Shown here in pieces: positions 1 to 49,313 of a DNA stretch of 49,313 nt. The position numbers were made by a program, and so were the translations under genes. Source of the stretch: Bacteroidota bacterium (GTDB lineage: Bacteria > Bacteroidota > Ignavibacteria > Palsa-1295). Location: positions 1 through 49,313 of the forward strand of contig JAUZOQ010000013.1 of NCBI GenBank assembly GCA_030706385.1, given 5' to 3'. How positions within the stretch are numbered: the first letter of the stretch is position 1; the number at the start of each line of letters is the position of its first letter. The notes under the pieces were generated by a model, which did not search any database, was not told where the DNA came from, and saw only the letters and a program-made list of their open reading frames with translations.

Positions 1-267
1 AGCTGCCTTCGCGCCATCAACTTTTTCGCCTGCCTCACCGATGACTGCAATGAGGGTTCCGACGGCAACCGTTTCTTTCTCTTGGACAACCTGTTGTAAT
101 AAGGTACCTGCAACCGGAGCAGGCACTTCCGTATCAACCTTATCAGTGGAGATCTCTAAGATCGGCTCATCCTTCTTGATCGCATCACCGGTTTTTTTCA
201 ACCAGCGAAGGATCGTGCCTTCGGTGATCGATTCGCCCATCTTGGGCATCACAACATTTGTAGCCAT
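1..267 (-). CDS. 2-oxoacid dehydrogenase E2 component, N-terminal lipoyl domain (partial)
   Basis: Reading the minus strand from an ATG at 267 gives 89 codons open to the window edge, so the gene continues to the left. The visible part is one lipoyl (biotinyl-lipoyl) domain: MPKMGESITEGT near residues 7-18, then the lipoylation turn EISTDKVD with the modified lysine at residue 43, then EVPAPVAGTL. Known role of the family: the lipoyl arm carries the acyl group from E1 to the E2 active site in pyruvate, 2-oxoglutarate or branched-chain dehydrogenase complexes. The MGESI start is commonest in 2-oxoglutarate and branched-chain E2 proteins, but the catalytic domain is outside the window, so the substrate is open. 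An E1 alpha subunit is encoded 21 kb away at 21001-21954 and could be a partner. Confidence 0.88.
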   Translation of the reverse strand, partial: MATNVVMPKMGESITEGTILRWLKKTGDAIKKDEPILEISTDKVDTEVPAPVAGTLLQQVVQEKETVAVGTLIAVIGEAGEKVDGAKAA

Positions 268-377
268 CGAAATTTTTCTTAGGTTTTTTTAGAGCGGGTA
301 TAACACGCAAAGGGAAAACTTCGCTCCGCAAAATCATGCCGGAAATCGACACTTCTGCGTGGATAGGGGCTTAACTA

Positions 378-1535
378 CTAAGCTGTGAACCTGAGACGAA
401 TGAGCATGATCTCCGGAGTGTTGCCCAATCGAGTCGGAGGACCCCATGAGCCTGCACCGCAGGAGACATAGATGTGGGTATTGCCTTTCTTCAGATATCC
501 CCAGCTAAGCTCGTAGACCTTGTTCGTAATAAAATTCAATGGCCATAATTGGCCGTGGTGAGTATGGCCCGATAGCTGCAGATCGGTACCAATGCTTACA
601 GCTTCATCAAGTTTGAAAGGTTGATGATCCATCAAAATGATGGGCTTTGCCCTATCGACCCCTTCTGCCAATTCCTCAATGCTTTTTCGTTTCTTGCCGG
701 CAAAGCCTGTTGCTGAGCGGTCCTCTCTTCCGATAATCGTCAGTCCGGCAACCTCGATCCTTTCATCGCGAAGTACGCGAATGCCATGATCAGATATGTA
801 CTTAACTGCCGGCTCTACACCACCGATATATTCGTGATTTCCCGTAATTCCGAAAATGCCGTACTTCGATTTGATCGTCCGCAGCACTTCTCCGAGATTC
901 TGTTTTATCACGGGCTCGACATCTCCATCGACAATATCGCCCGGCAGCAGTACAATATCTGCATTTAGAGAATTGAGGATCTCGACGATCCGCTTCGTGC
1001 CTCGCCTGTTGATAATAGTACCAAGATGGATATCGCTTGCGACAGCGATAGTGAGTTCGGAGGCAAATGCGTTACTCTTGTTAATCGCAAGATCGAGTCT
1101 TTTTACGCGAATGTTCTTGGCATTAAGATAGGCAACAAAGACGATGAGAAACGTCAGGATTACCGTTGCCACAAATACAAAGAATTTCAGACTCGCCCAT
1201 TCCTGACTTCCTGCGACAGGTAAAAACCCGAATGCGATATTCAGCAATCTGGCAATATCGATGGCGATGACACTGAGCAAAAAATAGAGAATAAATGCAA
1301 ACCAGAACGAGCCGATCCACATAAATACATCACTCAAAACAGAGAGATATCGCTTCTCCAGAAAGCGCCCGACAAAGTAAGAAGTTGCTACGAAAAGGAA
1401 GATGAGAGCGTACGAAAGTCGCCACTCGGAGTGGTACTCTAAGCCTTGAAATCCGCGAATGAAGATGTAATAATTGACAAGACCATAGATCGATAAGAAC
1501 ACGGAGAAGAATATAATAACTTGACCTTTTCGCAT
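378..1535 (-). CDS. membrane-anchored metallophosphoesterase (calcineurin-like)
   Basis: A 385-residue protein with four hydrophobic segments in the first 140 residues, followed by a calcineurin-like phosphoesterase domain. The metal ligands are all readable: SDIH (D168, H170), LPGD (D200), GNHE (N233, H234), and the late GHTHHGQ motif near residues 322-328. This matches the YkuE/YaeI-type group, where a membrane region precedes a catalytic domain that cleaves phosphomonoesters or phosphodiesters; some members act on lipid-linked substrates such as UDP-diacylglucosamine. The four-segment membrane part is longer than the single anchor of YaeI. The physiological substrate cannot be told from sequence. 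Monocistronic by position, downstream of gyrA on the same strand. Confidence 0.85.
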   Translation of the reverse strand: MRKGQVIIFFSVFLSIYGLVNYYIFIRGFQGLEYHSEWRLSYALIFLFVATSYFVGRFLEKRYLSVLSDVFMWIGSFWFAFILYFLLSVIAIDIARLLNIAFGFLPVAGSQEWASLKFFVFVATVILTFLIVFVAYLNAKNIRVKRLDLAINKSNAFASELTIAVASDIHLGTIINRRGTKRIVEILNSLNADIVLLPGDIVDGDVEPVIKQNLGEVLRTIKSKYGIFGITGNHEYIGGVEPAVKYISDHGIRVLRDERIEVAGLTIIGREDRSATGFAGKKRKSIEELAEGVDRAKPIILMDHQPFKLDEAVSIGTDLQLSGHTHHGQLWPLNFITNKVYELSWGYLKKGNTHIYVSCGAGSWGPPTRLGNTPEIMLIRLRFTA

Positions 1536-1624
1536 CAGGCAAAACCCTTAATTAATTATACTATAAGCAGATATAGCCAAACCCTAAACTAATATATTTG
1601 TTATATTCAAGCGTAACCCGAAGC

Positions 1625-1642
1625 CAGGTATTCCTCTACCTG
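1625..1642 (-). terminator. short hairpin downstream of gyrA
   Basis: A perfect 6 bp inverted repeat CAGGTA / TACCTG with a 6 nt loop lies about 30 nt past the gyrA stop codon. There is no U-run after it on the minus strand, so it is only a weak candidate for a transcription end. Confidence 0.25.
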
Positions 1643-1673
1643 TACTTCACAGATCAATCCTGCTTAGTAGTGT

Positions 1674-4187
1674 TTACTTGTGAAAGATATCCGTCTGTTT
1701 TGGTTCAGGCGGCCCTTTGGGTTTATCGATGCTTCCCTCGAGTTTCTCCAATTCCTCATCCTCATCGGCCGGAACATTTGCGAGTGCGGCTACAAGATCC
1801 CCTTCGTTGAGTCGTACGAGTCTGACCCCTTGCGTGTTACGACCCATAACTCGGATATCGCTGACATGCTGGCGGATCACGAGACCATCTTTTGTGACTG
1901 CGATGAGATCGTCATTATCGACGACTTCTTTGATTGCTACAAGTTTACCGGTCTTATCGGTGGCCTTCATTGTAATGACGCCCTTCCCTCCCCTACGAGT
2001 CAAGCGGTAGTCATTCACGTCGCTGCGTTTTCCATAGCCATGTTCGCTGCAGACGAGAACGGTCGTATCGGTGCGCTTCGGAGCGATCATGCCGATGACG
2101 ATATCTCCTGCTTCCAGAGTGATACCGCGGACTCCTGCTGCTGTCCTGCCCATCATACGGACGTCGCGTTCGTTGAAGCGGCATGCCATGCCTTCTCGGG
2201 TGCCGATAATGATCTCCTGCTTTCCATCGGTAAGGCGAACATCCTTGAGCATGTCCTTATCATCCAGTGTAATCGCCTGGATACCCGTGCGGCGGATATT
2301 GCTGAATGCTGAGAGCACGGTCTTTTTGATCGTGCCATGCTCAGTGACCATGGTAACGAAATGTTCGTCGTCGAAGGCTTTCACAGTGATGAACGCTGTG
2401 ATATGCTCATCGGCAGGTTTTTCAAGAAGATTGGCGATCGACCTGCCCTTGGCGATTCGGCTACCTTCGGGAATTTCATGAACCTTAAGCCAATAGCATC
2501 TGCCTTTATTGGTAAAGAACATGATATAGTGATGCGTCGAGGCGATAAACATATGCTCGACAAAATCATCCTCTTTCGTAGCTGCTCCGGTAATTCCCTT
2601 TCCGCCGCGGCCCTGTCTGCGATAGCCGGAAACGGGAATCCGCTTGATGAAGCCGGTATGAGAGATCGTAACGACGACATCTTCTTCAGCGATCATATCT
2701 TCGATCGTGAAATCCTTCGTATCGTAGATGATCTCCGTGCGGCGCTTATCGGAAAATTTGTTCTTAATCTCAGTGAGTTCGTCGGAAATGATCTGAAGCT
2801 GGAGTTTCTGCGAGGCAAGGATGGATTTCAGCTGTTCGATGAGCTTGATCGTCTCACGGTACTCGGTCTCGATCTTATTCCGCTCAAGGCCTGTCAGGCG
2901 CTGGAGGCGCATTTCCAGGATAGACTTTGCCTGGATCTCGGAGAGGGCAAAACGCTTGATCAAATTCTTCTGCGCCGTTTCCGAATCCTTCGATTTCTTG
3001 ATGACTTGGATGACTTCATCGATATTATCGAGAGCTATCACATATCCTTCGAGGATATGGGCGCGCTTCTCGGCAGCATCGAGATCAAACTGCGTGCGGC
3101 GGCGGATGACGTCGTTACGATGATCGATATAGTGCCGGATAACATCGCGGAGGGCAAGCACTTTCGGCACACCGTTGACCAGAGCAAGCATGATGACACC
3201 GAATGTCGTCTGCATCTGCGAATGCTTGTAGAGGTTGTTCAGCACAACCTTGGCAACGGCATCACGCTTGAGATCGAATACGATCCGGACGCCATCCTTA
3301 TCGGATTCGTCGCGCATATCGGCAATGCCTTCGATCTTCTTATCACGGATCATATCGGCAATCTTCTCCTGAAGTGTTGCCTTATTGACCATGAACGGTA
3401 TTTCCGTTACGATGATCGATTCACGGTCATTCTTTGAAACTTCAACGGTTGCACGTGCACGAACAATTACTCTTCCGCGGCCTGTAGCATATGCATCACG
3501 AACTCCATCGTAACCATAGATCAGTCCACCCGTCGGGAAATCCGGAGCGATGATGATCTTCGCAAGTTCTTCGCTTGTGATCTTTGGATTCTTGATGTAC
3601 TCCAGGCAGCCTTCGATCACCTCTCCGAGGTTATGCGGCGGGATGTTCGTTGCCATACCGACGGCAATACCCGTTGCTCCGTTAACTAAAAGATTTGGGA
3701 ATGCTGCAGGAAGGACGGATGGCTGTTGAAGGGTATCGTCAAAATTCGGTACGAAGTTGACCGTGTTCTTATCAAGATCGCGCAGAAGTTCTGTGGCAAG
3801 TGCCGTCAGCCGAACCTCTGTATATCGCATGGCTGCCGGACTATCACCATCCATCGAGCCGAAATTTCCCTGGCCATCGACGAGAATTCCCCGCATGGAG
3901 AAATCCTGAGCCATACGGACGATGGTGTCATACACGGCCACATCTCCGTGCGGATGGTACTTTCCCAGTACTTCACCGACGATACGAGCGCTTTTCTTAT
4001 ATGGCCTGTTTGGGGCCATACCTAGCTCATTCATTCCATAGAGAACGCGCCTGTGAACAGGCTTCAGGCCGTCGCGGACATCGGGAAGAGCGCGGCTGAC
4101 GATGACGGACATCGAGTAGTCAATATAACTCTCGCGCATCTCATCTTCAAGCTGCCGGGGTAGAATTTTTTCGGTAAAAGTCGCCAT
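1674..4187 (-). CDS. gyrA: DNA gyrase subunit A
   Basis: An 837-residue type IIA topoisomerase A subunit, which breaks and rejoins DNA as GyrA2GyrB2 to introduce negative supercoils. The breakage-reunion domain is intact and numbers like E. coli GyrA: catalytic Tyr122 in AMRYTE, Arg121 before it, and the quinolone region HGDVAVYD at 80-87. The C-terminal beta-pinwheel carries QGRGGKG, a slightly altered GyrA box (usual form QRRGGKG), which supports gyrase rather than topoisomerase IV. A second RRGGKG lies near [11 protein letters not shown]. The tail is acidic, then Pro/Lys-rich. Position 83, Ser in E. coli, is Val here. Starts at ATG 4187, 177 nt downstream of tRNA-Thr. No gyrB is in the window. 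Confidence 0.97.
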
Positions 4188-4363
4188 GAAAGAAACAGTG
4201 GTCTAAGGTGCGAAAACGCTAAAAAATATGACGTTAGATAACACGAAACGAGGGTGGAAAAGTCCTATTCGAGGGGATTAAATTTGCCGATTTTGCGGTA
4301 GTTTTCCACAATTTTGGAAGAAGAACGGAAGGATTGGTAAAGGCTATTTTTTGGAGGTTTAAG

Positions 4364-4436
4364 AGCCGCTGACCGGACTTGAACCGGTGACCTGCTGATT
4401 ACGAATCAGCTGCTCTACCAACTGAGCTACAGCGGC
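4364..4436 (-). tRNA. tRNA-Thr (anticodon CGT)
   Basis: On the minus strand the 73 nt sequence starts GCCGCTG and pairs with CAGCGGC at the 3' end. The D arm is TAGCTCAGTTGGTAGAGC. The anticodon loop TTCGTAA, closed by GCTGA/TCAGC, gives anticodon CGT for ACG codons. The T arm is GGTTCAAGTCC. The discriminator is T and CCA is not encoded, so it must be added after transcription. Confidence 0.95.
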
Positions 4437-4551
4437 GTAACTATGCGCGCCTCCAAACGAAGTTTAGAGAGTGCTGGGTTCCGATGAGGGGCGGATTTCG
4501 ACTCAAACACCAAGTACCGGAGAGGAATCATCTCCTTACACCTGCCCCAGG

Positions 4552-5616
4552 TCAATGATGTGCTGTGCTATCCGGAGCATGCAGCTCGATGACTTTTGTA
4601 TTCGTATCGTCATCGATCTTCGTTTCCTTCGGAGGCGTGTGATGGGATTCGATCTCTTTGATCTTCACCGTACCACCGTGGATCATTTTGATAGGTTCGC
4701 GTTCGAAAGAGACGTGACGAACGATCTGATTCGTTATGGGCTCCGTATCGATATGGATGTCCATTTTCGCCGTATCGACAGCGCTTCCGCTCGTCACGAT
4801 ACCATCTTTCATGACGACAGAACCGTAGCAGCCACCGACAAAGTGATCAAGATTCATCGGGTAGGCAATCCCTTCGAGATAATCGATCTTATCCGGCACG
4901 TCGCTGAAAGTACCGCTATAGTCGATCTCATTTCCTTTGCGATGCGCAGTCAGTTTTCTTGTCAGCCTGATCTCCGCGACCGTATAGGGAGTCTGCACCG
5001 TGCCGTTATTCCCATCGCTGAACGCTGCAATGGCTCCGAAGCCTTGTTCGAGAAGCTGCCCTATCCGAAGAGAATCGGAGAGCGACATCATTGCATGGAG
5101 CATATCGTACTCGAAATTACGAGCATAGGTTGACATCTGGAAACTTGATAGATTCTCAAAGTTCTTGATCAGACCATCTGCTCCTAACCGGTACTTCAAG
5201 GCCTGCCCCAGGAACTGCGCGCGGGGCAGGGCCCTGATATCGCGCAGACGGTTCTGAAGGTCGTAGTCATTATTGGAATTGAATCGAAATATTTCGTTAC
5301 GGTCTTCGATCTTTCCGACGATGATCCTGGTGGTGAATGAATCGAGCGTGGCGGAGACAATGGCGCTGCCATCGGGATCGACCTTCTCAATATTCTCAGT
5401 AAAATTATAGACCGATGTCCTTGTCGAAGGCTCGACAAGCGCAGAATCGACTTGAGATGTTTGCTGCCTGATATAGAGAACTTCGGTCAGCAGAACGTGG
5501 TAGCTCTCTCCCTCTTTCAGTTTGATCGTGAGTGGTTTTTCTTTTTGAGCAAAGGCGCTCTTGGCTGCGAAAACTGTGGCAATGAGCGTGAGAGCAAATA
5601 GTAAGCGTGTCTTCAT
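4552..5616 (-). CDS. exported protein of unknown function
   Basis: A 354-residue protein with a clear Sec signal peptide: two basic residues, then a hydrophobic stretch ending in AKSAFA-QK, which predicts cleavage after about residue 23. The mature part is rich in Thr, Ser, Asp and Ile with beta-type spacing and no membrane segment, so it is probably periplasmic or surface-located. The C-terminus is Thr/His-rich and ends in HH. No family motif was recognised. Its start overlaps the stop of the Nudix gene by 4 nt (ATGA at 5613-5616), so the two are translated together and may share a condition, though no shared pathway is evident. Confidence 0.75.
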   Translation of the reverse strand: MKTRLLFALTLIATVFAAKSAFAQKEKPLTIKLKEGESYHVLLTEVLYIRQQTSQVDSALVEPSTRTSVYNFTENIEKVDPDGSAIVSATLDSFTTRIIVGKIEDRNEIFRFNSNNDYDLQNRLRDIRALPRAQFLGQALKYRLGADGLIKNFENLSSFQMSTYARNFEYDMLHAMMSLSDSLRIGQLLEQGFGAIAAFSDGNNGTVQTPYTVAEIRLTRKLTAHRKGNEIDYSGTFSDVPDKIDYLEGIAYPMNLDHFVGGCYGSVVMKDGIVTSGSAVDTAKMDIHIDTEPITNQIVRHVSFEREPIKMIHGGTVKIKEIESHHTPPKETKIDDDTNTKVIELHAPDSTAHH

Positions 5617-6170
5617 TCGATCCTCTTTAATAAAAATTCGTCTTTCCGTTGTTCAAATAGTGCACAGGCAGCAAGTGTCATCCCGTCCCACACTGTGCCG
5701 TCTTGTATTAGATCACAAAGCTCTGTGTAGCTGAGTTCCACAAGCTCGAACTCTTCGGAAACTTCGGGCCGGGTATGAGTTCTCTTTAACGACTGTGCCA
5801 CGTAGATGTTACAGATCTCATCGGTCACTCCATTCATTGGATTGAAGCTTCCGATGGGAATAAGCTCTCCTGCGATGATGCCGGCTTCTTCCTGCAACTC
5901 CTCGCGGGCAGATTCCAGTGCTCCCTTCTCGCTTTTGATCCCGCCTCCGATCAGCTCAAGGCTTTCGCGCCGGTTGAGGTATCGATACTGCTTCACAAGA
6001 ATGAGCTTACCGTTCTCGTTGACCGGCAGAATCATTACCGAGCCGGGAGTATGAACGTAGTAATACTCCCCTTCCGAGCCGTCAGGGCGTTCATATCTAT
6101 CCTTGCGGTAATCCCACCATGGGTTGCGAGCCAAAAGCTCGGTTCCGAGCTGCCGTAAAGCTTTCAGCAT
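5613..6170 (-). CDS. Nudix hydrolase (ADP-ribose pyrophosphatase-like)
   Basis: A 185-residue Nudix protein. The Nudix box runs from GGGIKSEKG to EELQEEAGI; the catalytic EExxEE core that binds Mg2+ is intact, while two outer positions differ from the consensus (K for the first E, E for R, the second being common). Upstream YRYLNRRESLELIGGG fits the ADP-ribose / nucleoside-diphosphate-sugar pyrophosphatase branch, which splits ADP-ribose to AMP and ribose 5-phosphate. Substrate assignment is by resemblance only. Translationally coupled (ATGA) to the exported protein that follows. Confidence 0.85.
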   Translation of the reverse strand: MLKALRQLGTELLARNPWWDYRKDRYERPDGSEGEYYYVHTPGSVMILPVNENGKLILVKQYRYLNRRESLELIGGGIKSEKGALESAREELQEEAGIIAGELIPIGSFNPMNGVTDEICNIYVAQSLKRTHTRPEVSEEFELVELSYTELCDLIQDGTVWDGMTLAACALFEQRKDEFLLKRIE

Positions 6171-6253
6171 ACTTTAAAAGACAACTGAGAAGCCATTTGG
6201 TTACAAACTATTTTGAAGAATAATCGAAAATCCGAAGCAGTGAGGGTCTTCGT

Positions 6254-6293
6254 GGGATCATGGGGCGCAGCTTCCAAGCCTGCCCCCCATCCC
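6254..6293 (-). terminator. strong GC-rich hairpin between ndk and the Nudix gene
   Basis: GGG-atc-ATGGGG ... GCAG ... CTT / AAG ... CTGC ... CCCCAT-CCC forms a long stem with a tiny loop just after the ndk stop codon. No U-run follows on either strand. It may slow or end transcription or protect the ndk mRNA end; it is not a canonical intrinsic terminator. Confidence 0.4.
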
Positions 6294-6312
6294 TTAATAT
6301 CGGTAAGAATTC

Positions 6313-6744
6313 TTATAAGCCGAGATCCGCCAATTCACCTTCGGTGAAGAAAAAAGATATTTCGCGAAGGCCATTCTCGACTGAATCCGAGCCATGGACG
6401 GCGTTCTCGCCTTTGCTTGTCGCATAGAGCTTGCGAATTGTGCCGGGAGCAGCTTCGGCAGGATCGGTCGCGCCGATAACACGTCGCCACTCTGCAATAC
6501 CATTTTCTTTTTCCAATGCGATCGGAACGCAGGCACCACTGGACATGAATTCAACCAGACCGGAATAGAACGGCCGCTCTTTATGAACTTCATAAAATTT
6601 GCCCGCACTACGATCGGAAAGCCGAACCATCTTCAATCCAAGAATCTTGAATCCTTCTTTTTGAATATGTGCAATAATATTTCCCATATTTCCCGATTTC
6701 ACTGCATCGGGTTTTAGGATACACAGAGTTTTTTCGATAGCCAT
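6313..6744 (-). CDS. ndk: nucleoside diphosphate kinase
   Basis: A 143-residue protein of standard Ndk length. It transfers the gamma phosphate of ATP to NDPs through a phosphohistidine. The catalytic histidine is His117 in NAVHGSDS, and the N-terminal ERTL-type motif reads [12 protein letters not shown]. Other conserved elements are [15 protein letters not shown] and the ATDP loop. It follows the rhodanese gene after 61 nt on the same strand. Function is certain by family. Confidence 0.97.
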
Positions 6745-6805
6745 TGTTATTTTGAGTTTTAAATTTTATTAAAAGTAATAGTATATTTCGCCGGGAGTTA
6801 AGTAT

Positions 6806-7129
6806 CTAAACAATCTTCTCACCGCTTGCTTTGTACGACCGGAAGCCGCCTTTGATGGCTTTCGCATTCTTATAGCCAAGTTCGTTCAGCAAGGCCGCAG
6901 CACGTGGGCCGCTCGTTCCGCCGCCGCAATGACAGAAAATCTCTACGTTCTTATCCGTAACCTTTGCAGCGATCTCTTCAGCCACTTTCGACTTCTCTAT
7001 ATGAATCGCTCCTGGAATATGCCCTTCCTTCCATTTGTCGTCGTCACGAACATCGATGACGATGGCTTTCGGGTTCGCCTTGCGGCGAGCCAGGAAATCT
7101 TCAACCGGCACTTGCTCAGCTTCGGACAT
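6806..7129 (-). CDS. single-domain rhodanese-like protein
   Basis: A 107-residue rhodanese domain with the fold landmarks VIDVRDDDKWKEGHIPGAIHI and an active-site loop FCHCGGGTSGPRAA. By alignment with the common CxxGxRS loop, Cys68 is the likely sulfur-carrying cysteine; Cys66 is next to it. The loop lacks the usual Arg, so its sulfurtransferase specificity is unclear. It starts 8 nt after the sucD stop, so it is cotranscribed with sucD. A general sulfur-carrier or thiol-detoxifying role is inferred. Confidence 0.85.
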   Translation of the reverse strand: MSEAEQVPVEDFLARRKANPKAIVIDVRDDDKWKEGHIPGAIHIEKSKVAEEIAAKVTDKNVEIFCHCGGGTSGPRAAALLNELGYKNAKAIKGGFRSYKASGEKIV

Positions 7130-7137
7130 GCTAAATC

Positions 7138-8118
7138 CTACCTACGTTTCTTCTTTGGAGCAGCTTTCTTTGCCGGTCGGGCGGCTACCTTCTTTGCGGG
7201 CGCGGCTTTCTTTTTGGCAACAGTTTTTTTCTTAGCAGCAGGTTTCTGCTTCGCCAACACTTTCGCAACCATCTCACCGATCAGTGCAGGACTTTCAACG
7301 ACGTGAATGCCGCACTTTTTCATCGTTGCCATCTTCTCTGCTGCAGTCCCCTTACCTCCGGAAATGATCGCACCGGCATGGCCCATGCGTCTGCCAGGAG
7401 GTGCCGTACGGCCGGCAATAAAGCCAATAACAGGTTTCGTTACGTTCTTTTTGATGTAGAGGGCCGCTTCTTCTTCAGCTGATCCTCCGATCTCTCCAAT
7501 CATGATGATGGCATCGGTTTCAGGATCATCTTGAAAGAGCTTGACAGCATCGATGAACTTCGTACCGATAATTGGATCGCCGCCGATTCCGATGGCCGTC
7601 GATTGTCCCATGCCGGCATCGACAACTTGTTTGACGGCTTCGTAGGTCAGCGTTCCTGATCTCGAGATAATGCCGATGCGACCTGGTTTATGTATGAACC
7701 CCGGCATTATCCCGATCTTCGCTTTTCCAGGTGAAATTACTCCGGGACAATTGGGCCCGATGAGATAGGTCTTAGAATTTCGAATTACTTCATAAACCGG
7801 TATCATATCCCGAACTGGAATGCCTTCAGTTATGCAGACAATGAGGGCGATCCCGGCCGCCTCTGCCTCAAGGATCGCATCGGCTGCGAAAGCGGGCGGC
7901 ACGAATATGCATGTTGCATTCGCACCAGTTGCTGCGACGGCATCTGCAACCGTATTAAAGACCGGAACTCCGATGTGAGTAGTACCGCCTTTGCCGGGGG
8001 TAACACCTCCGACAACCTTTGTTCCATATTCAATCATTTGTTGCGTATGGAATGTACCTTCACCGCCGGTTATGCCCTGAACTACAAGCTTGGTTTTCTT
8101 ATCGACTAAAACGCTCAT
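7138..8118 (-). CDS. sucD: succinyl-CoA ligase alpha subunit with Lys/Ala-rich tail
   Basis: Residues 1-290 are a full-length SucD: the CoA-binding Rossmann domain (TGGEGTFHT near 17-25), then the ligase domain with phosphohistidine His247 in [14 protein letters not shown]. With SucC it interconverts succinyl-CoA and succinate with substrate-level phosphorylation in the TCA cycle. Residues 291-326 are an added basic tail built of AKKK, PAKK and PKKK units, like histone H1 or AlgP tails and not part of the usual enzyme. No sucC lies beside it. Cotranscribed with the rhodanese gene 8 nt downstream. The identity is certain; the role of the tail is unknown. Confidence 0.96.
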
Positions 8119-8226
8119 GAAATAATTAATTTTGATAGTAGAATTACAAAAATACGAAATGCTGCGGCATAAACGGGATATTCTTCGATTTCGAAAGCAA
8201 CGGCCGCCTCCTTGCTGCGCAACCGA

Positions 8227-9507
8227 TTACAAGGTTAAGAGCAGCCCAAGGCCTGCAGCGAACATTATTGCAGTCGATATCCATCCGGCAATACTTAGTC
8301 GTCTGGAAATCGTAAATTTTCCCATAATACTCTTATTATGAGCCATCACCATCATGATGATCATAATTGGCACTGCCACAATGCCATTAATTACTGCAGA
8401 CCAGTATAGTGCCTTTATGGGATTGACACCGATAAAGATTAGCAGCATCCCCGCAATCGTAATCCCCGCGATCAAACCATAAAAGCCTTTTGCATCCTTG
8501 GGTTTCTTTTCAAGGCTCATCGGAAGTGAAAATACTTCAGCAACTGCATAAGCTGCAGAACCCGCCAGTACCGGAAGCGCAAGAAGCCCCGTACCGATAA
8601 TTCCGATCGCAAACAGCAAAAAAGTAAATTCACCGGCGATCGGCCGCAACGCCTCTGCAGCCTGAGCCGCAGTATTGATATCGGTTACACCCTTGCTATG
8701 CAAGGTAACAGCCGTTGAAAGCATGATGAAGAATGCAATCAAATTAGAAAAGCCCATGCCTATGATCGTATCTCTTCGAATGCGAGATAGCTGTTTCGGC
8801 GCCTGCTCCGGAGATTCGTTGAGCGGATGCTGGCGCGGATTATCCTCTTCCTCCTCAGCTTCTTCCGATGCTTGCCAGAAAAAGAGATAAGGACTGATCG
8901 TTGTTCCTAACACGGCAATGATCGTGGTGATGTATGTTGAATTCCATGTAATGCTCGGAATGATCGTACCTGCCAAAGCTTCTGCCCAAGGAACATGGAC
9001 AGAGAACACAACGGCTACATATGCGAAAAGAACTACACAGAGCCATTTCAAATATGAGACATACCGATCATACGGTATGAATACCTGAAGAAGTATCCCG
9101 ATGATGGCAAGCGCAATAGCGTAGAGTATCGAATGATCTCCGATAACCAGCTGAACGGCTTCTCCCATGGCCGAGATATCGGCTCCAATATTGATGATGT
9201 TAGCGGCCAACATCAGGAATACGATGGAGATGGTAATCCATTTCGGGAAGTGCATTTTCATATTAGCAGCAAGACCCTTTCCTGTCGTCCGCCCGATTTG
9301 TGCGCTGACGATTTGAATAGCAACCATCATCGGATAACTAAATACAATACTCCATAGGAGTCCATATCCGCTCTGAGCTCCCGCTTGGGAATATGTTGCT
9401 ATTCCGCTCGGATCATCGTCAGCTGCGCCAGTAATGATTCCGGGACCGAGAATGGTAAACCATCCCTTGGCTTTTTGAAATAAAGTTTTCGAGTGTTTTT
9501 TTGTCAA
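8227..9507 (-). CDS. divergent Nramp-family cation transporter
   Basis: A 426-residue polytopic protein of about 11 helices. The opening GPGIITGAADDDPSGIATYSQ is the Nramp TM1 region. In canonical Mn2+/Fe2+ Nramps TM1 has DPGN and TM6 has MPHN; here TM1 reads DPSG (32-35) and the TM6 equivalent reads ISPYLFF (204-210). The metal-binding Asp32 is kept, but the Asn of TM1 and the Met and Asn of TM6 are lost. An acidic run (EEAEEEED) follows TM6. It therefore belongs to a divergent Nramp-related branch, and the ion cannot be assigned. The start codon is TTG at 9507; no in-frame ATG was found just upstream. Confidence 0.85.
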   Translation of the reverse strand: MTKKHSKTLFQKAKGWFTILGPGIITGAADDDPSGIATYSQAGAQSGYGLLWSIVFSYPMMVAIQIVSAQIGRTTGKGLAANMKMHFPKWITISIVFLMLAANIINIGADISAMGEAVQLVIGDHSILYAIALAIIGILLQVFIPYDRYVSYLKWLCVVLFAYVAVVFSVHVPWAEALAGTIIPSITWNSTYITTIIAVLGTTISPYLFFWQASEEAEEEEDNPRQHPLNESPEQAPKQLSRIRRDTIIGMGFSNLIAFFIMLSTAVTLHSKGVTDINTAAQAAEALRPIAGEFTFLLFAIGIIGTGLLALPVLAGSAAYAVAEVFSLPMSLEKKPKDAKGFYGLIAGITIAGMLLIFIGVNPIKALYWSAVINGIVAVPIMIIMMVMAHNKSIMGKFTISRRLSIAGWISTAIMFAAGLGLLLTL

Positions 9508-9600
9508 AATTGATTCTATGAAGTTAGTCTAATGAGTAGTCTCTGAGGAGCTATCACAATTACAATTGCTCTAGCTTGATCCGGTCATTCAAATTATTGA

Positions 9601-12531
9601 CTATGGTGAGAATGTCACCGGAACTTTGATGTTGTCAGGTCCTAGTCTGAAGGCGAGATCGCCGTAGAAAACATAATCATCAGGGAGTTCAGGGATCTGA
9701 TCTTTGGATGAAACCAGAAAGTATTCAGACTGTGATGGGTTAAGAAATTTCGAAGAGGGTGATACCATACATTCTAGGGACTCATATCTATTTTTCGATT
9801 CCAATTCCCGGCATTCGCGGATCACTAATCGAAATGGTGAGGGTTTTGCAGGATCTGCAAGGCCGCCTCTGAACTTTAGGGTATAAGTCAGTGAATCATT
9901 TTTTGCGAATTCAAGCCTGATCTTGGCATCGCGCAGATCAAACCCCGCGTTAACAGCAGCCGATTGGTCCGGTCGAAGAATCTGGAATGCGATATCGGTA
10001 AAGAGGTCATAGTCTTCTCTGGAAAGAGAGCATGAGAACGAAATAGCACCTTCCCCAGGATGTGCTTTGAATCGATACAGATAAGTATCCCCTTCAGAGA
10101 TTATTGTGTCAATATACCGCTGGTATCCTTCAACATCAATATGCCCTGACTCCAACGATAGTTCTGAGGCGCTTGAATTTGTTATTTCGATTCTCCCGGA
10201 AGCAGTCCCCTTCGATGGAAGTGAGAGCCATTCAGGTCGAACATCAAATGGTGTTGCCGTCACATTCAAATCCACAGATGACTCCGCTTCATCATCCGAA
10301 GCGAGACCGCGTTTTACATCAATTTCCCAAACACCGTGCTGTAAATCATCTCCTGTGATAATTCGAGACGACTCATCATTGTCACCGGGTGAGAGATGAA
10401 CCCGCGAGAATGTTCTTCCATCATTATTGATAATGATCGCATCGACATTTGATTTTAGGTCGCGTGAACTCAGAGACACTTTCACGGCCTTTGTTCCGGC
10501 CGGAATTGTGAAGAATTCTCTGTCCAATCTGCCCGAATGAACTTTGATATCCTTCACTTCGGATTTGAATGAATTTTCCTGGGAAAGGACATGTGGTATT
10601 ACGACGGTGTTCCATAACTCGAACTCCGGTACGGAATTCACAGAGGCGCCCTTTGGATAGCCTAAGATCTTCGCGCAGTAGACTCCGGGTTTCTGTAGCT
10701 GTTTGGAATCGTAATTCACCAGGACCTGAAACGAACCTTCACCCCTTCGATAGATGCTTGACTGTACCGGTTCAAGCCACGTTGCCGTCGAGCGAAGTTC
10801 ATATGCGTTAAAGCTCAGCATCTTTTCCCGAGATTTTGATGAAGATGAAGATGATTCAAGAGGCAGGATATTAAACATTGTGCGGTCTCCATTCTTCGGA
10901 TAGAGACCTGTTCTGTAGTATGCTGCAGTGCCTTTCCTAACACTGTTGGGTACAGCTACAGAAATCAAATATTGGCGAGGGTGTATATTCTTCCGGTGCC
11001 ATTCTGCGAGATATTCGAATGCATTCGGGACATTCACCATTCCAGATCCTTGATCGAGGAGCGTCATGTTCGCCAAAGGGGTTGCACCAGCTTGTAAAGC
11101 ACGCTTGATCTCATTGGAATTGGGCCTGTAATCTGGAAACATTTGCTTCATCCCGGAGATGAGTATCGCGCAACAACCGGAAGTATAAGGTGAAGACATT
11201 GATGTCCCATTATACCTGTCTCCCATGACATAGTCCGGCACTGTGCTGATAGCAGTGCCTGGACTGACGATATCAGGCTTTGCAAGTTCGCCTCCACGAG
11301 ACGAGAAATCCCAGACCACAGGTCGCGACATCTTCAAACCGTAGAGATCTCTTCCCGTATCGTCAGGTAGACCGGCACCGCTTGTAATTACCGTTCGCGC
11401 CGATCCGGGCAATCCGATATTTGATAATCCCGGTCCATCGTTACCTGCGGAAATACAAACGGTGATCTCAGGATGCGCATCCAGAAGAGAGTCAAGCCAT
11501 TGATCCATTACACTATGCCCCTCGATCTCTGAACCGATGCCGAAACTCATATTGACGATTACGGGCTTACCCGTTTCCTGTGCGATCTTAACAACATAGA
11601 GATAGGCTCGTTTCATAGAACCGGATACGGTCACTCCGTCCATCGTATTATCGGCAAATTTCAGCGCAATCATTTCTGCGCCGGGAGCAACACCATTGAA
11701 TCCAGTCTGCCCATCAATTCTATTGCCACCTGCAATTCCTGCAACATGTGTTCCATGACCGCCATCGGCGAAATACAGATTGATTCTTTTTTCTTCAGGG
11801 AATATGTTTACAGCTCCAGTTAAGAACCTTCCGTCGTTATCAGACTCGTCCTTCGCAGCGCGAAAATGGAATACGTTCTGGTTTTCTTTATAATTGGAAA
11901 GTACAGTTTCGTCGGCAAGCGAGCCATCAGCATCACCATCGACGATCGCCAGCCAATGATCCTTTGAATCTTGAAAGATCAGAACTCCGAAGTTATCGTT
12001 CTTCTTGTCGTTAAAATTAAGATCACCCAACCCATTCTGGAATTTGCTCTCTGCAAGACTGGCGAAGAAATACTTGCCGTCGTAGGATTGGATTGCTACT
12101 TTATCCAGTCCTGTGAGTACCGATTTGCCATTTACAATCACCTTATCTCCGCTACGTTCAGCTGGTTGCCAATATAGATCGCCGGTCCCGGCAAAATCTT
12201 GGACATCAATGATCTTCTTCTTTCCTTCCGAGGTTTGCAGCAATCCCGCAATGCCCGGATCTACTCCATCATCGAGAATGGCAATGATCGTACCTCGTCC
12301 GTCGTAAGTAGGGTGACTCTTCAAATAGTTTTCGATTCCGCAGGCATCTAATGAGAGAAAGCTCCAATTCGAATTTGTGGCCCCTTTTTTTTCAGAAGCC
12401 ACAGGTGAGGACTGCCTTACAGCTGTGTCAGCTGGAATGGCTTGTTCCTTTTTCGGTCGGGTTTGGGAAAAAGCCGAGTTCGTGCATGAAAGTACAGTCC
12501 ACACCAGCAGAAAACAAATTTGTCTCATCAT
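9601..12531 (-). CDS. exported S8 serine peptidase, tripeptidyl-peptidase-II-like
   Basis: A subtilisin-family protein of 976 residues from the ATG at 12531; the reading frame is open further to a TTG at 12549, but the signal peptide fits the shorter form (MMRQICFLLV... ending near AFSQT). The triad is Asp87 (ILDDGVDPG), His258 (GGHGTHVAG) and Ser443 (GTSMSSP), with oxyanion Asn in SAGNDGPG. The roughly 170-residue insert between Asp and His and the DGVDPG motif are marks of tripeptidyl peptidase II, which releases tripeptides from N-termini. The C-terminal half is beta-rich. Cytosolic in eukaryotes, but exported here. It probably feeds peptide uptake; the peptide-binding lipoprotein gene lies just beyond tRNA-Phe. 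Confidence 0.88.
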   Translation of the reverse strand: MMRQICFLLVWTVLSCTNSAFSQTRPKKEQAIPADTAVRQSSPVASEKKGATNSNWSFLSLDACGIENYLKSHPTYDGRGTIIAILDDGVDPGIAGLLQTSEGKKKIIDVQDFAGTGDLYWQPAERSGDKVIVNGKSVLTGLDKVAIQSYDGKYFFASLAESKFQNGLGDLNFNDKKNDNFGVLIFQDSKDHWLAIVDGDADGSLADETVLSNYKENQNVFHFRAAKDESDNDGRFLTGAVNIFPEEKRINLYFADGGHGTHVAGIAGGNRIDGQTGFNGVAPGAEMIALKFADNTMDGVTVSGSMKRAYLYVVKIAQETGKPVIVNMSFGIGSEIEGHSVMDQWLDSLLDAHPEITVCISAGNDGPGLSNIGLPGSARTVITSGAGLPDDTGRDLYGLKMSRPVVWDFSSRGGELAKPDIVSPGTAISTVPDYVMGDRYNGTSMSSPYTSGCCAILISGMKQMFPDYRPNSNEIKRALQAGATPLANMTLLDQGSGMVNVPNAFEYLAEWHRKNIHPRQYLISVAVPNSVRKGTAAYYRTGLYPKNGDRTMFNILPLESSSSSSKSREKMLSFNAYELRSTATWLEPVQSSIYRRGEGSFQVLVNYDSKQLQKPGVYCAKILGYPKGASVNSVPEFELWNTVVIPHVLSQENSFKSEVKDIKVHSGRLDREFFTIPAGTKAVKVSLSSRDLKSNVDAIIINNDGRTFSRVHLSPGDNDESSRIITGDDLQHGVWEIDVKRGLASDDEAESSVDLNVTATPFDVRPEWLSLPSKGTASGRIEITNSSASELSLESGHIDVEGYQRYIDTIISEGDTYLYRFKAHPGEGAISFSCSLSREDYDLFTDIAFQILRPDQSAAVNAGFDLRDAKIRLEFAKNDSLTYTLKFRGGLADPAKPSPFRLVIRECRELESKNRYESLECMVSPSSKFLNPSQSEYFLVSSKDQIPELPDDYVFYGDLAFRLGPDNIKVPVTFSP

Positions 12532-12653
12532 TTCGTAAGAATCCATCAATTTGAAGTAAGATTTTAACGCATAATAAGCAGGTTGGTTCGGAAGAATGAC
12601 AATATTATGAAACTACCCGTCCTTCATTCAGTGTTAACGCACTCGCATTTCGG

Positions 12654-12729
12654 GGTCAGGTAGCTCAGTTGGTAGAGCAAAGGACTGAAAATCCTTGTGT
12701 CGGGGGTTCAATTCCCTCCCTGACCACCA
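12654..12729 (+). tRNA. tRNA-Phe (anticodon GAA)
   Basis: The acceptor GGTCAGG pairs with CCTGACC. The D arm is TAGCTCAGTTGGTAGAGC. The anticodon stem AGGA/TCCT closes a loop with GAA, and the T arm is GGGGGTTCAATTCCCTCC. The discriminator A is followed by an encoded CCA at 12727-12729, unlike tRNA-Thr and tmRNA in this window. Confidence 0.96.
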
Positions 12730-12815
12730 CTTCTTTACTTGTGTGCCTAAAACTTTCCTGCGACTTCTTGTACGGCTTCTTGGTTAAAAGCTGAGATATT
12801 TTTTCACGCTATGCT

Positions 12816-14555
12816 ATGAGTATCCCTACAAAAATTATCATTTTCTCTCTTGCTACGTTTCTCGTTATTGCCGGCTCCGGATGTAAGCGAGAGGAAACTA
12901 CCCATTCGCACTCTGCCAAGAGTGGCAAGAAATACGGCGGTCGATATACGATCAATGAGCTTCGTGGTAATCCATCCAGCATGGATCCGGTGCGAATAAA
13001 TAGTAAGATCGAAGATGATGTAGCCAATAATATTTATGACCGTTTGATCGATAATAACAGCACGCTCGATCTTGTCCCCGAACTTGCGAAGAGTTGGGAG
13101 ATCTCGTCTGACGGCAAGGTGTACACCTTTCATCTTCGTACCAATGCATACTTCCATGATGATGCATGCTTCCCTTCAGGCAAGGGCAGAAGATTTGTAG
13201 CAAGCGATGCTAAGTATTCGCTCGAACGTGTATGTGATCCAAAAACCTTCAGTATCGGCTACTATGTATTCCAAGATATTGTGCAAGGGGCAAACGATTA
13301 CTTCAATCGCGATTCGATCGAACAAACGGGGCGACACGTCGATGGAGTAACAGGATTTCAAGCGCCGAACGATACAACGTTTATTATCACCCTCACGAAA
13401 CCATATGCTCCTTTTCCCGAGCATTTGGCAACGAGCTTTGGTTTTATCGTACCGAGAGAGGCGGTTGAAAAATATGGAAAAGACTTTTCACGCCATCCGA
13501 TCGGAACAGGTCCGTTCATATTCGATCATTGGAATGATGACGAAGAAATTCTCTTGAAGCGAAATCCCAGATACTGGCAAATCGATAGCACAGGAAACCA
13601 GCTTCCGCTTCTCGATGAAGTAAAATATACATTTATCAAGGACGATAAAACACTATTTGCGAATTTCGAACGTGGCGTGCATGATGAGGATTTTACAATA
13701 CCGACGGAGTTCTTTCAGAATATCGTCACTCCGGATAAGAAGCTAACGCCTGAATATGAGAAGAAGTATCAACTTCAGCACGTGACGGCGATGAATAGTT
13801 ATTTCATCGATATTCTCTGTACTTCTCCTCAGTACTCAAACCTCGCGCTTCGCCGTGCAATGAGCTTTGCGATCGATCGTTCACAGATCGTTAAATACGT
13901 TTTGAAAAACATGCCTCACGGCTCTGCTGAAAATGGGATCGTTCCGCCTGGATTCAAGAACTACCCTATCAGTGAAGTTCATGGTATATCCTATAATCCA
14001 GACAGTGCTCACTACTGGCTTAAGAAATCAGGTTACGGAGAAGGTGGCAACGAGTTAATTATTACTCTTTCTGTCTATAATGAACCACGACCACTACAGA
14101 TTGCAAATGCGATCCAAAGCATGTGGCAAACCACTCTCGGTGCGAAGGTCGATCTTCACGTTATGCAGGCTCAGCAGCTAATCGATCAATCCGAAGATGG
14201 GAAGCTTGACCTATGGGTTACCCGTTGGTACGCTGATTACCCGGAGGTTGAAAATTTCCTCAGTCTCGAATATGGAAGGTTTGTTCCACCAAGCCTATCT
14301 ATGAAAAGCTACCCCAATAGCACCCGATGGAATAATAATGAATTCAATAAGTTTTTCGAGCAGGCACTTGTAACAACAGATGAAGTAGAAAGAGACAAGC
14401 TTTACGCAAAAGCCGAGAACATCATGGCGTATGAATCACCGGCCATTCCGCTTTTTTACGAGGAGCATTACAGGCTCTTGCAGCCATGGGTTCGTGATAA
14501 CCCGCTCGACCCGATGAATAGGATCGATCTGAAATGGGTGTGGCTGGATAAGTAA
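12816..14555 (+). CDS. oligopeptide/dipeptide ABC transporter substrate-binding lipoprotein
   Basis: A 579-residue SBP_bac_5 (OppA/DppA type) protein. The N-terminus is a lipoprotein signal with Cys23 in IAGSGC, so it should sit on a membrane facing the periplasm. Family features include LVPELAKSWEISSDGKVYTFHLR, the VCDPKT/YAPFP region, and GTGPFIF. It binds peptides and hands them to an ABC permease. No permease or ATPase is adjacent; DppC/DppB-type permeases are at 29192-31402 on the other strand. ATG 12816 is used because the ATG at 12811 hits a stop after one codon. Aspartokinase follows 39 nt downstream on the same strand. Confidence 0.9.
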   Translation: MSIPTKIIIFSLATFLVIAGSGCKREETTHSHSAKSGKKYGGRYTINELRGNPSSMDPVRINSKIEDDVANNIYDRLIDNNSTLDLVPELAKSWEISSDGKVYTFHLRTNAYFHDDACFPSGKGRRFVASDAKYSLERVCDPKTFSIGYYVFQDIVQGANDYFNRDSIEQTGRHVDGVTGFQAPNDTTFIITLTKPYAPFPEHLATSFGFIVPREAVEKYGKDFSRHPIGTGPFIFDHWNDDEEILLKRNPRYWQIDSTGNQLPLLDEVKYTFIKDDKTLFANFERGVHDEDFTIPTEFFQNIVTPDKKLTPEYEKKYQLQHVTAMNSYFIDILCTSPQYSNLALRRAMSFAIDRSQIVKYVLKNMPHGSAENGIVPPGFKNYPISEVHGISYNPDSAHYWLKKSGYGEGGNELIITLSVYNEPRPLQIANAIQSMWQTTLGAKVDLHVMQAQQLIDQSEDGKLDLWVTRWYADYPEVENFLSLEYGRFVPPSLSMKSYPNSTRWNNNEFNKFFEQALVTTDEVERDKLYAKAENIMAYESPAIPLFYEEHYRLLQPWVRDNPLDPMNRIDLKWVWLDK

Positions 14556-14594
14556 TGCTCTCGACCTGCGCAATTCCTGAATACATAAACTACA

Positions 14595-15968
14595 GTGTCT
14601 AGGATCGTTATTCAAAAATTTGGAGGTACATCGGTTGAGAATGCCGATGCGATGCAGCGTGCGATCGAAATCGTAAAACGCCACGGTATCAAACGTGGTA
14701 TCCGCCCGTTAGTCGTGCTTTCGGCTTGTGCAGGTGTTACCAATCTTCTGATTCGCATCGGAGAGCTTTCCCTTCTCGGTAAGATCGATCAGGCACATAA
14801 GTCGATAAGTGATCTCGACCATCGACATTTTGGCATTTTGCATGACCTTCATCTCTCGCTACGCAGCGAGCAAGAGGCCTCTTTACATCTACGATACATT
14901 TGGCGCGAGCTGCGAACATTGGTACGCGGTGTAGAGCTTCTTGGAGAGCTGACTCCAAAAATGAAAGATAAACTTCTTTCCGCAGGTGAGCGAGCTTCGA
15001 CTGCTATTTTCTCTCAAGCCCTACGCGAAGATCTCTCTGAAAAAGACATTACCGTCTACCCCTACGATGCACGAGAGTTCTTCCTTACCGATTCAGATTT
15101 TGGTTTAGCGAGACCGCAGGTTGGCGAGATCACTAAGCAGATGAAGCTCATTGGGAAAAAGCTGGCTGCCGGTGGAGTCGGTGTTACTCAAGGGTTTATC
15201 GGTGCGAACAAACGCGGTGAAACAACAACGATCGGACGCGGGGGATCTGATTTCTCGGCGACGATCATGGGCGTGGCGCTATCGGCAAAAGAGATCCAGA
15301 TTTGGACAGATGTGGCCGGCATCTATACATGCGATCCGCGTATTGTCCCGCAAGCCTATGCACAACCGCTTATCTCCTTCCAGGATGCAAGCACAATGGC
15401 TTTTTTTGGAGCGAAAGTCCTTCATCCGGAAACAATCGATCCCGCAGTCCAGGCCGGCATTCCTGTTCGCGTGTTGTCGTCAAAAGACCCTGAAAGGAAA
15501 GGAACAACCATACTCACCCAGCCGCCTGACGGGGTGATCGTTGCTGGTATCGCCATTAAGAGAAACATTGTACTCGCTAAGGCTGTCTCGAATGAAATGG
15601 TACCCCAAAGCACTACCCTTTCCGTCATCTTTGATTCACTTCAGGACAAGAAAGTCATTCCTCTGGCTTCAAGCATCGCATTTGATGACGTACTGTTTGC
15701 GATGGAGCCTCATGAAAAATACTCCGAACTACACCAGCAGATCGATAGAATAGCCACCCTCCAATTCTTTCCTAAGCGGGCCATGCTAACGATTGTAGGT
15801 CAGGGATTGCTCAATAATCCTGGTATTGCTGCCCGTTTGTTTAGCTCGATCCGACACTGCAACTGTGAGATGATCTCATACGGTGGCGCCTCTAACGCGA
15901 TCAATATTGTAATTCCGGATGACGAAGTGGAGAATGCAGCAAAAAGCATTCACAAAGAGTTTTTCTAG
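14595..15968 (+). CDS. lysC: aspartate kinase
   Basis: A 457-residue monofunctional aspartokinase that phosphorylates aspartate as the first step to lysine, threonine and methionine. The start codon is GTG, placing the signature KFGGTS at residues 8-13. Other marks are the kinase GRGGSDFSAT motif, LLSAGERAS, and FGAKVLHPETI. The C-terminal ~150 residues form ACT-type regulatory domains (VGQGLLNNPGIAARLF), so end-product feedback is expected. The length fits the lysine-sensitive single-chain group and shows no homoserine dehydrogenase fusion. It ends 2 nt before the convergent lipoprotein gene. Confidence 0.96.
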   Translation: MSRIVIQKFGGTSVENADAMQRAIEIVKRHGIKRGIRPLVVLSACAGVTNLLIRIGELSLLGKIDQAHKSISDLDHRHFGILHDLHLSLRSEQEASLHLRYIWRELRTLVRGVELLGELTPKMKDKLLSAGERASTAIFSQALREDLSEKDITVYPYDAREFFLTDSDFGLARPQVGEITKQMKLIGKKLAAGGVGVTQGFIGANKRGETTTIGRGGSDFSATIMGVALSAKEIQIWTDVAGIYTCDPRIVPQAYAQPLISFQDASTMAFFGAKVLHPETIDPAVQAGIPVRVLSSKDPERKGTTILTQPPDGVIVAGIAIKRNIVLAKAVSNEMVPQSTTLSVIFDSLQDKKVIPLASSIAFDDVLFAMEPHEKYSELHQQIDRIATLQFFPKRAMLTIVGQGLLNNPGIAARLFSSIRHCNCEMISYGGASNAINIVIPDDEVENAAKSIHKEFF

Positions 15969-15970
15969 AC

Positions 15971-16885
15971 TTACCGAAAAGAAATCCAACCGCTTGGAAG
16001 TCCGTCCGAGGAAACGTTAGTCATGGGATAATTCCGGTCCTTATCGATATAACGAATTCTTTTGAACTCCAACAAAGTGAACGGTGATGGGCCCTTGTAT
16101 TTAAGGCTATCTCCATAGCAGAGAGGTTCGAGCGTAACGATAATATTCCCACTGGGAACATTCATTGCCTGTGGCTTCCACCCGCCCGGATATGGATAGA
16201 AATCACGCAGACTATCGCTATCGTGTCCTGATGGATTCGAGAAAAGGCCGTAAAAGAAATTTTGATGAGGAGTAAAACTGGAATCCGTTGCCCACAAGCC
16301 ATACATCCATCCTTCCGGAGGGACTTTCAACGATGAGAGTGATGGGGATTGTGCGGTGCCACTCAGATTCATCAAATAGTACTCGTGTATGTAGGCAAGG
16401 GTATCTGTTGAGGTCGAAGTGAAGACCAGACTTCCAGCAAGGGCTGAGTAATCGCCAATGTGTATTGCGTGGTCAAGTGTAGCAAATAGAGATTTGGTGC
16501 CAGTGTTGTAGATAAGATCGTGAGCTTCCAGAAGGGGGAATTGAAGCGTAGCATCTGTATTTGCCGGCTGAAAGCAAACCAATATTCCGGTTATACTATC
16601 AACCGGTTGAGGACCTTCGAAACTTCCAACTAATGTTGCAGTATCCTCTGCGGAAGTCGATCGAATTGTCAATTGCTTCATTGGCTGCCAGACGCTATCT
16701 TGTGCGAACCGCAACCAAAGAACATACTTCTCCCCTTGGCGCGGATCATGGACTCCTTTGGCGTTAATTACAAATGTCAGCAGAGTACTATCATGAGAAG
16801 ATTCTGCCGGACCGGAGCTGCTATCCTTGCAGCCAATTGCTAGTACAAATAAAAGAAGAACCGGAATAACAAAGAATATTTTCAA
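15971..16885 (-). CDS. lipoprotein of unknown function
   Basis: A 304-residue protein read from a TTG codon at 16885 (no in-frame ATG nearby). It has a lipoprotein signal ending VLAIGC, with Cys19 as the lipid-attachment residue, followed by a Ser/Gly linker (KDSSSGPAESS). The remainder is beta-type, with many Thr, Ser and Asp and no membrane helix. No family was recognised. It is tail-to-tail with lysC (2 nt apart) and 9 nt downstream of the AtuA-like small protein on the minus strand, so it may be the last gene of the atuA operon. Confidence 0.7.
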   Translation of the reverse strand: MKIFFVIPVLLLFVLAIGCKDSSSGPAESSHDSTLLTFVINAKGVHDPRQGEKYVLWLRFAQDSVWQPMKQLTIRSTSAEDTATLVGSFEGPQPVDSITGILVCFQPANTDATLQFPLLEAHDLIYNTGTKSLFATLDHAIHIGDYSALAGSLVFTSTSTDTLAYIHEYYLMNLSGTAQSPSLSSLKVPPEGWMYGLWATDSSFTPHQNFFYGLFSNPSGHDSDSLRDFYPYPGGWKPQAMNVPSGNIIVTLEPLCYGDSLKYKGPSPFTLLEFKRIRYIDKDRNYPMTNVSSDGLPSGWISFR

Positions 16886-16894
16886 GCTGAAGAA

Positions 16895-17263
16895 TTATTT
16901 TCTCTTTTTTACAACACGAGTCTTCGTGATTTGTTTCTTCATAAGCGCCGGCGGCACATCAATTTCCATGCGAAGCAATGCTGAGGCAATGGTCTTCCCC
17001 TGAGCGTCCTGCTTCAGGCTAACCGTTCCTCCCCCGCCCAGGGTGTTATGTAGAAGAAAATTTAGAGCCCAAAGATTAGGAAGTTCAAAACGCTCGACTT
17101 TGCCATTACAAATTCCCTTGAAATGCTTTTTGACCGCGGCGGCTGTAACCTTGGCTTTGATGAGTGAATAAAACTTCTCTTCCCTTGCGATCAAACCAAC
17201 ATTTGCAGCATCTCCCTTATCCCCCGATCTCGCATGACAAATTTGAAGTAATTGTACTTTCAT
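16895..17263 (-). CDS. AtuA C-terminal-like small protein
   Basis: A 122-residue protein starting ICHARSGDKGDAANVGLIAR, which is characteristic of the C-terminal (ferredoxin-fold) part of AtuA-type proteins. It also carries GGGGTVSLKQDAQGK and a basic tail ending VVKKRK. Its ATG shares one base with the TAA stop of the DUF1446 gene (TAATG at 17261-17265), so the two halves are made together. In Pseudomonas AtuA both regions are one chain; here they are two. A role as partner of the larger subunit is inferred. Confidence 0.82.
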   Translation of the reverse strand: MKVQLLQICHARSGDKGDAANVGLIAREEKFYSLIKAKVTAAAVKKHFKGICNGKVERFELPNLWALNFLLHNTLGGGGTVSLKQDAQGKTIASALLRMEIDVPPALMKKQITKTRVVKKRK

Positions 17264-18639
17264 TATTTTACTTCCTCCACAATAACTCTCGGGATGACCG
17301 CCGTTTTCTTAAGAAGTGCGGGCCAATAGGCAACAACATCGCTAGGCTTCGGACGGCCGCCGGCGAATCCTGTAACACTTGGTGGTCCGGTCAGAATAAG
17401 CGGAGCGATATTCTTGCCGAACTCGATAATTGAATTCTTATCCTGCCCGCGCACGGCAAATTTGACAACAACCTCTTGAACTTGCCCATAATCAACCTCC
17501 GTCAACGGACCATGGCAACTGTCGACTCCCAGAAATTCAGTACGCATTTCATCGAAAGTGCAGCCTGCCTTTTTCAATCGTGAGCGCAAGATCTTATCCG
17601 ACAATTTCGCTTTCTCCATTGCATCGGGCCAGGTATAGGTGAGTGTTCCTTGGGCAGAATACCCATCGTTATAGGACATCGAAACTTTGTAGGAATCCGT
17701 GGCCGGCCTTCCTTTGATACCGAATACTCTAACTCGGTCCTTTCCCAAATCTTCAAGCTGAATCGAAGTGAAATCAGCTATGCAATCCGGAGTTATATAT
17801 TCCTTAGGGTCACCAATCTCATATAGGAGCTGCTCTGCAACGGTTTGACGAGTTACCATTCCACCCGTCTTGGGATGCTTGGTAATGACGAATTCACCGT
17901 TGGGGTAGGCCTCAGCGATCGGGAAGCCAATATTTGCAAAATCTTTAACGCTCTTCCAGTCGGCAGAAAAATTTCCCCCGGAGCTTTGTGCCCCGCATTC
18001 AAGGATGTGACCTGCGACAGTTCCGGAGGCGAGTTTGTCCCAATCATGCTCACTCCATCCAAATTCGTAGATCATCGGTGCGAGTGTAAGGCCAGTGTCG
18101 GTAGTCCTTCCAGTAATCACGATCTGAGCACCTTGACGCAAAGCCTCGACGATTGGCATTGCTCCGAAGTAGACATTGGCACTAAGCACCCTGCTGCGAA
18201 CAGATGTGAGTTGTTCGCCGGTTTCCATATTCTTCAGTTCATGTCCATGAGCGAGAACCGAATCCAACGTGTCCAGTATATTATCTCCCAGTACTATGCC
18301 AACGCGAATAGGAATGCCTCGCCTCTTGGCGAGAGCGAAGATTGCATCGCGGCATGCTTCGGGGTTGACACCTCCTCCATTTGTGATAACTCGAATTTTT
18401 TTTTCGACTATATCCGGGAGAATAGACTCTATCACTTCAACAAGATCTTTTGCATAGCCAGCTTTGGGATCGCGAAGTTTCTGCTTTTGCATGATCGACA
18501 TCGTGACCTCGGCCAAATAGTCCATCATCATGTAATCGATAGGCGATTTCGCGTTCGCCAGGCGCACCTGATCGATTGGTGCCGACGGGAGATCACCCCA
18601 AAATCCTTGGCCCGATGCGATCCTAATTTTATCTTTCAT
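17263..18639 (-). CDS. AtuA/DUF1446 family protein
   Basis: A 458-residue DUF1446 protein. It begins IRIASGQGFWGDLPSAPIDQV and has the conserved segments DYMMMDYLAEVTMSI, VITNGGGVNPEAC, ITGRTTDTGLTLAP, ECGAQSSGGNFSADW and VFGIKGRPATDSYKVS. Family members belong to the acyclic terpene utilisation (Atu) cluster of Pseudomonas and to acyl-CoA degradation clusters, but the reaction is not settled. No acyl-CoA carboxylase or dehydrogenase genes lie beside it, so a terpene role here is unproven. It is coupled to the small AtuA-like protein. Confidence 0.85.
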   Translation of the reverse strand: MKDKIRIASGQGFWGDLPSAPIDQVRLANAKSPIDYMMMDYLAEVTMSIMQKQKLRDPKAGYAKDLVEVIESILPDIVEKKIRVITNGGGVNPEACRDAIFALAKRRGIPIRVGIVLGDNILDTLDSVLAHGHELKNMETGEQLTSVRSRVLSANVYFGAMPIVEALRQGAQIVITGRTTDTGLTLAPMIYEFGWSEHDWDKLASGTVAGHILECGAQSSGGNFSADWKSVKDFANIGFPIAEAYPNGEFVITKHPKTGGMVTRQTVAEQLLYEIGDPKEYITPDCIADFTSIQLEDLGKDRVRVFGIKGRPATDSYKVSMSYNDGYSAQGTLTYTWPDAMEKAKLSDKILRSRLKKAGCTFDEMRTEFLGVDSCHGPLTEVDYGQVQEVVVKFAVRGQDKNSIIEFGKNIAPLILTGPPSVTGFAGGRPKPSDVVAYWPALLKKTAVIPRVIVEEVK

Positions 18640-18687
18640 CCGGAAATATGTTAAAAATCATTCGCTAAGAACAACGGCCAATGGTAT

Positions 18688-19338
18688 TTAGTTGGAATCG
18701 GCCTTCTTCAGTCGGTAGAGGGGTACGGCTGCTATCATACCGATTATCGGAGCAAGTATGTAAAGCCAGAGAAATTCCGTATGCCCGCTAATGAAGGCTG
18801 GCGCGATGCTCCTCGCTGGATTCATTGAGGCTCCGGTCAATGGCCCCGCAAACAGAGCAGTAAGAGTTACAGCAGACCCAACGAGAATGGCTGCAAGAAC
18901 TCTGTTCCTGATATTCAGCAATTCGGTCAGGGCAACTGATACCATCAGGACGAATGAAATAACAATTTCGATACCTCCGGCTACCCATGGGGAGACGCTA
19001 GGCAGAGTTGAGCCAAGCGTTGAGTCTTTTGGAGCTAACAGGAGAAGAATGATACTTGCAATCGCAGCTCCGCTTATTTGTGATGTAATATGGATGATCG
19101 ATCGTTTTGGAGAAAATTTTCCTGCGATGATCAGAGCAATTGTCACTGCCGGATTGAAATGGCTTTCGGCAAATCTCCCGACGAGAGCAATAGCAAGTGC
19201 CACTCCAAATCCCCATAGAAGGCAGACACCAACATGAGTGAGTGAACCATGGCTCACTTCATTCAATACGATAGCACCGGTTCCTATGAAGACAATAATA
19301 AATGTCCCTATGACTTCCGCAATGATGTATTTTTTCAT
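18688..19338 (-). CDS. aquaporin-family channel, probable arsenite exit channel (AqpS-like)
   Basis: A 216-residue MIP-family channel with six helices and both pore loops: HFNPAVT (NPA at 62-64) and SMNPARS (NPA at 173-175, Arg176). By hand alignment with AqpZ, the selectivity filter is Trp42/Ala161/Ala170/Arg176. The water-channel His is replaced by Ala, giving a wider pore as in glycerol-type channels. Its start overlaps the arsC stop by 4 nt (ATGA at 19335-19338). In Sinorhizobium meliloti, AqpS next to ArsC lets arsenite leave by diffusion in place of ArsB/Acr3. The arsenite role here is inferred from that gene pair. Confidence 0.82.
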   Translation of the reverse strand: MKKYIIAEVIGTFIIVFIGTGAIVLNEVSHGSLTHVGVCLLWGFGVALAIALVGRFAESHFNPAVTIALIIAGKFSPKRSIIHITSQISGAAIASIILLLLAPKDSTLGSTLPSVSPWVAGGIEIVISFVLMVSVALTELLNIRNRVLAAILVGSAVTLTALFAGPLTGASMNPARSIAPAFISGHTEFLWLYILAPIIGMIAAVPLYRLKKADSN

Positions 19339-19814
19339 TCTATGGGTGCCTTCGTACCGATTTGCAAGGGTTCTTTGCGCATCGTTCCATCATCGGGCGG
19401 CGAAAGAAGTTGACGAACTCTCGCTTCAATTTCCAAGGCTATTTTTTGGAAGAAAGCTCTTTTCTGCTCTTCTGTCCCTTGAAATTGCGCGGGATCCTCC
19501 AAGTTCCAGTGCATCCGTTGCTGCTTGCCTGGAAAAATAGGGCAGGATTCTTTGGCATTATCACAAACAGTGATTACGATATCCCATGATTGATTCAAGA
19601 ATTCACTAACGGACTTTGACTTGTTTGTGGAAATATCGATGTTCATCTCGCGGAGTGTTTCTATTGCAAGCGGGTGAACGTACCCGGTAGGATTGGATCC
19701 GGCGCTATACGCATGATACCAATCACCTCCCAAGAAATTAAGTATTCCCTCAGCCATCTGGCTACGGCAGGAGTTTCCGGTACATACAAATAAGACTCGC
19801 TTCTTATCTATCAT
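19335..19814 (-). CDS. arsC: arsenate reductase, thioredoxin-coupled type
   Basis: A 159-residue protein of the low-molecular-weight phosphatase fold. The P-loop CTGNSCRS (Cys11 to Arg17) opens the protein. The two further redox cysteines of the thioredoxin-coupled class are present as Cys84 and Cys91 in VCDNAKESCP, equivalent to Cys82 and Cys89 of Staphylococcus ArsC. It reduces arsenate to arsenite by an intramolecular disulfide relay. First gene of a two-gene operon with the aquaporin. No arsR was found nearby. The C-terminal ~30 residues (MRKEPLQIGTKAPIE) are an extra tail. Confidence 0.93.
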   Translation of the reverse strand: MIDKKRVLFVCTGNSCRSQMAEGILNFLGGDWYHAYSAGSNPTGYVHPLAIETLREMNIDISTNKSKSVSEFLNQSWDIVITVCDNAKESCPIFPGKQQRMHWNLEDPAQFQGTEEQKRAFFQKIALEIEARVRQLLSPPDDGTMRKEPLQIGTKAPIE

Positions 19815-19819
19815 GATAG
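19808..19819. promoter_or_regulatory. perfect palindrome over the arsC start codon
   Basis: CTATCATGATAG is a 12 bp perfect palindrome with the arsC ATG at its centre. An 8 bp palindrome TTGATCAA follows at 19832-19839. Either could be an operator for an arsenic-responsive repressor encoded elsewhere, but no regulator gene is adjacent and short palindromes can occur by chance. Confidence 0.25.
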
Positions 19820-20025
19820 TCTGATTCGATTTTGATCAATCTTGTACGGCTGGCTTCGTCATGTTATGCTTCTTTCTCGCCGTAGTTATCGTAATCAGCA
19901 TGTGAACGGTTCCAAATCTTGGGTTACATTTTCATTAAGAAGTCCAGAATGCTCTGGCGCTACTACTTGGTGTTTGTGTGTCCACCGCTGAAATCCCTCT
20001 GCGTCAAATTCCGTATCTTCGCAGC

Positions 20026-20979
20026 ATGACTAAAAGAATCGGAATCATCGGACAACCCTGTATCGATGAAATTATTTCTCCCAACGGTGAAATGATCTCG
20101 CAATCCTTAGGTGGTATTCTCTATTCCTACGCTGCGCTTGAAAGAGCTGCCCAAGAATCAGCCGCAGATGTTGAATTCCTGCCGCTCACATGGACTTCTA
20201 TCCCCGATCGTGAGATCTTGCTTCCGTTCTATTCCGGACTTCACCATTTTCGCGATCTTACAAAGCTTTTCCCGACGGATTCCCTGACCAATCGAGTACG
20301 CCTTGTTTACTCTGATGAGAAGCATCGCTCCGAACATTGTCCTATCATTCTACCGCCACTGACATCTGAAGAACTTTCATGGGTTGATCTCGCCTCACTG
20401 GATGGCCTATTTATCAATATGATTTCGGGATTCGACATTTCCCTAGAAACACTTCAATGGATCCGATCCAAAACGGATGCTTATATTCATCTTGATATTC
20501 ATGCTCTTGTTCTCGGTGAATTATCAACTATTGAAACGTTACCTAGGGTAATAACAGGCCGGAAGGATTGGAGAGAGTGGGTTTCAGTAGTGGATTCGGT
20601 TCAAATGAACGAGACGGAATCTGATTGGCTGGGCGCACCGGAAATAATCACTGAGAAGAATCTGCTTTCCGAGATCCGCAGACTCTTCCTCCAGAATGGA
20701 CGGCCATTGACTGCTGTCATAACGCGCTCGGACCGAGGCGCTACACTATTTGACTTTCAGCATGAAAAGATCTGGAATAAGGAACCGACGAAGCGAATAA
20801 TATCGGACACCACTGGATCTGGAGATGTATTTGGTGCCCTTTATACCCTTACCAGAACTCTTGGCACGTCCGAGCAGGAAGCGCTCTGGCATGCCGAGAC
20901 GTGGGCCGGATGGAACACAGAATTGCATGGGCCGGAGAACATTCTCATCGCACCCCTATCCGATGAAATCCGCTCCTAG
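20026..20979 (+). CDS. PfkB-family sugar kinase
   Basis: A 317-residue protein from the ATG at 20026; the frame is open to a GTG at 19978, but the kinase fold starts at MTKRIGIIGQPCIDEI. The C-terminal signature DTTGSGDVFGALYTL holds the catalytic Asp of the ribokinase/PfkB family (DTxGAGD, here with Ser for Ala). The N-terminal GGILYSYAAL corresponds to the GG sugar-binding motif, and TRSDRGATLF precedes the ATP site. Such kinases phosphorylate sugars or nucleosides; the substrate is not evident. Monocistronic, ending 21 nt before the convergent E1 alpha gene. Confidence 0.8.
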   Translation: MTKRIGIIGQPCIDEIISPNGEMISQSLGGILYSYAALERAAQESAADVEFLPLTWTSIPDREILLPFYSGLHHFRDLTKLFPTDSLTNRVRLVYSDEKHRSEHCPIILPPLTSEELSWVDLASLDGLFINMISGFDISLETLQWIRSKTDAYIHLDIHALVLGELSTIETLPRVITGRKDWREWVSVVDSVQMNETESDWLGAPEIITEKNLLSEIRRLFLQNGRPLTAVITRSDRGATLFDFQHEKIWNKEPTKRIISDTTGSGDVFGALYTLTRTLGTSEQEALWHAETWAGWNTELHGPENILIAPLSDEIRS

Positions 20980-21000
20980 CAAACCCATTCCTTTTCTTAC

Positions 21001-21954
21001 TCACTGGAAAAACACATTCTTGAATGCTTCTGCTGCATCAGGAGCCGGAAGTGTATTCGCATATGCAACCGCCTCCTCGATCTCCGACTTTGCCTGTTGC
21101 TGCATCGATGTTAGTTCGCTCTCTGATGCGCCCTTATTGAGAAGGAGGGTCGCCGTTCTAAGAACCGGATCTTTCCGATCCCATTCCTCAAGCAACTCCT
21201 TGGGTACGTAATCGAAGGGATCATGCTCTGCATGCCCTCTCATCCGCATAGTAGTTGTCTCAATGATCGTAGGTCCATTCCCTGCCCTGGCGAATTCTAT
21301 AGCTTGTGAAGTGGCAGAGAAAACCGCTTCAATATCAGTTCCGTCGACCGTGACTCCCGGTATCCCATAGCCGATTGCACGATCGGAGAATCTTGGATTG
21401 TGTGTCTGGGCTGCAACCGGAGTCGAATAGGCGTATTGGTTGTTCTCGATGACCAGAACGAATGGTAATTGCTGAACGGAAGCCATCATCAAACCTTCAT
21501 GCACTTCTCCAACCGAAGCACCTCCATCACCAATATAATTTAAGACAACAAACCCGCTCTTGGAAAGCTTTTGGGCGAGTGCGGCTCCGACAGCAACAGG
21601 GACCATTGCTCCTAAATGAGAGACATTCCCATAAATTTTCTTTTCGGGATCCGCAAAATGTCCTGTTCCATCAGTTCCACGAGTTATCGATCCCCGTCGG
21701 AATAAAAAATTAATAGCCATCTCACGGGGTGTCATGCCTCGAACGAAATGAGCGCCATTATCACGATGCATTGGAAAGATGATGTCCCCTTCTTGAAGCG
21801 CCATTGCAGTTCCGACACTCGATGCTTCATTTCCGATCTGCGCATAAACACCGCCAACGATCTTCGACTGTCTGTAAAGATTGATCATTGCATGGTCGAA
21901 CTCACGTGCAAGTAACATGTTCTCATATGCAACTATCAATTCGGCTTTCGTCAT
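21001..21954 (-). CDS. 2-oxoacid (pyruvate-type) dehydrogenase E1 alpha subunit
   Basis: A 317-residue E1 alpha subunit. The thiamine diphosphate motif is GDG at 142-144 through ENN at 170-172. Other landmarks are MHRDNGAHFVRG, GTDGTGHF and MRMRGHAEHDP. It decarboxylates pyruvate or a branched-chain 2-oxoacid together with an E1 beta subunit and passes the acyl group to a lipoyl E2. No E1 beta gene is adjacent, which is unusual because alpha and beta are normally neighbours; the E2 fragment is at 1-267. The choice between pyruvate and branched-chain substrate is open. Confidence 0.88.
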   Translation of the reverse strand: MTKAELIVAYENMLLAREFDHAMINLYRQSKIVGGVYAQIGNEASSVGTAMALQEGDIIFPMHRDNGAHFVRGMTPREMAINFLFRRGSITRGTDGTGHFADPEKKIYGNVSHLGAMVPVAVGAALAQKLSKSGFVVLNYIGDGGASVGEVHEGLMMASVQQLPFVLVIENNQYAYSTPVAAQTHNPRFSDRAIGYGIPGVTVDGTDIEAVFSATSQAIEFARAGNGPTIIETTTMRMRGHAEHDPFDYVPKELLEEWDRKDPVLRTATLLLNKGASESELTSMQQQAKSEIEEAVAYANTLPAPDAAEAFKNVFFQ

Positions 21955-22042
21955 TCTTTTAATTAAGAATCAGGATTTGGTGAAACGATATCTGTATTTT
22001 TGCATATAAACAAGAGAATCGAATAATATAATCTTCAAAAAA

Positions 22043-22978
22043 ATGACTGAACTCTATCCACCAATTGAACCATATAAACAAGGTAACCTGAAAGTCTCAG
22101 ATCTTCATTCTCTCTACTATGAGGAAGTGGGCAATCCCGACGGTCAGCCGGCAGTAGTTCTCCATGGCGGGCCCGGTGCCGGATGCACTCCGGACATGCG
22201 ACGTTTTTTCGATCCCACGCATTACCGAATCATACTTTTCGATCAGCGGGCCTGCGGCAGGAGTTCGCCTTTGGCAGTTCTCGAGGAGAACACGACTTGG
22301 GATATCGTTGCTGATATAGAGAAGTTACGAGAACATTTAGGAATTGAGAAGTGGCTAGTATTTGGCGGATCATGGGGATCTACGCTCGGACTTTCATATT
22401 CTCAAAGTCATCCGGAACGAGTCACACAATTAATTCTTCGGGGTATTTTCTTATCTCGCGATAGAGATAACGATTGGCTTTACGGATACGGTGCAAGCGA
22501 ACTTTTCCCTGAGCAATGGGCAGATTTCTGTTCGGGAGTGAGAAAAGCTGAAGACGAAAGCTATCCACAAGCTTACTACAAAGCACTTACCTCTTCCGAC
22601 AAAAGTACACAACTTGCAGCCGCAAAAAAATGGAGTGATTGGGAGTGGTCTATCATTAAACTTGTTACGACTGAAAAACCAACCGACGACCAGTTTGCGA
22701 TCAACTTTGCGAGGATCGAGTGCCATTTCATCCTCAATCGCTGCTTCCTTGAAGAGGGACAATTACTTCGTGATGCATCCCGCATAGCACATATCCCCAT
22801 GACCATGGTACATGGTCGATACGACGTGGTTTGTGCGATGCATAATGCTTATGATCTTCACCAAGTTCTTCCTCATGCCGAATTGGTGGTCTGTCCGCGC
22901 TCCGGTCATTCTCAATTTGAAGAGGAGATCGCCGCAGCTCTCGTTGAGGCAACGAACAAGTACAGGGTCGGGAAATGA
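22043..22978 (+). CDS. pip: proline iminopeptidase
   Basis: A 311-residue alpha/beta hydrolase of peptidase family S33. The oxyanion motif HGGPGAG lies at 41-47, the nucleophile Ser110 in GGSWGS, then Asp261 (GRYDVV) and His289 (RSGHSQ). The segment DQRACGRS is typical of Pip, which removes N-terminal proline from peptides. Length matches the family. The stop overlaps the HAD gene start by 4 nt (ATGA 22975-22978). It fits a peptide-use theme with the two subtilases and peptide transport proteins in the window. Confidence 0.93.
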   Translation: MTELYPPIEPYKQGNLKVSDLHSLYYEEVGNPDGQPAVVLHGGPGAGCTPDMRRFFDPTHYRIILFDQRACGRSSPLAVLEENTTWDIVADIEKLREHLGIEKWLVFGGSWGSTLGLSYSQSHPERVTQLILRGIFLSRDRDNDWLYGYGASELFPEQWADFCSGVRKAEDESYPQAYYKALTSSDKSTQLAAAKKWSDWEWSIIKLVTTEKPTDDQFAINFARIECHFILNRCFLEEGQLLRDASRIAHIPMTMVHGRYDVVCAMHNAYDLHQVLPHAELVVCPRSGHSQFEEEIAAALVEATNKYRVGK

Positions 22979-23727
22979 GCTCGAGAATCAAAGTCGTATT
23001 CTTTGATCTTGACGACACGCTCTACGATCATAGCTTCCATATTCATTCGGGGATCTCGGCCCTTCGGGAGCAGCACTCATTCTTGCAAGCCCATTCGATC
23101 GAGTCATTAAATAAGTTAAGCCACGACTTGCTAGAAGAGGTTCATGCTCGTTTGCTCCTGGGCGAAATCTCGCTCAACGAATCGCGCCGGATTCGTTGGT
23201 ACAAATTCCTGAAGAACTTCGGTCAAGAACTTAATTTCGATCCTATAGAGTTTTCGGATTCATACCTTCGAGCATACTATGGCTCTGAGCGTGCTCTCCC
23301 TGGTGCGATCGATCTTCTGCGGGAATTGAGGAAAGAGTACCGAATCGGAATAATTTCAAACAACTTGCTTGAAGAACAACTGGCAAAGATGCGCCGTATT
23401 GGGATAATTGAGTATATTGATTTTTACGCGATAAGCGACGATGTCGGGTTTGCAAAACCAGATAGAAGAATCTTTGAAATTGCATTGGAACGCGGGGGCG
23501 TTAGTCAAGACGAAGCGGTATTTATTGGAGATTCATGGCACATCGATATCACCGGCGCTCTTACCGCAGGGATCCGCCCTATTTGGCTTAACCGTAGTGG
23601 TATGCTACCACCCGAGCCCGGAATTGCTGAGATTCCCTCACTGGAGCCGGTTGAGAGAGTTTTGAATCACATCCGTAGCGAGACACCAACTCCGACAACT
23701 ACCAATGCTGAACCTCCAAGCGCGTAA
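22975..23727 (+). CDS. HAD-superfamily phosphatase (YjjG-like)
   Basis: A 250-residue haloacid-dehalogenase hydrolase. Motif I FFDLDDTL gives nucleophile Asp11 and Asp13; motif II is ISNN; motif III Lys is in FAKPDRRIF; motif IV is GDSWHIDITGA. The helical cap between motifs I and II fits the C1-cap group that includes the nucleotidase YjjG. The substrate is not evident. Translationally coupled to pip. The last 61 nt run over the end of the convergent EamA gene; they encode the Thr/Pro-rich tail, beyond the catalytic core. Confidence 0.85.
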   Translation: MSSRIKVVFFDLDDTLYDHSFHIHSGISALREQHSFLQAHSIESLNKLSHDLLEEVHARLLLGEISLNESRRIRWYKFLKNFGQELNFDPIEFSDSYLRAYYGSERALPGAIDLLRELRKEYRIGIISNNLLEEQLAKMRRIGIIEYIDFYAISDDVGFAKPDRRIFEIALERGGVSQDEAVFIGDSWHIDITGALTAGIRPIWLNRSGMLPPEPGIAEIPSLEPVERVLNHIRSETPTPTTTNAEPPSA

Positions 23728-24548
23728 TAATCAAGACGCTCATTAAGGATCAACCAGCCGAGAAATACAGCAATTACCGGAGTGACGATCGCAACATAGG
23801 TCATCGTCACCGCCGATGTCTCCTTGATAAGCCGGAAGTAGATTCCAAACGTGACGATCGTACCAAGAATGGCAAGATATGAGATTGTCCATACCTGAGC
23901 GAAGTTCAGTGAGATGTCTTGCCATGGCTCTCGCATCAAAGCGGTAATTCCTAAGATCAGACATCCCACGCTCGTCGTAATTGCATTGAGCATGATCGGG
24001 GCGACAGATTGGGTGGACCGTTTTGTAACGATCGCACTAGCTGCGCTGACAATCGGAGCAATCAGCAACACTCCCATTGCCCAAAGATGAGTGGAATCTA
24101 CCTTTTCTATTTGAGGATAGAAGATCGTGGCTATGCCGATGATTCCTAGCAGAATTCCTAATATTTTAACTGCAGTAAGTTTTTCGGACTGGAGTGCCCA
24201 ATGTGATCCAATTGCCGTCCAAAGCGGCATCGTTCCAAATATCACGGCACCCAGACCTGATGGTACATAGGGAGAAGTTCCGTAGACGATCCCGAATGAT
24301 ATGCCATTGCTGAGTATACCTACAATAATGACTGCACCCCATGCTTTTCGATCGGCGGGCAGTGGTATCTTCCTAAATATCGCAAAGAGCCAGATTAGGA
24401 CAGTCGCCAGAAGAAATCTTAAGGCTGCGCCGGTGAATGGAGGCAGAGCGGCATTTGCACCAATGTGGATGACGAGCCACGTAGAGCCCCATATCAGACA
24501 TATTAGCGTGTACAGGAAATAGAATTCTAGCTTTGAATCTTTGGTCAC
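23667..24548 (-). CDS. EamA-family membrane transporter
   Basis: A 293-residue protein with ten predicted helices in two EamA repeats. The first repeat begins LICLIWGSTWLVIHIG and the second VSAASAIVTKRSTQ. EamA (drug/metabolite transporter) proteins export small metabolites such as amino acids; the ligand is unknown. The start codon is GTG at 24548. The final codons lie within the 3' end of the HAD gene, so the two genes overlap tail to tail by 61 nt. Confidence 0.88.
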   Translation of the reverse strand: MTKDSKLEFYFLYTLICLIWGSTWLVIHIGANAALPPFTGAALRFLLATVLIWLFAIFRKIPLPADRKAWGAVIIVGILSNGISFGIVYGTSPYVPSGLGAVIFGTMPLWTAIGSHWALQSEKLTAVKILGILLGIIGIATIFYPQIEKVDSTHLWAMGVLLIAPIVSAASAIVTKRSTQSVAPIMLNAITTSVGCLILGITALMREPWQDISLNFAQVWTISYLAILGTIVTFGIYFRLIKETSAVTMTYVAIVTPVIAVFLGWLILNERLDYYALGGSALVVVGVGVSLRM

Positions 24549-24663
24549 TCGTTTATGATCTTAATATTTTCCATGTCTTTCAAACCATTCTTTCCCATAT
24601 CCGTTCTCACAATGTTATAGTTTTGTAATAAATTCGGCGACAGAACAAGAAATCCACAAATCT

Positions 24664-26412
24664 TTGAGAATCAAAGCAGCAAAAAATCTTCTTGATGCAG
24701 TATTCGTAATCATGGGAATTGCGATCCTGATTATCATCACGACGATTTACCAGATGCCTTTCCGGCTTGATGATGTCCTCCACATGGATTGGGCTAGGCA
24801 ACATTCCTTTTGGGATGCATTTGATGTCGGCCGCGGTGAGATCGTTCGAAGCGTACGTCCCGTCTTTGCCATGACGATATGGTTGCTGACCCATTCTGCC
24901 GGTGTCTCCCACTATTTTCCATGGCATGTGACACTGGTCGGGTCCTTCCTGATCGGGCTGGCTTATGCAGGCAAAACTGCACGTTATATTGCTAATGAGA
25001 CATCTGCTCTCTATTTCACGACCGGCTTATTTTGGCTTTGTTTTCTGCCGATTCTCAATGTGTTGTTCTGGTATGGTGATCTGACATTTACGCTTGAATT
25101 ACTGTTCGTTGCTCCTGCATGGTACTATGGAATACGAGGATTACTTGAGGGGCGTCTTCGAGATTGGATCGCGGCAAATCTATGTGGGATTCTTGCAGTC
25201 CTCGCGAAAGAGCCAGCACTTCTGCTCGTACATTCGGTAGTCCTTGGTATTTTCCTACTGTGTTGCGCTGAGATCAAATTAGCGTGGCAGGGCAAGTCTA
25301 AATCTTCCAAGTTAATAGCTGTCATGGCTTATGTTATTTTTCTTGCCATTTCAACTAAACTATACTTTTCTTCCCCAACTCGTTCAAACAGATTTTTTGA
25401 TTTTGCAAGTCTCTCTCATGAACAGCTTTTGTTCTTCGTCAAGGATAGGTTGTCATATTATGGGGAGAATTTGCTGAACCCGATTGCCAGGCTCCTTCTC
25501 GTTTCTCCAATTATTTACTCCATTTTACGACCGCTACTCAATCGGAGAGTATCCCTCATAGTTCTATTAGGAGTGCTGGGCATTTCTATTGTGTTAGCAT
25601 TCCTGGCCATCAAGACACTGATAGTATTTTCGGCTATCCTGGTTCTGTGTTCGATTCTGAATCTCTTTCGAAAGAGAAACAATAGGGTTAATCGACTACT
25701 TTTGCCTTTCTATTTCTCCGCAATCCTTATAATGGCAGTACTCTTGGACACGGTGATGCTCGTCAAGACACAACTAACGGAGCTGTCCTTCGTTTTGCTA
25801 ATCATCAGCGGTGTTCACTGGTCCTTGATGGCTAAGGACATTTACGCCATCTCAGAACCTTACCTGCAAAATCGACGGATCCGGAGAGGACTACTTCTTC
25901 TTGCCATCGCCGGCACTTTGGCAGGAGCCTATGTAGCACTCCCAACTGTACGGGCTAAGGAGCAACTCCTTCAAGATGTGCGGAACGTTCGCAGTAATGC
26001 GAACGACGCTATTAAATGGATGGGTAATAACTTACCTTTTGGAAGCACCGTCTTGGTTGCGACTCCAGGTCTTTACGGCTTGGGCGGAGCAGACGAAATG
26101 ACGTCAAAAGATGATGAATATAAACTGTACGCGCAGTATACGTTTCTCCAGGGATATGTCAGATCATACTTCAACGCTCTTCACCGCGAAGATCTGAAAC
26201 TTGGCTTCTTGGAAGATTCAACAATGCTTTCCCGAGTCCTCGATTCCTGTCGAGTCCAAAATAATTATTACTTGTTTCTTCAAACAGGAATGGATATTGA
26301 CCGATTTCACGGCAAGATCGCCAACAAAAAGCAATTGGAAGCCAATGATATGATGCTTGCAGCATTCGTCCAGAAGCCATTTCCAAGTGAGGTGTGGAAA
26401 TTGGTACGCTAG
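24664..26412 (+). CDS. polytopic membrane protein, possibly GT-C glycosyltransferase-like
   Basis: A 582-residue protein with about eleven hydrophobic helices and a C-terminal soluble part of about 150 residues. The first loop after helix 1 carries FRLDDVLHMDWA with acidic Asp36 and Asp37, the place where GT-C glycosyltransferases (PMT, ArnT type) keep catalytic acids. No other GT-C motif was seen, so this is a suggestion from layout. The first codon is TTG; an alternative ATG lies at 24712, inside the first helix. Transcribed divergently from EamA and convergent with the BamA/TamA-type gene. Confidence 0.65.
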   Translation: MRIKAAKNLLDAVFVIMGIAILIIITTIYQMPFRLDDVLHMDWARQHSFWDAFDVGRGEIVRSVRPVFAMTIWLLTHSAGVSHYFPWHVTLVGSFLIGLAYAGKTARYIANETSALYFTTGLFWLCFLPILNVLFWYGDLTFTLELLFVAPAWYYGIRGLLEGRLRDWIAANLCGILAVLAKEPALLLVHSVVLGIFLLCCAEIKLAWQGKSKSSKLIAVMAYVIFLAISTKLYFSSPTRSNRFFDFASLSHEQLLFFVKDRLSYYGENLLNPIARLLLVSPIIYSILRPLLNRRVSLIVLLGVLGISIVLAFLAIKTLIVFSAILVLCSILNLFRKRNNRVNRLLLPFYFSAILIMAVLLDTVMLVKTQLTELSFVLLIISGVHWSLMAKDIYAISEPYLQNRRIRRGLLLLAIAGTLAGAYVALPTVRAKEQLLQDVRNVRSNANDAIKWMGNNLPFGSTVLVATPGLYGLGGADEMTSKDDEYKLYAQYTFLQGYVRSYFNALHREDLKLGFLEDSTMLSRVLDSCRVQNNYYLFLQTGMDIDRFHGKIANKKQLEANDMMLAAFVQKPFPSEVWKLVR

Positions 26413-26418
26413 TAGGCG

Positions 26419-28686
26419 CTAGAAAGGTTGGCCCAAAGCAAACTCGAAATTGAACACATCTGCAAATACATTCCAGAACTTGCCTTTTCTGTCCCACATG
26501 AAAACTCCGGCCGATGCGTTCGGTGGTATTGCTAGCAGTATGTCTTTATTTGGCTTGTCTTTTCCCAAAGTCCCGGGTGGATATGGGTCCGGGTACGGAT
26601 CATAAAACTTGAATCCAAAATCAAATCGCAAGGCCCCCAAAAGAGTATTGTACCGAATTCCCGTGCCTATGGCAACTGCAAGATTCTTGATCGCAATCGG
26701 AACATCCTTGTCCCAGACATTTCCTACGTCACAAAAGAAAGCGATTCTCAAGGCTGAGAGGAATTGCTGTGTCGCTGTGATCTCTGCCGGATAATGAAAA
26801 AGTGCATACCGCCACTCGAGGTTCGTTTCAATTGTCTTATATCCACCGTACTGCGGATGCCCGGGGATTGGGTTGTTGGAAACCAATAGCGTTCTAGCAG
26901 CCCAACCCCTCATTGAATTCGTCCCTCCTCCGAAATAACGGTTTTCAATGAGAATGTCCCGCGATTGATCGCCTGGATGATCCAACCAAACATTCCCGTA
27001 GAGTATCCTATAAGCGAGTATGCTTCTCCCCTCGTTCACACCAAGATTGGCAAACGCCTTGAACTGCGGGGTAAATTTTGTGTATGCTGCGCTCGGAAGA
27101 CCCGTAGGAATAGCATTCGCAATAAATTGGAGGGTACGCTGTAAAGACATCCCCACGAATATTCCTCTAGATGGGTTTTGAGGATCATTGGTTGAGTTAT
27201 ACCCCATGTCGAGTGAGCCCAGAGCATTAAACTGAGATGGTACCGTTGTCGTATCGATACGACCATTAAAAATTGAGGAATCACGATAATCGCGGTTTAC
27301 ATACTGGAGTAAACCTTTCGGAGAGGCATAGATTACTATGGCAGGGTCATGCGACAGTTGCACATTTGTACCAAGGCTTGCGGTGATCGTTCGTTCGAGA
27401 TACTGAAGGGTCTTAAGATCGGGAGTCCTCTGATCACTATAACTTGAATTTGCCGATAGTACCAAAGGCACATTCTTTATCCCGATGTATGGGAATACGA
27501 AATCGCCTGAAAGACTAACATGGTTTTGATTTCTGGGAAACAACTGATACACTGCCTGAGTGGTGAAATTATCGGCGACATTGAAAAGATTGCGATTGCT
27601 GTAGGATACTCCGAATCCTAAGATGAACTGATAAAACGGATTTATACCGAGATAGGGGTAAGGAGTAAAGTCCCATGAGGGACGCATACGGAGATATACT
27701 ATTACTGGCAGGACTATTCCATCCTTTGAAGAGTCTGGTATCCGATAAAATCCTGACGTATCAAGTTCAATATTGATGTACTGAAAAGTACCCAATCTAC
27801 TAAGATCTCGCTCGGAGATAAGCTTGTTAGAATTCTTGTACCATGCGCCTGAGTCCAGGCTTAACGCACGGTGGATAGTTGCATCGGAGACGTATCCGTA
27901 TTTAGAGTAGGCAGTATCGCTTACAATCCTCGGTGCACCGACCCGTACCCTGGGTCCAGTCTTAAACTTGATGGATATGGTGATAGATTTCCTATTTCGG
28001 TCGAGTTCTATGATAGTAGCCCCAGTCGGCAGAGACAAGAACGGGTAGCCATTTTCACCGAGGATCTGTTGAATGCGAAGTACCTCTTTATCCAACTCGT
28101 CTTTGGAATAAACTGATTTCGCCTTAATCCCAATATTATCCGTTAATTTATTTTGGAGGTCCATTGGAAGGTGCTCTAACCCCTCAAAAGTAAAGCCTGA
28201 GACCACATAAGGCTTTCCCTCGTAAATCCGAAAGGCAATCGTATCCTCGACAACCGGATATTTATCCCATTTTGCAGGAGGGAGAAACTTATTTTTGTCG
28301 TAAACCTTCTGCCATTGCTCAGCGCTAACTACTGACTCATGTAATGAATATCCAATGTGCGCATCAAAATAGCCCCTGCTCCGATAATAGACGAAAATTC
28401 GAGTCGTATCTTCGGCAAGTACACCTTCATCAACGAATTGTTGTGGAGTCCCCCAATCTGAATTTAGCCAGTTTAATATCCGCTCACCTCCGCTGGAGGT
28501 CCTCGTTGCAATTATGCTTTCGAGTTCGAGTGATGAGATGTTGTTATTTCCCTCAAAGCGAATTTCGGAGATTTCCCTCTTACGGATCTTCTCCAATTCA
28601 GGGGGGCGTTGTGCATTGCCTAAAGAAGGACACAGCAAGAGGCTAATAGCGATAAGGATGAGAACGGGTTTCAGCGGTTCTAACAT
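26419..28686 (-). CDS. Omp85 (BamA/TamA-family) outer membrane protein
   Basis: A 755-residue protein from the ATG at 28686, chosen because it starts a proper signal peptide (MLEPLKPVLILIAISLL...NAQ); the open frame to 28794 has no signal character. Residues ~30-330 contain POTRA-like repeats (EISEIRFEGNNNISSLEL, KPYVVSGFTFEGLEHLP, QILGENGYPFLSL). The rest is a beta barrel with RYFGGGTNSMRGW, near the conserved RGF-type motif of barrel loop 6. It ends in Phe (EFALGQPF), the usual C-terminal aromatic. It inserts or moves proteins across the outer membrane; BamA versus TamA-like cannot be decided from sequence alone. Confidence 0.88.
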   Translation of the reverse strand: MLEPLKPVLILIAISLLLCPSLGNAQRPPELEKIRKREISEIRFEGNNNISSLELESIIATRTSSGGERILNWLNSDWGTPQQFVDEGVLAEDTTRIFVYYRSRGYFDAHIGYSLHESVVSAEQWQKVYDKNKFLPPAKWDKYPVVEDTIAFRIYEGKPYVVSGFTFEGLEHLPMDLQNKLTDNIGIKAKSVYSKDELDKEVLRIQQILGENGYPFLSLPTGATIIELDRNRKSITISIKFKTGPRVRVGAPRIVSDTAYSKYGYVSDATIHRALSLDSGAWYKNSNKLISERDLSRLGTFQYINIELDTSGFYRIPDSSKDGIVLPVIVYLRMRPSWDFTPYPYLGINPFYQFILGFGVSYSNRNLFNVADNFTTQAVYQLFPRNQNHVSLSGDFVFPYIGIKNVPLVLSANSSYSDQRTPDLKTLQYLERTITASLGTNVQLSHDPAIVIYASPKGLLQYVNRDYRDSSIFNGRIDTTTVPSQFNALGSLDMGYNSTNDPQNPSRGIFVGMSLQRTLQFIANAIPTGLPSAAYTKFTPQFKAFANLGVNEGRSILAYRILYGNVWLDHPGDQSRDILIENRYFGGGTNSMRGWAARTLLVSNNPIPGHPQYGGYKTIETNLEWRYALFHYPAEITATQQFLSALRIAFFCDVGNVWDKDVPIAIKNLAVAIGTGIRYNTLLGALRFDFGFKFYDPYPDPYPPGTLGKDKPNKDILLAIPPNASAGVFMWDRKGKFWNVFADVFNFEFALGQPF

Positions 28687-28790
28687 AGTATATCGTACGA
28701 AGAACAAACCCGAGTCCTCATATGGACAACGGCTTTCTTTGCCATAGATATCAGAACGTGCTGAAAATGCCGTCCGATAAATCCGAAGGA

Positions 28791-29021
28791 TCAATACTCG
28801 TTCAACTCGTCATCATAGTAAAACTCATCGGCCTCAGCAGAGTAGTCCGGCCAGATCTCCTCAATTGATTCGAACTGCTCTTCTTCGTCTTCAATCTCCT
28901 GCAGATTCTTGACGACAGCAGGCGGTGCGCCGATCCGTTCGCAATAATCGATAAGTTCTCCCTTGGTGGCAGGCCACGGTGCATCTTCCAGATACTGAGC
29001 AAGTTCAGGTGTCCAAAGCAT
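28791..29021 (-). CDS. DUF2795-type small acidic protein
   Basis: A 76-residue acidic protein beginning MLWTPELAQYLEDAPWPATKGELIDY, the typical opening of short DUF2795-like proteins common in Bacteroidota and Chlorobi. It continues with ESIEEIWPDY. No catalytic motif. The function is unknown. It lies 104 nt upstream of the BamA/TamA-type gene on the same strand. Confidence 0.75.
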   Translation of the reverse strand: MLWTPELAQYLEDAPWPATKGELIDYCERIGAPPAVVKNLQEIEDEEEQFESIEEIWPDYSAEADEFYYDDELNEY

Positions 29022-29191
29022 AGTCAGAAATAACCCCTTACGTTAAAAATGTGTGAAAGAATTTAAATAAGTATATCCGCGTCATTTAGGCATTTTGGAG
29101 CAATTTGGTTCCACAAATTCAGTTCAACGGTGAAAAAAAATGCACGCGTGCGAGTTTCGGTCTTCCAGGGTGCTGTAATGTTGCCGCAGGG

Positions 29192-30283
29192 CTAATCCCT
29201 TAGCCTCGGATCTAAAGCATCGCGTAAACCATCGCCTACTAAATTATAGCTGAGTACTGCAATGAAGATCGCCAGTCCTGGAAACACAGCAAGCCACCAG
29301 GCACTGATATTCCCTCGTGCATCATTAAGGACACTGCCCCAGGTCACTGTGGTTGGAGGCACACCAAATCCGAGAAAAGAAAGGCCTGCCTCTAGCAGAA
29401 TAGCGGATGCGATACCGAAGGCGGAGGTAACGAGTACAGGAGCCAGCGAATTCGGCAAGACATGTCTGAAAATCACTCGCTTATTTGATAACCCCAGAGC
29501 CGTAGCAGCTGCAACATATTCCATATTTCTAACACGCAAGAATTCTCCTCTGGTGAACCGAGCGATGTAGGGCCAACTTGTTAAACCGATCAAGATCATC
29601 ACCAACCAAATCGAACCGGTCTGGAACATAGCGACGACGGTGATAATCAGAAAGAATGTGGGGAAGGTAATTACCAATTCAATAAGCCGCGAAACAAGTA
29701 TATCCACCCAGCCCCCATAAAAGCCCGCTAGCGAACCCAGTATGACTCCGATAGAGATAGCAACAGACATCGAAAGAAATCCGATCGTGAGAGCTATCCT
29801 GGAACCGTGAATCATCCCGGCAAGCACATCCCTGCCGATGGCATCAGTACCTAAGATATGATTTCCTCCCGGGGGCGCAGTATTATTTACGAGATCCTGA
29901 TTTGATGAGCGCCATTTTATTGGCGGCCAAATTGTCGAACTCAATTTTCCCTGAGAATCAAGTTCCTTCCAATCTGCAGTAACAAGATCGGCATCCCAGC
30001 GATCCAACCCCAGGCCGACAAGATAATCCTTAAATACAGGGAAATAGAGTGTCCCATTGTACTTTGCCATGATTGGCTTATCATTGGCAAGAAAATCCGC
30101 AAAAATTGCAACAGCAAAAAGAAGGAATACTACATAAAGAGCTGCGAGTGCAATCTTATTCTTCTTAAACTGGTGCCTTACAAGGCTCCAAAACGATTGG
30201 TTTACAGCCTTACGCGACTTAGCATTGGATGCTTCTTCTTTCCGAGCCGCTTGTTGTTCAAGATCTTCTTTGTCTTTTGCCAT
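29192..30283 (-). CDS. oligopeptide ABC transporter permease, DppC/OppC type
   Basis: A 363-residue permease. A cytoplasmic basic/acidic N-terminus is followed by one helix, a long periplasmic segment, and the BPD_transp_1 domain. The coupling-loop (EAA) motif is EYVAAATALGLSNKRVIFRHVLPN; GTDAIGRDVLAGMIHGSR is typical of DppC/OppC. It pairs with the DppB-type gene 12 nt upstream. No ATP-binding subunits and no binding protein lie next to the pair; the binding lipoprotein at 12816-14555 is a possible partner. Confidence 0.93.
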   Translation of the reverse strand: MAKDKEDLEQQAARKEEASNAKSRKAVNQSFWSLVRHQFKKNKIALAALYVVFLLFAVAIFADFLANDKPIMAKYNGTLYFPVFKDYLVGLGLDRWDADLVTADWKELDSQGKLSSTIWPPIKWRSSNQDLVNNTAPPGGNHILGTDAIGRDVLAGMIHGSRIALTIGFLSMSVAISIGVILGSLAGFYGGWVDILVSRLIELVITFPTFFLIITVVAMFQTGSIWLVMILIGLTSWPYIARFTRGEFLRVRNMEYVAAATALGLSNKRVIFRHVLPNSLAPVLVTSAFGIASAILLEAGLSFLGFGVPPTTVTWGSVLNDARGNISAWWLAVFPGLAIFIAVLSYNLVGDGLRDALDPRLRD

Positions 30284-30295
30284 AATTATACCAAA

Positions 30296-31402
30296 TTAAG
30301 CAGTCTTCTTTGAGAATGCAATTCGAGGATCGACAACGGAGTAGAGAATATCAGCAAGTAACAGTCCTACTAGTGTCAATACTGCCGAAAGAGTAAATTC
30401 TGCCATGATTACCGGGTAATCTCTTGCTGTTAGAGCTTGGAAAGCAAGTTGCCCTACTCCCGGGACTGTAAAAATCGTTTCTATAATAACGGCACCGCCT
30501 ACAAGACTGGGAAGAATATAGGCTACGATTGTGACAATCGGAATTAGTGAATTGCGAAGAGCATGTTTATAGATAACAATCTTGTTCGACAATCCTTTCG
30601 CTCGCGCTGTACGAATATAATCCTGCCGAATAACTTCAAGCATAGATCCTCGCATCTGGCGAGAAAGGTAGGCAAAGCTGCCATAAGTGTAGGCCGCAAT
30701 CGGAAGAATCAAGTGCCAAATATAATCGAGGGTCCTAGTCATCCACGGATCATCTGGCGAACTGTTCATGGAGTGTAGTCCATTATTGGGAAACCATGCC
30801 AGAAAATCACCTCCGCCAAAAAAAATGATCGCCATCGTGGCTATCCAGAACGAAGGGAGCGAGTAGAGAATGAATACTGTTACAGTGCTGAACTTGTCGA
30901 ACCGGCTATTCTGATGCGTAGCAGAATAGATACCCAAAGGAATCGCAATAATATAGGAGAGGAAAATGGAAATGAAGGCCAGCAGAAAAGTAATGGGAAT
31001 TCGTTCTACAATCTTATCAAGGACATCCCTATTATCCTGAAACGACTTTCCGAAATCCAGCCTCATTAATGCGCCAACCCAAAGCGCATATTGATTATTC
31101 ATTCCATTCCATTTGAAGGTCCAACGTTCTCCTATGGGTTTTAATCTTCCCGTCGAATCTTTTTCATCAGTAAAGATTGTCCAGAACCAGACGGGCTTAT
31201 CGAGATGCCATTGAGCACGAATCTGATTGATCATCTGCTCATTAAGCTGCTGATTCCCTCGCATAGCGCCTTCTCCACCAACGCCAGCCTTTAATTCTGC
31301 CGGGTCTCCTGGCGCAAGCCGAGAGATGCCGAAACTAATTACAGTGATGAGAAAAAGCGTCGGAATAAATAGTAGCACCCGACGAATAATGTATTGGAAC
31401 AT
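30296..31402 (-). CDS. oligopeptide ABC transporter permease, DppB/OppB type
   Basis: A 368-residue permease starting MFQYIIRRVLLFIPTLFLITVISF, the standard DppB opening. The EAA motif is QDYIRTARAKGLSNKIVIYKHALRN, and GGAVIIETIFTVPGVGQLAFQA follows. The first periplasmic loop is longer than usual, which explains the extra ~50 residues over common DppB. It forms the membrane channel together with DppC. First gene of the two-gene unit. Confidence 0.93.
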   Translation of the reverse strand: MFQYIIRRVLLFIPTLFLITVISFGISRLAPGDPAELKAGVGGEGAMRGNQQLNEQMINQIRAQWHLDKPVWFWTIFTDEKDSTGRLKPIGERWTFKWNGMNNQYALWVGALMRLDFGKSFQDNRDVLDKIVERIPITFLLAFISIFLSYIIAIPLGIYSATHQNSRFDKFSTVTVFILYSLPSFWIATMAIIFFGGGDFLAWFPNNGLHSMNSSPDDPWMTRTLDYIWHLILPIAAYTYGSFAYLSRQMRGSMLEVIRQDYIRTARAKGLSNKIVIYKHALRNSLIPIVTIVAYILPSLVGGAVIIETIFTVPGVGQLAFQALTARDYPVIMAEFTLSAVLTLVGLLLADILYSVVDPRIAFSKKTA

Positions 31403-31510
31403 TCTAAACTTACAAATTAAAAGAGTCCGCCTGGCTTAAGTACCGTGACGACTCGGAATACAAAAATACCTCAAATATGCGAGCGCGCGTCGAAAACAAA
31501 AAAGTGCGCG

Positions 31511-32482
31511 TCACAAATACGGCTGAGATTGCATGAGATACCGCCGCACATAATCTTCAACAGCATTCTCGAGCGTTGTGAACTCATTGGAATACCCTTG
31601 CTTGCGCAGTTTCCCGATATCTGCCTGGGTGAAGTACTGGTACGAGGCCCGAATATCTTCGGGCATATCGACATACTTAATCTTCTTTTCCACACCCATA
31701 GCTGAAAAGAGCGATCCTGCCAAATCATTCCATGAACGAGCTAGGCCAGTACCTAAGTTAAATATTCCCTTTATTTCGGGATTATGAAACGACCACATTA
31801 GAACATCTACGCAGTCCTTGACGTAGACAAAATCTCGAAAGAATTCTCCATCCTCATAGCGGGTATTTGAGGATCTAAAAAGCTCAAGATTGCCCTTCAT
31901 TCGGACCTGATTGTATGCCTTATAGAGGAGGCTAGCCATCGCCCCTTTATGGTATTCGTTCGGTCCGAATACATTGAAAAACTTGAAACCGGTGCAGTGC
32001 TGGTCATACTCATTTTCGATCAGCCACTGATCGAAAATATGCTTCGAATATCCATATGCATTGAGGGGGCGATATTGGTTAATCTTTGCGTTCTCATCTG
32101 AAAATCCGAACGCCCCATCTCCATACGTGGCCGCACTTGAAGCATAGATGAACGGCTTTTCAGCCCAGATACTCCATTCCGCTAACTCCTTGCTAAAATG
32201 GTAATTATTTGACATCAAGTAGTCGACATTTCGTTCTGTAGTTGATGTACAGGCGCCAAGATGGATAACAGCATCGACATCATCCTTATCAATTTCCTCG
32301 TCCAAATATTCAAGGAAATGGTCTTTATGACAATAATCATCGAATTGCTTCCCTAGCAAATTTTTCCATTTTTCCGAGCTGTCAAGAGAATCAACGATGA
32401 GAATATCAGTAATACCATTCTCATTCAACCTTTGCAAGAGAACGCTTCCAATAAACCCTGCCCCTCCGGTGAGAATAATCAT
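31511..32482 (-). CDS. hldD: ADP-L-glycero-D-manno-heptose 6-epimerase
   Basis: A 323-residue short-chain dehydrogenase-like epimerase. The NADP-binding motif is TGGAGFIGS at 5-13; VIHLGACTSTTERN and the catalytic YGYSK (Tyr, Lys) follow. HldD converts ADP-D,D-heptose to the L,D form for the LPS inner core. Its presence shows that the cell makes heptose-containing LPS. It follows purA after 30 nt on the same strand. The C-terminal FTQADIGKLRKQGYSN is typical. Confidence 0.94.
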   Translation of the reverse strand: MIILTGGAGFIGSVLLQRLNENGITDILIVDSLDSSEKWKNLLGKQFDDYCHKDHFLEYLDEEIDKDDVDAVIHLGACTSTTERNVDYLMSNNYHFSKELAEWSIWAEKPFIYASSAATYGDGAFGFSDENAKINQYRPLNAYGYSKHIFDQWLIENEYDQHCTGFKFFNVFGPNEYHKGAMASLLYKAYNQVRMKGNLELFRSSNTRYEDGEFFRDFVYVKDCVDVLMWSFHNPEIKGIFNLGTGLARSWNDLAGSLFSAMGVEKKIKYVDMPEDIRASYQYFTQADIGKLRKQGYSNEFTTLENAVEDYVRRYLMQSQPYL

Positions 32483-32512
32483 GGACTGTCTTTGAGTTTG
32501 CTTCTCGATAGA

Positions 32513-33898
<1,386 letters not shown>

Positions 33899-33915
33899 TC
33901 AGCTTTCACCCTATT

Positions 33916-34227
33916 CTATCGCACTCCGAGAACATCCGAAAGCTTTGTCAGTTCGAGAAGATTCTTGAATTGAGCGCTCGGTTCTTCAATCTCCAGTGAG
34001 GCGCCGACGGATTGTGCCGCCTCGCGTGCCCCCAGAAGCATCCCAAGGCCAGAGCTATCTACAAAACCGACGGAGTGCATATTGATTATTACGTTGCTGA
34101 TAGGTCCGGCAGCAGTGATTTCTTCGCGAATCAGCTTCGCAAATTTCATTGCCTCAGCTCCGCCAGTCAAATCTCCGTTCAGATCCACCCGCAAAAGCCC
34201 ACCCTCTTTCGTAATGTTTGAGTTCAT
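33916..34227 (-). CDS. STAS-domain protein (anti-anti-sigma factor-like)
   Basis: A 103-residue protein made only of a STAS domain. The phosphorylation site DSSGLGMLLGA places Ser58 exactly where SpoIIAA has its regulatory Ser58. Such proteins bind an anti-sigma kinase when unphosphorylated. No RsbW-like kinase, phosphatase or sigma factor is adjacent, so its partner is encoded elsewhere. It starts 8 nt downstream of the secF stop and is probably cotranscribed with secDF. Confidence 0.88.
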   Translation of the reverse strand: MNSNITKEGGLLRVDLNGDLTGGAEAMKFAKLIREEITAAGPISNVIINMHSVGFVDSSGLGMLLGAREAAQSVGASLEIEEPSAQFKNLLELTKLSDVLGVR

Positions 34228-34235
34228 GGTGATAG

Positions 34236-35213
34236 TTAAACTGCTGTAACCACCTCTTTGGTTTTTGCTTTACCCGCGACTGATATGGTTTTCTTCTTGT
34301 CACGGTGCAGCCAATCGTAAGAAATAGCAGAAGCTACGAAAATCGATGAGTATGTTCCTGTAATAACACCAACAAGCATTGTAAATGCAAATCCGCGAAG
34401 CACTTCACCGCCCCAAATGAATAAAACAACCAGTGTCAGGAAAACTGTACCGGAGGTGATAATCGTACGCGGAAGAGTCTCATTAATTGCGCGATTCATA
34501 ATGGTCTTGAGATCTTGACCCTTATATTTTTTCTGATCTTCTCTGATTCGATCGTAAATGATAACGGTATCATTAACCGAAAAACCTACGATGGTCAAGA
34601 ATGCAGCCAACAAGGTTGAATTCATCTCAAGGTTGAGCCATGGAGCGATTCCATTAAAGATTACAGCGAAAGCGAAGGCAACGAGTACATCATGCACGAT
34701 TGCTATAACAGCACCCATGCCATAGACGAACTTGAAACGGAATGCTAAATATATTAAGATAACTATACAGGTGAAGAAAACAGCAAATAGGGCCTTCTGT
34801 TGAAGCTCCTTTCCTATTTTGGCACCAATATGAGTATTCTGCATTAACTGTGCAGAATTACTGGTGACTCCCTTTGCAATCGCGTCTTGAACTTTCTTCG
34901 TCGTCTCGGCTCCTGCCCCCGCGCCAGCTCCCCCTTCGCGAACTCGAATAAGGACCCCTGACTCATCTGAACCATAGTACTTAACTTCTGCACCTCTGAA
35001 TCCGCCGGCATCCAGAGCAGAACGAATATCGTCAATCTTTACAACTTTTTCAAATTTGAGCTGTACTTCGGTGCCACCGGCAAAATCGATGCCGAACTCC
35101 ACACCTTTAAAAAGGGCCCAGACGATCCCCGCAACAGTGATTGCAATGGACACAAAATACCATGTTCGGCGCTTGCCGATGAAATCGATGTTTGTCTTAC
35201 GAAAAAAGTGCAT
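34236..35213 (-). CDS. secF: protein translocase subunit SecF
   Basis: A 325-residue SecF. TM1 is followed by FGIDFAGGTEVQLKFE, and the transporter core has GFSVNDTVIIYDRIRE and NRAINETLPRTIITS. With SecD it uses the proton gradient to pull proteins out of the SecYEG channel. The periplasmic domain includes a short Gly/Ala run (GGAGAGAGAETT). It lies 89 nt downstream of secD; the two are separate genes here and not the fused SecDF form. Confidence 0.96.
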   Translation of the reverse strand: MHFFRKTNIDFIGKRRTWYFVSIAITVAGIVWALFKGVEFGIDFAGGTEVQLKFEKVVKIDDIRSALDAGGFRGAEVKYYGSDESGVLIRVREGGAGAGAGAETTKKVQDAIAKGVTSNSAQLMQNTHIGAKIGKELQQKALFAVFFTCIVILIYLAFRFKFVYGMGAVIAIVHDVLVAFAFAVIFNGIAPWLNLEMNSTLLAAFLTIVGFSVNDTVIIYDRIREDQKKYKGQDLKTIMNRAINETLPRTIITSGTVFLTLVVLFIWGGEVLRGFAFTMLVGVITGTYSSIFVASAISYDWLHRDKKKTISVAGKAKTKEVVTAV

Positions 35214-35302
35214 GTCGATTATGAATAAAATTTATTTTTTCAAGTTCACTTCCAGCGATTGTCGCGACAGCTTGAATCGCTATCTCTACTTCTCTGCTTA
35301 GT

Positions 35303-37333
35303 CTATCCAAATTTGATCGCTGTCGGAGCGCGCTCTAAGAGCAAATCAAAAATAATTCGGGTTATGACAATGGCCGTAAAAAGTGAGGCTGCAATACCGA
35401 TCATTAGTGTTACGGCAAATCCTTGGACGGTGCCAGTTCCAAACGAGTACAAGATTATACCCGAAAAGAAGGCAGTCAAATGTCCGTCGAAAATTGGGGC
35501 AAAGGCTCGCTTGTACCCATCATCAATTGCCAATTTGAGAGATTTACCATTCCCCAACTCCTCCCGTATTCGTTCATATATGAGAACGTTTGCATCCACG
35601 GCAATACCAACAGTCAGCACCAAACCTGCCATACCAGGCAAAGTCAGAGTCGCGCCGAATGTCGCCAATACTGCTAGTGTGAAAAGTAGGTTAACGATAA
35701 CAGCAATATCAGCAACGAACCCGCCAGTCACATAATAAAAAGCCATAAAAATAATGACTGCCAGGAAACCGAATATGATAGATTGAGTGCCCTTAGAGAC
35801 CGAATCAGATCCTAAAGATGGGCCGACTACTTGTTCCTGAATAATCTTAACTGGAGCCGGCAAGGCACCTGCCTTCAACACGATTTTCAAAAGATTCGCC
35901 TCTGCCAGATCTCTCATTCCGGAGATCTCAGAATTTCCACCCTCGATTTTTTGGTGCACGTTCGGGGCAGAGTATACTACACCATCAAGAACGATGGCAA
36001 TTTGTTTGTTGATGTTCTCACCCGTGACGCGAGCCCATAAGCGTGCGCCTTCGTCATCCATCTGCATCGTGACTACTGCCTTGCCGTCACGGCTATCCTT
36101 ATCGGCACCGGTGATATATTTACCGGTTAACTCAGGCTGGGAATTAAGGAAGTATAACTGGTAGAAATTACTTCCGTCTTTTCCCTTTTCAGGGCGGCTG
36201 AACGCAAATGAGAGTTCACCTTCGTAAAACGGTTTAATATCAGCACGATTCAAAATATCAAGAACAGATTTTCGATCCTGCTCACTAATATAAAAGACAC
36301 GCGGATCTTTTTGACTTTCACCTTTTCTTATATAGATGGAGAAGGGATGTTCCTTTTCGAATTTCGCGGCGGCCTGTTCTTTACTAAGTCCTGCATAGGC
36401 CAAACTATCTGCGATACGCGCTGAGTCATCAGGCGACATTTTCTGAGCGGTCTTCGCTGTGGAATCGACTTTGACTGTCGATGAATCTGCCTTTTTGGAC
36501 TTAACTGCGACGTCTTTCTTCTTTGCTACCCCTGCGGCTTTTGCAAGCTTGGAGCTATCGATCTTCGAAGTTGTATCGGCCTTGGCGACAAGAGAATCTT
36601 TCGCAGGAGCTTGGCCCATAAGATACTTATCAATATTATCAAGCACCCTACTGACGATTTTCGGATCCTTGAAGAGTTTGAACTCGAGCTGAGCCGTACC
36701 TTCCAGGAGTTGACGAACCTGTGCGGGATCCCCGGCACCCGGTACTTCAATAATGATACGACGGGTTCCGAATTTCTGAATCGTCGGCTCGGTCAGTCCG
36801 AACTGATCGATACGATTGCGGATAATCTCAATTGCGCGATCGACTGCTTCATCAGATCCGGTCTGCAGAGAAGCTGCTATCTCCTTGTCTTCGCCCGTTC
36901 GCACATCGCTAAGAAGGAAATAGTTTGCGAGAGACTTACCTTTCGGCGCGGCAATTTCGGCGAATTTCTTCACAAAGATCGAAACGACAGGCTCCTCCGA
37001 AATTATCTCTTCTGCACTTGTAGCGGCAAGGACTTGGTCGAAGATCGCATCCTTATTAGTTGCCTGCTCTTCGATAAACTTAAGAACATCCACTTCCATC
37101 GTGACATAAATCCCTCCACGGAGATCCAATCCCAACTTAATGGCTTTTTTCCCCGTAGATTTTATTGATTCGTCATTGGCGGCAATATATTGTGCCTTCT
37201 TAGCCGAATCCTTGGGACCAAAGGAGTTGATCGTAGAGCGGTACTCCTGGGATTGCCATGTAGGATACAATGCCCAGAGGGAACCGACAATGCATAAAAG
37301 AACAATGATAATGAGAGTGCGATGTTTCTTCAC
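35303..37333 (-). CDS. secD: protein translocase subunit SecD
   Basis: A 676-residue SecD read from a GTG at 37333. After TM1 comes LGLDLRGGIYVTMEVD (68-83), then the P1 domain (EVPGAGDPAQVRQLLEGTAQLEF) and the C-terminal membrane core with GIAVDANVLIYERIREEL. Residues about 241-300 form a low-complexity insert rich in Lys, Ala, Ser, Asp and Thr within the periplasmic head, absent from E. coli SecD. The gene precedes secF and the STAS gene. The 1.27 kb stretch without genes lies directly upstream. Confidence 0.96.
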   Translation of the reverse strand: MKKHRTLIIIVLLCIVGSLWALYPTWQSQEYRSTINSFGPKDSAKKAQYIAANDESIKSTGKKAIKLGLDLRGGIYVTMEVDVLKFIEEQATNKDAIFDQVLAATSAEEIISEEPVVSIFVKKFAEIAAPKGKSLANYFLLSDVRTGEDKEIAASLQTGSDEAVDRAIEIIRNRIDQFGLTEPTIQKFGTRRIIIEVPGAGDPAQVRQLLEGTAQLEFKLFKDPKIVSRVLDNIDKYLMGQAPAKDSLVAKADTTSKIDSSKLAKAAGVAKKKDVAVKSKKADSSTVKVDSTAKTAQKMSPDDSARIADSLAYAGLSKEQAAAKFEKEHPFSIYIRKGESQKDPRVFYISEQDRKSVLDILNRADIKPFYEGELSFAFSRPEKGKDGSNFYQLYFLNSQPELTGKYITGADKDSRDGKAVVTMQMDDEGARLWARVTGENINKQIAIVLDGVVYSAPNVHQKIEGGNSEISGMRDLAEANLLKIVLKAGALPAPVKIIQEQVVGPSLGSDSVSKGTQSIIFGFLAVIIFMAFYYVTGGFVADIAVIVNLLFTLAVLATFGATLTLPGMAGLVLTVGIAVDANVLIYERIREELGNGKSLKLAIDDGYKRAFAPIFDGHLTAFFSGIILYSFGTGTVQGFAVTLMIGIAASLFTAIVITRIIFDLLLERAPTAIKFG

Positions 37334-37474
37334 GATGTTTAATGAATTAAGTCTTCAAGTGCAAAAGACACCGCATAACACGAAATTTAGCAAAGCGGCT
37401 CCCGGAATTCGGGTTATTTTGCCATGCGAAAAAACTTTTTCCCACCCTTCTGTTCCCCGATCTGTCGAAAATAT

Positions 37475-37508
37475 GAAAACCCTGAACCTCGGAAGGCTCA
37501 GGGTTTTC
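37475..37508 (-). terminator. intrinsic terminator-like hairpin, copy 1
   Basis: An 11 bp perfect stem GAAAACCCTGA / TCAGGGTTTTC, with three further pairs (CCT/AGG) around a CGGA loop. On the minus strand it is followed by ATATTTTC, and on the plus strand by AATTAGTTTG, so direction rests mainly on its place at the end of the minus-strand module. It lies about 140 nt upstream of the secD start codon. Confidence 0.6.
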
Positions 37509-37509
37509 A

Positions 37510-37580
37510 ATTAGTTTGCCTTATCAACATACCGTTCTTGTCTAATTAAGAACGGATTCTTGTGAGCGGTGACGAAATTC
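37510..37580 (-). repeat. conserved RNA-like module, copy 1
   Basis: Shares with copy 2 an identical 20 nt block ATTAGTTTGCCTTATCAACA (37510-37529) and an identical 12 nt block CTTGTGAGCGGT (37559-37570), then a near-identical GAAATT flank. Between the blocks lies a hairpin CCGTTCTT/AAGAACGG that differs in sequence from the one in copy 2 but pairs equally well. Given as plus-strand sequence; read on the minus strand the order is block, hairpin, block, terminator. Confidence 0.75.
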
Positions 37581-37891
37581 AATTACCTATAGAGCAAGTC
37601 AGAACTCAGATCAATAGGACGATGCACTATTCTGATATTCCTCTTCCCTTAACATGATCTCATGCGTCTCATACATGACAAGGATCATTGAAAAATTAAC
37701 TACTTAATTGTGGTGAATCTCAAATCAAAACTAATGATTACGAGCACCTCCAAATCGGATTGTGCTCAAGAGATACATCCTAATCTGTGGGGGAAAATGC
37801 TTAAGTAGCCTAATGGGGTATACTTAAGATTCTCCGTGGCAACTTCTGCTAATTAACCGCGGCGACGATAAAGCATTTGTAACTAGCTGTA

Positions 37892-37925
37892 CAAATATAC
37901 GACGGAATCGCGAAAATGGTACCAA
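37892..37925 (-). promoter_or_regulatory. Bacteroidota-type promoter candidate for RNA 1
   Basis: On the minus strand, TTG (37923-37925), 23 nt, then TATATTTG (37892-37899). The -7 part matches TAnnTTTG exactly. The spacer is slightly longer than the usual 19-21 nt. Confidence 0.35.
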
Positions 37926-38019
37926 TTATTTTACAAAAAAAAGAGTAGGGATAACCGATTGAATCATAACAATATATGTGATATAGAACCGCCGGAAATC
38001 TACAAGCCGGTTGATTAAT

Positions 38020-38051
38020 AAAAAACTCCCCACTTCCTTAAAAGCAGGGAG
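38020..38051 (-). terminator. intrinsic terminator, copy 2
   Basis: A 10 bp stem CTCCCTGCTT / AAGTGGGGAG (two G-U pairs) with a 6 nt loop, followed on the minus strand by six T residues. This is a proper rho-independent terminator and fixes the minus-strand direction of the module. Confidence 0.75.
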
Positions 38052-38053
38052 CC

Positions 38054-38117
38054 ATTAGTTTGCCTTATCAACAAGCCGTCTTAAAGGAAACGGCACCTTG
38101 TGAGCGGTTGAGAAATT
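38054..38117 (-). repeat. conserved RNA-like module, copy 2
   Basis: The second copy: the 20 nt block at 38054-38073, a hairpin GCCGT/ACGGC (38075-38094), the 12 nt block at 38097-38108, and the GAAATT flank. It is directly followed by the terminator at 38020-38051. Sequence upstream on the minus strand does not visibly match copy 1, so only this 3' module is shared. Confidence 0.75.
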
Positions 38118-38438
38118 TTTACAAGATTCTTTAGGGTTGACATGCAACTAATTGAAATACAAGTAGTTTCGCAAAAAAATCCCTAGGGAATGTACCTCTT
38201 TTCAGCCGATTCTTACTTGAGCGCAACAATTCTCGTGTAAATCCCTCGATGTTGACCAAATTGGGCAATACCTAATAATACGCAAATCTTACAAATACAG
38301 ATTCCTTGGGACAGATCTGGCCCAGAGCGCCTCACTAGCAAAGTGGGAATCAGTCCAAGGCCCGTTCAACAGTGGAGAGAGTTTATTAGAACATGGATTC
38401 GATATCAATGCGCAAGTAAGATTTGACATGAATTGAGG

Positions 38439-38470
38439 TTGCAATGGAGGGTGATAATTTCGTATTTTTG
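38439..38470 (+). promoter_or_regulatory. Bacteroidota-type promoter for a plus-strand RNA
   Basis: TTG (38439-38441), 21 nt spacer, TATTTTTG (38463-38470), an exact match to TTG-N21-TAnnTTTG. Transcription would start near 38477. Confidence 0.5.
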
Positions 38471-38476
38471 TAAAAG

Positions 38477-38600
38477 TTATGCAGCCTTAGGGTTTTATTT
38501 TGATTGTCCCTGCCACGGGATGCAGCATATTCTAATCTAACGGTTCTGATTCGACAAAGGCTAGTATATACAGAAGGACGAGATTTTCTCGTCCTTTTTT
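38477..38600 (+). ncRNA. candidate small RNA, plus strand
   Basis: A unit of about 125 nt between a promoter match and a strong plus-strand terminator, with no open reading frame of note. AGCCTT (38483-38488) can pair with AAGGCT (38557-38562) to close a branched fold holding a TCCC/GGGA hairpin. There is no plus-strand gene for over 10 kb upstream that this terminator could serve. The identity is unknown. Confidence 0.45.
38574..38600 (+). terminator. strong intrinsic terminator
   Basis: A perfect 10 bp stem AAGGACGAGA / TCTCGTCCTT with a TTT loop, running into six T on the plus strand. On the minus strand it sits directly after the RraA-family stop codon but has only a poor T-run there, so plus-strand use is favoured; use by both strands is possible. 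Confidence 0.8.
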
Positions 38601-38601
38601 G

Positions 38602-39279
38602 TTAGAAGACTTTGAACTCACCAAAAAGCTCCTGGGCAGTTTTGCCAGCCTGCAATCCGCGTTCTGTTTTCTGCTCGCCTTCAACTGAATGGCGAAGCTC
38701 TGCGATGATCTTTTGAGAATGTTCTGAAGGGATAATAAGTACTCCGTTCGCATCGCCAAATACAATATCTCCGGGCTTTACATCAACACCTGCAATCCTA
38801 ATTCCAACGCCGAACTCGATCATCGATCCTCTTCTGCGAATGTCCTTAACACACCGATACTGGCCGAATACAGGAAATCCAAGCGTATCGATTTGTTCTA
38901 TGTCTCGGACCCCTCCACTGACCACTGCTCCTCGAGCACCCCTTCTCTTTGCCCTGGTTGACATCAATCCGCCCCAGAGTGCAGCGTCAATATCATGGTC
39001 TGCAGTAACAAGAACGATTGAATTCTCCGGAATTGAATCAACCATTCTCAGGATAGTATCAATCTCCACGTATTCAGTGGTAGCGACGACTTTGCAGGGA
39101 TAGGCGTAACCCGCGACCTTGAGATGAGAATTAGGAATGATCGCCTGAATGCTTCTATCAAGGACATTGCCTGGTATCCCAAGTCGATCCATAGCGTCAC
39201 TAACTAGGGGAGTAAATAATGTTTCGAGGAATTTCAGGTCTTCTAACATGTGAAGTGAGTTACCACGAGAATGAATCAT
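38602..39279 (-). CDS. RraA-family aldolase/decarboxylase-like protein
   Basis: A 225-residue RraA-type protein from the ATG at 39279, chosen because it overlaps the stop of the upstream gene by 4 nt (ATGA); an internal ATG at 39249 is possible. Family core: VSDAMDRLG, LWGGLMSTRAKRRGARGAVVSGGVRDI (the GG...RD metal/pyruvate site) and FGDANGVLIIP. Family members are 4-hydroxy-4-methyl-2-oxoglutarate aldolases / oxaloacetate decarboxylases that release pyruvate, or the RNase E inhibitor RraA. Placed after kduD and an IolB-like gene, a pyruvate-releasing sugar-acid aldolase is the better guess. Confidence 0.8.
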   Translation of the reverse strand: MIHSRGNSLHMLEDLKFLETLFTPLVSDAMDRLGIPGNVLDRSIQAIIPNSHLKVAGYAYPCKVVATTEYVEIDTILRMVDSIPENSIVLVTADHDIDAALWGGLMSTRAKRRGARGAVVSGGVRDIEQIDTLGFPVFGQYRCVKDIRRRGSMIEFGVGIRIAGVDVKPGDIVFGDANGVLIIPSEHSQKIIAELRHSVEGEQKTERGLQAGKTAQELFGEFKVF

Positions 39280-40070
39280 CGAAGACCTGTCGGCATAGTC
39301 TCGAACCCTGGCTGCACATTGACACCCCCTAGAGTCCTCCATGTATCATCCTCAAGGGAGCAGAGCGCCCAACAGAAATTAATTGGGTATCCAGGCGATG
39401 CGACATTTGGGTGATAACCTTTCACGATTGTAACCGCATCATTTTCATTAACAGGCATGCAAAATTCAGGACTACCGAGATTCGAATAAATAAATTGGGT
39501 GCCGAATCCCGGCTTTGGAATATCGAAAAAGAGATACAATTCTTCGCGAGTAGCTGCATGTTCGTGCGGTGGCCAGCTTGTCCAATTTCCGGGTTTAGAC
39601 ATCGTTACTCCCATCAGTAGTCTTGATCCTTCAACGTTCTCAGCGATAATCTTATGGATATCGCGATAATAGGGCTCGGCTCCGACATGTAAGGTCAAGT
39701 CCGCATTCTCTTTCACATCCTTTTCAAAATTTACGTAGTGGACGGGGTGTACTTTTTCTGTAGGACAGGAGGCCTCGATAATGTCGACAAATTGGTCAGT
39801 CACTACTTCAAAGTTCATTCCTTTCGGAATGTACATTCCATCAAAGCGACTAAGTTCATACGATGAGCCGCCGATACTCACACTTCCCTTCCCATGAAGG
39901 CAAAGCAATGTTGTCTCCGATCCTTCATTCTGAGCCGTTACCTTCGGCATCTGGTGATCCAAAATTATCCTTCCCGCAGACATAAACTTAAATTCGGAAT
40001 TCCTTGGCGTCATCACAATGACTCGGCCTTTTTCATCTGCAGTATTACGGAACAACCAATTGTTTGACAT
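39276..40070 (-). CDS. IolB/KduI-family sugar-acid isomerase
   Basis: A 264-residue bicupin of the KduI/IolB family. The metal-binding stretch is GNWTSWPPHEHA followed by EELYLFF; PKPGFGTQFIY and GYHPNVASPGYPINF are typical of IolB (5-deoxy-glucuronate isomerase). KduI members isomerise 5-keto-4-deoxyuronate. Since the upstream neighbour is a KduD-type dehydrogenase, a uronate isomerase role is likely, but the sequence resembles IolB more. It starts 3 nt after the kduD stop and overlaps the RraA-family gene by 4 nt. Confidence 0.82.
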   Translation of the reverse strand: MSNNWLFRNTADEKGRVIVMTPRNSEFKFMSAGRIILDHQMPKVTAQNEGSETTLLCLHGKGSVSIGGSSYELSRFDGMYIPKGMNFEVVTDQFVDIIEASCPTEKVHPVHYVNFEKDVKENADLTLHVGAEPYYRDIHKIIAENVEGSRLLMGVTMSKPGNWTSWPPHEHAATREELYLFFDIPKPGFGTQFIYSNLGSPEFCMPVNENDAVTIVKGYHPNVASPGYPINFCWALCSLEDDTWRTLGGVNVQPGFETMPTGLR

Positions 40071-40073
40071 ATT

Positions 40074-40841
40074 CTAATAGCTATTAAATCCCCCGTCGAC
40101 CGTCATAATGTGCCCATGCATATAATCCGAAGCACCGGATGCTAAATAAATGAAGGCACCTGCTAACTCGTTCGGGTCCCCGAATCTCCCTGCGGGAATT
40201 CGGGATAATATATGATCTGAACGTTCGCGATTTTTTCTTAGAGCATCAGTCGCGTCGGTTAGGAAATACCCTGGGGCAATGGCGTTCACATTGATATGGT
40301 ATTTTGCCCACTCATTTGCAAGCGCCTTTGTAAGTTGAGCAACACCGCCTTTAGCAGCAGCGTATGCGACAACATTTATGCCGCCTGAAAATGACAGAAG
40401 AGAAGCGATGTTGATGATTTTTCCACCGCCCGTTTTCTGCATCACTCTGGCAGCATCCTGCGACCAAAAAAATACTGCAGAGAGATCTGTCTCAATCTCT
40501 TCATTCCAATCCTTTGATGAGTACTCTATGGCAGGGCTTCTCCGGATGATTCCGGCATTATTGATGAGGATGTCAATCTTCCCGAAATTTTGAATTGCTG
40601 CGGAGAATACTTTCTTCCGATCAGTCTCCGATGTGACATCGGCTTCCATTATAAACGATTTATTGGAATGTGTGAGCAAGGACTTTGTTTCATCCAGCAT
40701 TTTTGCATCTCTGCCAACAAGAACGACGTTTGCTCCGGCTCCGTGAAGTGCCATGGCAGAGGCTCTGCCCAACCCACGCGAAGCGCCGGTAATGATGGCG
40801 GTCTTTCCGACGATGCCGAATAAATCTTCCAGGTATGTCAT
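40074..40841 (-). CDS. kduD: SDR dehydrogenase, 2-dehydro-3-deoxy-D-gluconate 5-dehydrogenase (KduD-like)
   Basis: A 255-residue classical short-chain dehydrogenase from the ATG at 40841; upstream codons to 40889 precede the usual start. TGASRGLG binds NAD(P), NNAGII follows, then the catalytic Ser in NIASLLSF and YAAAK (Tyr, Lys). The opening YLEDLFGIVGKTAIITGA and the ending DGGFNSY match KduD-type proteins, which act on 5-keto/2-keto-3-deoxygluconate in pectin and alginate breakdown. First gene of the three-gene operon kduD / IolB-like / RraA. Confidence 0.82.
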   Translation of the reverse strand: MTYLEDLFGIVGKTAIITGASRGLGRASAMALHGAGANVVLVGRDAKMLDETKSLLTHSNKSFIMEADVTSETDRKKVFSAAIQNFGKIDILINNAGIIRRSPAIEYSSKDWNEEIETDLSAVFFWSQDAARVMQKTGGGKIINIASLLSFSGGINVVAYAAAKGGVAQLTKALANEWAKYHINVNAIAPGYFLTDATDALRKNRERSDHILSRIPAGRFGDPNELAGAFIYLASGASDYMHGHIMTVDGGFNSY

Positions 40842-41137
40842 TGGCTTCGAAAATACGAACCTTTCGATGGCCTGAACTGCGAAAATCAATCTAAGCGCCC
40901 ATCTTCAGATCCGTAACATTCCGAGGGAATCGATCACAACCATAATATTTGTACCTGAGCTATTCTCTTAATCAATATGGTGTTAGCAGATCTTATTAAT
41001 ATTTTACTTAATCTTCTGCAGAGGCTTAACAGATGGCCATCCATCCAAGCAAGACTGGTTGTCAGATTGGCTCTTGGGTCAAAGGTGAAAAAATTCCGTA
41101 ACTTCGTAACAATTAATTAATACATGAAAGGTACTAC

Positions 41138-42940
41138 GTGCGTTACCGATGGAATCTTCTGGAGCATTCTCCCGAAGATATTGAGGCAGCACGCAGTTTG
41201 TCACAATCGATCAATGTTCCAGAAAGTATTGCATCAATTCTTATTTCCCGTGGAATAAGAACATTCGACGAAGCGAAAGATTTCTTTCGACCTTCACTTG
41301 AGCACCTACATCAACCAAGTTTGATGTCCGACATGGACGTCGCAACGCGGCGGATTCGTACTGCCATTGAACAGAATGAATTGATCGCTGTTTACGGGGA
41401 TTACGACGTTGATGGAACCACGAGCACAGCAATGATGACGCTGTTCTTGAGATCGATTGGAGCAAATGTCGCGTATCATATTCCGAATAGGTTTACTGAA
41501 GGATACGGCCTGACAATATCAAGTCTTGACCGTCTTTTTAACGATACCCAGGGTAAGCCATCTTTGCTTGTTGCGATCGATTGCGGGATTACTGCGATCG
41601 AAGCAGTTGCTCACGCCCGCAATAAAGGGGTCGATGTCGTGATATGCGACCACCACGAACCGACTGATAGCCTCCCTAATGCCAATGCAATTTTAAACCC
41701 GATTAAGAAAGGATGTGGATACCCGTATAAACATCTTTGCGGCTGCGGTGTTGCCTTCAAACTTATAGAATCCCTCGCCGATTCTCATGGAAATAAATCG
41801 GCGGCCTACGAGTATCTCGATTTTGTCGCCTTGGCAAGTTCGGCAGATATCGTTTCACTCAGAGGAGAGAATCGTATTCTCGTATACTTTGGTCTGAAAC
41901 TACTCAATGAAAAACCGCGACCAGGCATCAAAGCCTTGATAGATGGTGCAGGGCTGAAGCAGGGCAAGATCATGACTACGCAGATAGTATTCGGCCTAGC
42001 GCCGCGAATTAATGCTGCAGGACGTCTGGGTGAAGGAAGCCGCTCGGTCGAGTTGCTGATGGCTCAGACACAACAGGAGGCTCTGCAATCGGCTGCGATC
42101 CTTGAGCTTGAAAATATTAACCGCCGGAAGATCGATGAAGAGGCTTTTTTTGAGGCGGTAAGTTTAGTAGACGAAATGCTGAACCGCGAACGGGATCGCA
42201 TCATCGTTTTGCATAATGCCACGTGGCATGCCGGAGTTATAGGTATCGTCGCATCACGTCTGGTTGAGCGATACCACCTTCCTGTTGTACTGATGACAAC
42301 GATTGACGGAATGGCAAAAGGGAGTGCCCGATCAATTATAGGATTTGATATCCATTCCGCTCTTAAACGATGTGAAGATAAGCTCGTAACTTTTGGTGGT
42401 CATAAATACGCCGCAGGAGTTTCCATGCTTCCCGACCGGGTTGCAGAATTCCGAGAGGCCATAAACTTGGTCGCGAATGAGATGGTTAGTGATACTATGC
42501 TTCAGCGAGAGCTTATCATCGATGCATCGATCGACTTGAATGAACTTACTCCGAAATACTTTGCTGTCATACGCCAACTTGCTCCATTCGGACCGGATAA
42601 CATGCGCCCGTTGTTCTACGCAAAGGATGTTCAGGTCGTTGGGACGCCCAGAATTGTAGGCAAAGGTATACCCCACCTCAAAGCGAACCTTCGATCTAGA
42701 AAGAAAATTGATTACGAGATTTTCAAAGCAAATCGAACCGACACAAATCCAAATACCATTCCGTTTAATCTGGGAGGTAACCCCATAGATGCAATTGGCT
42801 TTGGTCTCGGCACGAGAATCGATGAGCTAAAAGGTGACCGAGGGAAATTGCGGGAGGATATCGAAATGGTATTTGCCCTCGATGAAAATGAGTACAATGG
42901 CCGGACTACACCGCAATTAGTGATCAAGGATTTTAGATAG
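41138..42940 (+). CDS. recJ: single-stranded-DNA-specific exonuclease RecJ
   Basis: A 600-residue RecJ with a GTG start preceded by GAAAGG at 41126-41131. The DHH domain holds DYDVDGTTS (Asp88, Asp90, Asp92), IDCG (Asp148) and CDHHEP (171-173), all manganese ligands. The DHHA1 part contains WHAGVIGIVASRL and GGHKYAAG (420-427), and the C-terminal OB fold follows. It degrades single strands 5' to 3' in recombination and repair. yebC follows after 3 nt. The 250 nt upstream holds nothing else I could identify. Confidence 0.96.
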   Translation: MRYRWNLLEHSPEDIEAARSLSQSINVPESIASILISRGIRTFDEAKDFFRPSLEHLHQPSLMSDMDVATRRIRTAIEQNELIAVYGDYDVDGTTSTAMMTLFLRSIGANVAYHIPNRFTEGYGLTISSLDRLFNDTQGKPSLLVAIDCGITAIEAVAHARNKGVDVVICDHHEPTDSLPNANAILNPIKKGCGYPYKHLCGCGVAFKLIESLADSHGNKSAAYEYLDFVALASSADIVSLRGENRILVYFGLKLLNEKPRPGIKALIDGAGLKQGKIMTTQIVFGLAPRINAAGRLGEGSRSVELLMAQTQQEALQSAAILELENINRRKIDEEAFFEAVSLVDEMLNRERDRIIVLHNATWHAGVIGIVASRLVERYHLPVVLMTTIDGMAKGSARSIIGFDIHSALKRCEDKLVTFGGHKYAAGVSMLPDRVAEFREAINLVANEMVSDTMLQRELIIDASIDLNELTPKYFAVIRQLAPFGPDNMRPLFYAKDVQVVGTPRIVGKGIPHLKANLRSRKKIDYEIFKANRTDTNPNTIPFNLGGNPIDAIGFGLGTRIDELKGDRGKLREDIEMVFALDENEYNGRTTPQLVIKDFR

Positions 42941-42943
42941 TCA

Positions 42944-43666
42944 ATGAGCGGACACAGCAAATGGGCGCAGATCAAGCGCAAAAAAGCGGTCACCGATACG
43001 AAGCGTGGACAGATGTTCACTCGGCTCATAAAAGAGATTGTCATTTCTGCACGGCTTGGCGGACCCGATCTTGAAGGGAATGCTCGTCTTCGTCTTGCTG
43101 TCGAACGCGCACGCAAAAGCTCGATGCCGAACGATAACATCAAACGCGCTATCTCCAGGGGCGCAGGTGGAGAAGGGTCTTCTACGTTCGAAGAATTAAC
43201 GTACGAAGCATACGGGCCGGGCGGAGTAGCGATCATGATTGAAACTGCCACCGATAATCGGAATCGAACCATCGGTGAAATGCGCCACATCATGTCCAAG
43301 TATGGCGGCAATATCGGCGAGACTGGCTCGGTAGGATGGATGTTCGCAAAGAAAGGAATTATTGTCGTTCCAAAAGCCGGACAAGATGAGGATCAGATAT
43401 TATCTATCGCTCTTGATGCCGGCGCAGATGATCTGAGAACGGATGATCCTGACTATTTTGAGATACAAACCTCTCCCGAACAATTTGAAAAGGTGTTGAA
43501 TGCTGTCAATGCAGCCGGAATTCCTATAGAAGAGGATAAGGTTGGGCTGATCGCCTCTACGATGGTCAAAGTAGAAGACGCTGAGGCAGAAAAACTGGCA
43601 AAATTAATCGAAATGCTGGAAGAGAACGAGGACGTCCAGAATGTTTACTCGAATGCCCAATTTTGA
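42944..43666 (+). CDS. yebC: YebC/PmpR family protein
   Basis: A 240-residue protein of standard YebC/TACO1 length, opening MSGHSKWAQIKRKKA with KRGQMFTRLIKEI, and with ARKSSMPNDNIKRAI and YEAYGPGGVA. Members have been described as transcription regulators and, more recently, as factors that help ribosomes through proline runs; which applies here cannot be read. Cotranscribed with recJ (3 nt gap). Confidence 0.95.
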   Translation: MSGHSKWAQIKRKKAVTDTKRGQMFTRLIKEIVISARLGGPDLEGNARLRLAVERARKSSMPNDNIKRAISRGAGGEGSSTFEELTYEAYGPGGVAIMIETATDNRNRTIGEMRHIMSKYGGNIGETGSVGWMFAKKGIIVVPKAGQDEDQILSIALDAGADDLRTDDPDYFEIQTSPEQFEKVLNAVNAAGIPIEEDKVGLIASTMVKVEDAEAEKLAKLIEMLEENEDVQNVYSNAQF

Positions 43667-43690
43667 CCTACAACTTTTGCAGTACTGCTG

Positions 43691-43716
43691 TGTTTCTTGA
43701 TTGTAGTCAAGAAACA
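43691..43716 (+). terminator. hairpin between yebC and the type IX cargo gene
   Basis: A perfect 10 bp stem TGTTTCTTGA / TCAAGAAACA with a 6 nt loop, ending 11 nt before the next start codon. No T-run follows. A second palindrome GCAGTACTGC lies at 43679-43688. It may end the recJ-yebC transcript or act in the leader of the next gene. Confidence 0.4.
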
Positions 43717-43727
43717 ATGCAAATAGA

Positions 43728-44447
43728 ATGAAAAAAGCAATCATAACCCTCGCACTGTTTGGTTTGGTCGCGATAACTTCTGTAGCTTTAGCCCAAACAC
43801 ATTACACAGGTATTGCAAATGTCATTCATCTATTGGATGATTGCACAGGTCATCATGAAGATTCTGCAATTCACGAGATCTCATACTCAGTAATCCCTCG
43901 CAAAGGAAATACTGATTCAATAAGCTTTGCTATTTCCATTTCCATCGCATATAATAGTGCGGTGTTTGTAACGAAAAGAGTGTACCCATTAGATGGATTC
44001 GCCGGAACACCAACCACCGATACCATAACGTATCTAAGAAACGATGCTGATTCCATTATCTTTTCGTTTCGATTACATTACAATTTCTCCGAGCATAATC
44101 CTTCCGTTCCTCTTACAGATCCATGCAGGGACTTTAACGATGATGAGTACTTCAATGGAATTGCAAGAATCTCCACGCTGACGGCCGGAGTTGGGCCCCA
44201 AGCACAAGGAGTCTCGGCTGCTGCATTCTTTCCGAATCCAACGAATGGGCCCGTGAAGATCAAAGGGGTCACTAGTCGGGTGAGCCTGATTGACAATCTG
44301 GGAAGAATTTCTATGATACGAAAAATAGAGGGCTCAGTGGAGGATGAAAGCAATACCATAGATATTTCCTCCTTACCAAGCGGCTGTTATACACTCGTGA
44401 TCGAGCAGGGAGAGAACAGGCGCATCGGAAAGCTGATTAAATTCTAA
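43728..44447 (+). CDS. exported protein with type IX secretion sorting domain
   Basis: A 239-residue protein. Signal peptide: MKKAIITLALFGLVAITSVALA. The middle ~130 residues are beta-type and unrecognised, with an Asp/His-rich start (LLDDCTGHHEDSAIHE). The last ~75 residues are a Por sorting domain: FFPNPTNGPVKIKG, LIDNLGR, DISSLPSGCYTLVI, ending RIGKLIKF. Such proteins cross the outer membrane by the type IX system and lose or keep the tail for surface anchoring. It implies that the cell has this secretion system. The cargo function is unknown. Confidence 0.88.
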   Translation: MKKAIITLALFGLVAITSVALAQTHYTGIANVIHLLDDCTGHHEDSAIHEISYSVIPRKGNTDSISFAISISIAYNSAVFVTKRVYPLDGFAGTPTTDTITYLRNDADSIIFSFRLHYNFSEHNPSVPLTDPCRDFNDDEYFNGIARISTLTAGVGPQAQGVSAAAFFPNPTNGPVKIKGVTSRVSLIDNLGRISMIRKIEGSVEDESNTIDISSLPSGCYTLVIEQGENRRIGKLIKF

Positions 44448-44452
44448 TAGGT

Positions 44453-45334
44453 CTATAACATTGATCTCAATGCAGGCTCCAGTTCCTTGTGCTCGAACTC
44501 AAAACCCGATTCGTTAAGCCTTGCTGGAAGAACTCGCTGTCCGAAGAGCAACAATTCCTCTCCCATTTCTCCGAAAATAATCTTCACGATAAATGATGGC
44601 AAGGGAAATAGAGCAGGACGACGTAATACTCTAGCCAGAGTCTTTACAAAGGTCCTGTTGGTCACAGTATTAGGAGCGACGGCGTTTACCGGCCCCTTTA
44701 CATTATCGTTTTCAATTGCGTATTGATAAATTCGAAGAAGATCGTTCAAGTCGATCCAGCTCCACCATTGACGGCCTGATCCGACGACTCCTCCAACACC
44801 GAGTTTGAAAGGGAGAAGTAGTTTTTGAAGTGCCCCACCTTCAGGGCTCAGGACTAATCCTGTTCGAACGTTCACGACCCGAATCCCCTTAGATTCGATC
44901 ATCCTTGTCTCCGATTCCCACGCTTTACAGACATCTGCCAGAAATCCGCTGCCCGGACCGCTATTTTCCGTCAACTCCTCATCGCCGCGATTACCGTAGT
45001 AACCGATCGCAGAAGCGCAGACAAAAGACTTCGGTGGATTCTTGAGCTTTCCGATACATTCGGAGAGGAATCTTGTCGGGTAGATGCGGCTATCGGCAAT
45101 CTTTTTTTTCTTATCATTCGTCCATCTGCCATTAATGGATTCACCGGAAAGATTTACAAAGACATCGTAACCTTCCATTCGCCTCAGGTCAACTTCGTGT
45201 CTATATGGGTCCCATAATAATCCGACATCGGACGTGGATCGAACCAGGAGAGTAACGGTATGTCCGGAAGAGCGGAGACGAGAAACTAGCTTAGAACCGA
45301 TAAAACCGGTAGCACCGGAGATGAGAATTTTCAT
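44453..45334 (-). CDS. TIGR01777-family epimerase-like NAD(P)-binding protein
   Basis: A 293-residue protein from the ATG at 45334. The open frame continues upstream into tmRNA, but the fold begins MKILISGATGFIGSKL. VNLSGESINGRWTNDKKKKI, CASAIGYYGNRGDEEL and VVNVRTGLVLSPEGGAL are typical of the SDR11/TIGR01777 group (YfcH-like), whose reaction is not known. A DUF1731-like tail (GEELLLFGQRVLPARL) ends the protein, as usual in this family. Convergent with the type IX cargo gene. Confidence 0.9.
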   Translation of the reverse strand: MKILISGATGFIGSKLVSRLRSSGHTVTLLVRSTSDVGLLWDPYRHEVDLRRMEGYDVFVNLSGESINGRWTNDKKKKIADSRIYPTRFLSECIGKLKNPPKSFVCASAIGYYGNRGDEELTENSGPGSGFLADVCKAWESETRMIESKGIRVVNVRTGLVLSPEGGALQKLLLPFKLGVGGVVGSGRQWWSWIDLNDLLRIYQYAIENDNVKGPVNAVAPNTVTNRTFVKTLARVLRRPALFPLPSFIVKIIFGEMGEELLLFGQRVLPARLNESGFEFEHKELEPALRSML

Positions 45335-45405
45335 TAGGTATGAAGAGTTTGCGGCAGATGTGGGAAAGCAGTCAACGGTTTGCTGCAAACTGTTAACTTG
45401 AGAAG

Positions 45406-45810
45406 TGGAGGTGAGGGGAATTGAACCCCTGTCCGAAAAGCACGTTCCGCAGCGTCTACGCACGTAGCCTCTTGTTATTTAATGATGAACGCCATAGCAA
45501 GAGGCAACCGACATCCATCATTGCTCTTCCTGTATACGATCTCGGGACGAAGAGCGTTTCCCGTGAAAGAGACCGAACATACGACTCCTGTGATCAAGAC
45601 TCGCTCGTTCTAATGAGTCTTGCAGAAGGGCACCCTCTCTCCGAAGAGAGAAACAGCGTCAACGCGGTACTAGCCCGCGGAGCTTAGGCAGCCATAGCAT
45701 AGCTATAGTTGGCGGTTAAGCCGTACTTGCGGTTGCTTAAGGATGGTGCAAGTCCCACCCTGTGCGCGGCATACGAGGCGTCAGCCCCCCGTCGAATCCT
45801 GTGCACCCCC
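45406..45810 (-). ncRNA. ssrA: transfer-messenger RNA
   Basis: A 405 nt minus-strand tmRNA. The 5' end GGGGGTGCACAGGATTCGACG pairs with the 3' end CACCTCC; the T arm GGGGTTCAATTCCCC is intact, discriminator A, CCA not encoded. Pseudoknot 1 is readable just before the tag: GGGTGG/CCATCC with ACTTG/CAAGT. The tag reading frame at 45684-45713 gives ANYSYAMAA then TAA, close to the Chlorobium tag (YSYAMAA end). It rescues stalled ribosomes and marks the product for proteolysis. The resume codon GCC is set by position after the pseudoknot and resemblance to Chlorobium, so it is probable, not certain. Confidence 0.96.
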
Positions 45811-45965
45811 ATATTCCAATGAACAATCCACGGTAACAGCCGTTGGACTTCTACAGTGCCTTTTATTATACGTTTTGGATCTTGATGGGTTTCGGTTTTT
45901 GACCAATTACTTCCGAACGAGGCTTGATAATGCTGGGTTTTCATTCCGTAACTTTTCAAGTATTC

Positions 45966-48900
45966 ATGCGATCAGCCAGAAAACGAGTTATTTTCATAAC
46001 GATAGGAGCCTGCAGATCCTACAGATATCTAGTCATCGTAGCCTTTCTTTTTCTGCTACCAGGATCGAGCATCGGACAAATAAGAAGTGCCCGAAGCATA
46101 GTTGTAAAGTTCAAAACTATGACGTCGCTGATCTCACCAAGTCCTGAACTCCGCGCAGCGATTCAGAGTATTTCTCCTCAGGATATCAGTTCGGCAACTC
46201 CTCTGTTCAAACGAAGCTCAGGAGGAAGCATCCAATCTATAAATCAAATCGATTCCGAGTTAGTACTGATCATCCTACTCCCCTTACTGGGCGGAGTTGA
46301 TCCTTTCGAGAGCAGTTCGAGAATCAGCGCCTTCCCAGAAGTAGAATACGCAGAGCCAAATTACATTTATCATATTGATGGGATCCCGACCCCGAACGAT
46401 TCTCTCTATAGCCAGCAATGGGCACACAAAGTCATGCGGATTCCGGAGGCTTGGCAAATAACCACCGGAGATTCATCGATCCATATCGGATTCGTCGACA
46501 CCGGAGTTAACTGGGATCACCCTGAACTCATCGGACAGTTTGCAGTAAATCCCGCAGAGGATATTAATCATAACGGACTTCTCGATGCATGGTCTTCGCG
46601 GGAAAAGAGGCTCGATGCACGCGGTAATTCCGTCTACGGAGATCTCGATGGCATCGATGAAGATGGAAATGGGTATGTTGACGATGTGATTGGATATGAT
46701 TTCGTAGATCAGGGATCGATCAACTTCGGCGATACGAAAGATCGCGATCCGATCCCGGATGACGAAGAATCGCATACACATGGCACAGCAGTTGCCGGTG
46801 TAATTGCAGCAAAAGCTAACAATGGAATCGGCGTGGCAGGTATCGCTCCAGCATGCAAACTTGTTGCACTCCGCGCGTTCGATGCGACTGGAAATGCCGA
46901 AGATGATGATATTGCATCTGCGATTGTCTATGCAGCCGATAATAATGTTCGGATCCTGAATCTCTCGTTCGGAGACATCGTGCCCTCCTTGCTTCAGCGC
47001 GATGCCATCCGCTATGCGAGCAGGAAAGGCGTATTAGTATTCGCTTCGAGTGGCAATGATGGCAGCGTAAACCCACACTACCCTTCCGATTTCGACGAAT
47101 GTGTATCCGTTGGCGGTACCGTCTTAGCCACGGACAACACCACGGAAAGCCAGTGGAGTCAATCGACTCATGGCGCGGGCATGGATCTTATTGCACCAGC
47201 GGTACAGATCTATACACTCTACCGGGGAAATGATTATCAGGCGATCAGCGGGACAAGCTTCAGCTCCCCTGAAGCGGCTGCAGTGGCCGGATTGCTCTTA
47301 TCGAAGAATTCGAAATTGACGAACATTGAACTTCGTTCGATTCTCGAATCTACATGTAGGAATTTGAATCCGACCGGAGTAGGACCGTTTGAAGGGAACG
47401 GACGGATCGATGCTTTTGCAGCACTCACCTACCCCGGCAATGCAGCGATAAAGATCACCGCTCCGGGGACGAACGATGGATACCGTGTTGGGGATACGGT
47501 CGCAATAATCGGTTCTGCTGCAAGCACGTTATTTACAAAGTACTCATTGGCCATCGATCCGGGAAGAAACTCAACGAATACCCATCTCTACACTATCATA
47601 CCGGTTGATCCCAAGAATCCCAAACAAGCTTACGATTCATCCCGACAGGTTATTAACGATACTCTTGGGTTGTGGTACACAGGCGACATGAGCCCCGGTG
47701 ACTATACCATCACCCTATCCGTATCCTCAAGCGACCATCGTGCTACGGAAGAACGGATCACTATCACTCTGCATAACTCATTTCCAACTATCGATTCTCT
47801 TTCAGCGACGAAGATCTACGTGAACGAGAAACGTGGATTGCTAATTCAGGCACATACCGATACGCTTACCACAGCAACGCTCTACTTCCGTAAGGTGGGT
47901 TCTACGGAATGGAAGAGAAAGACCGATGACCGCTTCACGCAAGGACACAATATGCTTCTGACGTCAAGTGAGGCTCCGATCCTGGCTCCGCTTGAATTGA
48001 AACTCATAGCTATCAATAGCGCCGGAGATTCAACGAGCCGGACGATCACGAGTTCGATCTCTTCGGAGGCCATCACCCAGCGCGGATTTCAGCAGAAGGA
48101 TTATTCCCTTCCGCTTGGGTATGCACTTGATACAGTCGTATCGACTCCGAATGGAAAGCTCGTTGTGATGAACACGTTTCCGAATGGAACAGATTTCGGA
48201 CCGCTTAAGATATTCTCTTTCGATAAATCTGCAAAACGTTTTAAGGCCGTTGACTCTCTTGACTATCCGTGGATACCGCGTTCGATCGGGAATACAACGG
48301 GCGATGACAAACCTGAACTACTGCTTCAAGCCGGCCATTCGTACGAAATATATAAGCAAAATGCGAAGTCACTCCTCGGCACCATCATTAATGCAGATAC
48401 GACTTCATTCACAAGATTAGCCATTGGTCTTGTCGATGTCGATAATGACGGCAAGCAGGAGTTGCTTGTCGAAGATACTCAAGCACTCACACCGAAACAT
48501 TTCCGCAATATTCTGAAAGTATTGAAAATCTCCGGCAGTGCCGATCTTGAGATGGGAAGATTGATCGACAATACTCAGCCCGGATTATTTGAAGCTGATA
48601 ATAATTACAATTCTCCCGATGCCCGCTTCACAAACATTACCGGATCAGGAAAACAGGATATCGTCACCGTTGATGATGATGCCGATATTCTCGCCTACGA
48701 ATTTGACGACACCATGCCTGACCACTTCCGCCAGGTATTCCAAGACCTCAACGATGGAGCGACCGAAGGTAGGCTGCTGACTACCGGTGATTTCAACGGC
48801 GATGGGAAGTCCGATATTGCCTTGGCCTACCACACGCCCTATGATCCGAATATCGATAACGAATACGATGCATCCTATTGGACGGTCAAGGTCCTTCTGG

Positions 48901-49313
48901 GAAACGGAAATGCCACATTTGAAGAGGTCTATAATGACCATTTCTATCTTGCACGCTCCCTCTCGCCCTACCGCGCAAGTACTGCGGCCATTCATAATGT
49001 GACAGGAAAAACCGGAGACAACCTGGTGCTTTCCCTTTTTCCAAATTTCTATCTCCTGGAATTCGATAGCTCTGCCCGAACGATGAAGCCCATCTGGCAT
49101 TTTCCGGTTTCGAATTCGCCTCGAGGTGCCCTCGTGTTTGATTTCGACGGGAATGGAAAACGCGAGTTCGGTTTCAATGCCGGCGACGCACTCCACTTCT
49201 TCGAAATGGATGACAACTTCGTCGATCAAACAACTACTCCAAGCGGACTTGAAGCAATTCCCAGAGATACGAACAGAGTAGATCTCGCATGGGGCGCTGT
49301 TCCGGGCGCAACA
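45966..49313 (+). CDS. large exported S8 serine peptidase with FG-GAP-like repeats (partial)
   Basis: An open frame of 1116 codons that runs off the right edge. The ATG at 45966 gives a basic start and a hydrophobic stretch (YLVIVAFLFLLPGSSIGQ); an ATG at 45930 is also in frame. After a propeptide-like region comes a subtilisin domain: Asp178 (VDTGVNWDHPEL), His272 (HTHGTAVAGV), Ser431 (GTSFSSPEAAA), with Asp/Asn-rich calcium-type loops around 198-230. Beta-type modules follow, then FG-GAP/VCBS-like repeats with VDVDNDGK (~823), DFNGDGKSD (~940) and DFDGNGK (~1059), and the start of an Fn3-like segment at the edge. Probably surface or secreted; a type IX tail could lie beyond the window. Confidence 0.92.
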   Translation, partial: MRSARKRVIFITIGACRSYRYLVIVAFLFLLPGSSIGQIRSARSIVVKFKTMTSLISPSPELRAAIQSISPQDISSATPLFKRSSGGSIQSINQIDSELVLIILLPLLGGVDPFESSSRISAFPEVEYAEPNYIYHIDGIPTPNDSLYSQQWAHKVMRIPEAWQITTGDSSIHIGFVDTGVNWDHPELIGQFAVNPAEDINHNGLLDAWSSREKRLDARGNSVYGDLDGIDEDGNGYVDDVIGYDFVDQGSINFGDTKDRDPIPDDEESHTHGTAVAGVIAAKANNGIGVAGIAPACKLVALRAFDATGNAEDDDIASAIVYAADNNVRILNLSFGDIVPSLLQRDAIRYASRKGVLVFASSGNDGSVNPHYPSDFDECVSVGGTVLATDNTTESQWSQSTHGAGMDLIAPAVQIYTLYRGNDYQAISGTSFSSPEAAAVAGLLLSKNSKLTNIELRSILESTCRNLNPTGVGPFEGNGRIDAFAALTYPGNAAIKITAPGTNDGYRVGDTVAIIGSAASTLFTKYSLAIDPGRNSTNTHLYTIIPVDPKNPKQAYDSSRQVINDTLGLWYTGDMSPGDYTITLSVSSSDHRATEERITITLHNSFPTIDSLSATKIYVNEKRGLLIQAHTDTLTTATLYFRKVGSTEWKRKTDDRFTQGHNMLLTSSEAPILAPLELKLIAINSAGDSTSRTITSSISSEAITQRGFQQKDYSLPLGYALDTVVSTPNGKLVVMNTFPNGTDFGPLKIFSFDKSAKRFKAVDSLDYPWIPRSIGNTTGDDKPELLLQAGHSYEIYKQNAKSLLGTIINADTTSFTRLAIGLVDVDNDGKQELLVEDTQALTPKHFRNILKVLKISGSADLEMGRLIDNTQPGLFEADNNYNSPDARFTNITGSGKQDIVTVDDDADILAYEFDDTMPDHFRQVFQDLNDGATEGRLLTTGDFNGDGKSDIALAYHTPYDPNIDNEYDASYWTVKVLLGNGNATFEEVYNDHFYLARSLSPYRASTAAIHNVTGKTGDNLVLSLFPNFYLLEFDSSARTMKPIWHFPVSNSPRGALVFDFDGNGKREFGFNAGDALHFFEMDDNFVDQTTTPSGLEAIPRDTNRVDLAWGAVPGAT

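Follow-up and report, generated by a model that had tools for sequence, protein, structure and literature searches.

A lineage-specific multicopy RNA module with a variable hairpin, a nearly invariant linker and an intrinsic terminator: a candidate small RNA family near secD in the Ignavibacteria

Small RNAs derived from the 3' untranslated regions of mRNAs and equipped with intrinsic terminators represent a general class. In the literature consulted, post-transcriptional control in the Bacteroidota has been described mainly for Bacteroides; there, the multicopy FopS sRNAs, repressors of SusC-like transporters, are bound by the RRM protein RbpB (PMC11697453). Chlorobi-1 (RF01696; PMC2864571) is a candidate RNA restricted to a lineage within the Bacteroidota/Chlorobiota branch. 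The window analyzed here, a whole stretch of 49,313 nt from an Ignavibacteria genome (G000), contains two copies, w1 and w2, of a module of about 105 nt of RNA, composed of UCUCACCG-CUCAC, a variable hairpin, a nearly invariant linker (UUGAUAAGGCAAACUAAU) and an intrinsic terminator (Table 1). We favor the interpretation, to which we assign a probability of roughly 0.55, that w1 and w2 belong to a lineage-specific, multicopy family of sRNAs and 3'-terminal modules acting via the linker.

Table 1. Module copies of the window and associated elements; positions are those of the window unless a locus is named.
Feature	Position	Strand	Evidence
w1, module copy (terminator of class B) at the 3' end of a predicted RNA gene without an ORF	37465..37584	-	CM match 37467-37580(-), 90.8 bits; repeats
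w1 variable hairpin, arms 37532-37539 / 37548-37555 (8 bp)	37532..37555	-	sequence; beats dinucleotide shuffles in folding, p 0.008
w1 nearly invariant linker UGUUGAUAAGGCAAACUAAU	37510..37529	-	identical between w1 and w2, and in the G001 pair and the two copies on C140
w1 class B terminator hairpin UGAAAACCCUG..CAGGGUUUUCA (3' end of w1), arms 37474-37489/37494-37509	37474..37509	-	inverted repeat, 94% complementary
Putative Bacteroidota-type promoter of the w1 RNA, TTGG-N-TATATTTG	37892..37925	-	present at 4/4 class B loci; G000/G001 conserved island
GCCACGG leader motif, 3' of the w1 RNA promoter	37835..37841	-	also in class B leaders of G001, G002, G006
Further GCCACGG sites	38511..38517 (+); L110 leaders; L042 184; L165 1492
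w2, module copy with class A terminator	38015..38120	-	CM match 38015-38118(-), 103.1 bits; 102-nt island conserved with G001 g1a
w2 variable hairpin, arms 38075-38081 / 38088-38094	38075..38094	-	sequence; fold vs. shuffles p 0.026
w2 nearly invariant linker	38054..38073	-	repeat comparison and pattern search
w2 class A terminator hairpin GGCUCCC..GGGGAGU and six U	38020..38053	-	sequence, RNA fold

Both window copies have the minus-strand order UUUCUC-ACCG-CUCAC (slightly altered in places), then the hairpin, UGUUGAUAAGGCAAACUAAU and the terminator. The original prediction described two blocks shared by the copies, identical and equally spaced: the identity was confirmed for both the 20-nt ATTAGTTTGCCTTATCAACA and the 12-nt CTTGTGAGCGGT, while the equal spacing was not, the gap between the blocks differing by 6 nt because the loop lengths differ (start-to-start distances between w1 and w2 of 544 and 538). 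Its further observations, that the hairpins differ in sequence and nonetheless pair, and that a terminator-like hairpin follows each copy on the minus strand, held on inspection: CCGTTCTT/AAGAACGG and GCCGT/ACGGC both form, and the 3' end of w2, UGGCUCCC..GGGGAGUUUUUU, carries a run of six T (38020-38025) which, read as a U-run, fixes the direction and thus identifies the minus strand as the sense strand of this copy.

The segment from CUCAC to AUAAGG folds into a hairpin in 11 of 11 copies, and in nine of them its stability exceeded that of dinucleotide shuffles (p < 0.03), the combined test on five divergent copies giving p 7.5e-7; the hairpins of the near-identical G002 copies g2a and g2b were no better than their own shuffles. 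Pair counts in a plain MAFFT alignment did not rise above shuffles since stems of differing register were misaligned, and for this reason folding was tested copy by copy and no formal covariation is claimed. Two terminator classes (A and B), unrelated in sequence, have the same fold, with both sides of the stem changed. The linker is the best-conserved part of the module, its flanks diverge, and in most predicted folds it is mostly unpaired. Complements of linker 15-mers, with up to two mismatches, occurred at control level, in a search that short seeds would escape, and gave no target that could be named.

The observation of two copies is genuine and beyond chance. In the 3.5-Mb genome there are exactly four sites of the 18-mer TTGATAAGGCAAACTAAT, every one of them within the module and with a terminator after it (reversed control: 0), and the two further copies, c1 and c2, are again paired, on contig C140. 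In total, 11 full copies were found in five of the 13 genomes of the family: four in G000, a pair in G001 (same genus), a pair plus one near secD in G002, one near secD in G006 and one in G005. The tandem layout is common and not obligatory, with single copies in G006 and G005 and, apart from one doubtful remnant, at the second G002 locus. Pattern and model searches returned zero copies in genera g3 (seven genomes) and g4 (one genome), and a scan of 391 genomes of the same class gave no convincing match beyond the family; the weak covariance-model matches in other genera that were inspected (L212-L216, L051) turned out to be ordinary terminators or chance. When about 85,000 species genomes were scanned for the exact pattern, only two relatives (Ignavibacteriae and Bacteroidetes MAGs) and one Vibrio matched, the latter by chance.

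The covariance-model search of relatives that had been suggested together with the prediction recovered copies at E-values of 1e-16 to 1e-22, which cover sequences used in training, the independent evidence being the 18-mer pattern search and the G005 copy, detected at E 0.026 by a model built without it. This copy (L134, contig C180, 1532-1618, minus strand) retains UUUUCUCAUCGCUCAC and GAUAAGGCAAACUA around a wholly different 8-bp stem (UGAUGGUG/CACCAUCA), has no U-run terminator and is located inside an element bearing an integrase-like gene. A diverged module remnant (AAAAGGCAAGTTACTG) was also observed in G002 (L043, 9443-9542, plus strand); its hairpin loop is shared with a nearby full copy, from which it is separated by extra genes, and recombination might be involved. 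No Rfam family matched the module region at gathering thresholds, and relaxed E-values gave weak chance matches only, in agreement with the expectation of an unlisted family. Likewise, the proposed minus-strand RNA family with a common 3' domain of hairpin, linker and terminator found support in the additional copies of related genomes, whose hairpins are altered and still pair. On these sequence comparisons, the module appears to be a genuine, unlisted, lineage-specific RNA family, ordinary in kind, whose existence we consider well supported and whose function is putative.

Bacteroidota promoters follow the consensus TTGG, about 20-23 nt, TATATTTG or TATCTTTG. Sequences resembling it are infrequent, with 46 on the two strands of 615 kb, and one lies upstream of each of the four class B loci (w1 and its counterparts in G001, G006 and G002), 209-367 nt before the linker; that of w1 is about 370 nt upstream of the motif. 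No ORF is common to the promoter-to-module intervals of these loci, the longest ATG-ORF at w1 encoding 25 aa, and in G002 and G006 a tRNA-Pro gene precedes the promoter. Comparison of G000 with G001 revealed conserved intergenic islands at matching positions. One of 102 nt (83%) is the w2 module, one of 29 nt (86%) is the promoter, and one of 197 nt (83%) comprises the w1 module together with a block upstream of secD; the spacer is unconserved. secD has a conserved upstream block of its own. The hallmarks of a predicted sRNA gene, namely a predicted promoter of its own, a terminator, intergenic position and lack of a shared ORF, are all present at w1, which, given its own conserved promoter, resembles an independent ORF-less RNA gene. 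Read in this way, the class B conservation pattern is the footprint of a putative RNA gene distinct from its neighbors, whose 3' end is conserved. For w2 a clear promoter was not found, and w2 and its G001 counterpart g1a are probably ORF-less RNA genes too. A candidate second small RNA gene, pointing away from w2, was noticed at 38439-38605 on the plus strand, with a promoter TTGCAATGG..TATTTTTG, the motif CCCTGCCACGGGATGCA and, at around 38574-38600, a terminator GAAGGACGAGATTTTCTCGTCCTTTTTT; its 17-nt motif is also found in one C140 leader.

Other members of the family are associated with genes for predicted secreted or surface proteins. On contig C140 the module bounds a cluster of predicted secreted proteins (L110, 8441-19443), several of which share a repeated N-terminal motif of the type LRGGxxxLSNGTNTITL, and at least one of which ends in a K1-lyase C-terminal domain. 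The sequence GCCACGG (often CCCTGCCACGGG) was seen in four genomes, in sense orientation and shortly 3' of Bacteroidota-type promoters, both at surface-protein genes and at module RNAs. No enrichment of GCCACGG after TTTG was detected genome-wide; the association is found mainly at promoter-like sites near module elements and surface-protein genes, and is weak when compared with permuted 6-mers. It is conceivable, if rather improbable, that in these Hfq-less hosts the module serves a dual use, as a domain common to stand-alone sRNAs and to the mRNAs of a surface-protein regulon with GCCACGG leaders, which would compete for one RRM protein or target.

The module could be a 3'-end element only, i.e., an elaborate mRNA terminator or stability module without action in trans, its ORF-less copies being decayed operons. 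In line with this, c1, c2, g2a and a half-copy of G001 (G001:C228, consisting of linker and terminator after a surface-type gene) lie 30-190 nt 3' of the stop codons of predicted secreted or surface-protein genes, several with their own promoters, and a terminator is attached to all full chromosomal copies of G000, G001, G002 and G006. However, at the class B locus four genomes from two genera have retained the promoter and the module but no ORF, the conservation of the linker far exceeds the needs of termination, and the G005 copy lacks the U-run terminator, so that we regard this explanation as possible but on the unlikely side. A different suggestion of the original prediction, a tandem attenuator for secDF, and equally a riboswitch in that role, draw on the location of w1, which shares its strand with secD and precedes it by 130 nt, an arrangement kept in G000, G001 and G006, and on the aptamer-like appearance of conserved single strands around a variable hairpin. 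Nonetheless, the RNA has its own promoter far upstream, the G002 copy is 6.3 kb from secD with other genes intervening, c1 is followed by a convergent gene, and the other copies are not upstream of a clearly co-transcribed gene, being followed by no gene or by one with its own promoter; moreover, the secD genes of the nine other genomes of the family have no such upstream element. Since a 5'-leader location is thus not found in all genomes, secDF control was rejected by position and appears extremely unlikely.

Instead of an RNA, a mobile repeat, either a MITE or a recombination site, might also account for a multicopy, often paired sequence with one copy in an integrase-bearing element and a diverged remnant beside extra genes in G002. 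Against it, neither terminal inverted repeats nor a target-site duplication were seen when the flanks of the copies were inspected by eye, every full chromosomal copy in the four main genomes is closed by a terminator in the correct orientation, and the position at secD is retained in synteny in three genomes; the exact pattern is absent from 2.9 million viral contigs and phage records yielded nothing convincing. The lack of an RVT_1 reverse transcriptase in G000 speaks against the mobile repeat and led us to reject a retron or DGR RNA as well. Equally, the class B RNA could form one large folded ncRNA of 260-420 nt, whose 5' end pairs with the linker: the 5' ends of w1, g1b and g6a can do so (duplex p 0.036, 0.089, and 0.054), but those of g2c (p 0.49) and g1a (p 0.20) gave no such indication, the stability of the 5' part does not clearly exceed that of shuffles (z -1.7 to +1.1), and this part is unconserved within the genus. 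The 5'-3' closing helix, not significant overall, was discarded. Both the mobile repeat and the large ncRNA are in our opinion very unlikely.

Under the preferred reading of a family of sRNAs and 3'-terminal modules acting via the linker, some members (w1 and its orthologues near secD) would be ORF-less RNA genes, while others would form the 3' ends of surface-protein mRNAs, from which an RNA of about 105 nt could be released. From the sequence we infer transcription and processing, with sizes of about 105 nt for the processed RNA and 260-420 nt for the primary one, as well as the existence of targets and of a protein partner. The terminator would define and protect the 3' end and the hairpin would present the linker, which, perhaps together with the CUCAC strand, may constitute a conserved contact surface. 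Such a contact could serve as a seed that base-pairs with mRNAs and/or as the site where an RRM protein binds in place of the absent Hfq: Hfq was not detected in G000, G001, G002, and G006, each of which encodes two to three RRM proteins, the two of G000 at C75:27640 and C115:19217. The module provides a precise sequence handle to search for the protein partner, and its family can be considered a solid candidate for an RNA family and not yet a demonstrated system.

Among the described RNAs, Chlorobi-1, with which a comparison had been suggested, resembles the module as a lineage-restricted candidate RNA from the same branch, and kinship was dismissed, as RF01696 had no match anywhere in the genome, nor in the 1.26-kb region with E relaxed to 10. 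With 3'UTR-derived sRNAs the module shares, at some loci, the position at mRNA 3' ends and the terminator at the end; it differs in that ORF-less units with promoters of their own also carry it, in genomes without Hfq, its processing being a prediction. A comparable organization is offered by FopS and RbpB of Bacteroides thetaiotaomicron (PMC11697453), where paralogous sRNAs are likewise multicopy in a member of the Bacteroidota, have intergenic and 3'UTR-derived members, and combine a conserved single-stranded block with a terminator in a host encoding RRM proteins; FopS has a phage-borne relative as the module has a copy in an integrase element (G005). The sequences are different, however, and the conserved block is located 3' of the variable hairpin in the module and in a 5' single-stranded stretch in FopS, the module family being a prediction from sequence. 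No FopS match was obtained among Rfam 15 families (window at gathering thresholds, region at E up to 10), a result to be read with the inclusion of FopS in that Rfam copy unconfirmed and the R1 seed sequence not directly compared. Lacking a FopS sequence match, the module would at most work like FopS and is not filed as a member. The presence in an uncultured lineage of another multicopy sRNA family, laid out similarly and apparently unrelated, would suggest the organization typified by FopS to be general.
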